From Budvicia diplopodorum (lineage in GTDB: Bacteria; Pseudomonadota; Gammaproteobacteria; Enterobacterales; Enterobacteriaceae): a stretch of DNA of 64,000 nucleotides. The DNA lies in assembly GCF_009800925.1 (NCBI RefSeq), contig NZ_WOYF01000003.1, positions 62,001 through 126,000 on the forward strand, written 5' to 3'. Each line of letters starts with the position of its first letter. Within the stretch, counting starts at the first letter, position 1. A model generated the notes under the pieces. It worked only from the letters and a program-made list of their open reading frames with translations, did not search any database and was not told the DNA's origin. This document shows, one piece after another, positions 1 to 64,000 of the stretch. Both the position numbers and the translations under genes were made by a program.

Positions 1-1362
1 CATCAGGCTGTTTATAACGATTTGACCAATGAAATAACGGGAAAACGTTGGGGGATTTTTGAGATCAACATGTTTGGTAGTGCTGAGCTTATTGACGCGC
101 TTAACGCCCAAAATTGTATGTTTACGGTAGTGGAAAAATCGGCAGGCTCAACAAATAGCCGCCGGGTTCGTACCATAACCGGAGCGCTACACACGCCGGA
201 CTCCGGTATTCAGGCCGCAGTAGATAAGCTGACTGAACCGCAGGTCAAAATTGTTTCTTTGACAATAACCGAAAAAGGGTACTGTACCGACCCGCAATCT
301 CGAAAACTTGATCTTGCCAATCCCCTTATCGCGCACGATCTTACCAATTCTCAGCATCCCCAATCCGCTATCGGTCTGATCGTTGAAGCATTACGAATAC
401 GTCGTCAAAGGCAACTAAGGCCATTTAGCGTACTGTCGTGTGACAATATTCCAGAAAATGGCCACCTGACCAAAGGGGCGATTATTAAGTTTGCAAATCA
501 GCTCGATCCTATGTTGGCACTGTGGATTGAACAAAACGTCACCTTCCCAAATACCATGGTGGATCGCATTGTCCCGGCTATGACGGCTGAACAGTTTGAG
601 GTGATTAAAGCCGAAACGGGCTATGCGGATCCGTGCGGCGTGGTATGCGAAGATTTCCGCCAGTGGGCGATAGAAGACAACTTTATTGCAGGCCGACCTG
701 ACTGGGATAGAGCCGGTGCAATGTTTGTCAGCGATGTGGTTCCCTATGAAGAAATGAAGCTACGTATGTTGAACGGCAGCCATTCGTTTCTTGCTTATAA
801 CGGTAGCCTTGCCGGGTATGAATTTATCTATCAATGCATGGAAGATCCCGTATTTAAAGCGGCCGTGCATTATTTAATGATTGAAGAGCAGGCCAAATCT
901 CTAAACCCCAATTTGGCCGTGGATGTAAACCAATACGCGCAGTTGCTTATTGAACGATTTAGCAATCCCAACATTAAGCACAAAACTGGTCAAATCGCTA
1001 TGGACGGCTCCCAAAAGCTTCCCCAACGGGCGGTAGACCCCTATTTCACGCTACAGGCACGCGGCATTAGAGGCATCGCTCTGGCAACGCTGATTGCTGG
1101 CTGGCTTCACTACGTGATTAATGCCGTTTCGCAGGGCCAGAGCGTTTCCGATCCTCTCGGTAATCAATTCTACTCATTGATTAAAAGCCACAGTTCGCCG
1201 TGGGAACAGGCTCTGTCATTACTTCAGATAAGTAGCATCTTTGGAACTCAGGCAAAGGATAACGCCGATTTTTTAAACGACGTCCAACAAGCGTTTACCC
1301 ATATCGAATCGGACGGCGTAGCCGCCACAATTAACCATTTACTTCTACAAGGTCACGTATGA
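1..1362 (+). CDS. Mannitol dehydrogenase-family hexuronate oxidoreductase (UxuB/YeiQ-like), 5' partial
   Basis: NAD-dependent polyol/hexuronate dehydrogenase, probably a fructuronate or tagaturonate reductase making a hexonate such as mannonate. The reading frame is open to the first base, so the N-terminus lies outside the window; compared with E. coli UxuB roughly 40 residues are missing, including the start of the Rossmann fold. Visible family motifs are VSLTITEKGYC, SCDNIPENGH, FPNTMVDRIVP and KLRMLNGSHS, the last carrying the conserved catalytic Lys/Asn region. The stop overlaps the start of the next gene (ATGA), indicating translational coupling with the LgoD-like dehydrogenase. The family is secure; the exact substrate (fructuronate, tagaturonate or another hexulosonate) cannot be decided from sequence alone. 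Confidence 0.85.
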   Translation, partial: HQAVYNDLTNEITGKRWGIFEINMFGSAELIDALNAQNCMFTVVEKSAGSTNSRRVRTITGALHTPDSGIQAAVDKLTEPQVKIVSLTITEKGYCTDPQSRKLDLANPLIAHDLTNSQHPQSAIGLIVEALRIRRQRQLRPFSVLSCDNIPENGHLTKGAIIKFANQLDPMLALWIEQNVTFPNTMVDRIVPAMTAEQFEVIKAETGYADPCGVVCEDFRQWAIEDNFIAGRPDWDRAGAMFVSDVVPYEEMKLRMLNGSHSFLAYNGSLAGYEFIYQCMEDPVFKAAVHYLMIEEQAKSLNPNLAVDVNQYAQLLIERFSNPNIKHKTGQIAMDGSQKLPQRAVDPYFTLQARGIRGIALATLIAGWLHYVINAVSQGQSVSDPLGNQFYSLIKSHSSPWEQALSLLQISSIFGTQAKDNADFLNDVQQAFTHIESDGVAATINHLLLQGHV

Positions 1363-2375
1363 AAACACTTATTTGCCATTGCCCAGAAAAAATCGAATAC
1401 GTTGAAAGGGATTTGCCCAATTTAAACGACGATGAAGTGCTATTAAAAATAAGGGCCGTGGGTATTTGCGGCACTGATATTCACGCTTTTGCCGGGCGGC
1501 AGCCATTTTTCTCCTACCCACGGGTTCTTGGCCATGAAATTTGTGGCGCGGTGGAAAAACTGGGCAAATCGTGCCGAAGCGTAAAAGTCGGACAGCGCTA
1601 CAGCGTTATTCCCTGTATCCCTTGTGGCGTTTGTGTCGCCTGCCGGGAAGGAAAAACCAACTGCTGTGAAAAAGTTTCTTTGTATGGCGTTCATCAAGAC
1701 GGGGGATTTACCGAATACCTGGCCGTCCGTGAGCAAAATCTGGTCGCGCTGCCGGACAATCTTACCGACAGCGCGGGCGCATTGGTCGAGTGTTTTGCCA
1801 TCAGCGCACATGCGGTACGCCGCGCAGAAGTTAAACCGATGCAAAACGTGCTGGTGGTGGGTGCCGGACCTATTGGGCTGGCAGCGGCAGCGATAGCAAG
1901 AGCGAAAGGCGCAAATGTGGTAGTGGCAGATATTGATGCAGGACGCCGTCGGCAAATCGCTGAGAAAGTTGGAGTGGATACGCTTGATCCATCCGATGAG
2001 AATTATATTGACGCGTTAAAAACGTGCTTTAGTGGTGAACTAGCCTGCATTCTATTTGACGCTACTGGTAATAAGTCCTCCATGAGTAGATCCGTCAACC
2101 TTATTCGCCACGGAGGAAAAATTGTATTTGTCGGCCTGTATATTGGCGATTTAGTCATTGACGATCCTACTTTCCATAAGAAAGAGACCACCTTATTAAG
2201 TAGCCGTAATGCAACGCGCGAAGACTTTGAATGTGTGATTGAGTTAATGGCTATGGGGACTATTAACGAAATGATGATGAAAAATAAGGAATACGATTTT
2301 TACACGTTTGGCCATCAATACAAAGAAAACGTTGTAGAAAATAAAGAGTTAGTTAAAGGCGTCATTAAATTTTAA
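1359..2375 (+). CDS. Zinc-dependent alcohol dehydrogenase, L-galactonate 5-dehydrogenase-like (LgoD/YjjN)
   Basis: Medium-chain dehydrogenase of 338 residues that resembles E. coli LgoD, which oxidises L-galactonate to D-tagaturonate. The catalytic zinc site is seen as CGTDIH (Cys37) and GHE (His59-Glu60). The structural zinc knuckle is the Cys cluster at residues 86-103, and the NAD-binding glycine motif is VGAGPIGLAAAA. A stretch resembling LgoD, GVHQDGGF followed by a hydrophobic region and SRNAT, runs through the protein. It overlaps the upstream hexuronate reductase by 4 bases. The two enzymes together would convert an aldonate into a keto-uronate and then into a hexonate. The substrate assignment is by resemblance to LgoD, not proven. 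Confidence 0.8.
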   Translation: MKTLICHCPEKIEYVERDLPNLNDDEVLLKIRAVGICGTDIHAFAGRQPFFSYPRVLGHEICGAVEKLGKSCRSVKVGQRYSVIPCIPCGVCVACREGKTNCCEKVSLYGVHQDGGFTEYLAVREQNLVALPDNLTDSAGALVECFAISAHAVRRAEVKPMQNVLVVGAGPIGLAAAAIARAKGANVVVADIDAGRRRQIAEKVGVDTLDPSDENYIDALKTCFSGELACILFDATGNKSSMSRSVNLIRHGGKIVFVGLYIGDLVIDDPTFHKKETTLLSSRNATREDFECVIELMAMGTINEMMMKNKEYDFYTFGHQYKENVVENKELVKGVIKF

Positions 2376-2388
2376 TAGTGGGATACTT

Positions 2389-3411
2389 ATGTCTATCGTA
2401 TTAGTTAAAGAAAATAAGCTAAAAGAGTTAGTTATTAATAAATTAACTCATGCTGGCTTGAATAGTGAAACCGCCGAGCAGGTAGCGGATGTTTTAGTTC
2501 ACGCCGATCTTACTGGAGTTCACTCTCATGGGGTGATGCGCGTGGAGCACTATTGTATGCGTCTGCGGGCTGGCGGGCTTAATCCACAGGCAAATGTAAG
2601 TATTGAACAGATTTCACCTTCCGTTGCTATTTTGGATTCCGATGATGGAATGGGGCACTCTGCGCTGATTGCGGCGACGGATCACGCGATTAAGCTAGCA
2701 ACAGAAGTAGGGTTAGGCTTTGTCGGCGTTAAAAACACCTCCCACTGTGGGGCATTGTCCTACTTTATTGAACGGGCTACTCATCGGGGGAAAATAGCTA
2801 TCGCTATGACGCAAACAGATACTTGCGTTGCCCCACACGGCGGAGCCGAACGGTTTTTGGGAACTAACCCCATCGCATTTGGTTTTCCAGTTAAAGACGA
2901 GTATCCAATAATTGTTGATATGGCGACCAGTGCCGTTGCATTTGGCAAGATTTTACACGCCAAAGAAACCGGACAGCACATCGGGCACGGTCTGGCGCTA
3001 GACAAAGAGGGGCGTATCACCACCGATCCTCATAAAATAGAAAATTTATTACCCTTCGGCGGACATAAAGGTTCGGGTATCGCTTTGGCTATTGACGCCC
3101 TGACTGGGGGGTTGATGGGGGCAAATCTTGGCAACCATATTGTTCGCATGTACGGTGATTATGACAAGATGCGAAAACTGGCGAGCCTCATTATTGTGAT
3201 TGATCCTCAGGTATTGGGTACTCCGTTATTTTCTAACGCCATGAAAAATATGAGAGATGAACTAAGAGCGGTAACGCCCGTTCCCGGCGTTGATAAGGTT
3301 CTTGCGCCTAACGATCCTCAAATGACATATAAAGAAAAATGTCTGAATGAAGGAATTCCGGTAGCCGAAAGTATCTATCAATATCTTATCGGCCCACGGT
3401 CGCATGAATAA
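2389..3411 (+). CDS. Malate/L-lactate dehydrogenase-family (Ldh_2) oxidoreductase, AllD-like
   Basis: NAD(P)-dependent 2-hydroxyacid dehydrogenase of the family that includes ureidoglycolate dehydrogenase (AllD) and 2,3-diketo-L-gulonate reductase (YiaK). It has 340 residues. Conserved motifs are GVHSHG (His45/His47), the catalytic-region His119 in SHCGALSYF, GTNPIAF, and FGGHKGSGIALAIDAL. Overall wording is closest to AllD, but no allantoin genes are nearby, and the gene sits 13 bases after the LgoD-like gene in a sugar-acid operon. A role on a keto-acid or hydroxy-acid derived from the sugar acid is therefore more likely than ureidoglycolate oxidation. The reaction direction is unknown. Confidence 0.75.
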   Translation: MSIVLVKENKLKELVINKLTHAGLNSETAEQVADVLVHADLTGVHSHGVMRVEHYCMRLRAGGLNPQANVSIEQISPSVAILDSDDGMGHSALIAATDHAIKLATEVGLGFVGVKNTSHCGALSYFIERATHRGKIAIAMTQTDTCVAPHGGAERFLGTNPIAFGFPVKDEYPIIVDMATSAVAFGKILHAKETGQHIGHGLALDKEGRITTDPHKIENLLPFGGHKGSGIALAIDALTGGLMGANLGNHIVRMYGDYDKMRKLASLIIVIDPQVLGTPLFSNAMKNMRDELRAVTPVPGVDKVLAPNDPQMTYKEKCLNEGIPVAESIYQYLIGPRSHE

Positions 3412-3742
3412 TATTTTAGGCAGGTTTAGCATGTCATAGAGAACTATAAAAATGTCGGGGAAAAGGATAACGATAAAGGCAAGCTGTCAGTATCCGATTT
3501 GTTTTCTAATCCTTAATCTCTACAAATACAATGCATATAACCGAAAATGGAGGTTCACAAATTCTATATTGAATTCAGCTATTATTTAGCTACGGTATGA
3601 AAATTGGAAATAGAATAAGAAATTAATAATTAATATCCAAAAAGACAGATATGACTAATGTGGGACTCATTTACGCCATATTATTGATAAAAGAGAATTA
3701 AAACCAATTGGTAATAGAAATATCTTTATCATGGAGAAAAAA
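3412..3742 (+). promoter_or_regulatory. AT-rich intergenic region with a palindrome before the MFS gene
   Basis: This 331-base AT-rich spacer separates the dehydrogenase genes from the transporter. It carries a perfect 10-base palindrome, ACCAATTGGT, at 3703-3712, about 31 bases upstream of the transporter start. Its arms resemble the TTGGT/ACCAA half-sites used by GntR-family hexuronate regulators such as UxuR/ExuR, though in the opposite arrangement. GGAG at 3733-3736 is the likely ribosome binding site. No convincing gene is present. An operator for a sugar-acid regulator is an inference. Confidence 0.35.
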
Positions 3743-4990
3743 ATGTACACTAATCGCAGGTATTTTATACTTATACTCCTTTTTATTGCATCAATGATTA
3801 ACTATATTGACCGGGCGGCATTATCTATTCTTGCTCCTTACATTACTGCAGACCTCAACGTTAACAAGGCTGAATTGGGACTTATTTTCAGCAGCTTTGC
3901 TATTGGCTATGCGGTGTTTTGTTTCGTCGGCGGCTGGCTGGCCGATAAATATGGGCCTCGGCGGGTATTTGCTGGCGCAATGGGCCTGTGGTCGCTGTTT
4001 GCGGGCCTCACCTGCGCGGCATTCAACTTTACTTCGTTATTTATTATCCGCGTTATCTTTGGTGCAGCTGAAGGGCCTATGGGCTCAGTAACCAACAAAA
4101 CCATTGTGAAATGGTTTCCCGCCACTGAGCGTGCCAGAGCCGTGGGTGTCTCTTTTTCCGGAAATCCGATGGGTGGTGCCGTATCGGCCCCGATCATCGC
4201 CGCCTCCGCACTGGCATTCGGATGGAAAATGACATTTATCGGCATGATGTTGATTGGTTTCGTCTGGGTTGTTATTTGGCTTGCGGCGACAAAAGGTTCT
4301 GAAAGCAAAGAAAGCGAGGGTAGCTCTACTCTCCCATCCGCGACGTTACCCGATGCCCAAGACGTTAGCGTACCAAACGAGAAACTTTCCTTTTATTTGA
4401 AACAGCCGATTATTCTTTATACTGCGCTGGCGTTTTTTGCCTATAGCTATATTCTATTTTTCTTTATGACCTGGTTCCCGAGCTATCTTCTGGATGCGCG
4501 GGGGCTTAATATGCGCGATATGAGTATTGCCAACGTATTACCTTGGTTACTTGGTTTCGTTGGGCTTATTTCCGGTGGATTCATTTCAGACTATATTTAT
4601 AAGGTTAGTAAGAATCTTCTGTTTTCACGCAAAATAGTCATCGTTACTGGGTTAATTATCGCTGCTATTTGTATTACTGCCTCCGCATTAGTCGCTAATC
4701 TCTATGGCGCAATCGGTCTGATGTCTGTCGGCATGTTTGCCATGTATGTCACGACTTCCTGCTATTGGGCTATTGTGCAGGATACGGTGAAAGGCAGTAA
4801 CGTTGGCGCAGTCAGCGGCTTTATTCATTTCCTTGCCAACCTTGCTGGCGTGTTCGCGCCTATGATTACCGGTTTTATTGTTCAGGGAACTGGGGAATAT
4901 TATTCGGCATTCTATCTGGTAGGTGCATTAGCAATAATATCGGCCGTTTTGTTAATGATGGGTGGCCGCAACAAAGTTGCAATAATTTAA
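3743..4990 (+). CDS. MFS transporter, anion:cation symporter (hexuronate/hexonate) family
   Basis: Twelve-helix major facilitator protein of 415 residues, probably importing a sugar acid with protons. The family signature is ASMINYIDRAALSILAPYI in helix 1, with the loop motif GGWLADKYGPRR after helix 2, and a hydrophilic central loop near residues 185-220. It resembles GudP/LgoT/ExuT-type transporters. An in-frame ATG 12 bases upstream (3731) has no ribosome binding site, while GGAG lies 6 bases before 3743, so 3743 is preferred. Its position after three sugar-acid dehydrogenases suggests it brings in their substrate. A perfect hairpin terminator follows. Confidence 0.82.
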   Translation: MYTNRRYFILILLFIASMINYIDRAALSILAPYITADLNVNKAELGLIFSSFAIGYAVFCFVGGWLADKYGPRRVFAGAMGLWSLFAGLTCAAFNFTSLFIIRVIFGAAEGPMGSVTNKTIVKWFPATERARAVGVSFSGNPMGGAVSAPIIAASALAFGWKMTFIGMMLIGFVWVVIWLAATKGSESKESEGSSTLPSATLPDAQDVSVPNEKLSFYLKQPIILYTALAFFAYSYILFFFMTWFPSYLLDARGLNMRDMSIANVLPWLLGFVGLISGGFISDYIYKVSKNLLFSRKIVIVTGLIIAAICITASALVANLYGAIGLMSVGMFAMYVTTSCYWAIVQDTVKGSNVGAVSGFIHFLANLAGVFAPMITGFIVQGTGEYYSAFYLVGALAIISAVLLMMGGRNKVAII

Positions 4991-5003
4991 ATCAATAACA
5001 ACA

Positions 5004-5037
5004 AAATAGCTGAATAAGATTCTTTATTCAGCTATTT
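5004..5037 (+). terminator. Intrinsic terminator after the sugar-acid transporter
   Basis: A perfect 14-base-pair inverted repeat (5004-5017 with 5024-5037, 6-base loop) lies 13 bases after the transporter stop. The stem ends in A/T-rich bases, so it can work in both directions; the convergent gene at 5094 is on the other strand. The U-tract is short. Confidence 0.65.
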
Positions 5038-5093
5038 AATTACCGTTGATTTTCACCTTGAAATTACTTCTAACGCACAGTCACAATAGACGC

Positions 5094-6017
5094 TTATTCA
5101 TCCGTCGGTGCCGTGCCGAAGATATAGCCAATAGCAAACTTCTGCGTTAGATAAGAGATATAGGTAAAGATAAACAGGTTAATAATAATAGCCATCGCCG
5201 CGTAGATCATCAGGGAGGCATAAATATTAAATATATTAATAAAAACAATAAAAGAGATAAGCAAATTAACCACAACCGTGAGGGTGAGTAACATAAAAGA
5301 GCTGAGTAAGCCTGAAAGTAAAATAGGCTTAATCTCAAGGCGTGACTGAGGGGTATTTCTTATCTTTATATAAACGTTAAAAGAGATAAAGGCGTTAATA
5401 ATGGTTAAGATCAGGAAGGGCATCTGTAAGTATGAGGATATTGAGTACCACTCAAAATAGGGTAGAAATGAAATCAGGCAACAGTAGAGTGATGCTATCA
5501 GGGCAGTATATAAACACGCATTAATTTTTGTGGTATTTTCTTCTGCTTCTATCGTGTTAGTGCGCGCTTCCGGTGCCAGTGCGATCCTCAATATAAAGAA
5601 CAGCGCAATAAAAATCAGGTAATAACAAATAAAGCCAAATACGGCGATAAGCGCTGATAGGTGCTCATAGCCACTAATACGTTCGACCGTCGGATAAATG
5701 AGGTTAGTAATAATAAACTCGGATGCTATACCCGGTATTTTTAATTGAAGAAAGAAAAAGATAGCGCTGATAAACCAAGCTTTGGGCGTTGCAAAATAGG
5801 CCTTTCCTTGGTTCAGTGAGGCGAACAGTAGGAATATTAACGTTGAATCAATGATGAAGTAGGGAATTTGGCTAATAAATGAGAGTTCATCTAACGCACC
5901 GCTTTCAACAAAAAATCGAATGTTGTAATAAATTAAAAATAGCAAATTAGCCAAAATAATAGCCAAAGGCAGGGCGAACTGTGCATTTCTTTTTAAGATG
6001 ATATTTTTTGACGTCAC
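5094..6017 (-). CDS. Multi-pass inner-membrane protein of unknown family
   Basis: I do not recognise this 307-residue protein. It has about eight hydrophobic segments, for example around residues 15-32, 50-66, 120-145, 168-186, 195-215, 230-262 and 265-292, separated by short polar loops. There is no evident motif for transport or catalysis. The start is GTG, supported by AGGAG eight bases upstream. It sits where E. coli has yhdT-panF after accC, and it has its own transcript between two terminators. It is richer in A+T than the neighbouring acc genes, which may mean later acquisition. Real coding sequence is likely, but the function is open. Confidence 0.6.
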   Translation of the reverse strand: MTSKNIILKRNAQFALPLAIILANLLFLIYYNIRFFVESGALDELSFISQIPYFIIDSTLIFLLFASLNQGKAYFATPKAWFISAIFFFLQLKIPGIASEFIITNLIYPTVERISGYEHLSALIAVFGFICYYLIFIALFFILRIALAPEARTNTIEAEENTTKINACLYTALIASLYCCLISFLPYFEWYSISSYLQMPFLILTIINAFISFNVYIKIRNTPQSRLEIKPILLSGLLSSFMLLTLTVVVNLLISFIVFINIFNIYASLMIYAAMAIIINLFIFTYISYLTQKFAIGYIFGTAPTDE

Positions 6018-6084
6018 CGGGATCGCTCCTCGTTAGATAAATAAGCAGCCACAATTGTGATATACAGGTTCAGGCCTATAATAA

Positions 6085-6110
6085 AAAAGGTCGATTTTCA
6101 TCGACCTTTT
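6085..6110 (-). terminator. Intrinsic terminator of the accB-accC transcript
   Basis: Inverted repeat AAAAGGTCGA / TCGACCTTTT with a 6-base loop, followed on the minus strand by a run of Ts. It lies 25 bases beyond the accC stop codon. Confidence 0.85.
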
Positions 6111-6134
6111 CACAATATCAGAACCAGTAACTAA

Positions 6135-7505
6135 TTACTTTTCCTGAATGCCCAGCATTTTTTCCAGATAATGAATGTTGGTTCCGCCTTTCTCGAACCC
6201 TCTATCATTCATGATCCGCATTTGCAGACTTACGTTGGTTTTAATACCGTCGATAATCAGCTCGGCCAGCGCATTCTTCATACGGGAAATGGCAACTTCA
6301 CGGGTTTCACCGTAAGCAATCAGTTTACCGATCATTGAATCATAGTATGGCGGTACGGTGTAGCCGGCATAGATATGAGATTCCCAACGAATGCCAAAAC
6401 CGCCCGGTGCGTGGAAACGAGTGATTTTGCCCGGAGAAGGTAGGAAGTTATCCGGATCTTCTGCGTTAATACGGCATTCGATAGCGTGACCATGAACGTG
6501 AATATCTTTTTGCTTGATAGACAGTTTCTGACCGTCGGCAACGCGAAGCTGCTCTTTGATCAGATCAACGCCGGTAATCATTTCAGTGACCGGATGCTCT
6601 ACCTGAATACGGGTGTTCATTTCGATGAAATAGAACTCGCCGTCTTCATATAGAAATTCAAACGTACCTGCGCCACGGTAACCGATTTCAATACAGGCTT
6701 TAGTACAGCGTTCGCCGATATAACGACGAAGCTCCTCAGTAATGCCCGGTGCCGGTGCTTCTTCAACCACTTTCTGGTGACGACGTTGCATCGAGCAGTC
6801 GCGTTCAGCCAGATAAACCGCATTTCCCTGACCGTCGGCCATGATCTGAATTTCGATATGGCGTGGGTTTTCAAGGAATTTTTCCATATAGACCATGTCG
6901 TTATTGAAAGCCGCTTTGGCTTCCGCACGGGTCATAATAATGGACTCTTCCAGATCTTTGTCGCTGCGTACAACGCGCATACCACGACCGCCACCGCCGC
7001 CTGAGGCTTTGATGATAACCGGATAACCGATGTGTTTAGCAAACTCACGGTTTCTTGCCATATCGTCATCAAGCGGGCCATCAGAGCCCGGTACGCAAGG
7101 TACGCCAGCTTTTTTCATCGCATGGATTGCAGCAACTTTGTCACCCATAATGCGGATGGTTTCTGCTTTTGGTCCGATGAAAATAAAGCCAGAACGTTCA
7201 ACCTGTTCTGCGAAGTCAGCATTTTCAGATAAGAAGCCATACCCAGGGTGGATTGCGTCGGCGCCGGTAATTTCAGCGGCGGCAATCAACGCCGGGATGT
7301 TCAAATAGCTTTTTACCGATTGAGCAGGCCCGATACATACCGTTTCGTCTGCCAGCAGTACGTGTTTTAAATCGCGGTCTGCGCTGGAGTGAACGGCAAC
7401 CGTTTTAATTCCCAGCTCTTTACAGGCACGTAAAATACGTAATGCGATCTCACCGCGGTTCGCGATGACAACTTTTTCAATCTTGTCCAGTTTCTTCTTA
7501 GACAT
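6135..7505 (-). CDS. accC: Acetyl-CoA carboxylase biotin carboxylase subunit
   Basis: ATP-dependent carboxylation of the biotin carried on AccB, the first half-reaction of malonyl-CoA synthesis for fatty acids, in the cytoplasm. The protein has 456 residues against 449 in E. coli; the surplus is a short Lys-rich N-terminal extension ([11 protein letters not shown]). The ATP-grasp glycine loop GGGGGRGM, the [20 protein letters not shown] region and [14 protein letters not shown] are intact. GAGGCGAG before the ATG supports the longer start. It lies 11 bases after accB in the standard accBC order. Confidence 0.97.
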
Positions 7506-7516
7506 AGCTCGCCTCG

Positions 7517-7981
7517 TTATTCGATGATGACTAGCGGCTCGTCAAATTCTACCGGCTGTCCGCTTTCTAACAGGATAGCTTTTACTACGCCTGATTTATC
7601 AGCTTCGATTTGGTTCATCATTTTCATTGCTTCAACGATACATAGGGTATCGCCAGCAGAAACGGTTTGCCCCACTTCGATGAATGCTTTCGCATCCGGG
7701 CTTGGGGTACGGTAGAAAGTACCAACCATTGGGGAGCGCACGATATGGCCGCTGATAGCAGCAGGCGCTGCTTCAACCGGTGCTGCAACGGCAGCAGGAG
7801 CTGGCTGAGCGGCAGGTGCCATCATTTGAGGCATGGCATATTGCTGCATAGGCATAGCGTAACTACCGGCAACCGGGCCACGGCTGATACGAACTGACTC
7901 TTCGCCTTCAGAAATTTCTAGCTCGTTAATGCCAGACTCTTCAACCAGTTCGATCAGTTTTTTAATCTTACGAATATCCAT
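7517..7981 (-). CDS. accB: Biotin carboxyl carrier protein of acetyl-CoA carboxylase
   Basis: Carries the covalently bound biotin that moves CO2 from AccC to the carboxyltransferase. It has 154 residues, close to E. coli AccB (156). The N-terminal dimerisation segment is followed by an Ala/Pro-rich flexible linker (about residues 52-85) and the biotinyl domain with EAMKMMN, whose first Lys (Lys120) is the biotin attachment site. It lies between aroQ and accC with short gaps, suggesting an aroQ-accB-accC transcript. Confidence 0.97.
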
Positions 7982-8022
7982 AGGTGTGATTCCGTATTCT
8001 CTTGTTGTGTTGAATAAAAACG

Positions 8023-8466
8023 TTATTGCAGTCGGCGGGCTGCCGCCTGCAGGGCAAAGTCATAGCCGTCGGCACCTAAACCACAGATAACACCGACTGC
8101 AATATCAGAAAGATATGAGTGATGCCTGAATGGTTCGCGGGCATGGACGTTAGACAAGTGAACTTCAATAAAAGGGATATTGACGGCCAATAGAGCATCA
8201 CGAATAGCCACACTGGTGTGGGTGAATGCGGCCGGATTGATTAAAATGAAATCTACTGAGCCACGAGCCTGATGAATTTTATTAACGATCTCGTGCTCTG
8301 CGTTTGATTGCAGATGTGAAAACTCAAAGCCTAAACGTTGGGTTTCGCTATCTAATTTTTTGACAATATCAGCCAGCGTAGTATGGCCATATTTCTCTGG
8401 CTCGCGGGTACCTAACAGGTTTAGGTTAGGACCGTTTAACAGCAAAATGTGCGCTTTTTTCGTCAT
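8023..8466 (-). CDS. aroQ: Type II 3-dehydroquinate dehydratase
   Basis: Converts 3-dehydroquinate to 3-dehydroshikimate in aromatic amino-acid synthesis. The protein has 147 residues. Motifs of the type II enzyme are [12 protein letters not shown] (active-site Arg/Tyr loop), [16 protein letters not shown] and [16 protein letters not shown] with the catalytic His. A TTG eight codons upstream (8490) is possible, but the ATG at 8466 matches the homologue start and has GGAG upstream, though with a rather long spacer. Placing aroQ directly before accB is seen in Yersinia-like genomes; E. coli uses the unrelated AroD. Confidence 0.94.
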
Positions 8467-8695
8467 TGTGCTGGCATCTCCGGCAATCAAACAGTAATCG
8501 TTAAAAATAACCCGATGTTAGCCAATTGTCACTAGTCTAATTGGAAAATTGTAGGGTATCGAAAAATTAAAGTGCGCCATTATATCTATATCGACGAAAT
8601 TAGCAGCCTTTTACTGGTCTTATCAGCGAAGATTGTTTAAGCAGTTACGGTAAGGCCTTGTTCGATAAGCCCTTCACGCAATAAAAAGATGAAAG

Positions 8696-9301
8696 TTATT
8701 TGCGATTTCGCATCCAATTCGTGACCTTTTTATAGCGAAAAGTTAACAAAAACGCGGAAATCAGGGCATAGATTACCAGCTGTAGGGATAGCACCTTCGT
8801 TGATAGTAATCCGTGTATTGGCGCTAATATCGCTACCAGATAGACGAAGTTATGTATCCGTTGCCAGTGATAACCGAGTTTCCGCTGTAGATTCTGCGTT
8901 GAGGTGATGGCCAGCGCTAGCAGTATTATCCAACTGATAATGCCCAGTATCAGGTAATTACGTTTAGCCAGCTCGCCGAGCAATAGCGACATATCCAGCC
9001 CCAGCTCAAGAACGCTGTAGCTGACTAAGTGCAAAGACGCCCAGGCAAAACACCATAAGCCCAGTAACCGGCGGCATCTCACCAAAATTGGCATGTGCAG
9101 GTAATGGGCAAGCGGTGACACTAATAGCGTGGCTAACAGTAATTTTAGGGCCATTTTCCCGGTGTAATGCTGAATATCTTTTGCCGCATCGGCGCTTAGC
9201 CAGCCCTGATTAATTGACAGGAGCAGCCACAGAAAGGGGATAAAAGCCAGTAAGTGCAATACCAGCTTTAGCCACTTGAGGTTTTTGGGTGTTAGGCGCA
9301 C
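8696..9301 (-). CDS. msrQ: Heme-binding membrane subunit of periplasmic methionine sulfoxide reductase
   Basis: Cytochrome b-type partner (YedZ) that passes quinone-pool electrons to MsrP for repair of oxidised methionines in envelope proteins. It has 201 residues and six hydrophobic segments with conserved His in [19 protein letters not shown] and in WHW-type positions such as [13 protein letters not shown]. It starts at a GTG that overlaps the msrP stop by one base (TAGTG), so the two are co-translated. Confidence 0.93.
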
Positions 9302-10302
9302 TAAAAGTTGCTCCGTAAATCCAGATCTTTATACAGAGACGCAACTTGATCTGCGTAACCGTTAAATAGCAACGTTGGTTGGCGTTTTACATCCAGAATA
9401 CCGCCGGAACCGATCACCCGTTCCGTGGCCTGAGACCAGCGCGGGTGGTCAACCGTAGGGTTTACATTGGCGTAGAAACCGTATTCATTGGGGGCACTCA
9501 AATTCCAGGTTGTTGGTGGCCGTTGTTCCGTTAGTTTGATTTCAACAATAGATTTAATACTTTTGAAGCCGTACTTCCACGGAGTAATCAGCCGTACCGG
9601 AGCGCCATTCTGATTAGGCAGAGCCTTGCCGTAAACGCCAACGGTGAGCAACGTTAAGGGATTCATTGCTTCATCGATACGTAGCCCTTCAACATACGGG
9701 TAATCCAACCCACCGCCGACAAACTGGCTGGCCTGACCGGGCATCTGTTTAGGATCGTAAAGCGTCTGAAAGGCAACATATCGCGCCTTGCTGGTGGGTT
9801 CTGCCAACTGAATCAGTTTACTTAACTCAAAGCCAATCCACGGGACGACCATCGACCAGGCTTCGACGCATCGCAGGCGATAAATACGTTCTTCCAGCGC
9901 GAAACGTTTAAGTAAGTCGTCCATATCGAGCACGATCGGCTTTGCCACTTCACCGCTAATACGAATTTTCCACCCTTCAGTTTTTAACGTTCCGGCATTA
10001 GCGGCGGGATCGGCTTTATCTAAGCCAAATTCATAGAAATTATTATAGCCGGTTACTTTATTTTCAGGCGTTAAGGGCAGATCGGGGTGATAAACCGCTG
10101 ACTTGGTAAAGTTCAGGGGTTTACTTGCCGATACCGGCGCTTTTTCATCGCCCTTAAGCCAGGACAACAGTTCGGCCTGAGCGCTAACTGGTAAGGTTAA
10201 CGCGGCGGCAGTAATGCCCAGCGCTTGTAATACCTTGCGGCGTTGGTAAAAAATCTCTTCAGGCGTGACGTTGTTTTCGGTTAACTTCGATTTATTGACC
10301 AT
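9301..10302 (-). CDS. msrP: Periplasmic methionine sulfoxide reductase, molybdopterin catalytic subunit
   Basis: Molybdoenzyme (YedY) reducing protein-bound methionine sulfoxide in the periplasm with MsrQ. It is 333 residues from the ATG at 10302; a longer in-frame start at 10350 adds a segment unlike the family. The Tat signal contains [10 protein letters not shown] and ends near SAQA. The molybdenum-ligand Cys is in [15 protein letters not shown], and [18 protein letters not shown] is strongly conserved. It is the first gene of the msrPQ operon. Confidence 0.94.
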
Positions 10303-10444
10303 GATGGTTTCTCTGCCTGAATGAGGGACATAAGGATATCTTATAGACAAAGGATTGTCGGAAAAGTGCTTTTACGCCAGTAGATAAAAAGAATCAAAGC
10401 GTAACGCCGTAGGTGAATAATCCGACGTTACGTTTATGGCATAT

Positions 10445-11425
10445 TTAGCGGATCCGAACAATAACCCGGCCGGTGACGGTATTGTTGAGTAACTCAGCGG
10501 CCACCTTAGGTACTTCAGCCAGCGATATTTCTGTGGTCGCTAAGCGGTAGAAGCTTTCCGGTAGGATTTCCGCCAGACGTTTCCACGCCTCAGCCCTGCG
10601 GGCTGCCGGGGTCATGACGGAGTCAACGCCCTGTAGGCGGACATTTCGCAGAATAAATGGCATCACGGTAGTCGGAAGCTGGTAACCGCCCGCCAGACCG
10701 CAGGCTGCAACGGTAGCGTTATAGTGCATTTGGGCAATGATTTTTGCCAGCATATCGCCACCGGCTACGTCAATTGCTCCGGCCCAGAGCTGTTTTTCTA
10801 GCGCACGGGCTGGCTCATTGAAACGCTCTCTTTCAATGACCGAGTTCGCGCCAATAGAGCGCAGGTACTCGGCATTTTGCTGGCGCCCGCTGACGGCGGT
10901 GACTGTGTATCCCAGTGCGTGCAGCAAGGCCACCGCCGTACTGCCCACTCCACCACTGGCTCCGGTCACCAAAATGTCACCGCTTTCGGGCGTAATGCCG
11001 CCATCTTCCAGCGCCATAACGCACAGCATCGCGGTAAAACCGGCGGTGCCAATAATCATCGCTTTGCGTTGATCCAGACCCGCAGGCAGGGGAATCAGCC
11101 AGTCACCGTTGACCCGGGCTTGCTCTGCTAGCCCACCCCAGTGTGTTTCTCCCACGCCCCAGCCGGTAAGTAATACATTCTGACCGGCCTGAAAACGCGG
11201 ATCTTCGCTGGCACGGACCGTACCGGCAAAATCAATACCGGGTACCATAGGGAAATCGCGAATAATTTTACCCTTACCGGTTACCGCCAACGCATCTTTA
11301 TAGTTAATACTGGACCAGTTCACGTCTACGGTTACGTTACCCGCCGGTAATTGCTCTGCTGAAATGTCTCGTAATGACGCTACAGTTAGCCCATCTTGCT
11401 GCTCAAGAATTAGTGCTTTTGTCAT
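10445..11425 (-). CDS. acuI: Acrylyl-CoA reductase (NADPH), AcuI/YhdH
   Basis: Medium-chain reductase without zinc, 326 residues, reducing toxic acrylyl-CoA to propionyl-CoA. Motifs are NYKDALAVTGKGKIIRDFP, PGIDFAGTVRASEDPRF, the NADPH-binding TGASGGVGSTAVALL, and VMPFILRNVRLQGVDSVM, all matching E. coli YhdH. It is divergent from csrD, as in E. coli, where yhdH lies beside csrD. Confidence 0.93.
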   Translation of the reverse strand: MTKALILEQQDGLTVASLRDISAEQLPAGNVTVDVNWSSINYKDALAVTGKGKIIRDFPMVPGIDFAGTVRASEDPRFQAGQNVLLTGWGVGETHWGGLAEQARVNGDWLIPLPAGLDQRKAMIIGTAGFTAMLCVMALEDGGITPESGDILVTGASGGVGSTAVALLHALGYTVTAVSGRQQNAEYLRSIGANSVIERERFNEPARALEKQLWAGAIDVAGGDMLAKIIAQMHYNATVAACGLAGGYQLPTTVMPFILRNVRLQGVDSVMTPAARRAEAWKRLAEILPESFYRLATTEISLAEVPKVAAELLNNTVTGRVIVRIR

Positions 11426-11776
11426 ATTATGGCTCTTATCCAGAAGGTTCGAAGGGACGGATGGATAGTAACTCGTTCATCCGGCATTCAGTATTTGGGG
11501 TATTATTCGCTTTTGCTCCACGGGGGGCAATCAATAAGGTGCTAACCTCTGAACATTGCGGGCTGATAATTCAGCATTAATTCACCTTCATTAGTCTTTT
11601 TACTCGGAAATCCTGTTTTTATCATAAGATTATTTTTTCTTTAAAAAATAAGGAATAGGCCAGTTAAATTCTAATAAATTAGCTATAATTTAGTTCGTTA
11701 GTTGAAATTTTCATGGATGAGGTAGTTTTCTCTCATCATCTATTTATCTTACTGATTAGAATTGATCTTTATGGGA

Positions 11777-13681
11777 ATGAGACTTACCGCCAGATTATCT
11801 ATTTTTATCTCTTTATTAGTTTTTCTGACCATGATTATCGTGCTCATTACCAGCATGTTGAGCATCTATTTTGTCGGAGAAAATAGAATGGAGAAGCATT
11901 GGCGGGCGCTTGCTTCTACCGTTGATCAAGCCTTGAGTCATCAATCTTCAGAATATTATAACGACTGGCTTCCGGCCCTTATATATGCGACCGACGTTCG
12001 TCATTTGACGATTAGTGACGCGCAAAACAACGTGATATATACCCATTCCAGTGAACGCAGAACCGGGTTCTGGGATCGCTTTCATAGTTTGAGCGAGGCC
12101 GATCTTGAACTGCCGCTGCATCCGAATTATGACCTGAAGATTGTCTATGCCAGTCCTATCCTGAGCACTATTTTTTCTATTCCTACGCTGTTATCTATAT
12201 TAACCACAGCCGTTTTTATCTCACTGATTTTGTTTTTGTGGATCCGCTGGTTAAAACAACAATTTAACGGATTGCTATTGTTAGAAGAGCGATCGTGGCG
12301 GATTCTGGCAGGGGAGCGGGAAGAGGTGGCCGCGGGCAATATTCATGAGTGGCCGGTGAATACCAGTGGGGCAATAGACCGCTTACTGTCAGATTTGAAA
12401 AATTTGAGCGAAGAGCGGCTCCGGGTAGACAAACTGATCAGAGCTTTTGCCGCTCAGGATTCGCAAACCGGGTTAAATAACCGGCTGTTTTTTGATAATC
12501 AGCTGGCAACACAGTTGGAAGAGAACAATGTTCACGGCGTAGTCATGATGATCCGCTTACCTGAGTTAGAGCTGTTAACCGAAGCTCACGGTAAAGAGGT
12601 GGTCGACGATCTACTGTATATGCTGGTGAACATGCTCTCGACGTTTATTATGCGTCATCCTGCTGCGCTGTTGGCGCGCTATTTTAGTAACGATTTTAGC
12701 GTGATGTTACCGCATCGTTCCTTAAAAGAGGCCGATGCGATAGCCAGTCAACTGGTGAACGCGGTTGGCACATTACCGATCCTCCCGAGCATCAAGCGTG
12801 ATTCTCTGATTCATATTGGTATTTGTGCATACCATAGTGGCCAATTGCCCGATCAAATAATGGATAATGCCGAGCAGGCAGCCCGCACCGCAGAGCTGCA
12901 AGGCGGAAACGGGTGGTCCATTTACGATAGCCCGGTGCAGAATGTGGTCAGAGGTAGCGTGCGTTGGCGGACCTTGCTTGAACAGGTATTAAGCCGTGGT
13001 GGCCCGGATATTTACTATAAGCCAGCGGTGAATATTAACGGTAAGCTGAACCATCGAGAGATATTGGTTCGTATTCACGACGAAAAGGATGAATTACAAC
13101 CCGCAGAGTTTATGCCATTGGTGCAGCAATTTGGGCTGACGGAGCGCTTTGACCGACAGGTTATTGGCAAAAGCTTACCGTTACTCGATTTGTGGCCGAA
13201 CGATTCAATTGCGGTTTCAATCACCGTTGATTCCCTGTTAAAACACTCTTTTCAAATATGGCTACGGGATAATTTGCTGGAAAGAACGAAAGAACAGCGT
13301 AAGCGAATTATATTTGAACTTGCTGAGGCCGATGTTTGTCAATATAGCGATCGTTTACGTCCGGTTGCCCGTTTATTAACCGCCGTTGGCTGTCGTTTAG
13401 GCATTATGCAAGCCGGTTTAACCGTTGTCAGTACCAGTTATATTAAAATAATGCCGATTGAAGTGATAAAGCTTCATCCGGGACTGGTGCGAAATATCGA
13501 TCGGCGGTCAGAAAATCAGCTGTTTGTCGATAGCTTAGTCAGCGCTTGTGAAGGAACAAATATTGCCGTTATGGCTGCGAGTGTCAGAACGCATCTTGAA
13601 TGGGAAACGCTGCGTTCTCGCGGGGTTGTGGGTGGACAAGGTGACTTTTTTGGCTCGCCGATACGTATTCCAACCTCATAA
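11777..13681 (+). CDS. csrD: RNase E specificity factor CsrD (degenerate GGDEF/EAL protein)
   Basis: Membrane-anchored regulator that targets the small RNAs CsrB/CsrC for RNase E degradation. It is about 634 residues. An N-terminal helix is followed by a periplasmic region, a second helix near residues 135-155, a HAMP-like segment, a GGDEF-type domain whose signature is lost (YFSNDFS) and an EAL-type domain also lacking the catalytic triad, as expected for CsrD. Starts at 11771 (MGM) or a TTG at 11762 are possible; 11777 (MRLT) matches the E. coli start. It is followed by mreB, the conserved enterobacterial order. Confidence 0.88.
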   Translation: MRLTARLSIFISLLVFLTMIIVLITSMLSIYFVGENRMEKHWRALASTVDQALSHQSSEYYNDWLPALIYATDVRHLTISDAQNNVIYTHSSERRTGFWDRFHSLSEADLELPLHPNYDLKIVYASPILSTIFSIPTLLSILTTAVFISLILFLWIRWLKQQFNGLLLLEERSWRILAGEREEVAAGNIHEWPVNTSGAIDRLLSDLKNLSEERLRVDKLIRAFAAQDSQTGLNNRLFFDNQLATQLEENNVHGVVMMIRLPELELLTEAHGKEVVDDLLYMLVNMLSTFIMRHPAALLARYFSNDFSVMLPHRSLKEADAIASQLVNAVGTLPILPSIKRDSLIHIGICAYHSGQLPDQIMDNAEQAARTAELQGGNGWSIYDSPVQNVVRGSVRWRTLLEQVLSRGGPDIYYKPAVNINGKLNHREILVRIHDEKDELQPAEFMPLVQQFGLTERFDRQVIGKSLPLLDLWPNDSIAVSITVDSLLKHSFQIWLRDNLLERTKEQRKRIIFELAEADVCQYSDRLRPVARLLTAVGCRLGIMQAGLTVVSTSYIKIMPIEVIKLHPGLVRNIDRRSENQLFVDSLVSACEGTNIAVMAASVRTHLEWETLRSRGVVGGQGDFFGSPIRIPTS

Positions 13682-15026
<1,345 letters not shown>

Positions 15027-15075
15027 TTTCGTTTTTGTTGCCTGAATGTAGGTAGTTATCGAGAATTAAGGCATT

Positions 15076-15103
15076 GGCTCCGTGGTTTTTGGAGCCTGTT
15101 TCC
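15076..15103 (+). terminator. Hairpin after mreB
   Basis: GGCTCC (15076-15081) pairs with GGAGCC (15091-15096) around a 9-base loop, followed by a pyrimidine-rich tract. It is weaker than the second hairpin downstream and may act as an attenuator or RNA 3' end for mreB. Confidence 0.5.
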
Positions 15104-15164
15104 CTTTATCCGTGATGATGTTTGCCGTATCCGGTAACAGGAAGAAATAAGTTGTCGCTGCCTG

Positions 15165-15184
15165 AGGGGCTTTGGCCCCTTTTT
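15165..15184 (+). terminator. Compact terminator-like hairpin between mreB and mreC
   Basis: AGGGGC and GCCCCT form a 6-pair GC-rich stem with a 4-base loop, directly followed by TTTTA, 22 bases before the mreC start. It probably reduces read-through from mreB into mreCD. Confidence 0.65.
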
Positions 15185-15206
15185 ATCGTCAAGGATAATG
15201 CGATTT

Positions 15207-16319
15207 ATGAAGCCTATTTTTAGCAGGGGTCCATCTCTGCAGCTCCGGTTATTCCTAGCCGTCATCTTTGCTATCGTTCTGATTGTTGCCGATAGTCAGT
15301 TGAGCATTTTTTCGAAAGTACGATCTTATTTAGATACGGCGATCAGCCCGTTCTTTTTCGTAGCTAATGGGCCGCGTGATGTTCTGGATGGCGTTTCAGA
15401 CACCTTTGCTTCTAGTCAAGATCTTCAAAAAGAAAACCAAACCTTAAAACAAGAGTTACTGTTGAAAAACAGTGATTTGCTGCTGCTTGGGCAGTTACAG
15501 CAGGAAAATAATCGCTTACGTCAGCTGCTGGGTTCTCCGCTGCGCGGTGATGAACACAAGATGATCACTCAGGTACTTTCTACTGAATCAGATCCTTATA
15601 GCTATCAGGTGGTTATTGATAAAGGTTTTCAGAACGGTGTGTATGAAGGCCAGCCCGTTATTAATGATAAGGGCGTGGTTGGTCAGGTGGTTGCCGTTGC
15701 CCGCAATACCAGTCGCGTTTTATTAATTTGTGATACTTCCCACTCGTTGCCGATTCAGGTTTTGCGTAATGATATTCGGGTTATTGCCGTGGGTTCTGGC
15801 TGTACTGATGATTTACAGCTGGAATATCTGCCTCGTGATACCGACATTCGCGTTGGTGATGTTCTGGTTACTTCCGGGCTGGGGGGGCGTTTTCCTGAAG
15901 GTTATCCGGTTGCCGTGGTTTCTTCAGTAACTATCGACGATCAGCGGGCAAATACGGTGATTCAAGCTCACCCTACGGTTGGCCTGCAGCGTTTACGCTA
16001 TTTGCTACTACTCTGGCCAAGCGATCGGGATGGAGAACGACCGGTGCTGCCGGAAGAGGTCAGGCGTATTGCCAAAGAGCGGTTACGTCAGATGATGCCA
16101 CAGGTATTGCCGCCTGAAGCAACCCCGGCTCCGACAGATACAACAACGCCAGCAGCCAGCACTCCGGCAGCGCCGGCTGGGGCAACGTCAGCGTCAACAA
16201 CCGCTACGCCAGCCTCTCGTTCTACTCCGGCAACGCCTACGCCAGCCAGAAGCGTGCCAACAAACTCAGCTCCGGTCGCTCAGCCGGCAAATAGTCAGCC
16301 GCCACGGGGCCGTCAATGA
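15207..16319 (+). CDS. mreC: Rod shape-determining protein MreC
   Basis: Bitopic membrane protein of the elongasome that connects MreB to the PBP2-RodA synthase. It is about 370 residues: one N-terminal membrane helix (about 12-30), a coiled coil (about 65-105) and the beta-barrel periplasmic domain with [17 protein letters not shown] and [22 protein letters not shown] Pro/Ala/Thr-rich tail forms the last 65 residues. An ATG at 15198 is three bases too close to AAGG; 15207 (MKPIFSRG) matches homologues. Confidence 0.95.
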
Positions 16320-16804
16320 GTCTCTATATTCGCTCAGGCCGTTGGGTGATTTTGCTGTCTTTTCTGATTGCTTTAGTTTTGCAGACTATGCCTTGGCCTG
16401 AAGAGTTATATCTGTTTCGGCCATCATGGGTCACTCTGATACTGATCTATTGGGTGATGGCATTGCCTCACCGGATTAGCGTCGGTACTGCGTTTGTTTT
16501 GGGTCTGATTTGGGATTTAACGCTTGGTTCGACCTTGGGTGTTAGAGGGCTGGCTTTGGGAATTATTGCCTACATTGTGGCTTTCCGTTGTCAACTCTTA
16601 CGCAATATGGCGCTGTGGCAGCAGGCACTGGTTGTGGTTTTGTTGTCTTTAGTTATGGGCGTTATCGTGTTTTGGGCCGAGTTTTTAGTCCGTAATGTGA
16701 CTTTCCGGCCTGAAATTTTCTGGAACAGCGTGAGCAATGGTTTGCTATGGCCATGGATTTTCCTATTGATGCGTAAAATACGCCGGCGCCTTGCCGTTAG
16801 ATGA
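16316..16804 (+). CDS. mreD: Rod shape-determining protein MreD
   Basis: Inner-membrane elongasome component of 162 residues with about five hydrophobic helices; [30 protein letters not shown] region is typical of the family. Its start overlaps the mreC stop by four bases (ATGA), showing translational coupling. It is followed closely by yhdE, as in E. coli. Confidence 0.95.
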
Positions 16805-16812
16805 GGCTTGAT

Positions 16813-17409
16813 ATGCAACCTATTTATCTGGCCTCTGCCTCTCCCCGTCGCCAAGAATTACTGACTCTATTACAAATCCCCTTTGAAAGATTGATCGTCG
16901 ATGTTGAAGAACGGCAGCAAACGGGGGAAACCGCCTCCGATTACGTTTGCCGTCTGGCACAGTCTAAGGCACAGGCCGGGGTTCAGGTCGCCAAGAAAGA
17001 TTACCCGGTGCTGGGTGCGGATACGATTGTGGTGCTGAACGGTAGCGTTTTAGAAAAGCCGCGTGATAAAAACCACGCCGCCCGTATGCTGAGTGAGCTG
17101 TCAGGGAATCAGCATCAGGTGATTACGGCAATTGCATTTGCTAATCAACGAGATGTGATGTGCTATTCTGTTACCACTGACGTGGTTTTTCGTTCGCTAA
17201 CTCAGCAGGATATCGCGTCCTATATTGATAGCGGTGAACCAATGGACAAAGCCGGTTCTTATGGTATTCAAGGATTCGGGGGCAGTTTTGTCCGCTCTAT
17301 TAACGGTAGCTACCATGCGGTTGTAGGGTTGCCCTTAGTCGAGACTCGTGAGCTTCTGACCAAGTTTGTTCAGGTGAGCTATGGCGGTATAAATAAGGAA
17401 TTGGAATGA
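16813..17409 (+). CDS. yhdE: Maf/YhdE nucleoside triphosphate pyrophosphatase (dTTP/UTP)
   Basis: House-cleaning pyrophosphatase of the Maf family that hydrolyses dTTP, UTP and modified pyrimidine nucleotides. It has 198 residues. Motifs are [13 protein letters not shown] at the N-terminus, LGADTIV with the catalytic Asp, [13 protein letters not shown] and [13 protein letters not shown]. The ATG at 16813 has GAGG six bases upstream; the ATG at 16801 inside the mreD overlap is less likely. The C-terminus overlaps rng by four bases. Confidence 0.93.
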
Positions 17410-18875
17410 CAGCTGAATTATTGGTCAACGTTACCCCGTCAGAAACCCGCGTGGCTTTTATTGACGGTGGAATATTGCAAGAAGTGCATATCGATCGCGA
17501 ATCTAAACGCGGCATCGTAGGAAATATTTATAAAGGGCGCGTCAGTCGGGTTTTGCCCGGAATGCAGGCTGCGTTTGTGGATATCGGGCTGGATAAAGCT
17601 GCTTTTCTTCATGCATCAGACATCATACCTCACACTGAATGTATTGCTGATAATGAACAAAAACAGTTTAACGTGCGGGATATTACCGAGCTGGTCCGTC
17701 AGGGGCAGGATTTAGTGGTTCAGGTAGTCAAAGATCCACTGGGAACCAAAGGCGCTCGTTTAACCACTGATATTACGCTTCCTTCCCGCTATTTAGTGTT
17801 TATGCCAGGTGCTTCTCACGTTGGGGTTTCTCAACGCATTGATAGTGAAGAGGAGCGTGAGCGGTTAAAGCAGATCGTCTCTGAATACTGCGATGAGATG
17901 GGCGGGTTTATTATCCGTACTGCCGCCGAAGGTGTAAAAAGTGAAGAACTGGCTCAGGATGCCGCCTTTCTCAAGCGCCTGTGGAGCAAGGTTCTGGAGC
18001 GTAAGAAGCGTAGCGGAACCAAAAACAAACTGTACGGTGAACTGGCGCTAACGCAGCGCGTGCTGCGGGACTTCGCCGGTGAGTCATTAGACAAAATTCG
18101 GGTCGATTCCCGCCTGACTTACGATTCGCTGGTTGAGTTCACCACTGAATTTATGCCGCAAATGACCGAAAGGCTCGATCGCTATATTGGTAAACAGCCG
18201 ATTTTTGATCTGTATGACGTTGAAAATGAAATTCAGCGGGCGCTGGATCGTAAAGTTGAGCTTAAGTCAGGCGGGTATCTGATTATCGATCAGACTGAAG
18301 CGATGACTACGGTAGATATCAATACTGGCGCATTTGTCGGCCATCGTAATTTGGATGAAACCATCTTTAATACCAATATCGAAGCAACGCAGGCGATTGC
18401 CCGTCAGCTTCGGTTACGTAACTTAGGCGGTATTATCATTATCGATTTTATTGATATGACGTCTGAAGATCACCGCCGCCGGGTTCTGAGCTCTTTGGAA
18501 CAGGCACTGGCTAAAGATCGGGTGAAGACCGGGGTGAATGATTTCTCTGCTCTTGGGTTAGTCGAAATGACCCGTAAGCGCACTCGGGAAAGTTTGGAAC
18601 ATGTGATATGCGGTGAGTGTCCAAGCTGTCGAGGTCGGGGAAGAGTGAAAACCGTTGAAACGGTTTGCTATGAAATTCTGCGTGAAATCGTTCGGGTTCA
18701 CCACGCTTATGATGCCGATCGTTTTCTGGTTTATGCTTCACCAGACGTTGGTGATGCGCTGAAAAGCGAAGAGTCATACTCTTTGGCCGAGGTTGAACTA
18801 TTTGTTGGAAAACAGGTTAAAATACAAATAGAACCGCTATATAACCGAGAGCAGTTTGACGTAGTTATGATGTAG
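17406..18875 (+). CDS. rng: Ribonuclease G
   Basis: Endoribonuclease of the RNase E/G family for 16S rRNA 5' maturation and mRNA decay, 489 residues as in E. coli. The S1 domain occurs near residues 38-120 ([23 protein letters not shown] segment). The DNase I-like catalytic site shows the acidic residues in TTVDINTG and IIIIDFIDM, and the zinc-link motif CGECPSC follows. Its start overlaps yhdE. Confidence 0.97.
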
Positions 18876-18969
18876 CTATGATGTAGTCCGTCATTGCATT
18901 AGCGCAGAGAATATTCGCGCAGAGGTCTTGGTTTGGCCTGTGTTTAAACCGTTGAATTAGGGGGAAGGT

Positions 18970-21900
18970 ATGGGGCGATCTAGCCACATGCTGTTAAAAG
19001 TACTCGCTGTACTATTGGTGCTGCTTACGTTGATCGTCGGTAGTCTGCGCCTCGCTTTACCCAATATTAATCAACATCGCGAATTCGTTTTAGACCGCGC
19101 CCATGACGTGACCGGCATTCCAATGCAGATAGGTCGCATGGACGGCAGTTGGGAGATGTTTGGCCCGACGTTAGATTTACGTGATATCTCTCTACAAACC
19201 CCGGCCGGTAACGTTGATATTTCCCGCGTCACGCTCGCGCTCGATGTCTGGCAGTCTTTACTGCATTTTCGCTGGCAGTTCCGCGACCTCACGTTTTATC
19301 GATTAACCGGTGATTTGGACTATACCTTTGGTCAGCCTCAGAAAGATGAAGCTAATCCGCAGGCAGGGACGCTGGAAAATATCTTCTTAAAGCAGTTTGA
19401 CCATTTTATTCTGAAAGATAGTCAGATCTCCTTTTTAGGCTTTTCCGGCGAGCGGGTTTCACTCAATATACCTAGTTTAACCTGGCTCAACGATCGTAAT
19501 CGTCACCGCGCGGAAGGGCAGCTTGATGTTTCCACGCCGGAAGGTAAGCATGGACTATTTCAGCTGCACTTAGATCTCAACGATCAACAGGGTTTACTGG
19601 ATAACGGCACCGTCTATTTACAGGCCGATAATGTAGATATGCTGCCGTGGCTGAGCCGCTGGTTTAAGATTAACTCAGGTTTTGATAACGCTCAGTTTAG
19701 TCTGGCATCTTGGCTGCATATTAAAGACGGTGAGATTAACGGCGGCGATGTTTTACTCAGTCAGGGCAACGCGACGTGGCATAACGGGAATAATCAGCAT
19801 CGGATGGATGTTGACCAATTGACGATGAATATGAGCCGTCAGCCCAATGGCTGGCGCTTAGATGTACCCTCTTTGAATTTAAAAACCGACGGCAATGAAT
19901 GGCCAAAAGGTAAAGTCAGCCTGTTCTGGCAGCCTGAGGCGGTTTTAGCGTCGGGCGAAAAGCAGGAACAGCAGCTGCGTATTCGTGCCAGCAACCTGAA
20001 TCTTGATCGAATCAACCCGCTATTACCCATATTTAGCTTTCTGACGCCGGACGTATTAAACGTCTGGTTTAGCCTAAAACCGCAGGGTGACCTGCCTCTG
20101 GTGGCTTTGGATATCCCATTACAGACGCCGGAACAAACCCGATTTTTAATTGATTGGAAAGACGCCAGCTGGCAGCCATGGCAACGTCTTCCCGGCGGGG
20201 ATCATACTGATGGCTCTATTTCAGGAAGTGCCAGCGGCGGAATGGCTAACGTTGTTCTGAATAACAGTACGCTGCCTTATGACAGCATGTTCAAGGCCCC
20301 GTTAGAAGTCAGTCAGGCTAACGTTACGGTCAACTGGCTAAATACTAAAGATCAATTCCGCCTGTGGAGTGATAGCGTTGACGTGCAGGCGAAATCCCTG
20401 TGGGTCAATGGTGGATTTGATTTCACTTCCGTTGAGGGTGAAGAACCTTGGTTAAACATTCTGGCCGGTATTCGGGTTTATGATGGCGGTGACGCATGGC
20501 GCTATTTTCCCGTACCGTTAATGGGACAACAGCTGGCCGATTATCTTTCTTCCGCCATTCTTGCCGGGAAGTCTGACAACGCCACGCTGATTTTTTCCGG
20601 TAATCCTAAAAAATTCCCTTATCGCAACAAAGACGGGCTGTTTGAAGTCTATGCACCGTTGCGCGATGCAACCTTCAAGTTTCAGCCAACGTGGCAGCCG
20701 TTGACGGAGATGCCTATTGTTCTGGACTTTGTTAACGATGGCCTATGGATGAATGCAGCTCAGGCTAAACTGGGCAACGTTAACGCCACGAACATTGAAG
20801 CCATTATCAAACAGTTTGATCAACACCAGCTGGTCGTTACCGCTGAGGTTAGCGGTGAAGGGCGTGACGTTCGCGATTATTTCAATAACTCACCGATGAA
20901 GCCAACGATTGGCTCCGCGCTGAATGAGCTGGATATCGGCGGAAAAGTCAGTGGGCACTTACAGTTGGACATTCCGCTAAATGGCCATGAAGCGGTTAAA
21001 GCTCAGGGCAAAGTCAGATTAAATGATAATAGCCTGTTTATTAAACCGATCGGTTCTACTTTAGAAAACCTCAGCGGCAGCTTTAGCTTTGATAACGGTA
21101 ACCTGCTCAGCGAGCCTCTAACGGCAAACTGGTTTGAACAACCGATAGGCCTGAATTTTAGTACTCAGCAGACTGAGAAAGACTATAAGGTGAACGTTAC
21201 GCTGAATGGTAACTGGGCATTGGCAAAGCTGCCTTGGCTTCCGGACAGCGTGAAGCCTGAGTTTTCGGGTAATGCAAACTGGAACAGCGTGCTCGGCATT
21301 ACGCTGCCGCCAAAAGGTACGGCTAAGTATAACGTCATCTTCAACGGCGATCTCAAAAGTGTAAGCAGTCACTTACCTGCACCGTTGAATAAAACCGCCG
21401 GGACGGCACTACCGATAAAGCTGGATGCCAGCGGTGACCTGCATGGATTTACTATGAGCGGGCTAGTTGCCGGTAATCAGGCGATTAATAGTCAATGGAC
21501 GTTTGGTGAGAACCTCGTTAAGTTATCGCGCTTTGCGTGGGCGATGAACAGCGTGAAAACGCCGGCATTACCGGCAACAGAGATGTTGTCTGCTCAGCTA
21601 CCGGCCCTTGACGCAGAACAGCTATTCCCGGTACTGGCTCCGCTACTCAGTACGTCAGGCGTGGCGAGTACCACGGCTAATGGCGCCGCTAGCCGATTCC
21701 AATTGCCGGAACGCTGGCGGTTCTCTTCTCCACAGGTAGCATTAGCCGGGCAATACTGGCGTAACCTAACGGTAGATGTTCATAACCAGCCGACTGCGAT
21801 GACGATGGCCATTAAAGGCAACGAGATTAACGGAACGCTGAATATGCCGCCTAACGGTCCATTGCATATCGATTTGGACTATCTCTACTTTAATCCTAAA

Positions 21901-22797
21901 ATTAATCCGCTGCTGAATACCGATAGCACCGATATGGCTCAGGTAGGTAAACGTAAAGTGCCTGCTTTTAATATTGAGCAATTACCGCCAATGATGGTTC
22001 GCTGTAAAGAGTGTTGGGGAATGGGGCAGCGCCTAGGCTCCGTGAATGCAGATCTGAGCTTCCGTCGCGATAGCATCAGTGTAACTCATGGTCTTATTGA
22101 TGCTGGCGTTGCCAAACTCATATTCAAAGGCGACTGGTTACGCTCTTCTGCTGGTTCAGCAACCCAGTTTGACGGTACGTTTTCCGGAGATAAGCTCGAT
22201 CGGGGAATGAATTATTTTGGTGTTAATACACCATTACAGGAGGCTCCGTTTAACGTCGTATTCAATTTCGCGTGGCAGGGTGCACCGTGGAAGCCTCAGA
22301 TGAACACGCTCAACGGTCAGATGACCGCCAAGTTAGGCAAAGGCCGGATTGCCAACGTTGGCGGCCATACCAGTCAGGTCCTTCAGCTGTTAAGCTTCAA
22401 TTCACTGTTGCGTAAGCTGCAGCTGGATTTTAGTGATACCTTTAGCAGCGCCTTCTTATTTGATAGCATTAACGGTACTACTACGGTAGTTAACGGTATT
22501 GCTAAAACCAATGATTTGTTAGTCGATGGGCTATCAGCGGATATCGCGATCGACGGTAAAGTTGATTTAGTCAACCGACGGCTGGCGCTTAACGCGGTAG
22601 TGGCGCCTGAAATTTCGACTACTGTGGGTGTTGCAACGGCATTTGTGATTAACCCGATAGCCGGTGCAGCGGTATTCGCAGCCAGTCAGGTCTTGTCACC
22701 AATATGGAATAAAGTTTCGTTTATCCGCTATAAAATTGACGGTGATTTTACTAATCCAGTCGTGGACGAAGTGTTACGTAAACCCAAAGAGGATTAA
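18970..22797 (+). CDS. yhdP: AsmA-like phospholipid transport protein YhdP
   Basis: Large envelope-spanning bridge protein implicated with TamB and YdbH in moving phospholipids from the inner to the outer membrane. It is 1275 residues against 1266 in E. coli. A single N-terminal helix (about residues 8-28) anchors it in the inner membrane; the rest is predicted beta-rich periplasmic groove (AsmA/DUF3971), ending with VVAPEISTTVGVATAFVINPIAGAAVFAAS. The sequence VRCKECWGMGQ, with two Cys, is conserved with E. coli IRCTECWFWGQ. Confidence 0.95.
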   Translation: MGRSSHMLLKVLAVLLVLLTLIVGSLRLALPNINQHREFVLDRAHDVTGIPMQIGRMDGSWEMFGPTLDLRDISLQTPAGNVDISRVTLALDVWQSLLHFRWQFRDLTFYRLTGDLDYTFGQPQKDEANPQAGTLENIFLKQFDHFILKDSQISFLGFSGERVSLNIPSLTWLNDRNRHRAEGQLDVSTPEGKHGLFQLHLDLNDQQGLLDNGTVYLQADNVDMLPWLSRWFKINSGFDNAQFSLASWLHIKDGEINGGDVLLSQGNATWHNGNNQHRMDVDQLTMNMSRQPNGWRLDVPSLNLKTDGNEWPKGKVSLFWQPEAVLASGEKQEQQLRIRASNLNLDRINPLLPIFSFLTPDVLNVWFSLKPQGDLPLVALDIPLQTPEQTRFLIDWKDASWQPWQRLPGGDHTDGSISGSASGGMANVVLNNSTLPYDSMFKAPLEVSQANVTVNWLNTKDQFRLWSDSVDVQAKSLWVNGGFDFTSVEGEEPWLNILAGIRVYDGGDAWRYFPVPLMGQQLADYLSSAILAGKSDNATLIFSGNPKKFPYRNKDGLFEVYAPLRDATFKFQPTWQPLTEMPIVLDFVNDGLWMNAAQAKLGNVNATNIEAIIKQFDQHQLVVTAEVSGEGRDVRDYFNNSPMKPTIGSALNELDIGGKVSGHLQLDIPLNGHEAVKAQGKVRLNDNSLFIKPIGSTLENLSGSFSFDNGNLLSEPLTANWFEQPIGLNFSTQQTEKDYKVNVTLNGNWALAKLPWLPDSVKPEFSGNANWNSVLGITLPPKGTAKYNVIFNGDLKSVSSHLPAPLNKTAGTALPIKLDASGDLHGFTMSGLVAGNQAINSQWTFGENLVKLSRFAWAMNSVKTPALPATEMLSAQLPALDAEQLFPVLAPLLSTSGVASTTANGAASRFQLPERWRFSSPQVALAGQYWRNLTVDVHNQPTAMTMAIKGNEINGTLNMPPNGPLHIDLDYLYFNPKINPLLNTDSTDMAQVGKRKVPAFNIEQLPPMMVRCKECWGMGQRLGSVNADLSFRRDSISVTHGLIDAGVAKLIFKGDWLRSSAGSATQFDGTFSGDKLDRGMNYFGVNTPLQEAPFNVVFNFAWQGAPWKPQMNTLNGQMTAKLGKGRIANVGGHTSQVLQLLSFNSLLRKLQLDFSDTFSSAFLFDSINGTTTVVNGIAKTNDLLVDGLSADIAIDGKVDLVNRRLALNAVVAPEISTTVGVATAFVINPIAGAAVFAASQVLSPIWNKVSFIRYKIDGDFTNPVVDEVLRKPKED

Positions 22798-22802
22798 AGT
22801 TG

Positions 22803-23651
22803 ATGAGAAAATCTAACGTTGCCTTATTACAATTATGCAGTGGGGATAATGTTCGCGCTAATTTAGCGCAGATTGAGCAACAAATTAAACAACTGAAACC
22901 TCATGTTAAATTGGTCATGACGCCGGAGAATGCGCTGCTGTTTGCGGATACTCAAACCTACTATAAACATGCCGAAACCGAAGGCAGCGGCCCGCTGCAG
23001 GATGCTATTCGCGAGATGGCTATCCGCTATGGGGTTTGGATTCTGATCGGTTCAATGCCGCTAATCAGTAAAGATGATCCGAATCGCCTCACCGCCAGCA
23101 GCCTGCTGTTTGACGAGCAGGGAGAACTGAAGGCCCGCTATGATAAACTTCATATGTTTGACGTTGAGGTTGCCGACAGTCACGGTCGCTATCGCGAATC
23201 AGACACCTATGACTACGGTAAGCATATTACCGTGGTCGATACGCCGGTTGGCCGGTTAGGTATGACCATTTGTTATGACCTGCGTTTCCCTGGCCTGTAT
23301 CAGGCCTTGCGTGAACAGGGCGCCGAGTTAATTTCTATTCCAGCCGCATTTACCCGCGTGACCGGTGAAGCCCACTGGGAGATCTTATTGCGTGCGCGTG
23401 CGATAGAAACCCAGTGCTGGATTTTAGCGCCGGCTCAGGTCGGGCGTCATGGTGCGACCCGCCGTACATGGGGCCATACTATGGCGATTGACCCGTGGGG
23501 TACGATTATCGGGCTGAACGCCGATACGGTTGAAGGAATAAAGATTCATGTTGATACCTCCGGTATGCAAAAGCTCCGGGAGCAAATGCCGGTGGTGCAA
23601 CACAATAGATTTCAGCCCGTGCTGATAAACTCACAGACTAAGAGCGAATAA
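22803..23651 (+). CDS. Carbon-nitrogen hydrolase (Nit1/YbeM-like), probable deaminated-glutathione amidase
   Basis: Nitrilase-superfamily amidase of 282 residues. The catalytic Glu-Lys-Cys triad is visible as the Glu in TPENALLF, the Lys in YDKLHMFDV and the Cys in [10 protein letters not shown]. These motifs and the [12 protein letters not shown] segment are typical of Nit1-like enzymes that hydrolyse deaminated glutathione, a metabolite-repair role. The ATG at 22803 is preferred over the TTG at 22800. It is inserted between yhdP and tldD with short spacers, an arrangement absent from E. coli. Substrate is by family resemblance. Confidence 0.85.
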
Positions 23652-23655
23652 TTAT

Positions 23656-25101
23656 ATGAATCTGACATTGGTCAGTGAGCAGCTACTGGCTGCTAATAAA
23701 TTAAGCCATCAGGACTTATTTAACGTTCTTGGCCAAATGTCTGAACGCCGTTTAGATTATGCCGATCTCTATTTTCAATCTAGCTTTCATGAATCATGGG
23801 TTATTGAAGATGGCATTATCAAAGATGGCTCTTATAACATCGATCAGGGCGTAGGCGTTCGGGCCGTTAGCGGTGAAAAAACCGGTTTTGCCTATGCAGA
23901 TCAGATAACCCTAAACGCATTAACCCAAAGTGCCCACGCCGCACGTAGTATTGTCAGCGACAAAGGCAATGGTAAAAGTCACGTGCTGGGCGCAGTGAGC
24001 TATCTACCTCTGTACCCGGCGTTAGACCCGTTACAAAGCCTCACTCGCGAAGCCAAAATTGAGCTTCTGCATCAGGTTGATAAAGTGGCCCGTAATGCCG
24101 ATAAGCGTGTGCAGGAAGTAACGGCCAGTATCAGCGGTGTCTATGAGCAGGTTCTGGTTGCAGCAACGGATGGAACTCTGGCCGCCGACGTTCGCCCGCT
24201 GGTTCGTTTTTCTGTCAGCGTTTTAGTTGAAGAAGACGGTAAGCGTGAACGCGGCTCCAGCGGCGGCGGTGGGCGTGCTGGCTATGATTACTTCTTAGAA
24301 AATACCGATCGGGGCATTCGGGCTGAAGTGTATGCCCAAGAAGCGGTGAGAATGGCCTTAATTAACCTGTCAGCCATTGCCGCGCCCGCCGGGGCTATGC
24401 CCGTGGTGTTAGGTGCCGGCTGGCCGGGCGTGTTATTGCATGAAGCCGTCGGCCATGGCCTTGAAGGCGACTTTAACCGTAAAGGTTCATCGGTGTTCAG
24501 CGGCCGAGTGGGCGAGTTGGTGGCTTCCAAGCTTTGTACCGTGGTTGATGACGGCACGATGGCAGGGCGAAGAGGTTCAGTGGCTATCGATGATGAAGGC
24601 GTTCCCGGTCAGTATAATGTGCTGATTGAGAACGGTATTCTTAAAGGCTATATTCAGGATAAGCTTAATGCCCGGCTGATGGGGCTCTCTCCGACCGGCA
24701 ATGGCCGCCGTGAATCGTATGCTTGCCTGCCAATGCCGCGTATGACCAATACTTATATGCTGGCCGGTCAGTCGACTCCCGAAGAGATTATTGCCAGCGT
24801 AAAACATGGCCTGTATGCGCCGAATTTCGGCGGTGGTCAGGTTGATATTACTTCCGGTAAGTTTGTTTTCTCTACCTCAGAGGCCTATCTGATTGAAAAC
24901 GGCCGAATTGGTAAAGCGGTTAAAGGTGCGACCTTAGTTGGTTCAGGCATTGAAGCGATGCAACAAATTTCGATGGTCGGTAATGACTTAGCGCTGGATA
25001 AAGGCGTCGGCGTGTGTGGCAAAGAAGGCCAGAGCGTGCCCGTCGGCGTGGGGCAGCCAACGCTGAAGTTAGATAACCTGACAGTTGGTGGCACGGCTTA
25101 G
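23656..25101 (+). CDS. tldD: Metalloprotease TldD
   Basis: Catalytic subunit of the TldD/TldE heterodimer, which degrades unfolded peptides and matures microcins and the CcdA antitoxin. It has 481 residues, the same as E. coli. The zinc motif [11 protein letters not shown] is present near residue 260, and the C-terminal ligands lie in the [16 protein letters not shown] region. Its partner PmbA (TldE) is encoded about 11 kb away at 36192. Confidence 0.97.
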
Positions 25102-25233
25102 TTTCTATTTAGGCTATTTAGGTCAGAAAACGGGATTTCTGCCCGAGCTGAATTTCAGCCCGGGAGGCTGATTACCTTTTGAGCTTAACGCCAAAAGGCA
25201 CAATCGTTATGCACTGTTTTTCAGGAGTTAAAA

Positions 25234-25734
25234 ATGAGTCTGTCTTATTATCAAATTGCTACTCAAAGCACTATTCGGGTATTGAATAATCTGGATCATT
25301 TAATCGATTTGGCGGTTATTTTCTGTGCCGAGAAAAAGATTGAACAGTCGGTGTTGCTGAATGCGCGCCTGTCGCCGGACATGTTTCCATTGTCTCGCCA
25401 GATTCAATTAGTCAGCGATATGACTAAAAGCTGCGCCGCGCGGTTAGCGGGGGCTGATGTGCCAAGCTACGAAGATAATGAAGCAACCTTTGAACAGCTT
25501 AAGGCGCGAATTGCGAAAACTATCGATTTTATCAAAACGGTGAAAGAGGGCGACTTTGCCGGCTGTGAAACGCGTAAAGTTGCGCTGAACTGGTACCCTG
25601 AGCCGATGATCAGCGAGGTGTTCTTGCTACAGCATGCGCTGCCAAATATCTATTTCCACATTACCACCGCGTATAATATTTTGCGCCATAACGGCGTTGC
25701 CGTGGGTAAACGGGATTATTTGGGCCAGATTTAA
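25234..25734 (+). CDS. DUF1993 family protein
   Basis: Cytoplasmic protein of 166 residues matching the DUF1993 family, a predicted four-helix bundle related to DinB-type folds. Family features are LSPDMFPLSRQIQLVSDMTK near residue 50 and QHALPNIYFHITTAYNILRHNGV near the C-terminus, the latter with the conserved His residues. AGGAG lies seven bases before the start. It is monocistronic, with a strong terminator 20 bases downstream. The function is not established. Confidence 0.85.
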   Translation: MSLSYYQIATQSTIRVLNNLDHLIDLAVIFCAEKKIEQSVLLNARLSPDMFPLSRQIQLVSDMTKSCAARLAGADVPSYEDNEATFEQLKARIAKTIDFIKTVKEGDFAGCETRKVALNWYPEPMISEVFLLQHALPNIYFHITTAYNILRHNGVAVGKRDYLGQI

Positions 25735-25754
25735 TACTGGCGTAAATCTGAATC

Positions 25755-25788
25755 AAAGCCTTGAGGGTCTCCTTAAGGCTTTCTTTTT
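25755..25788 (+). terminator. Intrinsic terminator after the DUF1993 gene
   Basis: Twelve-pair stem with one G-U pair (25755-25766 with 25771-25782), loop GTCT, followed by CTTTTT. Confidence 0.88.
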
Positions 25789-25991
25789 ACCCGGGTAATT
25801 TTATTTGTCAGCGCCATGACTCGTTTTTTTCTGGTGTTAATCATATTTGAGATTTGCAACTGGACGCTATATACGCGGTCAATAGGGTAATAAGCGATAG
25901 ATTTCAATTTTTTCACTTCACATAAGCTTCATTAACTTCACACATTACATAGTTATTCTGGCCGCATTATCGAATAGGGTCGGAGCTAGCA

Positions 25992-26858
25992 ATGTCTGTT
26001 ATTTATCCTACATCCATTATTTCTAATTATGCTTGCCCATGGTACCTGCCCCGATGGATGCGTAGCCTGCCTTTACCTTTATTAGAGTTTTGGAGCTTTG
26101 GCATTAAAGAGGCTCTGAGCTGTGCTTTTGCCGTCTCCTTTTTTATTACGTTAGCCCTATCAAAACTGGTTTATTTTGGCAGTTTACCCCGCTATGACTT
26201 TATTTTAATCGTGGCGTTGGGGGTGCAGTTTGCAATGGTTTATAGCGGGCTGGAAACTAAAAAAGAGCTGATGGCTATTTCCCTGTTTCATCTGCTAGGG
26301 CTAGCGCTGGAGATATTTAAAACTTCACCCGAAATAGCTTCGTGGGTCTACCCTGAATTTGCTTATACCAAGGTATTCGGTGCTCCGCTGTACAGTGGGT
26401 TTATGCATGCGGCCGTTGCCAGCTTTATGCTGCAATCGTGGCGACACCTCTGTTTAAGGCTTAGCGATTATCCACATCATTGGGTGGCGATATTATTGGC
26501 GACAACAATTTATCTTAATTTCTTCACTCACCATTATATTGGCGATTACCGTTGGCCACTGACCTGTATTTTGCTGGCTACTTTCTGGAAGACTAAAGTT
26601 CATTTTAAACCGATAGAGCGTGAATTCTGGATGCCTTTACCCTTAGCATTTCTGTTAATTGGCTTCTTTGTTTGGATAGCTGTAAATATAGTTACGCTGT
26701 TTGGCGGCTGGCAATATCCTAATCAGGTTAATCATTGGGAGTTAGTGAGTTTTGGTAAGATTGGGTCGTGGGGGTTATTAGTGGTTATTACTTTTGTTAT
26801 TGTGGCTGAATTGAAATTATTCAGTAAACGTAAAGAAGAAAATGAGTTGAGAGGCTAA
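25992..26858 (+). CDS. DUF817 family membrane protein
   Basis: Integral membrane protein of 288 residues with about eight hydrophobic helices. It matches the DUF817 family, with EFWSFGIKEALSCAFAV, the acidic/aromatic segment LGLALEIFKTSPEIASWVYPE and GAPLYSGFMHAAVASFMLQSWRH, and the His-rich FFTHHYIGDYRWP. No experimentally known role. GGAG precedes the ATG by about seven bases. It appears to be transcribed alone before the barnase/barstar pair. Confidence 0.82.
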   Translation: MSVIYPTSIISNYACPWYLPRWMRSLPLPLLEFWSFGIKEALSCAFAVSFFITLALSKLVYFGSLPRYDFILIVALGVQFAMVYSGLETKKELMAISLFHLLGLALEIFKTSPEIASWVYPEFAYTKVFGAPLYSGFMHAAVASFMLQSWRHLCLRLSDYPHHWVAILLATTIYLNFFTHHYIGDYRWPLTCILLATFWKTKVHFKPIEREFWMPLPLAFLLIGFFVWIAVNIVTLFGGWQYPNQVNHWELVSFGKIGSWGLLVVITFVIVAELKLFSKRKEENELRG

Positions 26859-27018
26859 TAAGTAAAGGTATTTTATCTTATAACGATTATTTCGATACAT
26901 ATAGTCACATTTTATCGAGCAATTTTTTTGGTTAATTCTCTACTAATGATAGGATGACCAAGCTGGGCTATTTAATCTGGCCCATATATTAAAGGTAATA
27001 ATCGTTGATAAAGAAGAT

Positions 27019-27525
27019 ATGAAGAGAAATTCGTTAAGTATATTAGTGTTGTTTGTGCTGTTAGTTATTGGTGGAATTGTTATCAACAGGATGTATTTAA
27101 CCGATAACCGCCCGCAGGTAACCGAGTCCGTCGGGCGTCAGAGTTCTGATGTGCAACAACCAACTTCGGTAAATGCCCCTTCCGTCGATATTGACCGACT
27201 GACTCAACAAGGCGTAGTGGTTAATTATTTACGCCAGAATAATAGATTGCCTGATTATTACATCACTAAGAATAAGGCGCGCTCTCAAGGCTGGGATGCA
27301 CGCGATGGGAACCTATGTCGAGTATTACCCGGTAAAGCCATTGGCGGCGATCGATTTTCTAATCGCGAAGGCACTTTGCCTGAGGCTAAGGGGAGAATAT
27401 GGTTTGAGGCAGATATTAATTATCGCTGCGGCCACCGGGGAGCAGATCGACTGCTTTATTCCAGCGATGGTTTGATTTATGTAACTCATAATCACTATAA
27501 GCGTTTCACAGAGGTTAAGAACTAA
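27019..27525 (+). CDS. Barnase-like secreted ribonuclease
   Basis: Guanyl-specific ribonuclease of the barnase (N1/T1) family, 168 residues. An N-terminal hydrophobic segment (about residues 7-25) directs export or anchors the protein; the catalytic domain spans about residues 60-168. Comparison with Bacillus barnase shows its key residues: the general-base Glu in FEADINY, the Arg pair in HRGADRLLYSS and the general-acid His in HNHYKRF. It overlaps the barstar-like gene by one base (TAATG). The pair could be a toxin with its immunity protein, or a secreted nuclease protected from misfiring inside the cell. Confidence 0.88.
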   Translation: MKRNSLSILVLFVLLVIGGIVINRMYLTDNRPQVTESVGRQSSDVQQPTSVNAPSVDIDRLTQQGVVVNYLRQNNRLPDYYITKNKARSQGWDARDGNLCRVLPGKAIGGDRFSNREGTLPEAKGRIWFEADINYRCGHRGADRLLYSSDGLIYVTHNHYKRFTEVKN

Positions 27526-27791
27526 TGAGAAAGGTCATTTTTGATTTTTCAAATATTCATTCTATGTCCGATTTTTATCTCCAGTTTGTAGATTCATTTC
27601 TGCTGCCAGACTGGTTTGGTAATAATTTAGATGCATTATGGGATGTATTAACCGTACAAATTAACTTTCCGGTTGAAATAGTTTTTCTCCATTTTGATCG
27701 TTATTCATTAGATTTCCGTTCGCTATTTACGCTGCTTAAAGACGCAGAGGAAGACTTAGACGGCCAGCTTACCTTCTTGACCAGCCCGTAA
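27525..27791 (+). CDS. Barstar-family ribonuclease inhibitor (YhcO-like)
   Basis: Small intracellular inhibitor of 88 residues, close to barstar (about 90). The inhibitory helix is seen as NNLDALWDVL, with the two Asp residues equivalent to barstar Asp35 and Asp39 that fill the barnase active site. Translation is coupled to the barnase-like gene by the TAATG overlap. E. coli keeps only an orphan relative, YhcO, in the same tldD neighbourhood. Confidence 0.88.
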   Translation: MRKVIFDFSNIHSMSDFYLQFVDSFLLPDWFGNNLDALWDVLTVQINFPVEIVFLHFDRYSLDFRSLFTLLKDAEEDLDGQLTFLTSP

Positions 27792-27825
27792 TTGAGCTTT
27801 GGCAATGCGGGCCTTGGTGGCCATT

Positions 27826-29280
27826 TTAGCTGAACGTTTCTTTGGTTATTCCCAGCTTTTTCATTTTACTATAAAGGGTATTACTATTTACCTTAAGCAT
27901 TTGGGCTGCGCCACCGTCTCCGGATATTTTTCCATTGGTGTGCTTTAGCGTCTCAATAATATGCCGCTTTACTATCTCATTTAGCGATAAAATCGTGTGC
28001 TCTTTTGGCGACGTTTCCTGAGCGTATTCACCCGGCCTGATATCTAAAATGTCAGAGTGAGAGGCGATCAGTGCTTTTTCTAAGCGGGCTATTAGCTCGG
28101 TAATATTTCCCGGCCAGCCATAGGTTAATAATGATTGCTGAAAGCGTGTTGATAGCAGTGGCAGACGCCGTTGGTGTTTCTTACCCAGTTTTAGCAAATA
28201 ATGAGTGACCAGCTCAGGAATATCTTCCCGCCGTTGTCTGAGAGGTAATAGCGATATACATAGGCAAAATAGCCTATCTAAAGAACTGCAGGTTAATAGG
28301 TGCTCAGGATCTACCCGCGTTTGGTTTGGTAAGGTTCGGGTAATAATAATGCGGGGTAAACAACCCTGCTGTTGCCTTATCTGAATGTTCTTTATTAGCT
28401 GTTCTTGCAGGTTTTCATTCAGACACTCAATATTTTCAATCAGGAACGTCCCGTCTCCTGCATTATTCAGCAGAGTATCGCTGGTAATGCTTTGCAGAGA
28501 AAGTGTAGATATTTGGGGTGGCCTATTTGGTCGGTTGATAAACAGTGTCATCGTCTCGGCGTAAAAGACCGTAAGCGGTTTATCCGGGTGGTTAAATAAT
28601 TGATGAAGATGGTGGGCTAAGCGTGATTTTCCCGTTCCTTCTTCACCTTTAATCATAATGGGCTGTTGGCTTTGGGATATTGACGGTAGCTGGCAGAATA
28701 GTACCGATATCGGACTATTTTGCGCGGCAATAAATCCGGCCGGTAATATTTTTGTAGACTGAGACGTATGATGAGAATAGCGGGTGTGCTTATTCTCTTC
28801 ATTAATTAGCCCCAAATGCAGTAGCGCACGGGATGATAACAGCGAAAACGGGCCGCGTAGAGACTCAACCCGCTCGCCGTGTACCGGTTTGAATGCGTTA
28901 GTTTGATAGCTAAAAAACACCACCGCACCTAAACGTGTGTCGTCGACTTTTAATCGCATAACGATGGCGGACTTTACTTTGCGAAAGTGAGTTTTAATCA
29001 CGAAATCGGTTAATGGCTCATCGGATAGCTGGTTTAGAATGACGGTAGTAAAATTATCGCTGACGATAAAATTAGACAGAACGTGCTGTGGAATTGAAAG
29101 TACGTCGAGCTTCAGGTGTCCGCGATTTCGGGTGGCTAAAGCCAGAAACTGAATGCTTTGAATATCATCGCGATAATAATTAAGAAATATGCCGTCAGCG
29201 GGAAAATCTTCCGGAGCGGCTTTTACGCAGGCTGAAATAGCTTTATCTAAATGAAGCGTACTACATAAAGCTTCGTGCAT
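27826..29280 (-). CDS. GAF-AAA+-Fis regulator with a degenerate AAA+ domain
   Basis: Transcriptional regulator of 484 residues built like an NtrC-family enhancer-binding protein. A GAF-like sensory domain spans about 15-160, an AAA+ domain about 180-410 and a Fis-type helix-turn-helix about 432-480 (GGAAQMLKVNSNTLYSKMKKLG). Walker A is GEEGTGKS at 212-219. The GAFTGA loop that contacts sigma-54 is absent, the Walker B segment reads GTFLIENI instead of the usual FLDE, and the sensor II motif is NITEL without its Arg. It probably acts with sigma-70, like TyrR-type relatives. It lies downstream of the lyase/cytochrome operon, beyond a terminator, and is the likely regulator. Confidence 0.8.
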   Translation of the reverse strand: MHEALCSTLHLDKAISACVKAAPEDFPADGIFLNYYRDDIQSIQFLALATRNRGHLKLDVLSIPQHVLSNFIVSDNFTTVILNQLSDEPLTDFVIKTHFRKVKSAIVMRLKVDDTRLGAVVFFSYQTNAFKPVHGERVESLRGPFSLLSSRALLHLGLINEENKHTRYSHHTSQSTKILPAGFIAAQNSPISVLFCQLPSISQSQQPIMIKGEEGTGKSRLAHHLHQLFNHPDKPLTVFYAETMTLFINRPNRPPQISTLSLQSITSDTLLNNAGDGTFLIENIECLNENLQEQLIKNIQIRQQQGCLPRIIITRTLPNQTRVDPEHLLTCSSLDRLFCLCISLLPLRQRREDIPELVTHYLLKLGKKHQRRLPLLSTRFQQSLLTYGWPGNITELIARLEKALIASHSDILDIRPGEYAQETSPKEHTILSLNEIVKRHIIETLKHTNGKISGDGGAAQMLKVNSNTLYSKMKKLGITKETFS

Positions 29281-29644
29281 AATGAGTTATTCCTACTATT
29301 TAACCTCTGGATGCTGGAAAAACGTCAGTAATATACCCGTTGTACCTCAAGCCGCAGGTACGTTGACTGCACACACTTTCTTGCTGTCACTCTCTTTATT
29401 TAAGGTATAAACCGGATATTTATTTATCAGCTTTTTGATTGATTAATTATGGTGATAATTATGAATGTAAACTTTTGTATGGGGATATACTCTGACCTAT
29501 CTCAAGATAATCGACTATTTCAAACTTCCGTTTAATAAAATGAATTTATTCATCTAGGTCATATTGTGTCCGGTGGTTAACTTATTGGCCGGTATGTTTT
29601 ATTTTCTCGAACACCCTATTTTTTTATTTGACCATGAAATTAAA
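29281..29644. other. Intergenic region upstream of the regulator, with a dispersed-repeat candidate
   Basis: No gene is seen in these 364 bases. The part nearest the regulator holds its promoter. The segment 29330-29395 includes the inverted repeat GTACCT/AGGTAC (29342-29347 with 29356-29361) and is listed separately. The rest, toward the cytochrome terminator, is AT-rich with no clear signal. Confidence 0.4.
29330..29395. repeat. Candidate enterobacterial dispersed palindromic repeat
   Basis: The stretch beginning ATATACCCGTTGTACCTCAA, with the inverted repeat GTACCT-N8-AGGTAC and the following CGTTGACTGCACAC, resembles a short palindromic repeat I remember as common between genes in Yersinia-, Serratia- and Photorhabdus-like genomes. 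The name and family are not verified. Only one copy was noticed in this window. Confidence 0.35.
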
Positions 29645-29679
29645 AAGCCCCTTTTATCGATATCAGATAAAAGGGGCTT
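29645..29679 (-). terminator. Terminator of the lyase/flavoprotein/cytochrome operon
   Basis: Perfect 14-pair stem (29645-29658 with 29666-29679), 7-base loop, followed on the minus strand by a T-rich tract. It sits 25 bases after the heptaheme cytochrome stop and separates the operon from the regulator gene. Confidence 0.88.
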
Positions 29680-29704
29680 AGCTTAGTGCTGGTAATAGGC
29701 CAGA

Positions 29705-31348
29705 TTACTCGTCGTCACTTTTTCCTCTATAACGGTGATAGCCACTAATCATGCCTTTAAACAACGCAGTGAGGCTATCTCCGGTGGTACAAAGATAAAG
29801 GTGGACCATCAGGAACAACAACGAGATCGCTGCCAGTCCGTAATGGGTATAAACAATAACCTGCTTGCCCGGAAGGCCAAATAGTATTGCTGGCGTATAG
29901 TTTGAATAGAGCATCAGTAATCCAGTAATTATCAGCAATGGCACGACTAAATACATCATAGTGACGTAGCCTAACTGTTGTAACGAATTAAATTTACTCT
30001 TCGCAGACGGGTGCTCCGGGTGTTCGGCACCAACAAAGATCCCGTATAGGTAATAACGAGTTTGTCGCAATATTTTGCCTAACAGGCCTTGGATCCGGAT
30101 GAGGTAATGATGGCCATTACCCAGCAGGTTAATCACAATAAACACCAGCCAGATAAAGCACAGCGCAAGGCCAACCAGGTTATGCAGGTCAACCCAGACT
30201 GACAGTTCGCCCTGACTGAAGTGCATACCAATGCCGGAAATTAGCAGCAAAATAAAGCACAGGGCGTTGAGACCGTGCCAGAGCCTGACCGGTAAGGTAT
30301 ACAGGTAGGTTTTATGCAATGACATACCGTTGGACAGTAAGCGACGTTTTCTGGCTGTCAGTAAACGAATCAGGCCGTGTCCCGCTAACAGCAGGAATAG
30401 GGCGGCTGCAATAGCGCTGATGGCTTTATCTAGTCGAATATTCCCGTTTGCGCCAATCATATAGGTGTTAGTAAACAGGTTTCCGTTAACCCACTGAATG
30501 CCTCTTTCGGCCGGAATTCCACCCAACGCGTTGAGCTTGTCCTGAAGTGCCTTGTCGTCAAACAGCCCTTGTTTGAGCAAACTGCCCGCCAGATTCTGCT
30601 CGGTCGGCGTAAAGTTTTGCCGTTGAGCCAGCAGTGATTCTGCGGTATGGCACTGGTTACAGGCCACGCTCTCTTTTGCCGGAGCAATGTTATGCAGCGT
30701 TGGATCTTTACTATCAGCATGACAGTCGATACAGCGCAGTGAGCTTAGGTGCAGAGGCGGATTTGGCAGAGATCGGTGGGTAAGATCCTGCTCGGTGACC
30801 TTTTTTCCACCCGACAGCGCTTTATATTCCGTTGGCCGGGTATGGCAGTCGGTACACATGGCGTTTGATGCCGCTATTTGTGGTACCGTCGGCTGGGTAA
30901 TGATGCCCGGCTGCATGGTGTGAGCGTCATGACAGGATTCACAGGTAAACTTACCCTGCTCACTCTTGGTTGCATGAACGCTCTTTTTGTACGCATCGGT
31001 TATCTTATGCTGCACCAGCCCATGACAGCTTTCACAGCTGTTGGATGCCACGGTGGTCTGAACGTGGGGCAGGGCTTCAAACCCGGCATTACCATTGACG
31101 CTCTGATGGCAGGCCACGCAGGGAACGCTAGCATGGACACTATCCTGATAGCTTTCATCGGTAATCAGTAGCTTGGCACCGGCATTGCCTGATGTGACCG
31201 CATGAATATCGCTGTCGTTATGGCAGCGCTGGCACTGAGCATTAGGATCGTTAGCGGCCTGAGCATAGAGGGAAAGAGTCAATAGCCCTAAGAGCGTCAC
31301 GGAGCGAAATGTGTACTCCAGCCATTTTGTTATGGATGCTGTCTTCAT
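29705..31348 (-). CDS. Heptaheme cytochrome c fused to a cytochrome b domain, probable quinol dehydrogenase
   Basis: Fusion protein of about 547 residues. After a signal segment (about 15-33) there are seven CXXCH heme c sites, at about residues 40, 78, 106, 137, 166, 207 and 231. A membrane helix follows near 309-330, and then a cytochrome b561/hydrogenase-type domain of four or so helices with conserved His in RLWHGLNALCF, LHNLVGLAL and VYTHYGLAAI. It would oxidise menaquinol in the membrane and pass electrons to the periplasmic hemes. It lies 8-10 bases after the tetraheme gene. The second of two adjacent ATGs has the better ribosome-site spacing. The domain call is strong; the quinol role is inferred. 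Confidence 0.85.
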   Translation of the reverse strand: MKTASITKWLEYTFRSVTLLGLLTLSLYAQAANDPNAQCQRCHNDSDIHAVTSGNAGAKLLITDESYQDSVHASVPCVACHQSVNGNAGFEALPHVQTTVASNSCESCHGLVQHKITDAYKKSVHATKSEQGKFTCESCHDAHTMQPGIITQPTVPQIAASNAMCTDCHTRPTEYKALSGGKKVTEQDLTHRSLPNPPLHLSSLRCIDCHADSKDPTLHNIAPAKESVACNQCHTAESLLAQRQNFTPTEQNLAGSLLKQGLFDDKALQDKLNALGGIPAERGIQWVNGNLFTNTYMIGANGNIRLDKAISAIAAALFLLLAGHGLIRLLTARKRRLLSNGMSLHKTYLYTLPVRLWHGLNALCFILLLISGIGMHFSQGELSVWVDLHNLVGLALCFIWLVFIVINLLGNGHHYLIRIQGLLGKILRQTRYYLYGIFVGAEHPEHPSAKSKFNSLQQLGYVTMMYLVVPLLIITGLLMLYSNYTPAILFGLPGKQVIVYTHYGLAAISLLFLMVHLYLCTTGDSLTALFKGMISGYHRYRGKSDDE

Positions 31349-31358
31349 CATATCCTCA

Positions 31359-31793
31359 TCATGGCTTCATATTGGGGTATTTGAACAAGTGACAGCTATT
31401 GCAATAGACTTTAGACGGCTGATGTTCGCTATGACACGCGCTGCACGGGACATCTTTTCCATAATGGATTGAGTTATGCGGGTTTGGCTCTGGATGCGCT
31501 TCGTCTGACTTAGGTTCCGTCATGGCGGCAACTTGGTCGGTGCTTCCGTGGCAGGTTAAGCAGCTCTTATCGTTCGGCGGCGTAGTCGGCGTTTTTGCAC
31601 CATGGCACAGCTGGCAGCTGGCCTGACTGTTCGTGGCTTCCAGCGGTTTATGGTAGGGTTTAATGGTGATGCCGCTGAGCTTTTGCTGAAAAGCTTTAGC
31701 GTCATTAGGCTGTTGCTCCGCAGTTTGTTGGGCCCACGTACTCAGGCTGAACAGCGCCAGTAAAATAATTGCGATGCGTTGATAAATAGACAT
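31359..31793 (-). CDS. Periplasmic tetraheme cytochrome c
   Basis: Small exported electron carrier of 144 residues with a signal peptide (cleavage near TWAQ, residues 20-22). Four CXXCH motifs lie at residues 60, 78, 117 and 131. The layout resembles the tetraheme domain of Shewanella-type flavocytochrome c3, which here is a separate polypeptide from the flavin subunit encoded upstream. It probably relays electrons from the heptaheme/cytochrome b protein to the flavoprotein. GGGAG precedes the start. Confidence 0.88.
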   Translation of the reverse strand: MSIYQRIAIILLALFSLSTWAQQTAEQQPNDAKAFQQKLSGITIKPYHKPLEATNSQASCQLCHGAKTPTTPPNDKSCLTCHGSTDQVAAMTEPKSDEAHPEPNPHNSIHYGKDVPCSACHSEHQPSKVYCNSCHLFKYPNMKP

Positions 31794-31808
31794 AGCTTCT
31801 CCCGTAGC

Positions 31809-33434
31809 TTAGGCGTTGTCTGGTACAGACGAGTTAAACAAAGGATCGGCTGGTCTAGTGGCAATATGTGCACCGGCAACTCGCCCCAAAACTAATCCAT
31901 CAGCGACGGCGCAGCTACCGAGCCGGCTGGCACCGTGCGGCCCTCCGGTCACTTCTCCTGCGGCATATAGGCCGGGGATAGGTTGCCCTGACATGGAGTC
32001 GATGACCTGAGCATTGACGTTAATCTGAACCCCACCCATGGTGTAGTGCACTTTAGGCCAAACCCGGACCGCAACGTAGGGGCCTTGCTCGATAGAAATT
32101 GCCCGGCTAACGTCTTTACCCATTGGGTCGCCGCTGCCTTTTTTCACCGCGGCATTATAGGTATCAACTTCGTTTTGCAGGTTTTCATACGGAATAGCGA
32201 AGTGGTCGGCCAGCTCTTTTAGCGTATCAAACTGCCAGGCGACGTTATATTTCATCGCGCCGGGCAGGCTTTGAGCCTGCTTAGCGCCTTCGAGATTAGT
32301 AAAGCAGACGGGATAAACCGGTTTTCCACTGGCGTCGCGCTGGGCAAGGATCGCATCTTCACGGGCCTTGCGGTCGGCGAGTTCATTGGTAAAACGTTTA
32401 CCGGTACGAACGTCAACCATAATTCCTTTCGGGTAGCCCGCAATGGTATTGAACTGAGAGACATAGCCGAAGCCTTTTTCATCCGGAGAACACCATGGGC
32501 CAAGCTGTATTAGATCCAGCTGAACCGGCGTAGCGCCGATTTTTAGCATTGCCATAATGCCTTCGGCCGTAGCGCCCGGATGGTTTGTTGTATCAACATC
32601 GGTGCCTAATTGAGGGTCTTGAAGCATCCGAAAGCGCAGGTCATTGCTGAATCCGCCGTTGCACATCACCACGCCTTTTCGGGCTCCGTAGCTTTTTAAT
32701 GTACCGCTCGATTCATCGGGGAAGCGATAATCGTCCTTAACCTGAATGCCGAGCACCGTTTGCTGCTCATTTTGAATAAAAGATTCAAACTTACAGCGGT
32801 TTTTGAATACCACTCCCATTTTTTGTGCTGACTGACGCAGGGGCATAACGATACCGGCACCCGAACTTTCAACGGTTTGTAAGGTGCGTGGAACGGAGTG
32901 TCCGCCGAAGTGTTGAACAAACGGTTTGTAGCGGACACCGTGCTGTAAAGTAAACTGATAGGCTTCCTGCGTGCCGTTAACCAATACGTGGAGCAGATCG
33001 TGATGATTCAGCCCGCGACCGGCTTTTAGCATGTCTTTGAACATCAGCTCCGGCGAGTCTTCAATGCCAGCCTCTTTTTGCAGCGGCGAACCGGCGACGG
33101 CAAACGCGCCGCCGTTAATGGTTGAGTTACCGCCGAATACGGCCATTTTATCGATCACCAAAACGCTTTGCCCTTTAGCTCTGGCTTCCAGCGCCGCCGC
33201 CAACCCGGCAAATCCGCTACCGACAATAATCACGTCATAAATTTGGTGGAACCGGGTTCTTCCCCCGGTTACCGTTTCAGGGATATTAACCGTCACAGGA
33301 GCAGCCTGCCCGGATTGGACCATGGCCAGTGACATCACTCCGCCGGTAGCTAATATCGCGCCGCGAGTTAAAAAGCGCCTGCGGGTGGGGTTATTAAGGC
33401 TATCCGGTGATAGCGTTTTTTTATCATTACTCAT
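31809..33434 (-). CDS. Tat-exported FAD flavoprotein reductase (fumarate/urocanate reductase family)
   Basis: Periplasmic flavoprotein of 541 residues. The Tat signal is TRRRFLTRG at 17-25, cleaved near SGQA. FAD binds through VGSGFAGLAAALEA (71-84). By comparison with flavocytochrome c3, the proton-donating Arg (Arg355 in ELADRKA), His463 (VHYTMGG) and Arg504 (SRLGS) are conserved, so a 2-enoate carboxylate is probably bound. The His and Thr that hold the second carboxylate of fumarate are not evident; the region reads LGPWCSP, with a Trp. This favours a monocarboxylic enoate such as urocanate or a cinnamate. The upstream in-frame start at 33494 is rejected because GAGGG precedes 33434. Confidence 0.85.
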   Translation of the reverse strand: MSNDKKTLSPDSLNNPTRRRFLTRGAILATGGVMSLAMVQSGQAAPVTVNIPETVTGGRTRFHQIYDVIIVGSGFAGLAAALEARAKGQSVLVIDKMAVFGGNSTINGGAFAVAGSPLQKEAGIEDSPELMFKDMLKAGRGLNHHDLLHVLVNGTQEAYQFTLQHGVRYKPFVQHFGGHSVPRTLQTVESSGAGIVMPLRQSAQKMGVVFKNRCKFESFIQNEQQTVLGIQVKDDYRFPDESSGTLKSYGARKGVVMCNGGFSNDLRFRMLQDPQLGTDVDTTNHPGATAEGIMAMLKIGATPVQLDLIQLGPWCSPDEKGFGYVSQFNTIAGYPKGIMVDVRTGKRFTNELADRKAREDAILAQRDASGKPVYPVCFTNLEGAKQAQSLPGAMKYNVAWQFDTLKELADHFAIPYENLQNEVDTYNAAVKKGSGDPMGKDVSRAISIEQGPYVAVRVWPKVHYTMGGVQINVNAQVIDSMSGQPIPGLYAAGEVTGGPHGASRLGSCAVADGLVLGRVAGAHIATRPADPLFNSSVPDNA

Positions 33435-33453
33435 ATCAATATCCCTCAGAACC

Positions 33454-35115
33454 TTACTTTTGGCCGTGATAGCTGGCAACAATCTCTGCACCATGTTTGA
33501 TATCGTCGCTGTAAATCCGGTCCTGATCGACGAAAGGAATCATTTTGCGGTAGGTCTGGTAGAGATCTTGAGTTTGTTTACTCATTTTGAGTTTTGGCAT
33601 GATTTCTTTTCTTAAATCAATAGCCTGAGTAGAGTGAAGCAGCTCAAGTCCGTAAATCACGCTGATATTATCAACAATGTGCTGTAGACGCTGAGAGGCG
33701 TACAGATTGTTGGTGAACGTATCTTCAATGGTGCCGGCCATTACCTGTCCGTCCAGCGATACAGGATTGGCTAAATCGACAATTTCAGACTGAAGTGCAA
33801 CCTGAGGCTTTTGAATGGCACCGAAAGCGTGTCCGGCATTTCCTTTAGCAGTCAGAAAGCGGCTGAGGCCGGTGAAGTGATCGTCAGATAGGTGTAAGGT
33901 GCGTTGCACGCTGTTATGAGATAAATGCGCCAGTGATAGCGATAGATGCTCAACGGCCAGCGCCAGCGGTAATGGCTCAAAGTTAGCGCTTGGATAGATT
34001 GCGCCTTTAATGTCTTTACCCTGTACGTAGTACTGTTTTACCTGACTGTTATCGGCATATTCTTCAGTGGCATTCAGAATAACCGCCGGGTTGTCGTCAG
34101 AGCTGTTCATCTGTATTGATAACATTTGTTGGGCGTCAGCCAGATCGCGTTTAGCTTCGTTTAACGCAAAAACCGTAGTGCGGAAAGAGAGCGGATCCTG
34201 AAGAGGACGGGTTTCATTTTTATCCCACAGATAAGAACCGGTCAGCGCGTCGCGAATATCTTTGGCGCTATCGGCTAAGCCGGGGAAGGGGCGAACCGCG
34301 ATAGTTTGCGGTAATACCGGCGAGATATTACCGTTCAGGCCTTCCAGACTCATGGCAAATACTACGGGAGTCATGTCAATAATCTGTTGAGCGTCCATAA
34401 TTGCTTTGGCAGAGTAAGCGGTAGAGATGGCGTTGGTTGATAAAATAGACAGGGCGTCTTTACCAACGGGTTCTAATGGCTTAATCGCGGCTTTGTTTAA
34501 GGCTTCTGCGGCAGGAACTTCTTTTCCATTTACCGTAACGCGCCACTCACCCATCATGGCATCACCGATATGTGAGGCTAACGTGATGTCGGCTTCACCC
34601 ACTGAACCGCGGGAAGGAACCACTGGGGTAATCCCCTGATTAAGGAATTTTTCATACAGTTCGGCTACGTAAGGCTGTGCTCCGGTAGCGCCGGTCAGCA
34701 TGGTATTTAAACGAATAACCATCGCAAGGCGAACCATATCAACCGGCATGTTGGGCCCAACGCCAGCCCCGTGGGCGCGTAATGCGTTGCGATTGAAGTC
34801 TTTTGAGGCTGCTAACACCTCCGGGCTGAGCTTGCCATGGGCATCAAAAAGCGACTTATCTTTGTTTAGCCCAACGCCTACGGTTAACCCATAAACAGGA
34901 ACGCCCTGTTCAGCCGCCAGCATTAGCAGTTGGTTTGATTTTTTCATTCGTTCCATTGCGGCCGGATCGATTTGAACATTTTTTCCTTCGGCCGCAACGG
35001 CCCAGGCTTCGGCAACCGTTAGGTTTTGGCCATTGAGTACCAGAAATTCCTGTGCCATTAAACAGCCGCTGAATAGCGAGCCTGCAATAAGTACTACCGC
35101 TGAATATTTTTTCAT
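33454..35115 (-). CDS. Exported aromatic amino-acid lyase (HAL/PAL) family protein lacking the MIO triad
   Basis: Protein of 553 residues in the histidine/phenylalanine ammonia-lyase superfamily, with an N-terminal signal peptide (about residues 1-22; SGC at 16-18 is a possible lipobox). Family marks are VYGLTVGVG (catalytic-type Tyr75), LQDPLSFR (305-312), SSDDNPAVIL and SANFEPLPLALAVEHL. Where the family has Ala-Ser-Gly, which cyclises to the MIO cofactor, this protein reads GSVGEADITLASH (170-182), so the triad is Glu174-Ala175-Asp176. The Asn of LLNGTQ also appears changed (ILSTNA). It is first in the operon, 19 bases before the flavoprotein. It may be a lyase with another mechanism, an isomerase-like relative, or a binding protein. 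Confidence 0.8.
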   Translation of the reverse strand: MKKYSAVVLIAGSLFSGCLMAQEFLVLNGQNLTVAEAWAVAAEGKNVQIDPAAMERMKKSNQLLMLAAEQGVPVYGLTVGVGLNKDKSLFDAHGKLSPEVLAASKDFNRNALRAHGAGVGPNMPVDMVRLAMVIRLNTMLTGATGAQPYVAELYEKFLNQGITPVVPSRGSVGEADITLASHIGDAMMGEWRVTVNGKEVPAAEALNKAAIKPLEPVGKDALSILSTNAISTAYSAKAIMDAQQIIDMTPVVFAMSLEGLNGNISPVLPQTIAVRPFPGLADSAKDIRDALTGSYLWDKNETRPLQDPLSFRTTVFALNEAKRDLADAQQMLSIQMNSSDDNPAVILNATEEYADNSQVKQYYVQGKDIKGAIYPSANFEPLPLALAVEHLSLSLAHLSHNSVQRTLHLSDDHFTGLSRFLTAKGNAGHAFGAIQKPQVALQSEIVDLANPVSLDGQVMAGTIEDTFTNNLYASQRLQHIVDNISVIYGLELLHSTQAIDLRKEIMPKLKMSKQTQDLYQTYRKMIPFVDQDRIYSDDIKHGAEIVASYHGQK

Positions 35116-35358
35116 TGTTATTCTCCATAATAAAGTTATGGATATTCTAATTATTTATAGGTAGCCGGAATTAGAGACGGTGAGCACATCAGGTCGGGGG
35201 ATTTTTGATATATCGTGAAAAAGCGAGAAGGCTAAATATTCATCACAGGTTTGTTACGGACTGTTGGCAGAATCGTTATTGAATATCGAGAGCTGTGGCG
35301 AGAGGGGCTGGCCATTATCCCGCGTTGAAGAGGATAACGGCACAGGGCGCAAAGAAAC
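35116..35358 (-). promoter_or_regulatory. Promoter region of the lyase/flavoprotein/cytochrome operon
   Basis: On the minus strand a plausible -10 element TATAAA lies about 40 bases before the lyase start, with only a poor -35 match 17 bases further up, as expected for an activated promoter. I see no GG/GC -24/-12 pair of a sigma-54 promoter. The ribosome site GGAG is seven bases before the ATG. A convincing FNR site was not found. Confidence 0.4.
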
Positions 35359-35910
35359 TTAGTCTTCTATATTCTCGGCAAGCTCTCGCAGATAATGAAA
35401 AATCTGACGGTAGGTTTTTGGCGGTTTCTTGGCCGAACGCTCTTTCTGAGCCTGACGTACCAGCGAACGTAACTGCTGGCGGTCTGCGTGAGGATAAAGA
35501 TCCATCACGGTGGTAATGGCATCGTCACCGTCGTCCAGCAGGCGATCTCGTAAATGTTCCAGTTTATGAAACAGGGAAATTTGCTGGTTATGGCGATTTT
35601 TTAGTTTGTCCAACGCGGTCTGGATCGGTTCAACGTCGGTAGAACGCAACATTTTGCCAATCAGCTGAAGTTGGCGACGGCGGCCTTCCTTTTTTATCCG
35701 CTGCGCCAGATCGACCGCCGCGCGTAAGTCTTCGCCTAATGGGATGCGATCCAGCGCATTTTTCCCCAGTTCGACGAGTTCCGCGCCAAGATCTTTAAGG
35801 GCTTCAGCGTCGCGTTTGATTTCACTTTTACTGACCCAAATAATCTCATCGTCTTGCGGATCTTCTTTCGGCAAATCGTCTTCGAGCCATTCGCTATCGA
35901 ATTTATTCAT
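35359..35910 (-). CDS. darP: Ribosome biogenesis factor DarP (YjgA)
   Basis: Dual-action 50S assembly protein of 183 residues, the same length as E. coli YjgA. Conserved blocks are [72 protein letters not shown] and [13 protein letters not shown]. It is divergent from pmbA, as in E. coli. Confidence 0.96.
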
Positions 35911-36191
35911 ATTTTACTTAACCTAAATAAAGGTGCTTTAAAGTTGGTATTAATTTATTTCTGTGTCTCTTTGCAGAAACAGGGCCCAAATAAGCCAAAG
36001 TTACGGCCAGAAGCTATTATTTAGGATCGCTATATTTACTATTAATCTTAACAGGTAGTTGGCTTTCTGCGAAATCCTGTCTCTCATTCTGGCTCTGAAA
36101 CTTATTACCGGGCCGTAACGCCAATTACTTTGAAGTGAGATCCTGTTAAACTTTGTTCAATCTCTTTTTGATGATGGCAGAACCTAAGACA

Positions 36192-37532
36192 ATGAATATA
36201 GTCACTCAAGTTGCAGAGCAACGCAAAATGCTGGAGCAGGCGGTTGCTCAGGCACTGGAACTCGCCGGAGCTGCTTGCGACGCTGCAGAAGTTTCGATTA
36301 CTAAATCTACCGGTATTGGCGTTACTACCCGTTTCGGTGAAGTCGAAAACGTAGAGTTTAACAGCGATGGCGCTTTAGGTATTACCGTTTATTACCAGCA
36401 GCGTAAAGGAAATGCGTCATCAACAGATTTAAGCCCCGAGGCGATTGCTCGCGCGGTTCAGGCGGCGCTGGATATTGCCCGATATACGTCGCCGGATCCA
36501 TTCTCAGGCCTTGGCGATCGTGAACTCATGGCGTTTGAAGCGCCTGATTTGGACTTGTTCTACCCGACTGAGCTGGATGCAGAAAAATTTATTCAGCAAG
36601 CATCGATTGCCGAGCGTACGGCGCTGCAGGTCGATAAGCGCATTACTAACAGTGAAGGTGGAAGCTATAACAGCCATTACGGCATTAAAGTTTATGGTAA
36701 CAGCTACGGTATGTTGCAAAGCTATCGCTCTAGCCGCCATTCCCTTTCATGCTGCGTTATTGCTGAGCATAATGGCGAAATGGAGCGTGATTATGCGTAT
36801 ACCGTTGCCAGAGACATTGCCGATTTAGAAACGGCCGAGTGGGTTGGTCAGGAATGTGCCCGCCGTACGCTTTCCCGTCTTGATGCCCGTAAGCTTCCCA
36901 CTATGCAGGCGCCGATTATGTTTTCGGCCGAAGTGGCAACCGGTTTATTTGGCCACTTGGTTTCCGCTATCAGCGGCGGCAATATTTATCGTAAATCCTC
37001 TTTTTTACTCGACCACTTGGGTAAGCAGATTCTGCCGGACTGGCTGACGATTACTGAATATCCTCACCTGCTAAAAGGGCTGGCTTCAACGCCGTTTGAT
37101 AGTGAAGGTATTCGGACCCAGCAGCGCGATATTGTGAAAGCAGGCATGCTGGAGACCTACCTTCTTACCAGCTATTCTGCCCGTAAGCTGAATATGACTA
37201 ATACCGGCCACGCCGGAGGTATCCATAACTGGCGGGTGCCGGGGCAGGGTAATGACTTTGATGCCATGCTAAAACAGATGGGTCGCGGTTTGTTAGTGAC
37301 TGAGCTGATGGGGCAGGGCGTTAGTACCGTAACCGGTGATTATTCTCGTGGTGCGGCCGGTTTCTGGGTTGAGAACGGTGAAATTCAGTATCCGGTGAGC
37401 GAGGTGACGATTGCCGGTAATCTTAAAGATATGCTGCGCAATATTGTGACGGTTGGTGATGATATTGAAACCCGTAGCAATATTCAGTGCGGTTCGGTGT
37501 TGCTTGAGCAAATGAAGATTGCCGGAGAGTAG
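36192..37532 (+). CDS. pmbA: Metalloprotease partner PmbA (TldE)
   Basis: Non-catalytic partner of TldD, 446 residues from the ATG at 36192. It lacks the HEXXXH zinc motif, as expected. Conserved stretches are [52 protein letters not shown] and [13 protein letters not shown]. Earlier in-frame starts exist (ATGs at 36171 and 36174, TTG at 36153); none has a clear ribosome site, and 36192 best fits family length. Upstream is a divergent promoter region shared with darP. Confidence 0.94.
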
Positions 37533-37554
37533 CTGATCGTGGCGTGATGGCTAT

Positions 37555-37591
37555 AAAAAAACAGACTTCGATGATTGAAGTCTGTTTTTTT
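37555..37591. terminator. Bidirectional terminator between pmbA and rapZ
   Basis: Fifteen-pair stem (37555-37569 with 37577-37591) with A-tract on one side and T-tract on the other, between convergent genes. It can end pmbA and rapZ transcripts. Confidence 0.92.
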
Positions 37592-37633
37592 GCTGTATTT
37601 AAAAAGGCTATCAATCAATCTTTTTAACTGTTA

Positions 37634-38503
37634 TTAGCTACTTTTACCGTCATTCTTGCGCTTTTCTAAGGTGCGATGACGAGACTGAACGTTTTTACCG
37701 CGAGAGCGGAAATAATCAGCCAGCTGTTCTGCAACGTAAACCGAACGGTGCTTACCGCCGGTACAACCGATAGCAACCGTCAAATAGCTACGGTTGTTGG
37801 TTTCCAACATCGGTAGCCACTGTTCCAGATAGCTACGGGTCTGATAAATAAAGTTGTGAACCTCGGTATGGCGATCGAGAAACGAGGCCACTGGCTTATC
37901 CAAGCCGGTCATTGGGCGCAGTTTCGGATCCCAGTGGGGGTTTGGCAGGAAGCGCACGTCAAACACGTAATCCGCATCGATAGGAATACCGTGCTTAAAG
38001 CCGAAAGATTCAAATACCATGGTGAGTTCGCGTTCACGTTTGCCTAGCAGGCGAGTTCTTAGCATTTCGGCTAATTCATGAACCGACATTTCTGCAGTAT
38101 CAATGATCAGATCTGCTCTGGAGCGTAGCGGCTCAAGCAGCAGGTTCTCTTCATCGATAGCGCTTTCCAGCGACAGGTTTTTATTGGATAACGGGTGCAG
38201 GCGGCGAGTATCGCTATAGCGCCTGATTAACGTATTCCGGTCAGCATCAAGGAACAGTAGCTGCGGAGAAAAGTTGCTGGGTAAATTGTTCAGCACTTCT
38301 TCCAGAACTTCTGGTGTTTCAGGCAGATTACGCACGTCAACGCTGACTGCCGCTGAGATATTTCGCTCGGCTAAGGTTTCCGCTAGCTGTGGCAATAAAA
38401 CAACCGGTAAGTTGTCGACGCAATAAAAACCCATGTCTTCCAGTGCGCGTAATGCAACCGATTTTCCTGAGCCTGAACGGCCGCTGACAATCATCAGCAC
38501 CAT
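37634..38503 (-). CDS. rapZ: RNase adapter protein RapZ
   Basis: Adapter of 289 residues that presents GlmZ small RNA to RNase E and senses glucosamine-6-phosphate, controlling glmS. Walker A is GRSGSGKS near the N-terminus; the C-terminal sensor domain carries [23 protein letters not shown]. Lys/Arg-rich [15 protein letters not shown] ends the RNA-binding tail. A 211-base gap precedes it, so it probably has its own promoter. The usual downstream npr gene is absent; a terminator follows. Confidence 0.97.
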
Positions 38504-38714
38504 GTTGCTACTCCCCTTGATAATCGTAATACGATCTTAAATGCTAAACCCAGTTTATACTGGCAACCTTCAATTTCTGTTTACATTACTAGCCTACAAC
38601 CGTTTCAATCTTAGTAACAATCTTAGTTATTCAGGTCATTAATAGGCTGCCGTAATGGACATTTCTGCTTCTTCATTTTAACAATAGCTATGACGTTAAC
38701 ATGAACCATAATTT

Positions 38715-39230
38715 TTAAACAGGCTGATTTTCTATCGTTGGGTTTTCTATTCCGTTAGAAGGCTGTTTGGTCAGCAACTGATAAAGTTCTTCATCCGTTC
38801 TCGCCATTCTCAGCTGGCGGCAGAGGGATTTATCGGCCAGCTGCTGGGCAATCGCCGATAGCGTTTCCAAGTAGGTTTGACACTCTTCAGCCGGTACTAA
38901 CAGGGCAAACAGGATATCAACCGGTTGGTTATCAACGGCATCAAAATTCACCGGATGTTCCAGACAGATAAATACGCCGATGGCGCGGGTAGTATCTTCA
39001 GTTAGCTTGCCGTGTGGAATGGCAATGCCAGCGCCAATTCCGGTACTGCCCATCCGCTCGCGGTTCAGGATAGCTTCGAATACTACAGCCGTAGGAATAT
39101 TGAGCTGGCTGGCGGCCAGTTCACTGACTATTTCTAAAGCACGTTTCTTACTGGTGCAGTGAACGGCACTGCGTGTGCTTTCTAATTTTAGAATAGAGCT
39201 TAAATGCATATTGGATTGACTGTTCATCAT
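38715..39230 (-). CDS. ptsN: Nitrogen-PTS enzyme IIA (EIIA-Ntr)
   Basis: Regulatory PTS protein of 171 residues that is phosphorylated on the His in GIAIPHGK and governs potassium transport and stress responses. Family blocks KKRALEIVSELAASQL and NQPVDILFALLVPAEE are present. It begins 15 bases after rpoN with no clear ribosome binding site, probably by coupling to rpoN translation. hpf, which normally lies between rpoN and ptsN, is absent. Confidence 0.96.
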   Translation of the reverse strand: MMNSQSNMHLSSILKLESTRSAVHCTSKKRALEIVSELAASQLNIPTAVVFEAILNRERMGSTGIGAGIAIPHGKLTEDTTRAIGVFICLEHPVNFDAVDNQPVDILFALLVPAEECQTYLETLSAIAQQLADKSLCRQLRMARTDEELYQLLTKQPSNGIENPTIENQPV

Positions 39231-39245
39231 GTTGATGCCATTGAG

Positions 39246-40676
39246 TCAAATCAGCTGTTTCCGCTGATTTGATGGGGGAATAGATAACGACTCCCTGTAC
39301 TTTGCTACCGTCCGTCTGGCAACAATAATCCCTTGTTCGGTCAGCATGTCGGCAATTTTACTATCGCTCAACGGCTTCCCTGAGTTTTCTGCTGAAATTA
39401 ATTTTTTAACCAATGCCCGGATGGCGGTTGATGAGGCTTCACCGCCGGTATCCGTATTTACGTGGCTGGAAAAGAAGTATTTTAACTCAAATATTCCGCG
39501 GGGGCTATGTAAGTACTTTTGCGTAGTTACGCGTGAAATGGTTGACTCGTGCATATCCACGGCTTGGGCGATATCTGCCAGTACCATCGGGCGCATGTAT
39601 TCAGCCCCCAGCTCAAAAAACTCTACCTGTCGTTCAACAATACATTCTGTTACGCGAAGCAGGGTGTCATTGCGGCTTTCTAAGCTTTTGATCAGCCACT
39701 TGGCATCTTGCAAATTAGTGCGGATATATTGATTGTCACTGGCATTATGCGTGTTAGTCATTGACGCATAGTGTTGATTAATCTGTAGCCGGGGGATGCT
39801 TTCGGTATTTAATTCAACGGTCCACTTCCCCTGAATTTTGCGTACCAGCACGTCTGGAATCACATACTCTGACTCACCAGCGTGAATTGACTGGCCGGGG
39901 CGCGGGTCTAAACGTTGAATGAGCAACATCGCCTCTTTAAGCGATTCTTCTTTAATGCGGCTGAGCTTAAGCAAAGAGCGGAAGTCGTGGCTTCCCATCA
40001 GGGCTAAGTGCCGATCGACAATCTGTCGAGCTTCTGCGAGATAGGGCGTTTTGACGTCTAACTGTGATAGCTGGACCAGCAGGCATTCGCGCAGATCGCG
40101 CGAGGCAACGCCGACCGGGTCAAACCATTGGATGCGTTTTAGTACGGCCTCTACTTCATCAAGGTCGATATTATCTTGGCCCAGCCCCTCCAAAATTTCT
40201 TCAAGAGAGACCGTGAGGTAACCGGTAGTATCTACGGCGTCAATAATCGAGGTGGCAATGGCTTTATCGATATCAGAAAATGGCGTTAAATCCATTTGCC
40301 ACATCAGATGATCCTGCAGCGTTTGAACGGTTTCGCCCTGAAAAATTGGCAATTCTTCGCTGCCGTAGTCATTACTGGTGCCTGATGGCGTTCCGGCCGA
40401 ATAGATCTCGTCCCATGTCGCATCTAGCGGCAGGTCTTCTGGAATGTCTGACTGCTGTAGCGCTTCGCTGGTATCAAGCTGTTCGCTGTCTTGCTCTTCA
40501 CGAGCATCTATCTCTTTGTGAAGATCGGTTTGCTCAAGCAATGGATTACTTTCCAGCGCGAGTTGAATTTCTTGCTGTAGCTCAAGCGTCGACAGCTGCA
40601 GCAGACGTATTGCCTGCTGTAGCTGTGGAGTCATGGTTAGTTGTTGACTTAACTTGAGCTGTAAACTTTGCTTCAT
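39246..40676 (-). CDS. rpoN: RNA polymerase sigma-54 factor
   Basis: Sigma factor of 476 residues for promoters activated by enhancer-binding proteins. The Gln/Leu-rich activator region I ([19 protein letters not shown] segment) is followed by an acidic region and a core-binding domain. The C-terminal RpoN box [10 protein letters not shown] is intact, and the end [11 protein letters not shown] is normal, so the gene is complete despite the loss of hpf downstream. Confidence 0.98.
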
Positions 40677-40725
40677 AATAAGTTACTACGCTTCTTTATT
40701 ATTACTGGTCGTTGGTAGTCGACAG

Positions 40726-41451
40726 CTACAGGCGGAACTCGTTGCCTAAGTAAACCCGTTTCACGTGTTCATTTTCCAGAATTGATTCCGGCGTTCCGTG
40801 AGCAATTAAGTGGCCCTGATTGACGATATAGGCCCGCTCACACACGTCGAGCGTTTCACGGACGTTATGGTCGGTGATTAGCACGCCTAGCCCGCTATCG
40901 CGAAGATGTTCAATGATCTTTTTGATGTCGATAACGGATATCGGGTCAACGCCGGCAAAAGGTTCATCTAGCAGAATAAATTTAGGATTAGCCGCCAGCG
41001 CCCGTGCAATTTCTACCCGACGGCGTTCACCACCGGAGAGGGACTGCCCCAAATTTTTACGCAAATGGTCGATGTGGAACTCTTCTAATAGCTCATTAGC
41101 GCGATCTTCTCGCTGCTGGCTGGTCAGATCGTTGCGAATTTGCAGCACACCCATCAGGTTATCGTAAACGCTCAGGCGGCGAAATATTGACGCTTCCTGA
41201 GGCAGATAGCCGATGCCGCGACGGGCGCGGGCATGCAGAGGTAACAGGCTGATATCTTCGCCGTCAATGAAAATAGAACCCGCATCTCGCTGAACTATGC
41301 CGACAACCATATAGAACGTTGTTGTTTTTCCGGCTCCGTTTGGCCCGAGTAAACCTACAATTTCACCTGAATTGACGGTAAGGCTGACATCTTCGACAAC
41401 CCGGCGGCCTTTATAGGCTTTAGCTAAATTCTCTGCTGTTAACGTTGCCAT
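40726..41451 (-). CDS. lptB: LPS export ABC ATPase LptB
   Basis: ATPase of the LptB2FGC complex that extracts lipopolysaccharide from the inner membrane. It has 241 residues with Walker [10 protein letters not shown], signature [15 protein letters not shown] and Walker [14 protein letters not shown]. It lies between lptA and rpoN in the conserved order. Confidence 0.98.
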
Positions 41452-41497
41452 TCGCTGTTGTTTACTCTTCTGTATTTAGATTGCTATTAAAATGGAG

Positions 41498-42046
41498 TTA
41501 GTTTTTTTTCTGTAACTGGGAAGGTACCAATATTGTGGTTACGCGTTTTCCCTTGTCGCTGAAAGCTTCCATTTTTTGCTGTTTAACTTTATAGGTAATA
41601 CGATCGCCTTTAACGTTGCTATCTAGCTGTTCCAGATAGGCATTTCCGCTTAGATCGACGAAGTCATTGGCCAATTCATAGCGAAGTTTAGCCCCGTGGC
41701 CTTTAACCGGCTTGCCGCTGTCTTGCATCTGGGAGAAGGTAACCGGATTACCAAAGGCTTCAACCACTTCATTGCCTTTTTCTTCTGTGCGCGTTACCAC
41801 AACTTTATCTGCGCGGATATCAATGCTGCCTTGCTTAACGACAACATCGCCGGTAAATGTCACCACGTTGCCTTCCATGTCCAAAGACTGCTGGGCGGAC
41901 GTGATATTGATAGGCTGATTAGTATCATCCTTCATTGAAAAAGCGGGCGCACTGCTAACCAGAAAAATCCCGGCTATCACGGTACTCGCCATCACGCTCT
42001 TAGCGCTATTTCGGGATTTAATTTTTAGCTTTTGGTTGAACTTCAT
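41498..42046 (-). CDS. lptA: LPS transport periplasmic protein LptA
   Basis: Bridge protein that carries lipopolysaccharide across the periplasm, 182 residues. A signal peptide (cleavage near PAFS) is followed by the OstA beta-jellyroll domain with QSLDMEGNVVTFTGDVVVKQGSIDIRADKV-like spacing. Its start lies inside the end of lptC (29-base overlap), as in E. coli. Confidence 0.95.
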   Translation of the reverse strand: MKFNQKLKIKSRNSAKSVMASTVIAGIFLVSSAPAFSMKDDTNQPINITSAQQSLDMEGNVVTFTGDVVVKQGSIDIRADKVVVTRTEEKGNEVVEAFGNPVTFSQMQDSGKPVKGHGAKLRYELANDFVDLSGNAYLEQLDSNVKGDRITYKVKQQKMEAFSDKGKRVTTILVPSQLQKKN

Positions 42047-42593
42047 AATAGGTTTTTACCTTTTCAATCAGCTTCGCTGTTTTACTGCGCAGGTTACCAC
42101 GCATTTTCATTCCTTCGGAGGTAAAATTAGCTCCGTACAGAGTCACATGGTCGTCAGAGCTGATGTCTTGCGTTATCAAATTGACATCAGCGTTATCCGT
42201 TTTGATTCTTTCCAGCTGAGATGTTGTCGTCAGGCTGTTTACTTCCACGTTACTATAAAGATACAGCATACGATTTTTAGTCAGCTTTGCCCGATCGGCC
42301 CGAACGGACCACGTAGCAACGGTATCTTTATCAAACATAATCATCATTGGCTTAGTAAACCAAGTATCTTCCGAGGCGGTATAATACTTAACGTCTTCTG
42401 CCGTTAGCTTATAGTTTAACTGACCTTCGGGATTGTACACTATCGTGACCATTTGTTGGCTTTGATAGGTAGGTTCTTTCTCGTCCGGCGGCGTTGCCGT
42501 TTTTTTATCGTCCATATCGGCCAAGTTCCAGCCAATCAGGGCCACGGCGATGAGGGTCAATATCATTGTCAAAATTAGCTTCATTCTACTCAT
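42018..42593 (-). CDS. lptC: LPS export protein LptC
   Basis: Inner-membrane-anchored jellyroll protein of 191 residues that receives LPS from LptBFG and hands it to LptA. One N-terminal helix (about residues 5-22), then the periplasmic domain with YNPEGQLNYKLTAEDVKYY, WSVRADRAKLTKNRMLYLYSNVEV and GMKMRGNLRSKTAKLIEKVKTYYE. It overlaps kdsC by four bases. Confidence 0.95.
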   Translation of the reverse strand: MSRMKLILTMILTLIAVALIGWNLADMDDKKTATPPDEKEPTYQSQQMVTIVYNPEGQLNYKLTAEDVKYYTASEDTWFTKPMMIMFDKDTVATWSVRADRAKLTKNRMLYLYSNVEVNSLTTTSQLERIKTDNADVNLITQDISSDDHVTLYGANFTSEGMKMRGNLRSKTAKLIEKVKTYYEVQPKAKN

Positions 42594-43138
42594 ATTGACA
42601 GCCCCTGTGCGCCTTCCAGCTTATTTTGAGCCTGCAAAATTAAATCACAGAGCTCACGTACTGCACCGCGGCCACCGGCAATTCGTGTGACATAGTGCGC
42701 TTTGGGTAACAGTAACGGATGAGCATCGGCAACGGCGACGGATAAACCTACCTTTTCCATTACAGGCCAATCAATCAGGTCATCGCCAATATAGGCAACT
42801 TGTTCTGGTAGTAGCGATAAGTTGCTTAAGATTTTGTCAAATGCAATCAGTTTATTGGACTGCCCTTGATACAGATGAGTGATGCCTAGCGTTTTAGCCC
42901 GATGTTCCACTAGGCTTGCGTTTCGCCCGGTAATGATAGCGACCTCAATATCCGATGTTATCAGGCAGCGGATACCATAACCATCACGCACGTTGAATGC
43001 TTTTAACTCTTCGCCATGATTGCCCATATAAATCAGGCCATCTGACATAACGCCGTCAACGTCACAGATCAACAAACGAATATTTTTCGCTCGCTGAAAA
43101 ACGTCTTTACTTACAGAGCCGTAGCACGTGTTAATCAT
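42590..43138 (-). CDS. kdsC: 3-deoxy-D-manno-octulosonate 8-phosphate phosphatase
   Basis: HAD-family phosphatase releasing KDO from KDO-8-phosphate for LPS inner core. It has 182 residues; the nucleophile motif is CDVDGVMSDG, with TGR (motif II) and YIGDDLIDWPVM (motif III). It is flanked by kdsD and lptC in the usual KDO/Lpt operon. Confidence 0.96.
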   Translation of the reverse strand: MINTCYGSVSKDVFQRAKNIRLLICDVDGVMSDGLIYMGNHGEELKAFNVRDGYGIRCLITSDIEVAIITGRNASLVEHRAKTLGITHLYQGQSNKLIAFDKILSNLSLLPEQVAYIGDDLIDWPVMEKVGLSVAVADAHPLLLPKAHYVTRIAGGRGAVRELCDLILQAQNKLEGAQGLSI

Positions 43139-43186
43139 GTTTATTACTCATCCGAAACGCTTTATTCGTTTATTGACTATTTTGCT

Positions 43187-44155
43187 TTAAACAACGCCAG
43201 CGCGCAGCATATCATGCATATGAACGATGCCGCGTAATTGATCGCCTTCCGCCACTAAAACGGCGGTAATGTGGCGAGATTGCATCAGGTTCAGCGCCTC
43301 AACTGCCAGCATGTTTGGTGATACTCTGATGCCACCTTTAGTCATTAAATCGCTAATTTTGGCATCATTAAACTCAATGCCTTGATCGAACACGCGGCGT
43401 AGGTCGCCGTCGGTAAAGATACCCTGAATAATCAGGTCGTCATCGCAAATCACCGTCAGGCCTAAATTCTTTCTGGTAATTTCAATGAGCGCTTCACGCA
43501 GTGATGCCGTTTTATTGACGCGTGGAATGTCATCGCCGGTGTGCATGATATCACTAACCCGTAGCAGCAGTTTGCGGCCCAGTGCACCGCCGGGGTGAGA
43601 AAGCGCAAAGTCATCAGCCGTAAAGCCTTTGGCTTTGAGCAGGGCAACGGCTAAAGCATCACCGATAACCAGCGTGGCCGTTGTGCTGGTTGTTGGGGCT
43701 AATCCAAGCGGGCAGGCTTCTTGGGGAACATTGATGCAAAGGTGGGCATCTGCCGCTTTGCCCATCGAACTATTCGGATTACCCGTCATGCAGATCAGCG
43801 GGATTTGCAACCGTTTTATCACCGGGATAAGCGCGGTGATTTCATTGGATTCGCCTGAGTATGAAATGGCAATAACGATGTCATCAGCGGTGATCATGCC
43901 CAAATCGCCGTGGCTGGCTTCACCCGGATGAACAAAGAAAGACGGCGTTCCGGTACTGGCGAATGAGGCAGCCATTTTACAGCCAATGTGGCCTGATTTT
44001 CCCATACCCATAACGACCACTTTGCCTTTGCAGTTGAATATCATTTTGCAGGCTTGTTCAAAATTCTGGTCGATATATTGATAGAGCTGTTCAAGCCCGG
44101 CTCTTTCAATATCAAGAACTTCTTTACCCGCTTGTTGAAAATCAAAACTAGACAT
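43187..44155 (-). CDS. kdsD: D-arabinose 5-phosphate isomerase
   Basis: Converts ribulose-5-phosphate to arabinose-5-phosphate, the first step of KDO synthesis. It has 322 residues: an N-terminal SIS domain (VVVMGMGKSGHIGCKMAASF, SYSGESNEI) followed by two CBS domains (about residues 205-320). It is the first gene of this operon here; yrbG, which precedes it in E. coli, is missing. Confidence 0.96.
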   Translation of the reverse strand: MSSFDFQQAGKEVLDIERAGLEQLYQYIDQNFEQACKMIFNCKGKVVVMGMGKSGHIGCKMAASFASTGTPSFFVHPGEASHGDLGMITADDIVIAISYSGESNEITALIPVIKRLQIPLICMTGNPNSSMGKAADAHLCINVPQEACPLGLAPTTSTTATLVIGDALAVALLKAKGFTADDFALSHPGGALGRKLLLRVSDIMHTGDDIPRVNKTASLREALIEITRKNLGLTVICDDDLIIQGIFTDGDLRRVFDQGIEFNDAKISDLMTKGGIRVSPNMLAVEALNLMQSRHITAVLVAEGDQLRGIVHMHDMLRAGVV

Positions 44156-44696
44156 GACTCAATCTCACTCTATTCAAGGGCTCTTCGTCCTGTTACGGCA
44201 ATATAGCTAGAAACAGCATATTTATTAGCGTGTAGAATACGTTATGTATGCCAATATAAAAGATAAAACTGGCCACTAACAGGGCGTAGTGATGGTTCGA
44301 TACGCTGGCCTATTAAGCACATAATACCGTTAATATGGTTCAACGCCCAATTTTTACTCCGTAACGTTAAAAACCAAACGGCGTAGGTGACAAACTGGCA
44401 AAATGGGCAACCCTATTAGGTGGTACTAAAGAAATAAGATACTTTTATCTCTAAGTCTATGGAACTTTAGCAATCGAGTCTTCGTCTTAGTGGAGAGTAA
44501 CGTCAGGTTCCAATTGTATTGGCCTTGAGGTTACTGCATTATCACCGGAGATACTCCCTTGGGAAGTAGAGTGAAAAATGTAATACAGGCTGAAATGGTT
44601 AGTTATACAACTCTGGCAATCAACTATTGAGCCGGAGTATCTAAATACTTATGATGGATAGAATAGGTATTTCATCCTGAGTAGTTAAAGGACGCT
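44156..44696. promoter_or_regulatory. Divergent intergenic region kdsD-mlaF
   Basis: A 541-base gap between divergent operons, where E. coli carries yrbG. No open frame resembling the calcium/sodium exchanger remains, so it is not an obvious pseudogene. It must hold the kdsD and mlaF promoters; AT-rich stretches near 44200-44260 and 44640-44680 are suitable. AAAGGA lies a few bases before the mlaF start. Confidence 0.4.
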
Positions 44697-45500
44697 ATGA
44701 GTAAATCGACAGATAATTTGGTCGAAGTGCGGGAGATGTCGTTCTCCCGTAACGGTCGTCCAATTTTTCAGGATATCAATATGACGGTGCCTCGCGGTAA
44801 AGTGACTGCGATTATGGGGCCTTCCGGTATTGGTAAGACCACATTATTACGGCTAATCGGCGGGCAACTGGCGCCGGATAGTGGTGATATCTTTTTTGAC
44901 GGGGATAATATTCCTACGCTTTCCCGGCGACGTTTATATGAAGTGCGGAAAAAAATGAGCATGCTGTTCCAGTCGGGAGCGCTGTTTACTGATTTAACCG
45001 TATTTGAAAATGTGGCTTATCCCTTACGAGAACATACCCGGTTGCCCGAAGAGTTGCTGCGTAGCACCGTGCTGATGAAATTGGAAGCGGTAGGGCTGCG
45101 GGGGGCGGCAATGCTGATGCCAAATGAGCTTTCTGGCGGTATGGCACGGAGGGCTGCGCTGGCCAGAGCTATTGCGTTAGAACCCGATCTGATCATGTTT
45201 GACGAGCCTTTTGTCGGGCAAGATCCGATTACCATGGGGGTTTTAGTCAAGCTGATTGATGAACTGAACAGTTCATTGGGTATTACCTGCATTGTGGTTT
45301 CTCATGACGTGCCGGAAGTCTTAAGTATTGCTGACTATGCTTATATTGTTGCAGAGCATCGGGTTATTGCCGAAGGAACACCGGAAGCATTGTGTGCTAA
45401 CCCAGATCCTCGCGCCAGACAATTCTTAGACGGGGTGGCTGATGGGCCGGTTCCTTTCCGTTTTCCTGCCGATGATTATAAAGCGGAGTTACTAAGTTAA
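44697..45500 (+). CDS. mlaF: Phospholipid ABC transporter ATPase MlaF
   Basis: ATPase of the MlaFEDB complex that maintains outer-membrane lipid asymmetry. It has 267 residues: Walker [10 protein letters not shown], signature [16 protein letters not shown] and Walker [14 protein letters not shown]. Its stop overlaps the mlaE start by one base, the first link in a tightly coupled operon. Confidence 0.97.
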
Positions 45501-46282
45501 TGTTGTTACAGGCATTGGCGTCTTTAGGGCGTCGTGGTATTCAATTTGCAGTCTCATTTGGTCGGGCAGGAATGATGCTTTACGGCGCGGTAGTTGGAAA
45601 ACCCGAGTTTCGTAAACAGTGGCCGCTACTGATGAAGCAACTGTACGTTGTCGGTGTGCAATCCCTGCTGATTATTATGGTTTCCGGATTGTTTATTGGC
45701 ATGGTACTGGGCTTGCAGGGCTATATTATTCTAACGACCTACAGCGCAGAGGCTAGCCTCGGAATGATGGTGGCGCTGTCTCTGTTGAGGGAACTCGGGC
45801 CGGTGGTCACCGCACTGTTGTTTGCCGGTCGGGCTGGATCTGCGCTAACCGCTGAAATTGGTTTGATGAAAGCTACTGAACAGTTATCCAGTTTAGAAAT
45901 GATGGCGATTGACCCACTGCGTCGGGTTATAACGCCACGTTTCTGGGCGGGAATTATCAGTATGCCGTTACTGACCGCCATCTTTATTGCGGTCGGTATC
46001 ATGGGCGGAGCAATGGTTGGCGTTGACTGGAAGGGAATCGATGATGGTTTCTTTTGGGCCGCCATGCAGGGTTCTGTCAGCTGGCATACCGACTTATTGA
46101 ATGGATTAATAAAAAGTATTGTATTTGCAATCACCGTAACCTGGATTGCTCTTTATAACGGCTATGACTGTATTCCGACATCGGAAGGTATTAGTCAGGC
46201 GACTACTCGTACCGTCGTACATGCATCTTTAGCCGTGCTTGGTGTGGATTTTGTATTGACTGCAATGATGTTTGGGAATTAA
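45500..46282 (+). CDS. mlaE: Phospholipid ABC transporter permease MlaE
   Basis: Membrane permease of 260 residues with about five helices, of the MlaE/TrnD family. Conserved stretches are [41 protein letters not shown] and the C-terminal [21 protein letters not shown]. It sits directly between mlaF and mlaD. Confidence 0.97.
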
Positions 46283-46286
46283 ACCG

Positions 46287-46811
46287 ATGCAAAGTAAAAA
46301 AACGGAAATCTGGGTGGGAATATTCATGGTCATTGGACTATGCTCTCTTTTATTCCTATGTCTAAAAGTTGCTGATGTGAAGTCGTTAGGTAATGAGCCA
46401 ACATATCGACTCTATGCTAATTTTGACAATATTGGCGGCCTAAAAGAGCGTTCTCCTGTGAAAGTCGGTGGCGTGCTGGTTGGACGAGTGGCTGAAATTT
46501 CTCTTGACCCCAAAAGTTACTCTCCACGCGTGAGCATTGATGTGCAGCGGCGTTTTGATCATATCCCGGACACCAGTTCTCTCTCTATCAGAACGTCAGG
46601 CCTGTTAGGCGAGCAGTTTTTAGCCCTGAATATTGGTTTTGAAGATGAAGATATGGGAACTAAGATTTTAGCTGACGGTGATACGATCAAAGATACTAAG
46701 TCTGCGATGGTGCTTGAAGACCTTATCGGTCAGTTTTTATATAAAAGTGGTGGTGACGATGCGAAAGATGAGACACCAGCACCAACTGAAGCTGCTCCTG
46801 CAGTACATTAA
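46287..46811 (+). CDS. mlaD: Phospholipid-binding MCE protein MlaD
   Basis: Inner-membrane-anchored hexameric MCE ring that binds phospholipid, 174 residues from the ATG at 46287. One N-terminal helix (about residues 8-27), then the MCE domain with FDNIGGLKERSPVKVGGVLVGRV. The C-terminal tail is rich in Asp, Ala and Pro. The TTG at 46272 gives an extension unlike homologues. Confidence 0.96.
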   Translation: MQSKKTEIWVGIFMVIGLCSLLFLCLKVADVKSLGNEPTYRLYANFDNIGGLKERSPVKVGGVLVGRVAEISLDPKSYSPRVSIDVQRRFDHIPDTSSLSIRTSGLLGEQFLALNIGFEDEDMGTKILADGDTIKDTKSAMVLEDLIGQFLYKSGGDDAKDETPAPTEAAPAVH

Positions 46812-46850
46812 TTTTTCATACGGACTTGAAGCCAGATAAGAGGAATATAT

Positions 46851-47483
46851 ATGTTTAAGCGATTTATGATGGTGTTACTTTTAGTTATCGCACCTTTAGC
46901 GGTTAACGCGGCTGACGCATCTAACCCTTACCAACAGATGGCAGTTGCGGCCGATAAAGTATTTACTCGACTGAAAAATGAGCAGCCAAAGATTAAGCAG
47001 GACCCAAACTACCTGCGTACCATAGTAAAGCAAGAGCTACTGCCGTACATTCAAATTAAGTATGCGGGCGCGCTGGTTTTAGGCCGTTACTATAAAGATA
47101 GCACTCCGGCACAGCGTGATGCCTATATGCCTGCGTTTGAGGCCTATTTGGAACAGGCTTACGGTCAGGCGTTAGCCATGTATAACGGTCAAGGTTATAC
47201 CATTTCACCGGAACAACCGTTGGGCGATAAAGATAATATCGCTATTCGTATCACAATCAATGATACCAACGGCCGCCCGCCGGTTCGTTTAGATTTCCAA
47301 TGGCGTAAAAATAGTAAAACCGGTGAGTGGCAGGCTTACGATATGATTGCTGAAGGTATCAGTATGATTACTACCAAGCAAAATGAGTGGGCTGAAACTT
47401 TACGCAGTCAGGGCGTTGACGGCCTGACTAAGCAACTCATTACTTCGGCTAGTCAACCTATCAAGCTGGAAGATAAAAAGTAA
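46851..47483 (+). CDS. mlaC: Periplasmic phospholipid shuttle MlaC
   Basis: Soluble lipid carrier between the outer-membrane MlaA and MlaD, 210 residues. A signal peptide is cleaved near VNAADA (about 20). The body follows MlaC with [25 protein letters not shown] and the [14 protein letters not shown] segment. The last base overlaps mlaB. Confidence 0.96.
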
Positions 47484-47803
47484 TGTCCAATTCCCTGAAT
47501 TGGCAGGCTGAAAACGGTATCGTGACTTTCAGCGGTGATTTAGATCGGGAAACGTTGCTGCCGTTTTGGAACAAACGGCAGCAGATCTTAACGCCTGATA
47601 TACAAGTATTGGATGTCGCTAACTTAGACCGGGTCGATTCAGCCGGTTTAGCACTGTTAATCCACATATTGGATGAAAGCGCGCAGCGGAACCAAATGCT
47701 GAAGCTGGCGGGAATGACTGGAAAGCTACAGACGTTGGCCGCTTTATATAACCTGCAACAAATAATTGAGCCTTATCTGGTGAGTCCTACTGATATGGTG
47801 TGA
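47483..47803 (+). CDS. mlaB: STAS-domain protein MlaB
   Basis: Cytoplasmic STAS protein of 106 residues that stabilises and activates MlaF. The typical DRVDSAGLALLIHIL segment, with the Ser of the STAS loop, is present. It ends the mla operon; a terminator follows 35 bases later. Confidence 0.93.
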   Translation: MSNSLNWQAENGIVTFSGDLDRETLLPFWNKRQQILTPDIQVLDVANLDRVDSAGLALLIHILDESAQRNQMLKLAGMTGKLQTLAALYNLQQIIEPYLVSPTDMV

Positions 47804-47837
47804 TAATATTGTCGGCAGACTGATTTGATATAAGCTG

Positions 47838-47870
47838 CGGAGGTGTGAATGCACCTCCGTAATATTTTTA
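47838..47870 (+). terminator. Terminator of the mla operon
   Basis: Eight-pair stem CGGAGGTG/CACCTCCG (47838-47845 with 47852-47859), 6-base loop, then an AT-rich T-tract. Confidence 0.78.
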
Positions 47871-48004
47871 TATCTCATCTACCATTATGCCTTTAGGCGT
47901 AGCCACCATTTTTTAATTCTCAGGGGTTAAACCACCGCTGTTTTCTGTTTATTTGAATTGAAAGCGGATACTGAGATTTTAGTTAAATAAAGACTGTGAA
48001 GACT

Positions 48005-48259
48005 ATGGAAAATAGTGAAATTAAACAAATTTTAATCGATGCACTCAATCTAGAGGATGCACACGTTACCGGTGATGGTAGCCATTTTCAGGTGATTGCT
48101 ATTGGTGACGTATTTACCGGAATGAGCCGCGTTAAACAGCAGCAAACGGTTTATGCTCCACTCATGGAGTACATTTCTGATAACCGTATTCATGCACTTT
48201 CTATTAAAGTTTATACCCCGCAAGAGTGGCAACGGGATCGTAAGCTCAACGGTTTTTAA
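48005..48259 (+). CDS. ibaG: BolA-family protein IbaG (YrbA)
   Basis: Small BolA-like protein of 84 residues that partners monothiol glutaredoxin and binds iron-sulfur clusters. [27 protein letters not shown] and the C-terminal [15 protein letters not shown] are typical. The ATG at 48005 matches E. coli; a GTG at 47996 adds three residues. It precedes murA, as in E. coli. Confidence 0.94.
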
Positions 48260-48379
48260 TTGCTGGTCAGATCTAGCACTAGGCTATAAAGGTATTGCTA
48301 TTGGCCGAATAGAACTAAAATAAACAGCCTAAGGCTGAAGCAATATCATCATTTACTTGTTGTTTTTAAGAGAGATTAG

Positions 48380-49642
<1,263 letters not shown>

Positions 49643-49667
49643 GTAGTTTTGCTTATTTATTAAATAC

Positions 49668-49694
49668 AAAAAAGGACGCATAGCGTCCTTTTTT
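49668..49694. terminator. Bidirectional terminator between murA and degS
   Basis: Twelve-pair stem AAAAAAGGACGC/GCGTCCTTTTTT with a 3-base loop, between convergent genes. Confidence 0.92.
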
Positions 49695-49713
49695 AATGTC
49701 TGGCAAGAAGCCA

Positions 49714-50799
49714 TTATTGTGTAATCGGCACTTCCTGAGCCGCAGGATATTCACTCACGGTCAGCGTAATATTCAACCGCTGTCCCTGACGCAATACCAC
49801 TAACGGAATGCTAGTACCCGGGCGGATTTCTGCCACTTGATCCATGACTTCTACCGCAGAAGTTGCGGGTTTATTATTTACGCTAGTCAGGATATCTCCG
49901 ACCAGCAACCCGGCGTGATCTGCTGGCCCGTCGAGAGTAACGGCACCGACTAATATTCCCTGCATGCGATCAAAAGGGCTTCCCTGATTCTGCACTTGGC
50001 TAAATTCGCGGCCTTCGATGCCCATATAGCCACGGATAACCCGACCATCACGAATCAGCTTATCCATAATCTTGGTGGCTAAGGCCGTTGGAATCGCGAA
50101 GCCGATACCTTCAGGCGTATCGCCATCGGTGCGTTTATCCAGCGAGAGGGTATTGATACCCACAAGTTCACCCAACGAATTAATTAATGCCCCGCCCGAG
50201 TTACCGTGATTGATTGATGCATCGGTTTGCAGCAGGTTTTGTCGGCCATAGGGACTTAGCCCAATTCGCCCGGTAGCGCTAATTATTCCCTGAGTGACGG
50301 TTTGCCCTAGGTTATAAGGGTTACCGATGGCCAAAACAACATCGCCAATATGCGGCGTGCGTTTTGAATTAATTAAGATAACCGGTAGGTTATTATCTTG
50401 GATTTTCAGTACGGCAAGATCCGTGAGTGTATCAGAACCGACTAACAGCGCTTCATACACCTGACCATTTTGTAAGGTAATAATGATTTGGTCAGCATTT
50501 AAGATAACGTGCTTATTGGTAAGAATATAACCCTTTTTGTTCATAATGACGCCTGAACCAAGGGTGTTAATACCTAAATTTTGAGTGGATGAGCCAGATG
50601 AGCTACGGTTGTATACATTAACGACGGCAGGGGCTGCTCGCCTTACCGCGCTGTTATAACTTACAGGAGACTCATTCAGCGGTAAATATAAGGAATTATC
50701 AAATAGCCCTGTCGCCGAGCGTAGCGACGGGAAGATAAGTAATAAAGCTGAAGCAATAACTAAACCAATAATTATTGGTCGTAAGAGTTTGGCAAGCAT
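49714..50799 (-). CDS. degS: Envelope stress protease DegS
   Basis: Membrane-anchored serine protease that cleaves the anti-sigma factor RseA on outer-membrane stress. It is 361 residues: one N-terminal helix, trypsin-like domain with catalytic triad residues in LTNKHVI, DLAVLKI and HGNSGGAL, then a single PDZ domain. The ATG at 50799 matches E. coli; 50862 adds an unrelated 21-residue extension. It lies 90 bases after degQ. Confidence 0.95.
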   Translation of the reverse strand: MLAKLLRPIIIGLVIASALLLIFPSLRSATGLFDNSLYLPLNESPVSYNSAVRRAAPAVVNVYNRSSSGSSTQNLGINTLGSGVIMNKKGYILTNKHVILNADQIIITLQNGQVYEALLVGSDTLTDLAVLKIQDNNLPVILINSKRTPHIGDVVLAIGNPYNLGQTVTQGIISATGRIGLSPYGRQNLLQTDASINHGNSGGALINSLGELVGINTLSLDKRTDGDTPEGIGFAIPTALATKIMDKLIRDGRVIRGYMGIEGREFSQVQNQGSPFDRMQGILVGAVTLDGPADHAGLLVGDILTSVNNKPATSAVEVMDQVAEIRPGTSIPLVVLRQGQRLNITLTVSEYPAAQEVPITQ

Positions 50800-50846
50800 G
50801 CATACAATCAGTAAGAAATAAAGGTTGTTAAGGATAACATGACTTG

Positions 50847-50875
50847 AACGGATACGGCACATTACCGTATCCGTT
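50847..50875. other. Hairpin between degQ and degS
   Basis: Eleven-pair perfect inverted repeat (50847-50857 with 50865-50875). It lacks a T-tract in the degQ-to-degS direction, so it is more likely an mRNA-stability or processing element than a terminator for degQ; on the plus strand it is followed by Ts. Confidence 0.55.
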
Positions 50876-50888
50876 TTTGCGATCGGGG

Positions 50889-52262
50889 TTAACGTAAAAT
50901 TAGATAGATGTTATCGTCGCCGCGTAAAATGTTAAGCGCCATGACGTTTGGCTTACTATCAAGAATCTTACGTAGTTCGCCAATATTCTGGATACGCTCA
51001 CTGTTTACGCCAATAATCATATCGCCATTTTGTAGACCGTTTTGCGCCGCGGGTGACCCTTTTACCACCTCGTTAATGATGATGCCTTTATTGCCTTTGA
51101 CTTCACCATTATTGAGCGTTGCACCCTGTAGCGCTGGTAACAGTGATTCTGCATTGGTTGACGCCTGATCGCTGTTTTGAAGTTCGACCTGAACTTCAAG
51201 CGGTTTGCCATCGCGTAACAGACCCATCTTCACTTTCTTACCGGCTCCAGCGGTAGCGACTTTAGCCCGAAGTTCAGCAAAGCTACTGATATCTTTACCG
51301 TCAATTGAAACGATAACATCACCGGCTTTAATACCTGCCTGTGCGGCTGCCGTTTTAGGCATAACTTCGCTAACAAAAGCCCCTCGTTGGGCATCGACCT
51401 TAAAGGCTTTAGCCATTTCAGCCGTCATCTCACTGCCTTTGATTCCCAGCATACCGCGTTTAACTTCTCCGAATTGGATCAACTGGTCTATGAGGCTTTG
51501 TACCATGTTGCTTGGAATGGCAAAACCGATACCAACGTTACCACCGCTCGGAGCCAGTATCGCCGTATTGATGCCGATTAATTCGCCATTCAGGTTGATT
51601 AATGCGCCGCCGGAGTTACCCCGGTTAATTGATGCGTCGGTCTGAATAAAGTTCTCGAAGCCTTCCAGATTCAAACCACTGCGGCCCAGAGCGGAGATAA
51701 TGCCGGAGGTTGCCGTCTGACCAAGGCCAAACGGATTTCCTACTGCAACGGCGAAATCACCAACGCGAAGGTTATCTGAATCCGTCATTTTAATGGCTGT
51801 CAGATCTTTTGAATTGGCATCGACTAACTGAAGCAAGGCGATGTCAGATTGTTCATCACGACCGATCAGTTTTGCTTGATATTCCCGGCCATTGTTCAAC
51901 TGGACGCGGATTTTATCGGCATTGTTAATCACGTGGTTATTGGTAACTACGTATCCTTTTTCAGCATTAATAATAACGCCTGAGCCGAGACCTTCAAAAG
52001 GGCGGGTGCTTTGCTGTTCTGACGGACCGTTTGGACCGAAGAAAAATTTAAATTCTTCAGGGATCCGCTGACGCTGAACCTGAGTACCTTCAACATACAC
52101 GCTGACTACCGCAGGTAAGACTTTCTCTAGCATTGGAGCCAGGCTCGGTATTTGTTCACCGGCTACAGTAACGGGTAACGTTGCATTGGCAACCGGTAGT
52201 GAAGAGAGGGATAAACCTAAACTCACAGTCAATGCGCTTAATAAAAGTGTTGTTTTCTTCAT
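50889..52262 (-). CDS. degQ: Periplasmic serine protease/chaperone DegQ
   Basis: HtrA-family protease of 457 residues for quality control of envelope proteins. It has a signal peptide (cleavage near VANA), a trypsin-like domain with VTNNHVI, DIALLQL and RGNSGGAL, and two PDZ domains near residues 265-350 and 385-450. It is upstream of degS, the order of E. coli. DegP is a close relative, but position and length favour DegQ. Confidence 0.94.
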   Translation of the reverse strand: MKKTTLLLSALTVSLGLSLSSLPVANATLPVTVAGEQIPSLAPMLEKVLPAVVSVYVEGTQVQRQRIPEEFKFFFGPNGPSEQQSTRPFEGLGSGVIINAEKGYVVTNNHVINNADKIRVQLNNGREYQAKLIGRDEQSDIALLQLVDANSKDLTAIKMTDSDNLRVGDFAVAVGNPFGLGQTATSGIISALGRSGLNLEGFENFIQTDASINRGNSGGALINLNGELIGINTAILAPSGGNVGIGFAIPSNMVQSLIDQLIQFGEVKRGMLGIKGSEMTAEMAKAFKVDAQRGAFVSEVMPKTAAAQAGIKAGDVIVSIDGKDISSFAELRAKVATAGAGKKVKMGLLRDGKPLEVQVELQNSDQASTNAESLLPALQGATLNNGEVKGNKGIIINEVVKGSPAAQNGLQNGDMIIGVNSERIQNIGELRKILDSKPNVMALNILRGDDNIYLILR

Positions 52263-52482
52263 CGATTAATTCGCTCTTAATATCAACAGGTTACTGGATT
52301 CTAATCTCTAGAAAGAATCTCTGCATAAGTGTAGTTAATATAGGACCGTTTAAACATAAAATAAGTTCACGCTAAACATCTGGTTAAGAGAGGGAAGCCT
52401 CGGTGAGAAACGGCTTTAAAGCCGGTGGTAACGGGGATGGTTAAATAACGTAAAGAAAGGTAATTAAAATTAAATAGAAAAA

Positions 52483-52505
52483 AGCGCCATCTGAAAGATA
52501 GCGCT
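52483..52505 (-). terminator. Terminator of zapG
   Basis: Stem AGCGCCATCT/AGATAGCGCT with one mismatch and a 3-base loop, followed on the minus strand by six Ts. It is nine bases after the zapG stop. Confidence 0.8.
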
Positions 52506-52514
52506 AAGTTTTAC

Positions 52515-52925
52515 TTAGTCTCTGCGATCCGGGCGGAACAGCCCTGATGCACCGTCGGAATAGTCGCGAGGTGGCGCATTGGTTGTCAGTTGGTCTTTAT
52601 CAGAATCAGAGGATACTGGTTTATAGTTTATGTAGCTAAATGGATTATCGCTGGTCGCCATATCTGGCAACAAAGTCGTGGAACTTTTGATCATGTGCTT
52701 TTGGAACTGACGATAGTCCTGAGCCATTTTTTCTAGCAGTTCAGCGCTGTGAGAAAAGTGACTCACTAGCTCCTGACGATAGGCTTCGAGTTCCTGCTTA
52801 TTCTTATTCAGCTCCTGCTGTAATGCAGTCTGTTGGCGTAGTTTTCGATTGCCAAAGCGCATAACTACTGCGCCAATGATAAGGCCAACGATTAAACCAA
52901 CAACCAGTGCATACTCCCAAGTCAT
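52515..52925 (-). CDS. zapG: Z-ring associated protein ZapG (YhcB)
   Basis: Inner-membrane protein of 136 residues that coordinates envelope growth and division. An N-terminal helix (about residues 5-24, with VGLIVGLIIGAVVMRFGN) precedes a coiled coil (about 28-75), and the tail RDYSDGASGLFRPDRRD is conserved. In E. coli it lies divergent to zapE-rplM; here the citrate island occupies that side. Confidence 0.94.
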   Translation of the reverse strand: MTWEYALVVGLIVGLIIGAVVMRFGNRKLRQQTALQQELNKNKQELEAYRQELVSHFSHSAELLEKMAQDYRQFQKHMIKSSTTLLPDMATSDNPFSYINYKPVSSDSDKDQLTTNAPPRDYSDGASGLFRPDRRD

Positions 52926-53196
52926 ACTGACTCCTTCTTACGGTCATAAATTACAGAGGGCAATCCAGGATAGCGGTATCTGAAGTCATTTTTACTCATA
53001 TTCTTCATTGTCTAAACGACGTTAGACCACTATCGATACCGGACAACTATACCAGCTAATATACCTGCTAATGGCAGTCGGGTGAAACCTAGTTCACCAT
53101 TACTTTACATCGTACCACGATAAAAGGCATTATTTTATCTCTTGTCTTAACGCCATAGTTGCCGGGATATAGCGGACATAAGATAAAAAAGGGCGA

Positions 53197-53892
53197 TTAT
53201 TCCGAGAGTTCAGGTCGCTGACGACGGTAAATTCGTTGCGGTCTTCCTACTTTTCCATAAATGATCTCTGCCAGTAAAAAATGTTCTTTGGTACAAAATT
53301 CCAAATAGCGCCTGGCCGTTGTGCGGCTTAGCCCCAGTTTTTTTGCAATGTCTTCTGCGGTATAGCTGATTTCTGCATCGCGAAAGGCTTCTTGCACCAC
53401 TTTAAGGGTAATTTCATCAATGCCAATGGGCATGCTCGGTTTAGCCTGAATTCTGGCAAACGTATTAAACATTTCATCTACTTGCCATTGGCTGACGTCT
53501 TCGGTCTGCTTACGTACCCGATGCAGGTAGTTGAGCCGTTCCAGCGTTTGCTCTAGCCTTTCGTACGCCACGGGTTTTATCAAGTAGTCAAATACGCCAC
53601 AGCGAATGGCCTCTGAGACCGTATCAATATCGCTGGCAGCGGTAATAAAAATAACTTCACCCTGATATTTTTTAGCAGAAAGCTCTTGTAGTAGTTCGAT
53701 TCCTCTGCCGTCAGGAAGGTAGTTATCAAGAATGATAAGGTCGGGCTTAAATGAACCAATCATCATTCGGCCCTGTTCTAGATTGCCAGCTAGCCAGACT
53801 TGGCGGCATGCGCTATGGCGTTTAATAAACTCCGCATGCATTTCAGCTAATGGGGTTTCATCCTCAATAATCAAAATATTAAGATATTTCAT
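53197..53892 (-). CDS. citB: Citrate-responsive response regulator CitB (DpiA-like)
   Basis: Response regulator of 231 residues. The receiver domain shows the acidic pocket in IIEDE, the phospho-acceptor Asp in DLIILDNYLPDG, and the conserved Lys in LIKPV. A C-terminal helix-turn-helix of the CitB type is seen as EDIAKKLGLSRTTARRYLEF. The ATG at 53892 is chosen by homology; the 53943 ORF start would add 17 non-family residues. It overlaps citA by 14 bases and probably activates citC-citG. Confidence 0.93.
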   Translation of the reverse strand: MKYLNILIIEDETPLAEMHAEFIKRHSACRQVWLAGNLEQGRMMIGSFKPDLIILDNYLPDGRGIELLQELSAKKYQGEVIFITAASDIDTVSEAIRCGVFDYLIKPVAYERLEQTLERLNYLHRVRKQTEDVSQWQVDEMFNTFARIQAKPSMPIGIDEITLKVVQEAFRDAEISYTAEDIAKKLGLSRTTARRYLEFCTKEHFLLAEIIYGKVGRPQRIYRRQRPELSE

Positions 53893-55498
53893 TTTTGATT
53901 CTGTCCTTTCTTTTGGGGATAAATATAGAAAATACTGTTCCACACGGATCGTTATCTTCCAGCATTATAGTACCGTGATATTGATCTACGTAGGTTTTAA
54001 CCAAATATAATCCGATGCCGTGATCGCCATTGTTTTTAGACGTCACGCCGCGGGTAAAGAGCGTTTCTCTGATTTGAGCGTCTATGCCCGATCCGTTATC
54101 CGATACTTCAATAATCAGTTCCTCTCCTTCGTCAGAGAGGTAGCACTCAATCACTTTGTTACTGTCCGGGTTTTTTAGCGTTGCTTCGAATGAGTTATCC
54201 AGCAAATTGCCTAAAATGCTTGCCAGTTCATTCTCATTTATTGGCGTTGGCTGGGTGCTAAGTGAGCAGCCTGATGTGAAATGCATTTTCAGGCCAAGTT
54301 CGTTTGCCCGATGGAATTTCCCGAACAGTAAGCCAGCAATGAGCCGGTTTTGAAACATGCTACTAATATTATCGATGAGCGACTGCTGATTTGATGATTC
54401 AAATTTCACCATTTCTAATGCCCGCTCATATTCTTTCATCTGTAGCAGGCCGCCGATGGTTGAGATCCAGTTTAGATGTTCATGGCGCAAGGTGCGCAAA
54501 TTCTCAACGTATTGCTGAATTTGAGAAAGCTGGGCGCTTAATATGTGAATTTCGTCGTGACGACGAAAGCTGATAACCCAGCCCTGAAATCCACCGTCGA
54601 TCCAAATTCCGACCCGATTAGCGACGATCTTTAGCCCGTTAATCATTAATAGGTCATCGACCCGATTATTTCCCTTGGCTTCAAGAAAATAATCTGCGGG
54701 TGTAATCAACTCTTGTACCAGACTACCGACCAGATTTTGTTGTGTGTCGGTTAGTTTCAACATTTTTTGAGCATTTTGGTTGATAGCCGTAATTTGACCC
54801 AAGGTATTAACGGCCAATAGGCCTTCAAAAACCGCACCAAACAGCGCATCTTGTTGGCGCTGTACTCGGGCAATTTCGGCTGGTTCCATTCCCATCATTT
54901 GCTTTTTTATGTGGGCAGAAAATCGCCATGAGAAGAAAATCAGTACGAAGAGAATGAGTATCAGAACGCTGGTCAGAGGGATGATTTGGCTTGAACGCCA
55001 CATATCAATCTTGCTATTGAGATAGCCAAGCGAGATAACGCCAATGACTTTGTTATCTTTGCTCCAGATTGGGGTTTTCGCGCGCATGGCCAGCCCCATG
55101 GAGCCTTCGCTGGAGATGATATAACTTTCACCACGCTCCATTGCTCCCGGCTTATTCCACTGCATGGTATAGCCAATTTTGGCCGGATTAGGGTGGTAAA
55201 GACGAATGGATTTTTCATCACCAATAACTATGTAGCTAAAGTTAGATTCCATGCTGATCCTGTCAGCAATCTTTTTTAGCCTAACGGTATCTCTTTGCTC
55301 TACGCCTTCAACGATATCGTCCATTGAAGCAATAATTCGAGCCTGATTCATCGCAATTTCACCCACCTTATCAGTGATGTAACTATTTATGCGACGCGTC
55401 ATGAATTCATTTAGAGCGCCCATAATCAGCGAAAATACGATGAGCAATAATAAGAATACTCGCCATTGGAATGACATATTTTTTAACATATTATTCAT
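53879..55498 (-). CDS. citA: Citrate sensor histidine kinase CitA (DpiB-like)
   Basis: Membrane sensor of 539 residues. Two helices (about 12-30 and 176-195) flank a periplasmic PAS-like domain with SYIVIGDEKSIRLYHPNPAKIG and RGESYIISSEGSMGLAMRAKTPIW, the region that holds the citrate-binding Arg/His/Lys residues in Klebsiella CitA. A cytoplasmic PAS domain follows, then LRHEHLNWISTIGGLLQM with the phosphorylated His, and the ATPase motifs NLLDNSFEA and GSGIDAQIR. Divergent from citC. Confidence 0.93.
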   Translation of the reverse strand: MNNMLKNMSFQWRVFLLLLIVFSLIMGALNEFMTRRINSYITDKVGEIAMNQARIIASMDDIVEGVEQRDTVRLKKIADRISMESNFSYIVIGDEKSIRLYHPNPAKIGYTMQWNKPGAMERGESYIISSEGSMGLAMRAKTPIWSKDNKVIGVISLGYLNSKIDMWRSSQIIPLTSVLILILFVLIFFSWRFSAHIKKQMMGMEPAEIARVQRQQDALFGAVFEGLLAVNTLGQITAINQNAQKMLKLTDTQQNLVGSLVQELITPADYFLEAKGNNRVDDLLMINGLKIVANRVGIWIDGGFQGWVISFRRHDEIHILSAQLSQIQQYVENLRTLRHEHLNWISTIGGLLQMKEYERALEMVKFESSNQQSLIDNISSMFQNRLIAGLLFGKFHRANELGLKMHFTSGCSLSTQPTPINENELASILGNLLDNSFEATLKNPDSNKVIECYLSDEGEELIIEVSDNGSGIDAQIRETLFTRGVTSKNNGDHGIGLYLVKTYVDQYHGTIMLEDNDPCGTVFSIFIPKRKDRIKNEIS

Positions 55499-55865
55499 AT
55501 ATATTTATTATTATTAATACGCCTTTAACATTATTGTTTTTATTATTATAACTTGAACGAATAAATATAATTAATTTATTTATAAAAGCTATTTAATTAA
55601 TTAAGAAAATTAAAATCATTAAGACGTTAATGTTTATTAGGCTAACTGTGAAGCAGATCAATTAACTCCAATTGTGTAATTACTATCATGTGATTCAGCC
55701 GTTTGCCGATCAATTAACTCATTGTTTTGCGCTAATAATCAGGTTTGTTTAATAAATGTTAGACAAGTTAATTGATATTTTCTAATTTCCCGTTAATTAC
55801 TGGGCAGATACAGTATTTTCTTTTTACACAAAATACGCACAGAGAATGCGCACAGAGAATGAATC
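55499..55865. promoter_or_regulatory. citA-citC divergent regulatory region with ATCAATTAAC repeats
   Basis: A very A+T-rich spacer between divergent citA and citC. GATCAATTAACTC occurs at 55656-55668 and again at 55708-55720, starts 52 bases apart (about five helical turns), and an inverted copy GTTAATTGAT lies at 55767-55776. Such AT-rich repeats between the sensor and the citrate-lyase operon fit CitB binding sites. GCACAGAGAATG is tandemly duplicated just before citC and includes its ribosome site. Confidence 0.55.
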
Positions 55866-56942
55866 ATGTATAACTCAACAATATTCAGTCAGGTAAAGCG
55901 ATCCGACTATAAAAAAATAGCGGAGATCGCTAAGTTTCTTCGTAAGAACGATCTGAATATTGATACTTCAGTAGAGGTTTTTATTACCGTCACCCGGGAC
56001 AGTCAAATAATTGCCTGCGGTGGAATTGCTGACAACATTATTAAGTGCGTTGCTATTAATGAAAACGTTCGGGGAGAAGGCATTGCCCTGTCATTAGCGA
56101 CCGAATTAGTCAATCTGGCTTACGAAAACCATCATACTAACCTGTTTATATACACTAAAACGCAAAACGAAGTTTTGTTCCGCCAGTGTGGCTTTTTTCC
56201 AATAGCCTCAGTGCCGGGCATCGTTGTTTTGATGGAAAATAGCAGTTGCCGCCTGCGTCGTTATAGTGAACAGCTATCTAAAAGCCGCCAGCCGGGTAAA
56301 AAAATTGGCTGTATCGTGATGAATGCTAATCCCTTTACCTTAGGGCATCAGTACTTAGTACAGCAGGCTGCCGCGCAGTGTGACTGGCTGCATTTGTTTT
56401 TGGTGAAAGAAAACACCTCGACTTTCCCTTATGTAGATCGGCTAAGGTTAGTGACTGAAGGCACTTCAGCCATCGCTAACTTAACGGTACATCCGGGTTC
56501 TGAATATATGATCTCTCGCGCAACGTTCCCTTGCTATTTTATTAAAGATCAGGGAATTGCCGATAATTGTTATACCGAAATTGATCTGAAAATATTCCGT
56601 CAGTATTTGGCTCCTGCATTGGGCGTCACCCATCGTTTTGTGGGCAATGAACCTTTCTGTGAAGTCACCAGTAAATATAACGAAGACATGCGCTACTGGT
56701 TAAATACGCCTGAATTATCACTTCCACCAGTTGAATTGGTTGAAATAGAACGTCTCCAGTATGAAGGAACGGCTATTTCAGCCTCTTGGGTTCGCCGGCT
56801 ATTAGCTAAAAAGCAGATGGATGTTATTTCCCATCTGGTGCCGGATTGCACATACAACTATCTGATATCAAATCCAAATATACGTCAGAAGAGTGCATCA
56901 CTACCCTCAGAAGAATCTGTAATTACTGTAGGTGAAATATGA
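55866..56942 (+). CDS. citC: Citrate lyase ligase (acetylating)
   Basis: Activates citrate lyase by acetylating the thiol of its prosthetic group with ATP and acetate. It has 358 residues: an N-terminal acetyltransferase-like (GNAT) domain of about 130 residues, then a nucleotidyltransferase domain with [13 protein letters not shown] (the TxGH/HxGH-type motif) and a C-terminal [12 protein letters not shown]. Overlaps citD by four bases and begins the citCDEFXG operon. Confidence 0.95.
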
Positions 56943-57235
56943 AAATTATCAAAGAAGCCGTTGCCGGCACGCTTGAGTCAAGCGATGTCATGATACGGGT
57001 AGCTCCGCTGGATGGTTCTGAAATCGATTTACAACTGAACAGTAGCGTTGAAAAGCAGTTTGGCGATGCCATTCGACAGACTGTATTGGATACGTTAACC
57101 CAGTTGGGCGTAAACGGTGTTCAGCTCATTATTGACGATAAAGGCGCTTTAGAATGTATTTTACGCGCCCGTTTACAAACCGTGTTGCTTAGAGCCAGTG
57201 ACAGTAAAGAATTACCTTGGGGAGCATTGAAATGA
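56939..57235 (+). CDS. citD: Citrate lyase acyl carrier protein, gamma subunit
   Basis: Acyl carrier of 98 residues. Ser14 (in GTLESSD) is at the position that carries the phosphoribosyl-dephospho-CoA prosthetic group in the family. The C-terminal part has [14 protein letters not shown]. It overlaps citC and citE by four bases each, tight coupling in the lyase operon. Confidence 0.96.
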
Positions 57236-58128
57236 ATGTAGAACTCAAGCAGCGGGTTCGCCGCAGCATGCTGTTTGTTCCGGGCGCTAATGCCGCTATG
57301 GTCAGCAACTCTTTTATCTATTCTGCCGATGCAATCATGTTCGATCTGGAAGATTCAGTAGCGCTGAGAGAGAAAGATGCCGCACGTTTGCTGGTTTTTC
57401 ATGCGCTACAGCACCCTATGTATCAGACGATAGAAACGATTGTTCGAGTCAACGCACTCGATTCCGCGTTTGGTATTAACGACCTTGAAGCCGTCGTTCG
57501 CGCGGGCGTTGATATTGTTCGTCTGCCTAAAACCGATACCGCCCAAGACGTTATCGATATGGAAAAGCATATTGCGCGTATTGAAGCTGAATGTGGTCGC
57601 GAAGTCGGTAGTGTTGGCATGTTGGCTGCGATTGAATCAGCCGAAGGTATTAATAATGCCGTTGATATTGCACAGGCTTCACCACGCCTGATTGGTATTG
57701 CTCTGGGGGCGGAAGACTATGTCCGTAACCTGCGTACTGAGCGTTCACCTGAAGGTATTGAGCTGCTGTTTGCTCGCTGTACTATTCTTCAGGCGGCCCG
57801 CGCTGCTGGTATTGCCGCTTTTGATACCGTCTATTCAGACGCAAACAATGAGCAGGGTTTTTTAAACGAAGCCGCTCATATTAAGCAGTTAGGTTTTGAC
57901 GGTAAATCGTTGATAAACCCTCGCCAGATAGAACTTCTCCACAACCTTTATGCTCCGACCGGCAAAGAGTTAGATCACGCTCAACGAGTGATCGAAGCCG
58001 CTGATGCTGCGGCATTAGAAGGCTTGGGTGTGGTTTCTCTCAACGGAAAAATGATTGACGGCCCGATTATTGAACGTGCCCGTCTGGTATTACAGCGCGC
58101 AGCGCTTTCCGGCATTCGTGAAGAATAA
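57232..58128 (+). CDS. citE: Citrate lyase beta subunit, citryl-ACP oxaloacetate-lyase
   Basis: Cleaves citryl-ACP into acetyl-ACP and oxaloacetate. It has 298 residues from the ATG at 57232. Family motifs are [44 protein letters not shown] and [17 protein letters not shown] precedes the ATG; the TTG at 57217 is less likely. Confidence 0.96.
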
Positions 58129-58148
58129 TAGGGTGAGGTAAATTCGAA

Positions 58149-59702
58149 ATGGCTCGTCAAAAACGTATATTAAATTTGTGTAACAGTATCCAAAATACCG
58201 TGGAGGCTAATGAGGGTGAATCTCAGAAGCAACCGCTGGTACTGACTCCTTATAGGGATACCTCTAAAGCTAACCTACAGTCAAAAAAACCTCGGGACAA
58301 GAAGCTGTGCTCTTCGTTAGAAGATGCTATTCGGCGTTCAGGTTTGCAAGACGGCATGACCATCTCTTTTCACCACGCTTTTCGCGGTGGCGATCTGACG
58401 GTAAACCTGGTGATGGACCAGATAGCCCTGATGGGATTCAAAAATTTAACGCTGGCATCAAGCTCTTTGGCTGACTGCCACGCGCCGTTAATTGAACATA
58501 TCCGCAATGGTGTCGTGACCAATATCTATACCTCAGGCTTACGTGGTCCTTTAGCCGAAGCGATTTCTCGCGGTTTACTCAAAGAGCCAGTACAGGTTCA
58601 CTCACACGGTGGCCGGGTTAATCTGGTTGAATCAGGTGAGCTTTCAATTGACGTCGCGTTTTTGGGCGTTCCTTGCTGCGATGAGTTCGGTAATGCTAAC
58701 GGCTACACCGGCAAAGCCTGCTGTGGTTCGCTGGGGTATGCCAAAGTCGACGCTGAGCATGCGAAAAATGTGGTTATGCTGACCGAAGAGCTTCGCCCTT
58801 ATCCGCATAATCCAATCAGTATTGCTCAGGATCAGGTGGATTTGATCGTTCAGATCGAAAGAGTAGGGGATGCGGCCAAGATCGGTGCCGATGCAACCCG
58901 TATGACAACCAACCCTCGTGAGCTATTAATTGCCCGTAGAGCTGCCGATGTGATTGTACATTCTGGCTATTTCAAGCAGGGTTTTTCTCTACAAACCGGA
59001 ACCGGTGGCGCTTCTCTGGCAGTAACCCGCTTCTTAGAAAGCAAAATGCGCAGTAAAAATATTACTGCCGGTTTTGCCTTGGGCGGTATTACTACTGCCA
59101 TGGTCGATCTGCATGAGAAAGGCCTGATTGATAAGTTACTAGACGTGCAGAGCTTTGACAGCGGTGCCGCTGCTTCTCTGGCCCGTAACCCTAATCATAT
59201 TGAAATCAGCGCCAACCAATATGCCAACTTTAGTTCTAAAGGCGCATCGGTTGACCATCTTGACGTAGTGATTCTCAGCGCATTAGAAATTGATACTCAG
59301 TTCAATATCAACGTGCTAACCGGTTCTGATGGGGTATTACGCGGCGCATCCGGTGGTCACTGTGATACCGCCGCCGCATCTAAGCTGTCTATCATTGTTG
59401 CACCGCTGGTCAGGGGCAGAATCCCTACCATCGTCGAAAATGTAACGACTTTAATTACCCCGGGTACCAGCATTGATATTTTAGTTACCGACCATGGTAT
59501 TGCCGTCAATCCGGCACGACCTGAGCTGGCTGAACGATTACAGAAAGCCGGAATTAATGTGGTCAGTATCGACGATCTGTATCAACGCGCACTGGTGTTA
59601 ACCGGAAAGCCTAAACCTATCGAGTTTACCGATCGGGTTGTGGCCGTGGTTCGCTATCGCGATGGTTCAGTGATTGACGTGGTTAATCAAATAAAAGAGT
59701 AA
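58149..59702 (+). CDS. citF: Citrate lyase alpha subunit, citrate:acetyl-ACP transferase
   Basis: Transfers citrate onto the acyl carrier, releasing acetate, so the lyase can cycle. It has 517 residues, near E. coli CitF (510). Seen are VHSHGGRVNLVESGELSIDVAFLG, GNANGYTGKACCGSLGYAKVD, and the glycine-rich GSDGVLRGASGGHCDTA. Ends with TDHGIAVNPARPELAERLQ. Confidence 0.97.
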   Translation: MARQKRILNLCNSIQNTVEANEGESQKQPLVLTPYRDTSKANLQSKKPRDKKLCSSLEDAIRRSGLQDGMTISFHHAFRGGDLTVNLVMDQIALMGFKNLTLASSSLADCHAPLIEHIRNGVVTNIYTSGLRGPLAEAISRGLLKEPVQVHSHGGRVNLVESGELSIDVAFLGVPCCDEFGNANGYTGKACCGSLGYAKVDAEHAKNVVMLTEELRPYPHNPISIAQDQVDLIVQIERVGDAAKIGADATRMTTNPRELLIARRAADVIVHSGYFKQGFSLQTGTGGASLAVTRFLESKMRSKNITAGFALGGITTAMVDLHEKGLIDKLLDVQSFDSGAAASLARNPNHIEISANQYANFSSKGASVDHLDVVILSALEIDTQFNINVLTGSDGVLRGASGGHCDTAAASKLSIIVAPLVRGRIPTIVENVTTLITPGTSIDILVTDHGIAVNPARPELAERLQKAGINVVSIDDLYQRALVLTGKPKPIEFTDRVVAVVRYRDGSVIDVVNQIKE

Positions 59703-59709
59703 CGATATT

Positions 59710-60249
59710 ATGCTGCTTCTCCCGGAACAGGCGACCAACCACAAAGTGACGCTACTCGAGATTCTGCTTAGCAGGGAGTCCCGACAGCAGCGTCAGCGTA
59801 TTTGGTTAGCTGATTACCAAACAACGGTTGTCTCTTTAACCATGGTGATCCCGGGAGAAATCAAAGACAGCGAATTGTCGCGAAAGGCGTTTAATCAAGC
59901 CTGGGATGAGATCAATCAGCTTTGTAATCTGCAGAGCTGGATGATTCAGGCGAGTGAAGTTTTTAACTTACCAACCGGCGCTGAAGGGCTATTGGCCATA
60001 AAGCAATCGGCTGATGTTGTTAAGCACGCCTGCGTTGCTATGGAACAAAATAATCCGCTGGGCCGACTGTGGGATATCGACGTTATCGGTGAACAGGGAT
60101 CTATTTCGCGGCAGGCCATTGGTATGCCACCGCGTAGCTGTTTTATTTGCGATCTCGATGCTCGAGTTTGTGCCCGCCAGCGGACTCATTCTATTCAGGA
60201 TTTACATGCTGCTATGGAGGCGTTGTTTCACCATGCTGACGTCGTTTAA
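59710..60249 (+). CDS. citX: Apo-citrate lyase phosphoribosyl-dephospho-CoA transferase
   Basis: Attaches the prosthetic group to CitD, 179 residues. Conserved stretches are LLEILLSRESRQQRQ near the start, GRLWDIDVIGEQG with the acidic catalytic-type DXD and the Cys-containing PPRSCFICDLDARVCARQRTHS. It is separate from citG here (they are fused in some species) and overlaps it by 17 bases. Confidence 0.95.
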   Translation: MLLLPEQATNHKVTLLEILLSRESRQQRQRIWLADYQTTVVSLTMVIPGEIKDSELSRKAFNQAWDEINQLCNLQSWMIQASEVFNLPTGAEGLLAIKQSADVVKHACVAMEQNNPLGRLWDIDVIGEQGSISRQAIGMPPRSCFICDLDARVCARQRTHSIQDLHAAMEALFHHADVV

Positions 60250-61138
60250 TTCTGAAGATGCAACATTTCGGCTAGAAATTAACAGGCTGCCTTGGGTGGC
60301 CCGTTACGCCAAGCTGGCTAATAGCGCCATGCTCAACGAAGTTAACCTTACGCCAAAGCCCGGCTTAGTCGATATGCATAATACCGGTGCCCATAAAGAT
60401 ATGGACGTGACGGATTTCTATCGTAGTGCGGAAGCGATAACCGTCTGGATCCCTTACTTTATTGAGTACGGGATGACGACTCACCTACAGCCAGCCGATG
60501 TGGTTTTACAAGGTATTCGCCCGTTAGGGTTAGCCTGTGAAGCGTCAATGTACAAAGCTACTTCGGGAGTTAACACCCATAAAGGAACCGTTTTCTCGTT
60601 AGGGCTGCTTGCTACCGCGATTGGTCGGCTAGTTTCTCATCAGCGCGCGGTGACCCAACAGACCGTATGTCAGGAAGTTGCTGCAATAAGCCAGGGTTTA
60701 GTTAACCGTGAGCTGGCTGCGAATAATCAAGGAAAAACTGCCGGTCAGCGCCTGTTTCTTGAGTTTGGCCTTGCTGGTGCCAGAGGGGAAGCGGAATCAG
60801 GCTTTCAGTCAGTGCTTCAGGTGTCATTGCCGGTTTACCAGAGTTTAATTGCTCAGGGAATTTCTCAGAATAAAGCCTTACTGCAAGCGTTATTGAGCCT
60901 GATGGCAGTCAACGGTGATACCAATGTCGCTTCACGAGGTGGTATTGAAGGCCTGCTTTGGCTACAGGAAAGCGCTCAGGCATTTTTAGCTGCGGGCGGC
61001 GTATTTCAGCCCAATTACATCCAAAAATTGCAAGAATTTGATCGACAATGCATCGGGCTAAATTTAAGTCCGGGCGGGAGTGCCGATCTATTAATTGTTA
61101 CTTGGTTTTTGGCCCAGTTGCCTGAAAGCCAAAAATAA
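60233..61138 (+). CDS. citG: Triphosphoribosyl-dephospho-CoA synthase
   Basis: Makes the precursor of the citrate-lyase prosthetic group from ATP and dephospho-CoA. It is 301 residues from the ATG at 60233 (292 in E. coli). Motifs are LTPKPGLVDMHNTGAHKDMD, TSGVNTHKGTVFSLGLL, LAGARGEAESGF and NGDTNVASRGG; the end LSPGGSADLLIVTWFLAQ is typical. The open frame extends back to 60014 inside citX, but that part does not resemble CitG. GGAGG lies 12 bases upstream of the chosen start. Confidence 0.94.
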   Translation: MLTSFNSEDATFRLEINRLPWVARYAKLANSAMLNEVNLTPKPGLVDMHNTGAHKDMDVTDFYRSAEAITVWIPYFIEYGMTTHLQPADVVLQGIRPLGLACEASMYKATSGVNTHKGTVFSLGLLATAIGRLVSHQRAVTQQTVCQEVAAISQGLVNRELAANNQGKTAGQRLFLEFGLAGARGEAESGFQSVLQVSLPVYQSLIAQGISQNKALLQALLSLMAVNGDTNVASRGGIEGLLWLQESAQAFLAAGGVFQPNYIQKLQEFDRQCIGLNLSPGGSADLLIVTWFLAQLPESQK

Positions 61139-61172
61139 GAATTTTAATTAACTATTGATAGAGGGATCCATT

Positions 61173-62312
61173 ATGCAAAGTATTCCATGTTTCTGGATGC
61201 GCGGAGGAACCAGTAAAGCTGGTTGTTTTATTGAATCAGACCTTCCTGATAGCATTACTGAACAGAACCATATTTTATGTAAAGTCTACGGTAGCGATGA
61301 CCCTACAGGTCGCCAAATTAATGGTATCGGCGGTGGCACTTCCACAACCAGTAAAGCGATGATTATTGATAAAAGACCGGAAGAGGTTAACGGCATTAAT
61401 TACACTTTCTGTCAGGTTGATGTAGCAAACAATCAGGTTGAACGTAAGGGCAATTGCGGAAATATATCTTCAGCCGTTGGCCCCTTTGCTATTGAAGCCG
61501 GACTGGTTGATGAAATTACTGAGCCGGTAACTCAGGTGCGGATTTTTAATACCAATACTAAAAAAACTATCGTATCCCATGTGCCGGTAAAAAATGGAAA
61601 AGTCGTTTATAACGGTGATTATGCCATTTCAGGCGTGCCGGGAACCGGTGCCAGAATTCGTTTAGACTTCGTATCTCCTGACGGTGCCGTAACCGGTAAG
61701 CTATTGCCAACGGGTAATGTAAAAGATCTGCTCGACGTTCCCGGATATGGAAAAATAGAAATCTCTATCGTTGATGCGGCTAATCCATTAGTTTTTGTCA
61801 GGGCTGCCGATCTGGGAATTACCGGGCGTGAAATGCCAGCAGCCGTTGATGGCAATCCTAACTTATTGAATCATATGTTAGCTATCAGAGAAGCCGCTGC
61901 GGTTTTAATTGGTCTGGCTAACGATATGGAAGATGCAAAGCTAAACAGTCAGGCAGTGCCTAAGTTTTGTTTTATTGCTGCGCCGGATGATTACGTCAGC
62001 CTTGCGGGTGGCAAGATTGAAAAACGGGATATTGATATACAGGCAAGAATGTTATCAATGGGCAAATTGCATCCTGTATTGGCGATAACTGGCGGTATTT
62101 GTATTGGTGTTGCCGCGAAAGTTCCCGGTACGCTGGTCAATGAGGTTGTTGGCGTTGCCGCTGACAAAGATGAATTAAATATCGGCCACTGTAGCGGAAT
62201 ATTATCCGTTGGCGCTCAGGTAAAAATTGATGGAGCAGCGTTTCAGGTATTCAACGGAACCGTTTATAGAACGGCCAGAGTCTTGATGAAAGGTTGCGTT
62301 GAGCTAAATTAA
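61173..62312 (+). CDS. ybhH: PrpF/YbhH-family isomerase (4-oxalomesaconate tautomerase-like)
   Basis: PrpF-family protein of 379 residues, related to E. coli YbhH, 4-oxalomesaconate tautomerase (GalD) and aconitate-delta-isomerase PrpF. The family starts MQSIPCFWMRGGTSKAGCF; the paired Cys regions with MRGGTSK and KGNCGNISSAVGPFA carry the expected active-site Cys/Asn. SD GAGGG precedes the ATG at 61173. It directly follows citG (34-base gap), so it may deliver a citrate precursor, for example by isomerising an aconitate, to the lyase pathway. E. coli pairs ybhH with ybhI, the same neighbour as here. Confidence 0.78.
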   Translation: MQSIPCFWMRGGTSKAGCFIESDLPDSITEQNHILCKVYGSDDPTGRQINGIGGGTSTTSKAMIIDKRPEEVNGINYTFCQVDVANNQVERKGNCGNISSAVGPFAIEAGLVDEITEPVTQVRIFNTNTKKTIVSHVPVKNGKVVYNGDYAISGVPGTGARIRLDFVSPDGAVTGKLLPTGNVKDLLDVPGYGKIEISIVDAANPLVFVRAADLGITGREMPAAVDGNPNLLNHMLAIREAAAVLIGLANDMEDAKLNSQAVPKFCFIAAPDDYVSLAGGKIEKRDIDIQARMLSMGKLHPVLAITGGICIGVAAKVPGTLVNEVVGVAADKDELNIGHCSGILSVGAQVKIDGAAFQVFNGTVYRTARVLMKGCVELN

Positions 62313-62754
62313 GAAATTATTTTTATAAACTTTAATATTTAGGAAATTTAATGTTAAAAATTATGCTTGGTTTAGCAAGGAATATGGTTACTTTATATTC
62401 AATGTAATTGTTGCGGCTCCTTTGTGGTGCTTATTCGAACCATAGTAAGCACTACGTTATGAATAATAATTTTTATCAATCAGGTTCTATTGTTTAATAA
62501 GATTACAAAGAACAATAAAAAACATTAAATTTATAATTTCTATTCATTCTACATCACATAATTTATATTTTATTAAGTGCATTATTTCAAATGCCCTATA
62601 GAGGATTAATGTAATCAGTAAGCTGGGTGCCAGAGATATAAAATATAAATAACCATCTGGTGTGAAAACTACGTTGATACCGAATTTTAATGCTTATATC
62701 TGGATGTATAAGCATCGCCGTCATTCTGTTTTTGTCTTAAGGAGAATGTAAGTA
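62313..62754 (+). promoter_or_regulatory. ybhH-ybhI intergenic region with inverted repeats
   Basis: A 442-base AT-rich spacer. Inverted repeats are GTGCTTA/TAAGCAC (62427-62433 and 62446-62452, approximate) and TGCTTATA/TATAAGCA (62691-62698 with 62707-62714), the latter 40 bases before ybhI and placed like an operator. AAGGAG is the ribosome site. An 18-codon open frame at 62351-62407 has a fair ribosome site but no recognised role. Confidence 0.4.
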
Positions 62755-64000
62755 ATGAGTAAAGATAAATTGTGGAAATTGTTATTATTATTGGCTATTC
62801 CAATAGTAGTAGCATTACTTCCAACGCCGGCTGGCTTGCCAAATATAGCATGGCTATTATTTGGTTTATATTTGTCAGCAATTGTTGGTTTAGTGTTAAA
62901 ACCTTATTCCGAACCAGTGATATTATTAGGAACAATTGCAGCATCTGCCGTTGTTATTGGTAATTTCGGTGGCGATGCGTTAAAGGTTTCTGAAGTTCTT
63001 AAAGGCTATGCTTCCGATACTACATGGTTAGTATTTGCCGCATTTACTTTAAGTGCAGCTTTTGTACTTACCGGTTTAGGAAAGCGAATTTCCTATATTC
63101 TTATCGGTAAGTTAGGAGGCACGACGCTAGGTTTAGGGTATGTAACAGCGATACTCGACCTGTTAATTGCTCCGGCTACCCCATCAAATACGGCTCGCGC
63201 CGGGGGAATCGTCTTTCCAATTATCAACAGCGTAGCGGTAGCATTAGGCTCCGATCCGAACGATAGTCCGCGTAAAGCTGGCCACTATCTCATGGTTAAC
63301 ATTTATATGGTCACTAAAACGACCAGCTATATGTTCCTGACTGCGATGGCACCAAATGCGCTGGCATTAGCCATGATGTCGGATATTTTGAATATCAAAC
63401 TGAGCTGGACCGGATGGGCATTAGCTGCATCTGTACCCGGCATCATCATGTTAATAATAACTCCGTTCCTCATTTATAAAATGTATCCGCCGGAGTTGAA
63501 AAAAGTTAACAACAAACAAATTGCTGCCGAAGGTCTTAAAGCGCTTGGTCCTATGACGATTCGCGAAAAGATGTTAGGCGGGGTGTTTTGTTTAGCGCTG
63601 CTTGGTTGGGTTGGCGCAGATTTCCTTAACGTTGAAGCATCAACGGTTGCTATCTGTGCGATGGCGATTACGCTGCTGTTAGGCATCGTGACTTGGGATG
63701 ACGTTCTTAAGAATAAAGGTGGCTGGAATACTCTGATATGGTACGGCGGTATCATCGGTATGTCAGGCGTGCTGACCAAGGCCGGATTCTTTAAGTGGTT
63801 AGCTAAAGTACTTGGTGAGAATCTATCTTTTGGCGATCACGCGATTGTTGCGCTATTGGTTGTGATGTTTATCAGCGTGCTTATTCGCTACCTATTCGCA
63901 TCAGGTGGTGCTTATGTGGCGGCGATGGTTCCGGTATTTGCTACCGTGGGCTTGGTTGCTGGTGCTCCTCCTATGCTTCTGGCGTTAGGTCTACTGTTCT
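62755..64000 (+). CDS. ybhI: DASS-family tri/dicarboxylate transporter (YbhI-like), 3' partial
   Basis: Divalent anion:sodium symporter-family transporter; at least 415 residues before the window ends. The sequence matches E. coli YbhI closely in wording: ALLPTPAGLPNIAWLLFGLYL, TLGLGYVTAILDLLIAPATPSNTARAGGI, MVTKTTSYMFLTAMAPNALAL and NKGGWNTLIWYGGIIGMSG. About ten helices are visible. AAGGAGAA precedes the ATG by about six bases. Placed after the citrate-lyase and ybhH genes, it is the likely carrier of citrate or a related tricarboxylate, but CitT-type exchange is also possible. Confidence 0.85.
   Translation, partial: MSKDKLWKLLLLLAIPIVVALLPTPAGLPNIAWLLFGLYLSAIVGLVLKPYSEPVILLGTIAASAVVIGNFGGDALKVSEVLKGYASDTTWLVFAAFTLSAAFVLTGLGKRISYILIGKLGGTTLGLGYVTAILDLLIAPATPSNTARAGGIVFPIINSVAVALGSDPNDSPRKAGHYLMVNIYMVTKTTSYMFLTAMAPNALALAMMSDILNIKLSWTGWALAASVPGIIMLIITPFLIYKMYPPELKKVNNKQIAAEGLKALGPMTIREKMLGGVFCLALLGWVGADFLNVEASTVAICAMAITLLLGIVTWDDVLKNKGGWNTLIWYGGIIGMSGVLTKAGFFKWLAKVLGENLSFGDHAIVALLVVMFISVLIRYLFASGGAYVAAMVPVFATVGLVAGAPPMLLALGLLF

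Follow-up and report, generated by a model that had tools for sequence, protein, structure and literature searches.

Ergothioneine is an antioxidant derived from mushrooms. The ergothionase of Treponema denticola (6s7j, 6s7q) has the lyase fold, lacks the MIO triad and shares the motifs NKD, GExDI, QK and IED with a lyase encoded in Budvicia diplopodorum, within the 64,000-nucleotide stretch of contig NZ_WOYF01000003.1 analysed here (the window). The alignable sequence of the T. denticola enzyme begins at residue 2, which leaves no room for a signal peptide; the window lyase, by contrast, carries such a peptide, and a reductase gene is linked to it. The ergothioneine utilisation loci of alphaproteobacteria (thiourocanate hydratase, ErtD, ErtE) contain a homologous lyase with Lys436, as here. 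In those bacteria thiourocanate is presumably hydrated and degraded, whereas its reduction in the periplasm is predicted for the window module. According to the available text of PMC13405746, thiourocanate made from ergothioneine by Clostridium symbiosum supports growth and ATP synthesis of the gut anaerobe Bacteroides xylanisolvens. This cross-feeding, reported by Zhou in 2025, involves two organisms, whereas in the window the lyase and the reductase lie in one operon, both with export signals. Thiourocanate reportedly acts as an electron acceptor in the cross-feeding.

Other known systems resemble the reductase and the cytochromes. As far as the available text of PMC7921117 describes it, UrdA of Shewanella oneidensis (6t85) is also an FAD reductase, and the catalytic Arg/His/Arg and Phe245 are common to it and the window flavoprotein. 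The Mrd/Mcc methacrylate redox system and Wolinella FccA combine a flavoprotein with a separate tetraheme cytochrome, as here; the signal is of the Tat type in FccA and of the Sec type in its heme subunit. Unlike the window operon, these systems have no lyase, and a heptaheme-cytochrome b fusion is not mentioned in the available text (PMC4427408). PhsC is similar to the C-terminal half of the window fusion, which differs by seven c-hemes fused in front. In the open PMC literature, none of the titles and abstracts among the matches listed links an ergothionase with a reductase within the same organism, though such a report may still have appeared in print. The combination of the lyase and reductase steps in one exported operon appears to be new.

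The operon

The four ORFs, at 29705-35115 on the minus strand, contain no internal stops (Table 1). The flavoprotein probably starts at position 33434, at a Met that lies 20 codons into the listed ORF and upstream of the twin-Arg motif RRRFL. This start removes the overlap with the lyase gene and leaves intergenic gaps of 19, 15 and 7 bp. Flavoprotein residue numbers below follow the 561-aa ORF. Pfam matches were found to an aromatic lyase (423 bits) in the lyase, FAD_binding_2 (269 bits) in the flavoprotein, Cytochrom_c3_2 in the small cytochrome, and Cytochrome_C7 and Ni_hydr_CYTB in the large one. There are four CXXCH motifs in the tetraheme cytochrome and seven in the fusion, and none in the flavoprotein. 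A preliminary description of this DNA had claimed four genes in one direction with short gaps and a terminator. It had listed among their products a flavoprotein exported by Tat, a tetraheme cytochrome and a heptaheme-cytochrome b protein, with 11 heme c sites in all. Each of these points was confirmed, the terminator in the form of a terminator-like hairpin.

Table 1. Features of the predicted module and their positions in the window
Feature	Position	Strand	Basis
Exported MIO-less aromatic lyase, predicted ergothionase, 553 aa	33454..35115	-	PF00221, 6s7j match, fold; Sec-type signal peptide judged by eye
Tat-exported FAD reductase, predicted thiourocanate reductase, 541 aa	31809..33434	-	flavo_cyto_c, UrdA 6t85, conserved residues
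Tetraheme cytochrome c, predicted electron donor to the flavoprotein, 144 aa	31359..31793	-	Cytochrom_c3_2, 4 CXXCH
Heptaheme cytochrome c + PhsC-type cytochrome b fusion, predicted quinol dehydrogenase, 548 aa	29705..31351	-	PF01292, PF14522, PRK15006, 7 CXXCH
Terminator-like hairpin 3' of the operon	29645..29679	-	14 pairs, 6 G-C, T-rich tail
Linked AAA-type regulator, weak sigma-54 domain	27826..29280	-	Walker A kept, GAFTGA absent; family in 48/59 loci
Glu174-Ala175 of the lyase, where HAL has MIO Ala-Ser; Gly deleted	34591..34596	-	alignment + codons
Lys436 of the lyase, common to T. denticola ergothionase; Asn/Gln/Ile in relatives with other partners	33808..33810	-	alignments

The hairpin is the longest of 10 terminator-like sites in the region, a number near expectation (shuffled mean 7.5). 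A sigma-70 scan of the region returned three sites, below the shuffle mean of 7.7. Comparison with the Budvicia aquatica copies gave dN/dS values of 0.036 for the lyase, 0.054 for the flavoprotein and 0.078 for the cytochrome b protein; dS was saturated for the tetraheme gene.

The lyase and residue 436

Among solved structures, the window lyase matches T. denticola ergothionase (6s7j) best in sequence, with 322.4 bits against 165.1 or less for all others. The ergothionase also ranks first in the fold comparison (Z 42.7, next 39.6) with 38% identity over the fold alignment; its margin over HAL there is small, and the fold is common to the whole superfamily. We aligned 64 clade sequences (window included) with the T. 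denticola ergothionase and 25 PF00221 controls. None of the 63 clade sequences spanning the site has the MIO triad Ala-Ser-Gly; the window lyase, one of them, reads GEA-D, whereas A and S are present in 25/25 controls. Asn84 and Lys85 are as in the T. denticola enzyme in 62/62 clade sequences and Lys436 is in 62/64; the controls have Leu, Ala/Cys and Val/Tyr at these positions. All of the residues that separate the T. denticola ergothionase from HutH (N84, K85, E174, K436) are found in the window lyase. Glu464 is conserved in the clade and in the controls too, and therefore does not mark an ergothionase. A hydrophobic N-terminal stretch was found in 55/59 lyases versus 2/25 controls. The window lyase is thus predicted, from homology, residues and gene neighbours, to be an exported ergothionase without MIO. 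The preliminary description had called it an exported protein of the HAL/PAL family. Superfamily membership (PF00221) stands, but the MIO triad does not, and a reading as a MIO ammonia-lyase was rejected on that ground. Histidine, phenylalanine and tyrosine, offered there as substrates, are poor guesses for the same reason.

In the tree, the T. denticola ergothionase is sister to all exported lyases and stands outside their clade, at the end of a long branch (length 1.59). Retention of ergothioneine as the substrate can therefore not be assigned to any one exported subgroup from the tree. Support for the group holding the window lyase is only 79.

The gene neighbours of relatives vary with residue 436. 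In alphaproteobacteria, a thiourocanate hydratase above the NCBIfam cut-off accompanies the Lys436 lyase in 6/6 loci, one of which (L055) also encodes ErtD and ErtE; neither a reductase nor a hydratase was found in 3 of the 59 Lys436 loci surveyed. Lyases with Asn436 have a flavoprotein with the UrdA pocket in the locus in 11/11 genomes. In one of these genomes (G675, locus L181) the lyase adjoins a third type of reductase and the UrdA-like gene is 3.4 kb away; in another (G683) the UrdA gene was found by tblastn, behind a longer ORF on the reverse strand. A lyase with Ile436 is the last gene of a hut operon in E. coli, in all three regions read. A distant search in E. coli with the lyase of locus L009 led to this hut-linked relative, and a near-identity search of complete E. 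coli genomes with the whole L009 module gave no match. A relative on S. meliloti pSymA lies near ABC-transporter genes, and an NCBIfam scan of seven neighbours identified no reductase. The Lys436 rule comes from gene neighbours and is correlative, and contact of Lys436 with the sulfur is putative. If true, the rule tells lyases of the ergothioneine type apart from those of the urocanate type, and genomes can be screened with it immediately.

Reductase and cytochromes

The flavoprotein matches the flavo_cyto_c model with 491.5 bits, and its best solved relative is UrdA. The catalytic residues R375, H483 and R524, equivalent to Arg411, His520 and Arg560 in UrdA, are present in 52/52 sequences. 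The pocket differs. UrdA residues E177, F243, Y373, D388, R390 and F391 are all replaced in the window flavoprotein, and the residues A130, Q194, G332, Q347 and T350 (52/52 sequences) and N349 (51/52), none of them as in UrdA, are conserved. At the imidazole end, Tyr373, Asp388 and Phe391 of UrdA correspond to Gly332, Gln347 and Thr350 throughout the set (52/52). UrdA carries an FMN-binding domain; Pfam found none in the window flavoprotein. The window system also differs from UrdA in its twin-Arg export and separate tetraheme cytochrome. In gut UrdA, Asp388 may be Asn or Gln, according to the available text of PMC7921117, so Gln347 alone is no argument against UrdA. The flavoprotein is closer to Shewanella paralogues, to which no substrate has been assigned, than to UrdA. 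An identification as UrdA was rejected because of the changed pocket. The membership in the fumarate/urocanate reductase family proposed earlier is borne out by the catalytic residues and the closest solved structure, but the pocket is not that of UrdA. We infer from the lyase partner that the flavoprotein is a candidate thiourocanate reductase.

The heme-free twin-Arg flavoprotein and the separate tetraheme cytochrome have the composition of a two-subunit flavocytochrome c. A small cytochrome gene is present in 50/50 loci with the flavoprotein, with four heme motifs in 49 and two in one. The C-terminal half of the 548-aa protein matches the PhsC thiosulfate reductase cytochrome b model PRK15006 with 224.6 bits (cut-off 204), and PF03264 (CymA/NapC) has no match in this protein at E 0.001. 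The fusion was found in 6/6 enterobacterial genomes and 0/8 others. In each of these 14 genomes that has a full-length relative it is a single one, and all other matches span residues 313-547 only. The distribution fits the earlier suggestion that the fusion could replace CymA; the replacement itself is a prediction. PF03264 is present in 14/14 genomes, so its presence does not prove that CymA is used. In Shewanella and Sutterellaceae, where the fusion is absent, the tetraheme cytochrome probably receives its electrons from a protein of the NapC/CymA type.

Predicted function, distribution and regulation

We consider it likely, judging from sequence, that the four genes form a periplasmic ergothioneine-respiration module. 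The exported lyase would eliminate trimethylamine from ergothioneine in the periplasm to give thiourocanate, as its homology, residues and gene neighbours suggest. The Tat-exported FAD protein, in which the catalytic residues are present, would then reduce the double bond of thiourocanate, the substrate suggested by its lyase partner, to yield the 2-thioxo-imidazole propionate. Electrons from (demethyl)menaquinol are predicted to enter at the PhsC-type cytochrome b and to pass over its seven hemes and the tetraheme cytochrome to FAD; the architecture is observed and the direction is part of the prediction. The linked regulator probably controls the operon. The outline given in the preliminary description, an enoate made from an amino acid in the periplasm and then respired, is supported by the exported lyase, the Tat flavoprotein and the cytochromes, but the predicted substrate is ergothioneine and the predicted acceptor thiourocanate.

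Other readings of the module can be weighed against these data. An exported histidine, phenylalanine or tyrosine ammonia-lyase could feed a urocanate or cinnamate reductase, which would agree with the PF00221 membership of the lyase and with UrdA as the solved structure closest to the flavoprotein. The missing MIO triad and the changes at Tyr373, Asp388 and Phe391 of the UrdA pocket oppose this, as does the score of the lyase with the NCBIfam hutH model (274.7 bits, under the cut-off of 539.15), and we regard it as the least credible of the readings. Only slightly less improbable is a role of the module in redox balance, in detoxification or in the scavenging of nitrogen or sulfur that involves no energy-conserving respiration. 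Alphaproteobacterial relatives do hold the lyase in a catabolic cluster, but no catabolic gene is among the four here, and the 11 c-hemes and the PhsC-type cytochrome b tie the module to the membrane.

The lyase might instead act on another betaine, hercynine or ergothioneine sulfonate, and supply the matching enoate to the reductase. Relatives appear to do so, namely the Asn436 lyases with UrdA-type reductases and the Ile436 lyase of hut operons. The window lyase, however, keeps the Lys436 and GExDI of the T. denticola ergothionase, its Lys436 relatives adjoin thiourocanate hydratase, and the reductase pocket is unlike that of UrdA, which makes this reading unlikely, if less so than the two above. 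None of these points decides against ergothioneine sulfonate.

Recurrence of the gene set had been named beforehand as a test, and the genes do co-occur. The lyase, flavoprotein and tetraheme cytochrome are together in 50/59 loci, and all four genes are in 10. In Shewanella, the three are found in the same 40 of 117 genomes, where the matches lie 75-137 bp apart in 39 genomes and 596 bp apart at one broken copy. In an even sample of the class, the lyase was found in 3/369 genomes and the flavoprotein in 1/369; in an even sample of the order, the lyase was found in 3/295. These samples indicate that the module is rare. The lyase-reductase set also occurs in gut Sutterella, Parasutterella, Turicimonas and Mesosutterella, and in Citrobacter and Hafnia.

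If the prediction is true, a single bacterium rather than a two-species chain respires a dietary and fungal antioxidant, and the genes are to hand. The available text of PMC13405746 calls ergothionase restricted to few genera and cautions about poorly annotated homologues. In NCBIfam, such lyases score best, though under the cut-off, as histidine ammonia-lyase. Given this name and the presence of the lyase-reductase set in gut genera, gut ergothioneine loss and trimethylamine release may be undercounted. More broadly, and with a confidence slightly above even, respiration with betaine lyases may be a general periplasmic strategy, in which exported MIO-less lyases are each paired with a pocket-matched reductase: Lys436 with ergothioneine and thiourocanate, Asn436 with hercynine, urocanate and UrdA, and Gln436 with a LILGFAD-type reductase for a third betaine. 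Betaines would then be pro-electron acceptors, and the urocanate that Shewanella respires may come from hercynine.

The AAA-type regulator seems to be a fifth member of the module. Its family, wherever found among the loci, always accompanies the flavoprotein. The GAFTGA loop of sigma-54 activators, missing from the window regulator, is present in 31 of the 48 relatives: all 28 from Shewanella, both from Ferrimonas and one from Sutterella.

Features of the module and of related loci (window coordinates unless a fetched locus, L, is named; aa, amino acids)
Feature	Position	Strand	Length
Lyase	first gene of run 35115 to 29705	-	553 aa
Flavoprotein	second gene, Met at 33434	-	541 aa from that Met
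Tetraheme cytochrome	third gene	-	144 aa
Heptaheme-cytochrome b fusion	fourth gene, ends 29705	-	548 aa
AAA-type regulator	27826-29280	-	
Barnase-like ribonuclease and Barstar	27019-27791	+	
E. coli lyase relative	L198:8839-10509		
E. coli lyase relative	L200:8001-9671		
E. coli lyase relative	L201:8001-9671		
Sutterella seckii second lyase	L047:1-1569		
Acetomicrobium locus	L050:1897-6932		

Operon integrity and identity of the exported lyase

The gaps within the four-gene run are 19, 15 and 7 bp, a purine-rich stretch precedes every start codon, and a 14-pair hairpin lies downstream, in agreement with the proposed unit of four co-directional genes with short gaps and one terminator. None of the genes contains an internal stop, and dN/dS against the Budvicia aquatica copies is 0.036-0.078 for genes without dS saturation. 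By lyase identity the closest species are B. aquatica (91%), Limnobaculum allomyrinae (86%) and Leminorella grimontii (82%), and the flanking regulator is present in their loci too. The 3.6-Mb genome, probably that of a relative of these three, encodes one PF00221 protein and no second close flavoprotein relative, the sole further match being short (33 bits). The regulator gene is adjoined by genes for a Barnase-like ribonuclease and Barstar.

Judged from its sequence, the window lyase is not an ammonia lyase. In a phmmer search of the PDB, Treponema denticola ergothionase was the top match with 322.4 bits, and every other structure scored at most 165.1. The AlphaFold model (mean pLDDT 86.3) also ranked ergothionase first in a fold search (Z 42.7, rmsd 2.3 over 488 residues), followed by a HAL at 39.6; the fold is common to the whole superfamily, so this margin matters little alone. 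We aligned 64 clade sequences, including the window lyase, with T. denticola ergothionase and 25 PF00221 controls from the same order. Each of the 25 controls carries Ala and Ser at the site of the MIO triad, where one residue is deleted in the clade; among the 63 sequences covering the site, Glu174 is found in 60, Ala175 in 62 and Ala-Ser-Gly in none. Ergothionase is likewise described as lacking MIO (PMC13405746). Asn84, Lys85 and Asp86 (62/62) and Lys436 (62/64) are the same as in T. denticola ergothionase, whereas the controls have Leu at 84, Ala or Cys at 85, mostly Asn or Ser at 86, and Val or Tyr at 436. The HAL/PAL assignment in the preliminary description therefore holds for the superfamily fold and fails for ammonia-lyase identity, as the MIO triad is absent and ergothionase is the best structure. 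Glu464 was dropped as an ergothionase marker because it occurs in 25/25 controls as well as 64/64 clade sequences. In the lyase tree, T. denticola ergothionase falls outside all exported lyases on a long branch.

Signal peptides were called by motif and a simple count of hydrophobic stretches. A hydrophobic N-terminal stretch was found in 55 of 59 lyases versus 2 of 25 controls; of the four lyases lacking it, two sit at contig edges, one comes from a split gene and the fourth (L053) looks signal-like by eye.

The predicted reductase and the proposed electron path

The best solved relative of the flavoprotein is the urocanate reductase UrdA (236 bits), ahead of flavocytochrome c fumarate reductases (185-218). 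The catalytic residues of UrdA, taken from the description in PMC7921117, are present in all 52 lyase-linked flavoproteins. At the imidazole end, Ala130, Gln194, Gly332, Gln347 and Thr350 (52/52) and Asn349 (51) stand against UrdA Glu177, Phe243, Tyr373, Asp388, Phe391 and Arg390, respectively; Phe196 is kept (UrdA Phe245). Some gut UrdA proteins are reported to have Asn or Gln in place of Asp388 (PMC7921117), and therefore Gln347 alone tells little. Placement in the fumarate/urocanate reductase family stands, without the imidazole-end pocket of UrdA. A quick tree unites the lyase-linked flavoproteins in a single group (95) and places MR-1 UrdA with flavoproteins linked to Asn436 lyases (100). 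The former group lies nearer to paralogues from Shewanella, whether or not these have a lyase, than it does to UrdA; for this reason we read the flavoprotein substrate from its lyase partner. Twin-Arg-type flavoprotein and tetraheme genes also occur in Shewanella without a lyase nearby (L159-L165, L172).

As described from the DNA, the fusion consists of a part with seven CXXCH motifs and a PhsC-like cytochrome b. Among 14 genomes searched, a full-length relative is present once per genome in 6/6 enterobacterial genomes and in none of the eight from Shewanella, Ferrimonas, Paraferrimonas and Sutterellaceae; the remaining matches span the cytochrome b half only. All 14 encode PF03264 proteins, and a CymA/NapC donor is therefore possible. 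Mrd/Mcc and Wolinella FccA, as they are described, likewise have separate flavoprotein and tetraheme subunits. The sigma-54 domain of the regulator is strong in the scanned Shewanella and Sutterella examples and weak in the window and in locus L009; GAFTGA occurs in 31 of 48 regulator relatives, none of them enterobacterial.

The module would represent periplasmic respiration of an enoate, the acceptor being made on site from a betaine. Ergothionase itself is known, and none of the titles and abstracts listed in searches of open PMC papers describes an exported ergothionase and a reductase encoded in one operon. Cross-feeding with thiourocanate reportedly supports Bacteroides xylanisolvens (PMC13405746, citing Zhou 2025). 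In colitic mice without OCTN1, which takes up ergothioneine, Sutterella was reported to be higher (PMC11630256); next to the Sutterella module found here, this is suggestive only.

Gene neighbours across genomes

Gene neighbours serve here as the guide to the probable substrate of the lyase. One lyase scan of named genomes yielded 59 loci, each with a Lys436 lyase. The gene set recurs: flavoprotein and small tetraheme cytochrome accompany the lyase in 50 loci, 48 of which have the regulator family, and the fusion is present in 10, all enterobacterial. In the nine loci without the flavoprotein, tblastn found no relative of the flavoprotein, of UrdA, of the tetraheme cytochrome or of the cytochrome b. 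Six of these, all alphaproteobacterial, carry a urocanase-like gene scoring 1030-1046 against the NCBIfam thiourocanate hydratase cut-off of 930 (passed in 6/6); in L055, two further neighbours also score as the ergothioneine-utilisation proteins ErtD and ErtE. L050, L057 and L060 contain neither reductase partner nor urocanase-like gene. In the Acetomicrobium locus (L050), the lyase lies downstream of molybdenum hydroxylase and DcuC-type carrier genes, where thiourocanate may meet a different fate. In Sutterella seckii, a second copy of the lyase has Asp436 and precedes an MFS transporter gene.

We searched 117 Shewanella genomes for both proteins. Forty of them carry both a first-tier flavoprotein (>600 bits, the next match scoring 495.4) and a first-tier lyase (>636 bits, or 427 for one broken copy), and no first-tier copy of either occurs outside these 40. 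The two matched stretches are 75-137 bp apart in 39 genomes and 596 bp apart where the lyase is broken. The S. marina lyase gene (L061, L191) is split into two ORFs, and the L061 tetraheme ORF has two heme motifs only; either the copy is decaying or the assembly is wrong.

Eleven of these Shewanella genomes encode a second lyase (~44% identical, Asn436, GLS-D), and all 11 have a UrdA-pocket flavoprotein in that locus (L170, L173-L181, L188, L202), the pocket being identical in 10 with one change in genome G675. The reductase gene is directly next to the lyase in six genomes and ~4-5 kb away in G281, G713, G732 and G683. In G675 it is 3.4 kb off, and the pairing is ambiguous because a third-type reductase lies between. 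Nine Shewanella genomes have a third lyase with Gln436 (L171, L182-L187, L189, L168/L190; L167 and L168 were completed by L189 and L190), accompanied in 9/9 by a third-pocket (LILGFAD-type) reductase and a tetraheme gene. The union of Asn436 and Gln436 groups in the lyase tree is flagged with a long-branch warning.

Position 436 and the E. coli relative

A full-length lyase relative is present in 142 of 5426 complete E. coli genomes. The one translated, from WB61, shares 56% identity with the window lyase and has a signal-like N-terminus, no MIO triad and Ile436. In the three E. coli regions read, the relative follows hutU, a permease gene, a HutD-family gene, hutI and hutG, and no hutH is annotated. 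WB61 HutU scores 934 bits on the urocanase model versus 670 on the thiourocanate model, and by score is a true urocanase. Across neighbours, Lys436 correlates with enzymes acting on thiourocanate, and Asn or Ile at this position with those acting on urocanate. We infer that the Asn436 and Ile436 relatives take hercynine, which on release of trimethylamine would yield urocanate. The MIO-less E. coli relative is a candidate hercynine lyase, and urocanate respiration in the Asn436 Shewanella may be fed by hercynine instead of histidine. Ergothionase activity was reportedly observed in E. coli long ago, a claim on which this lyase relative may bear.
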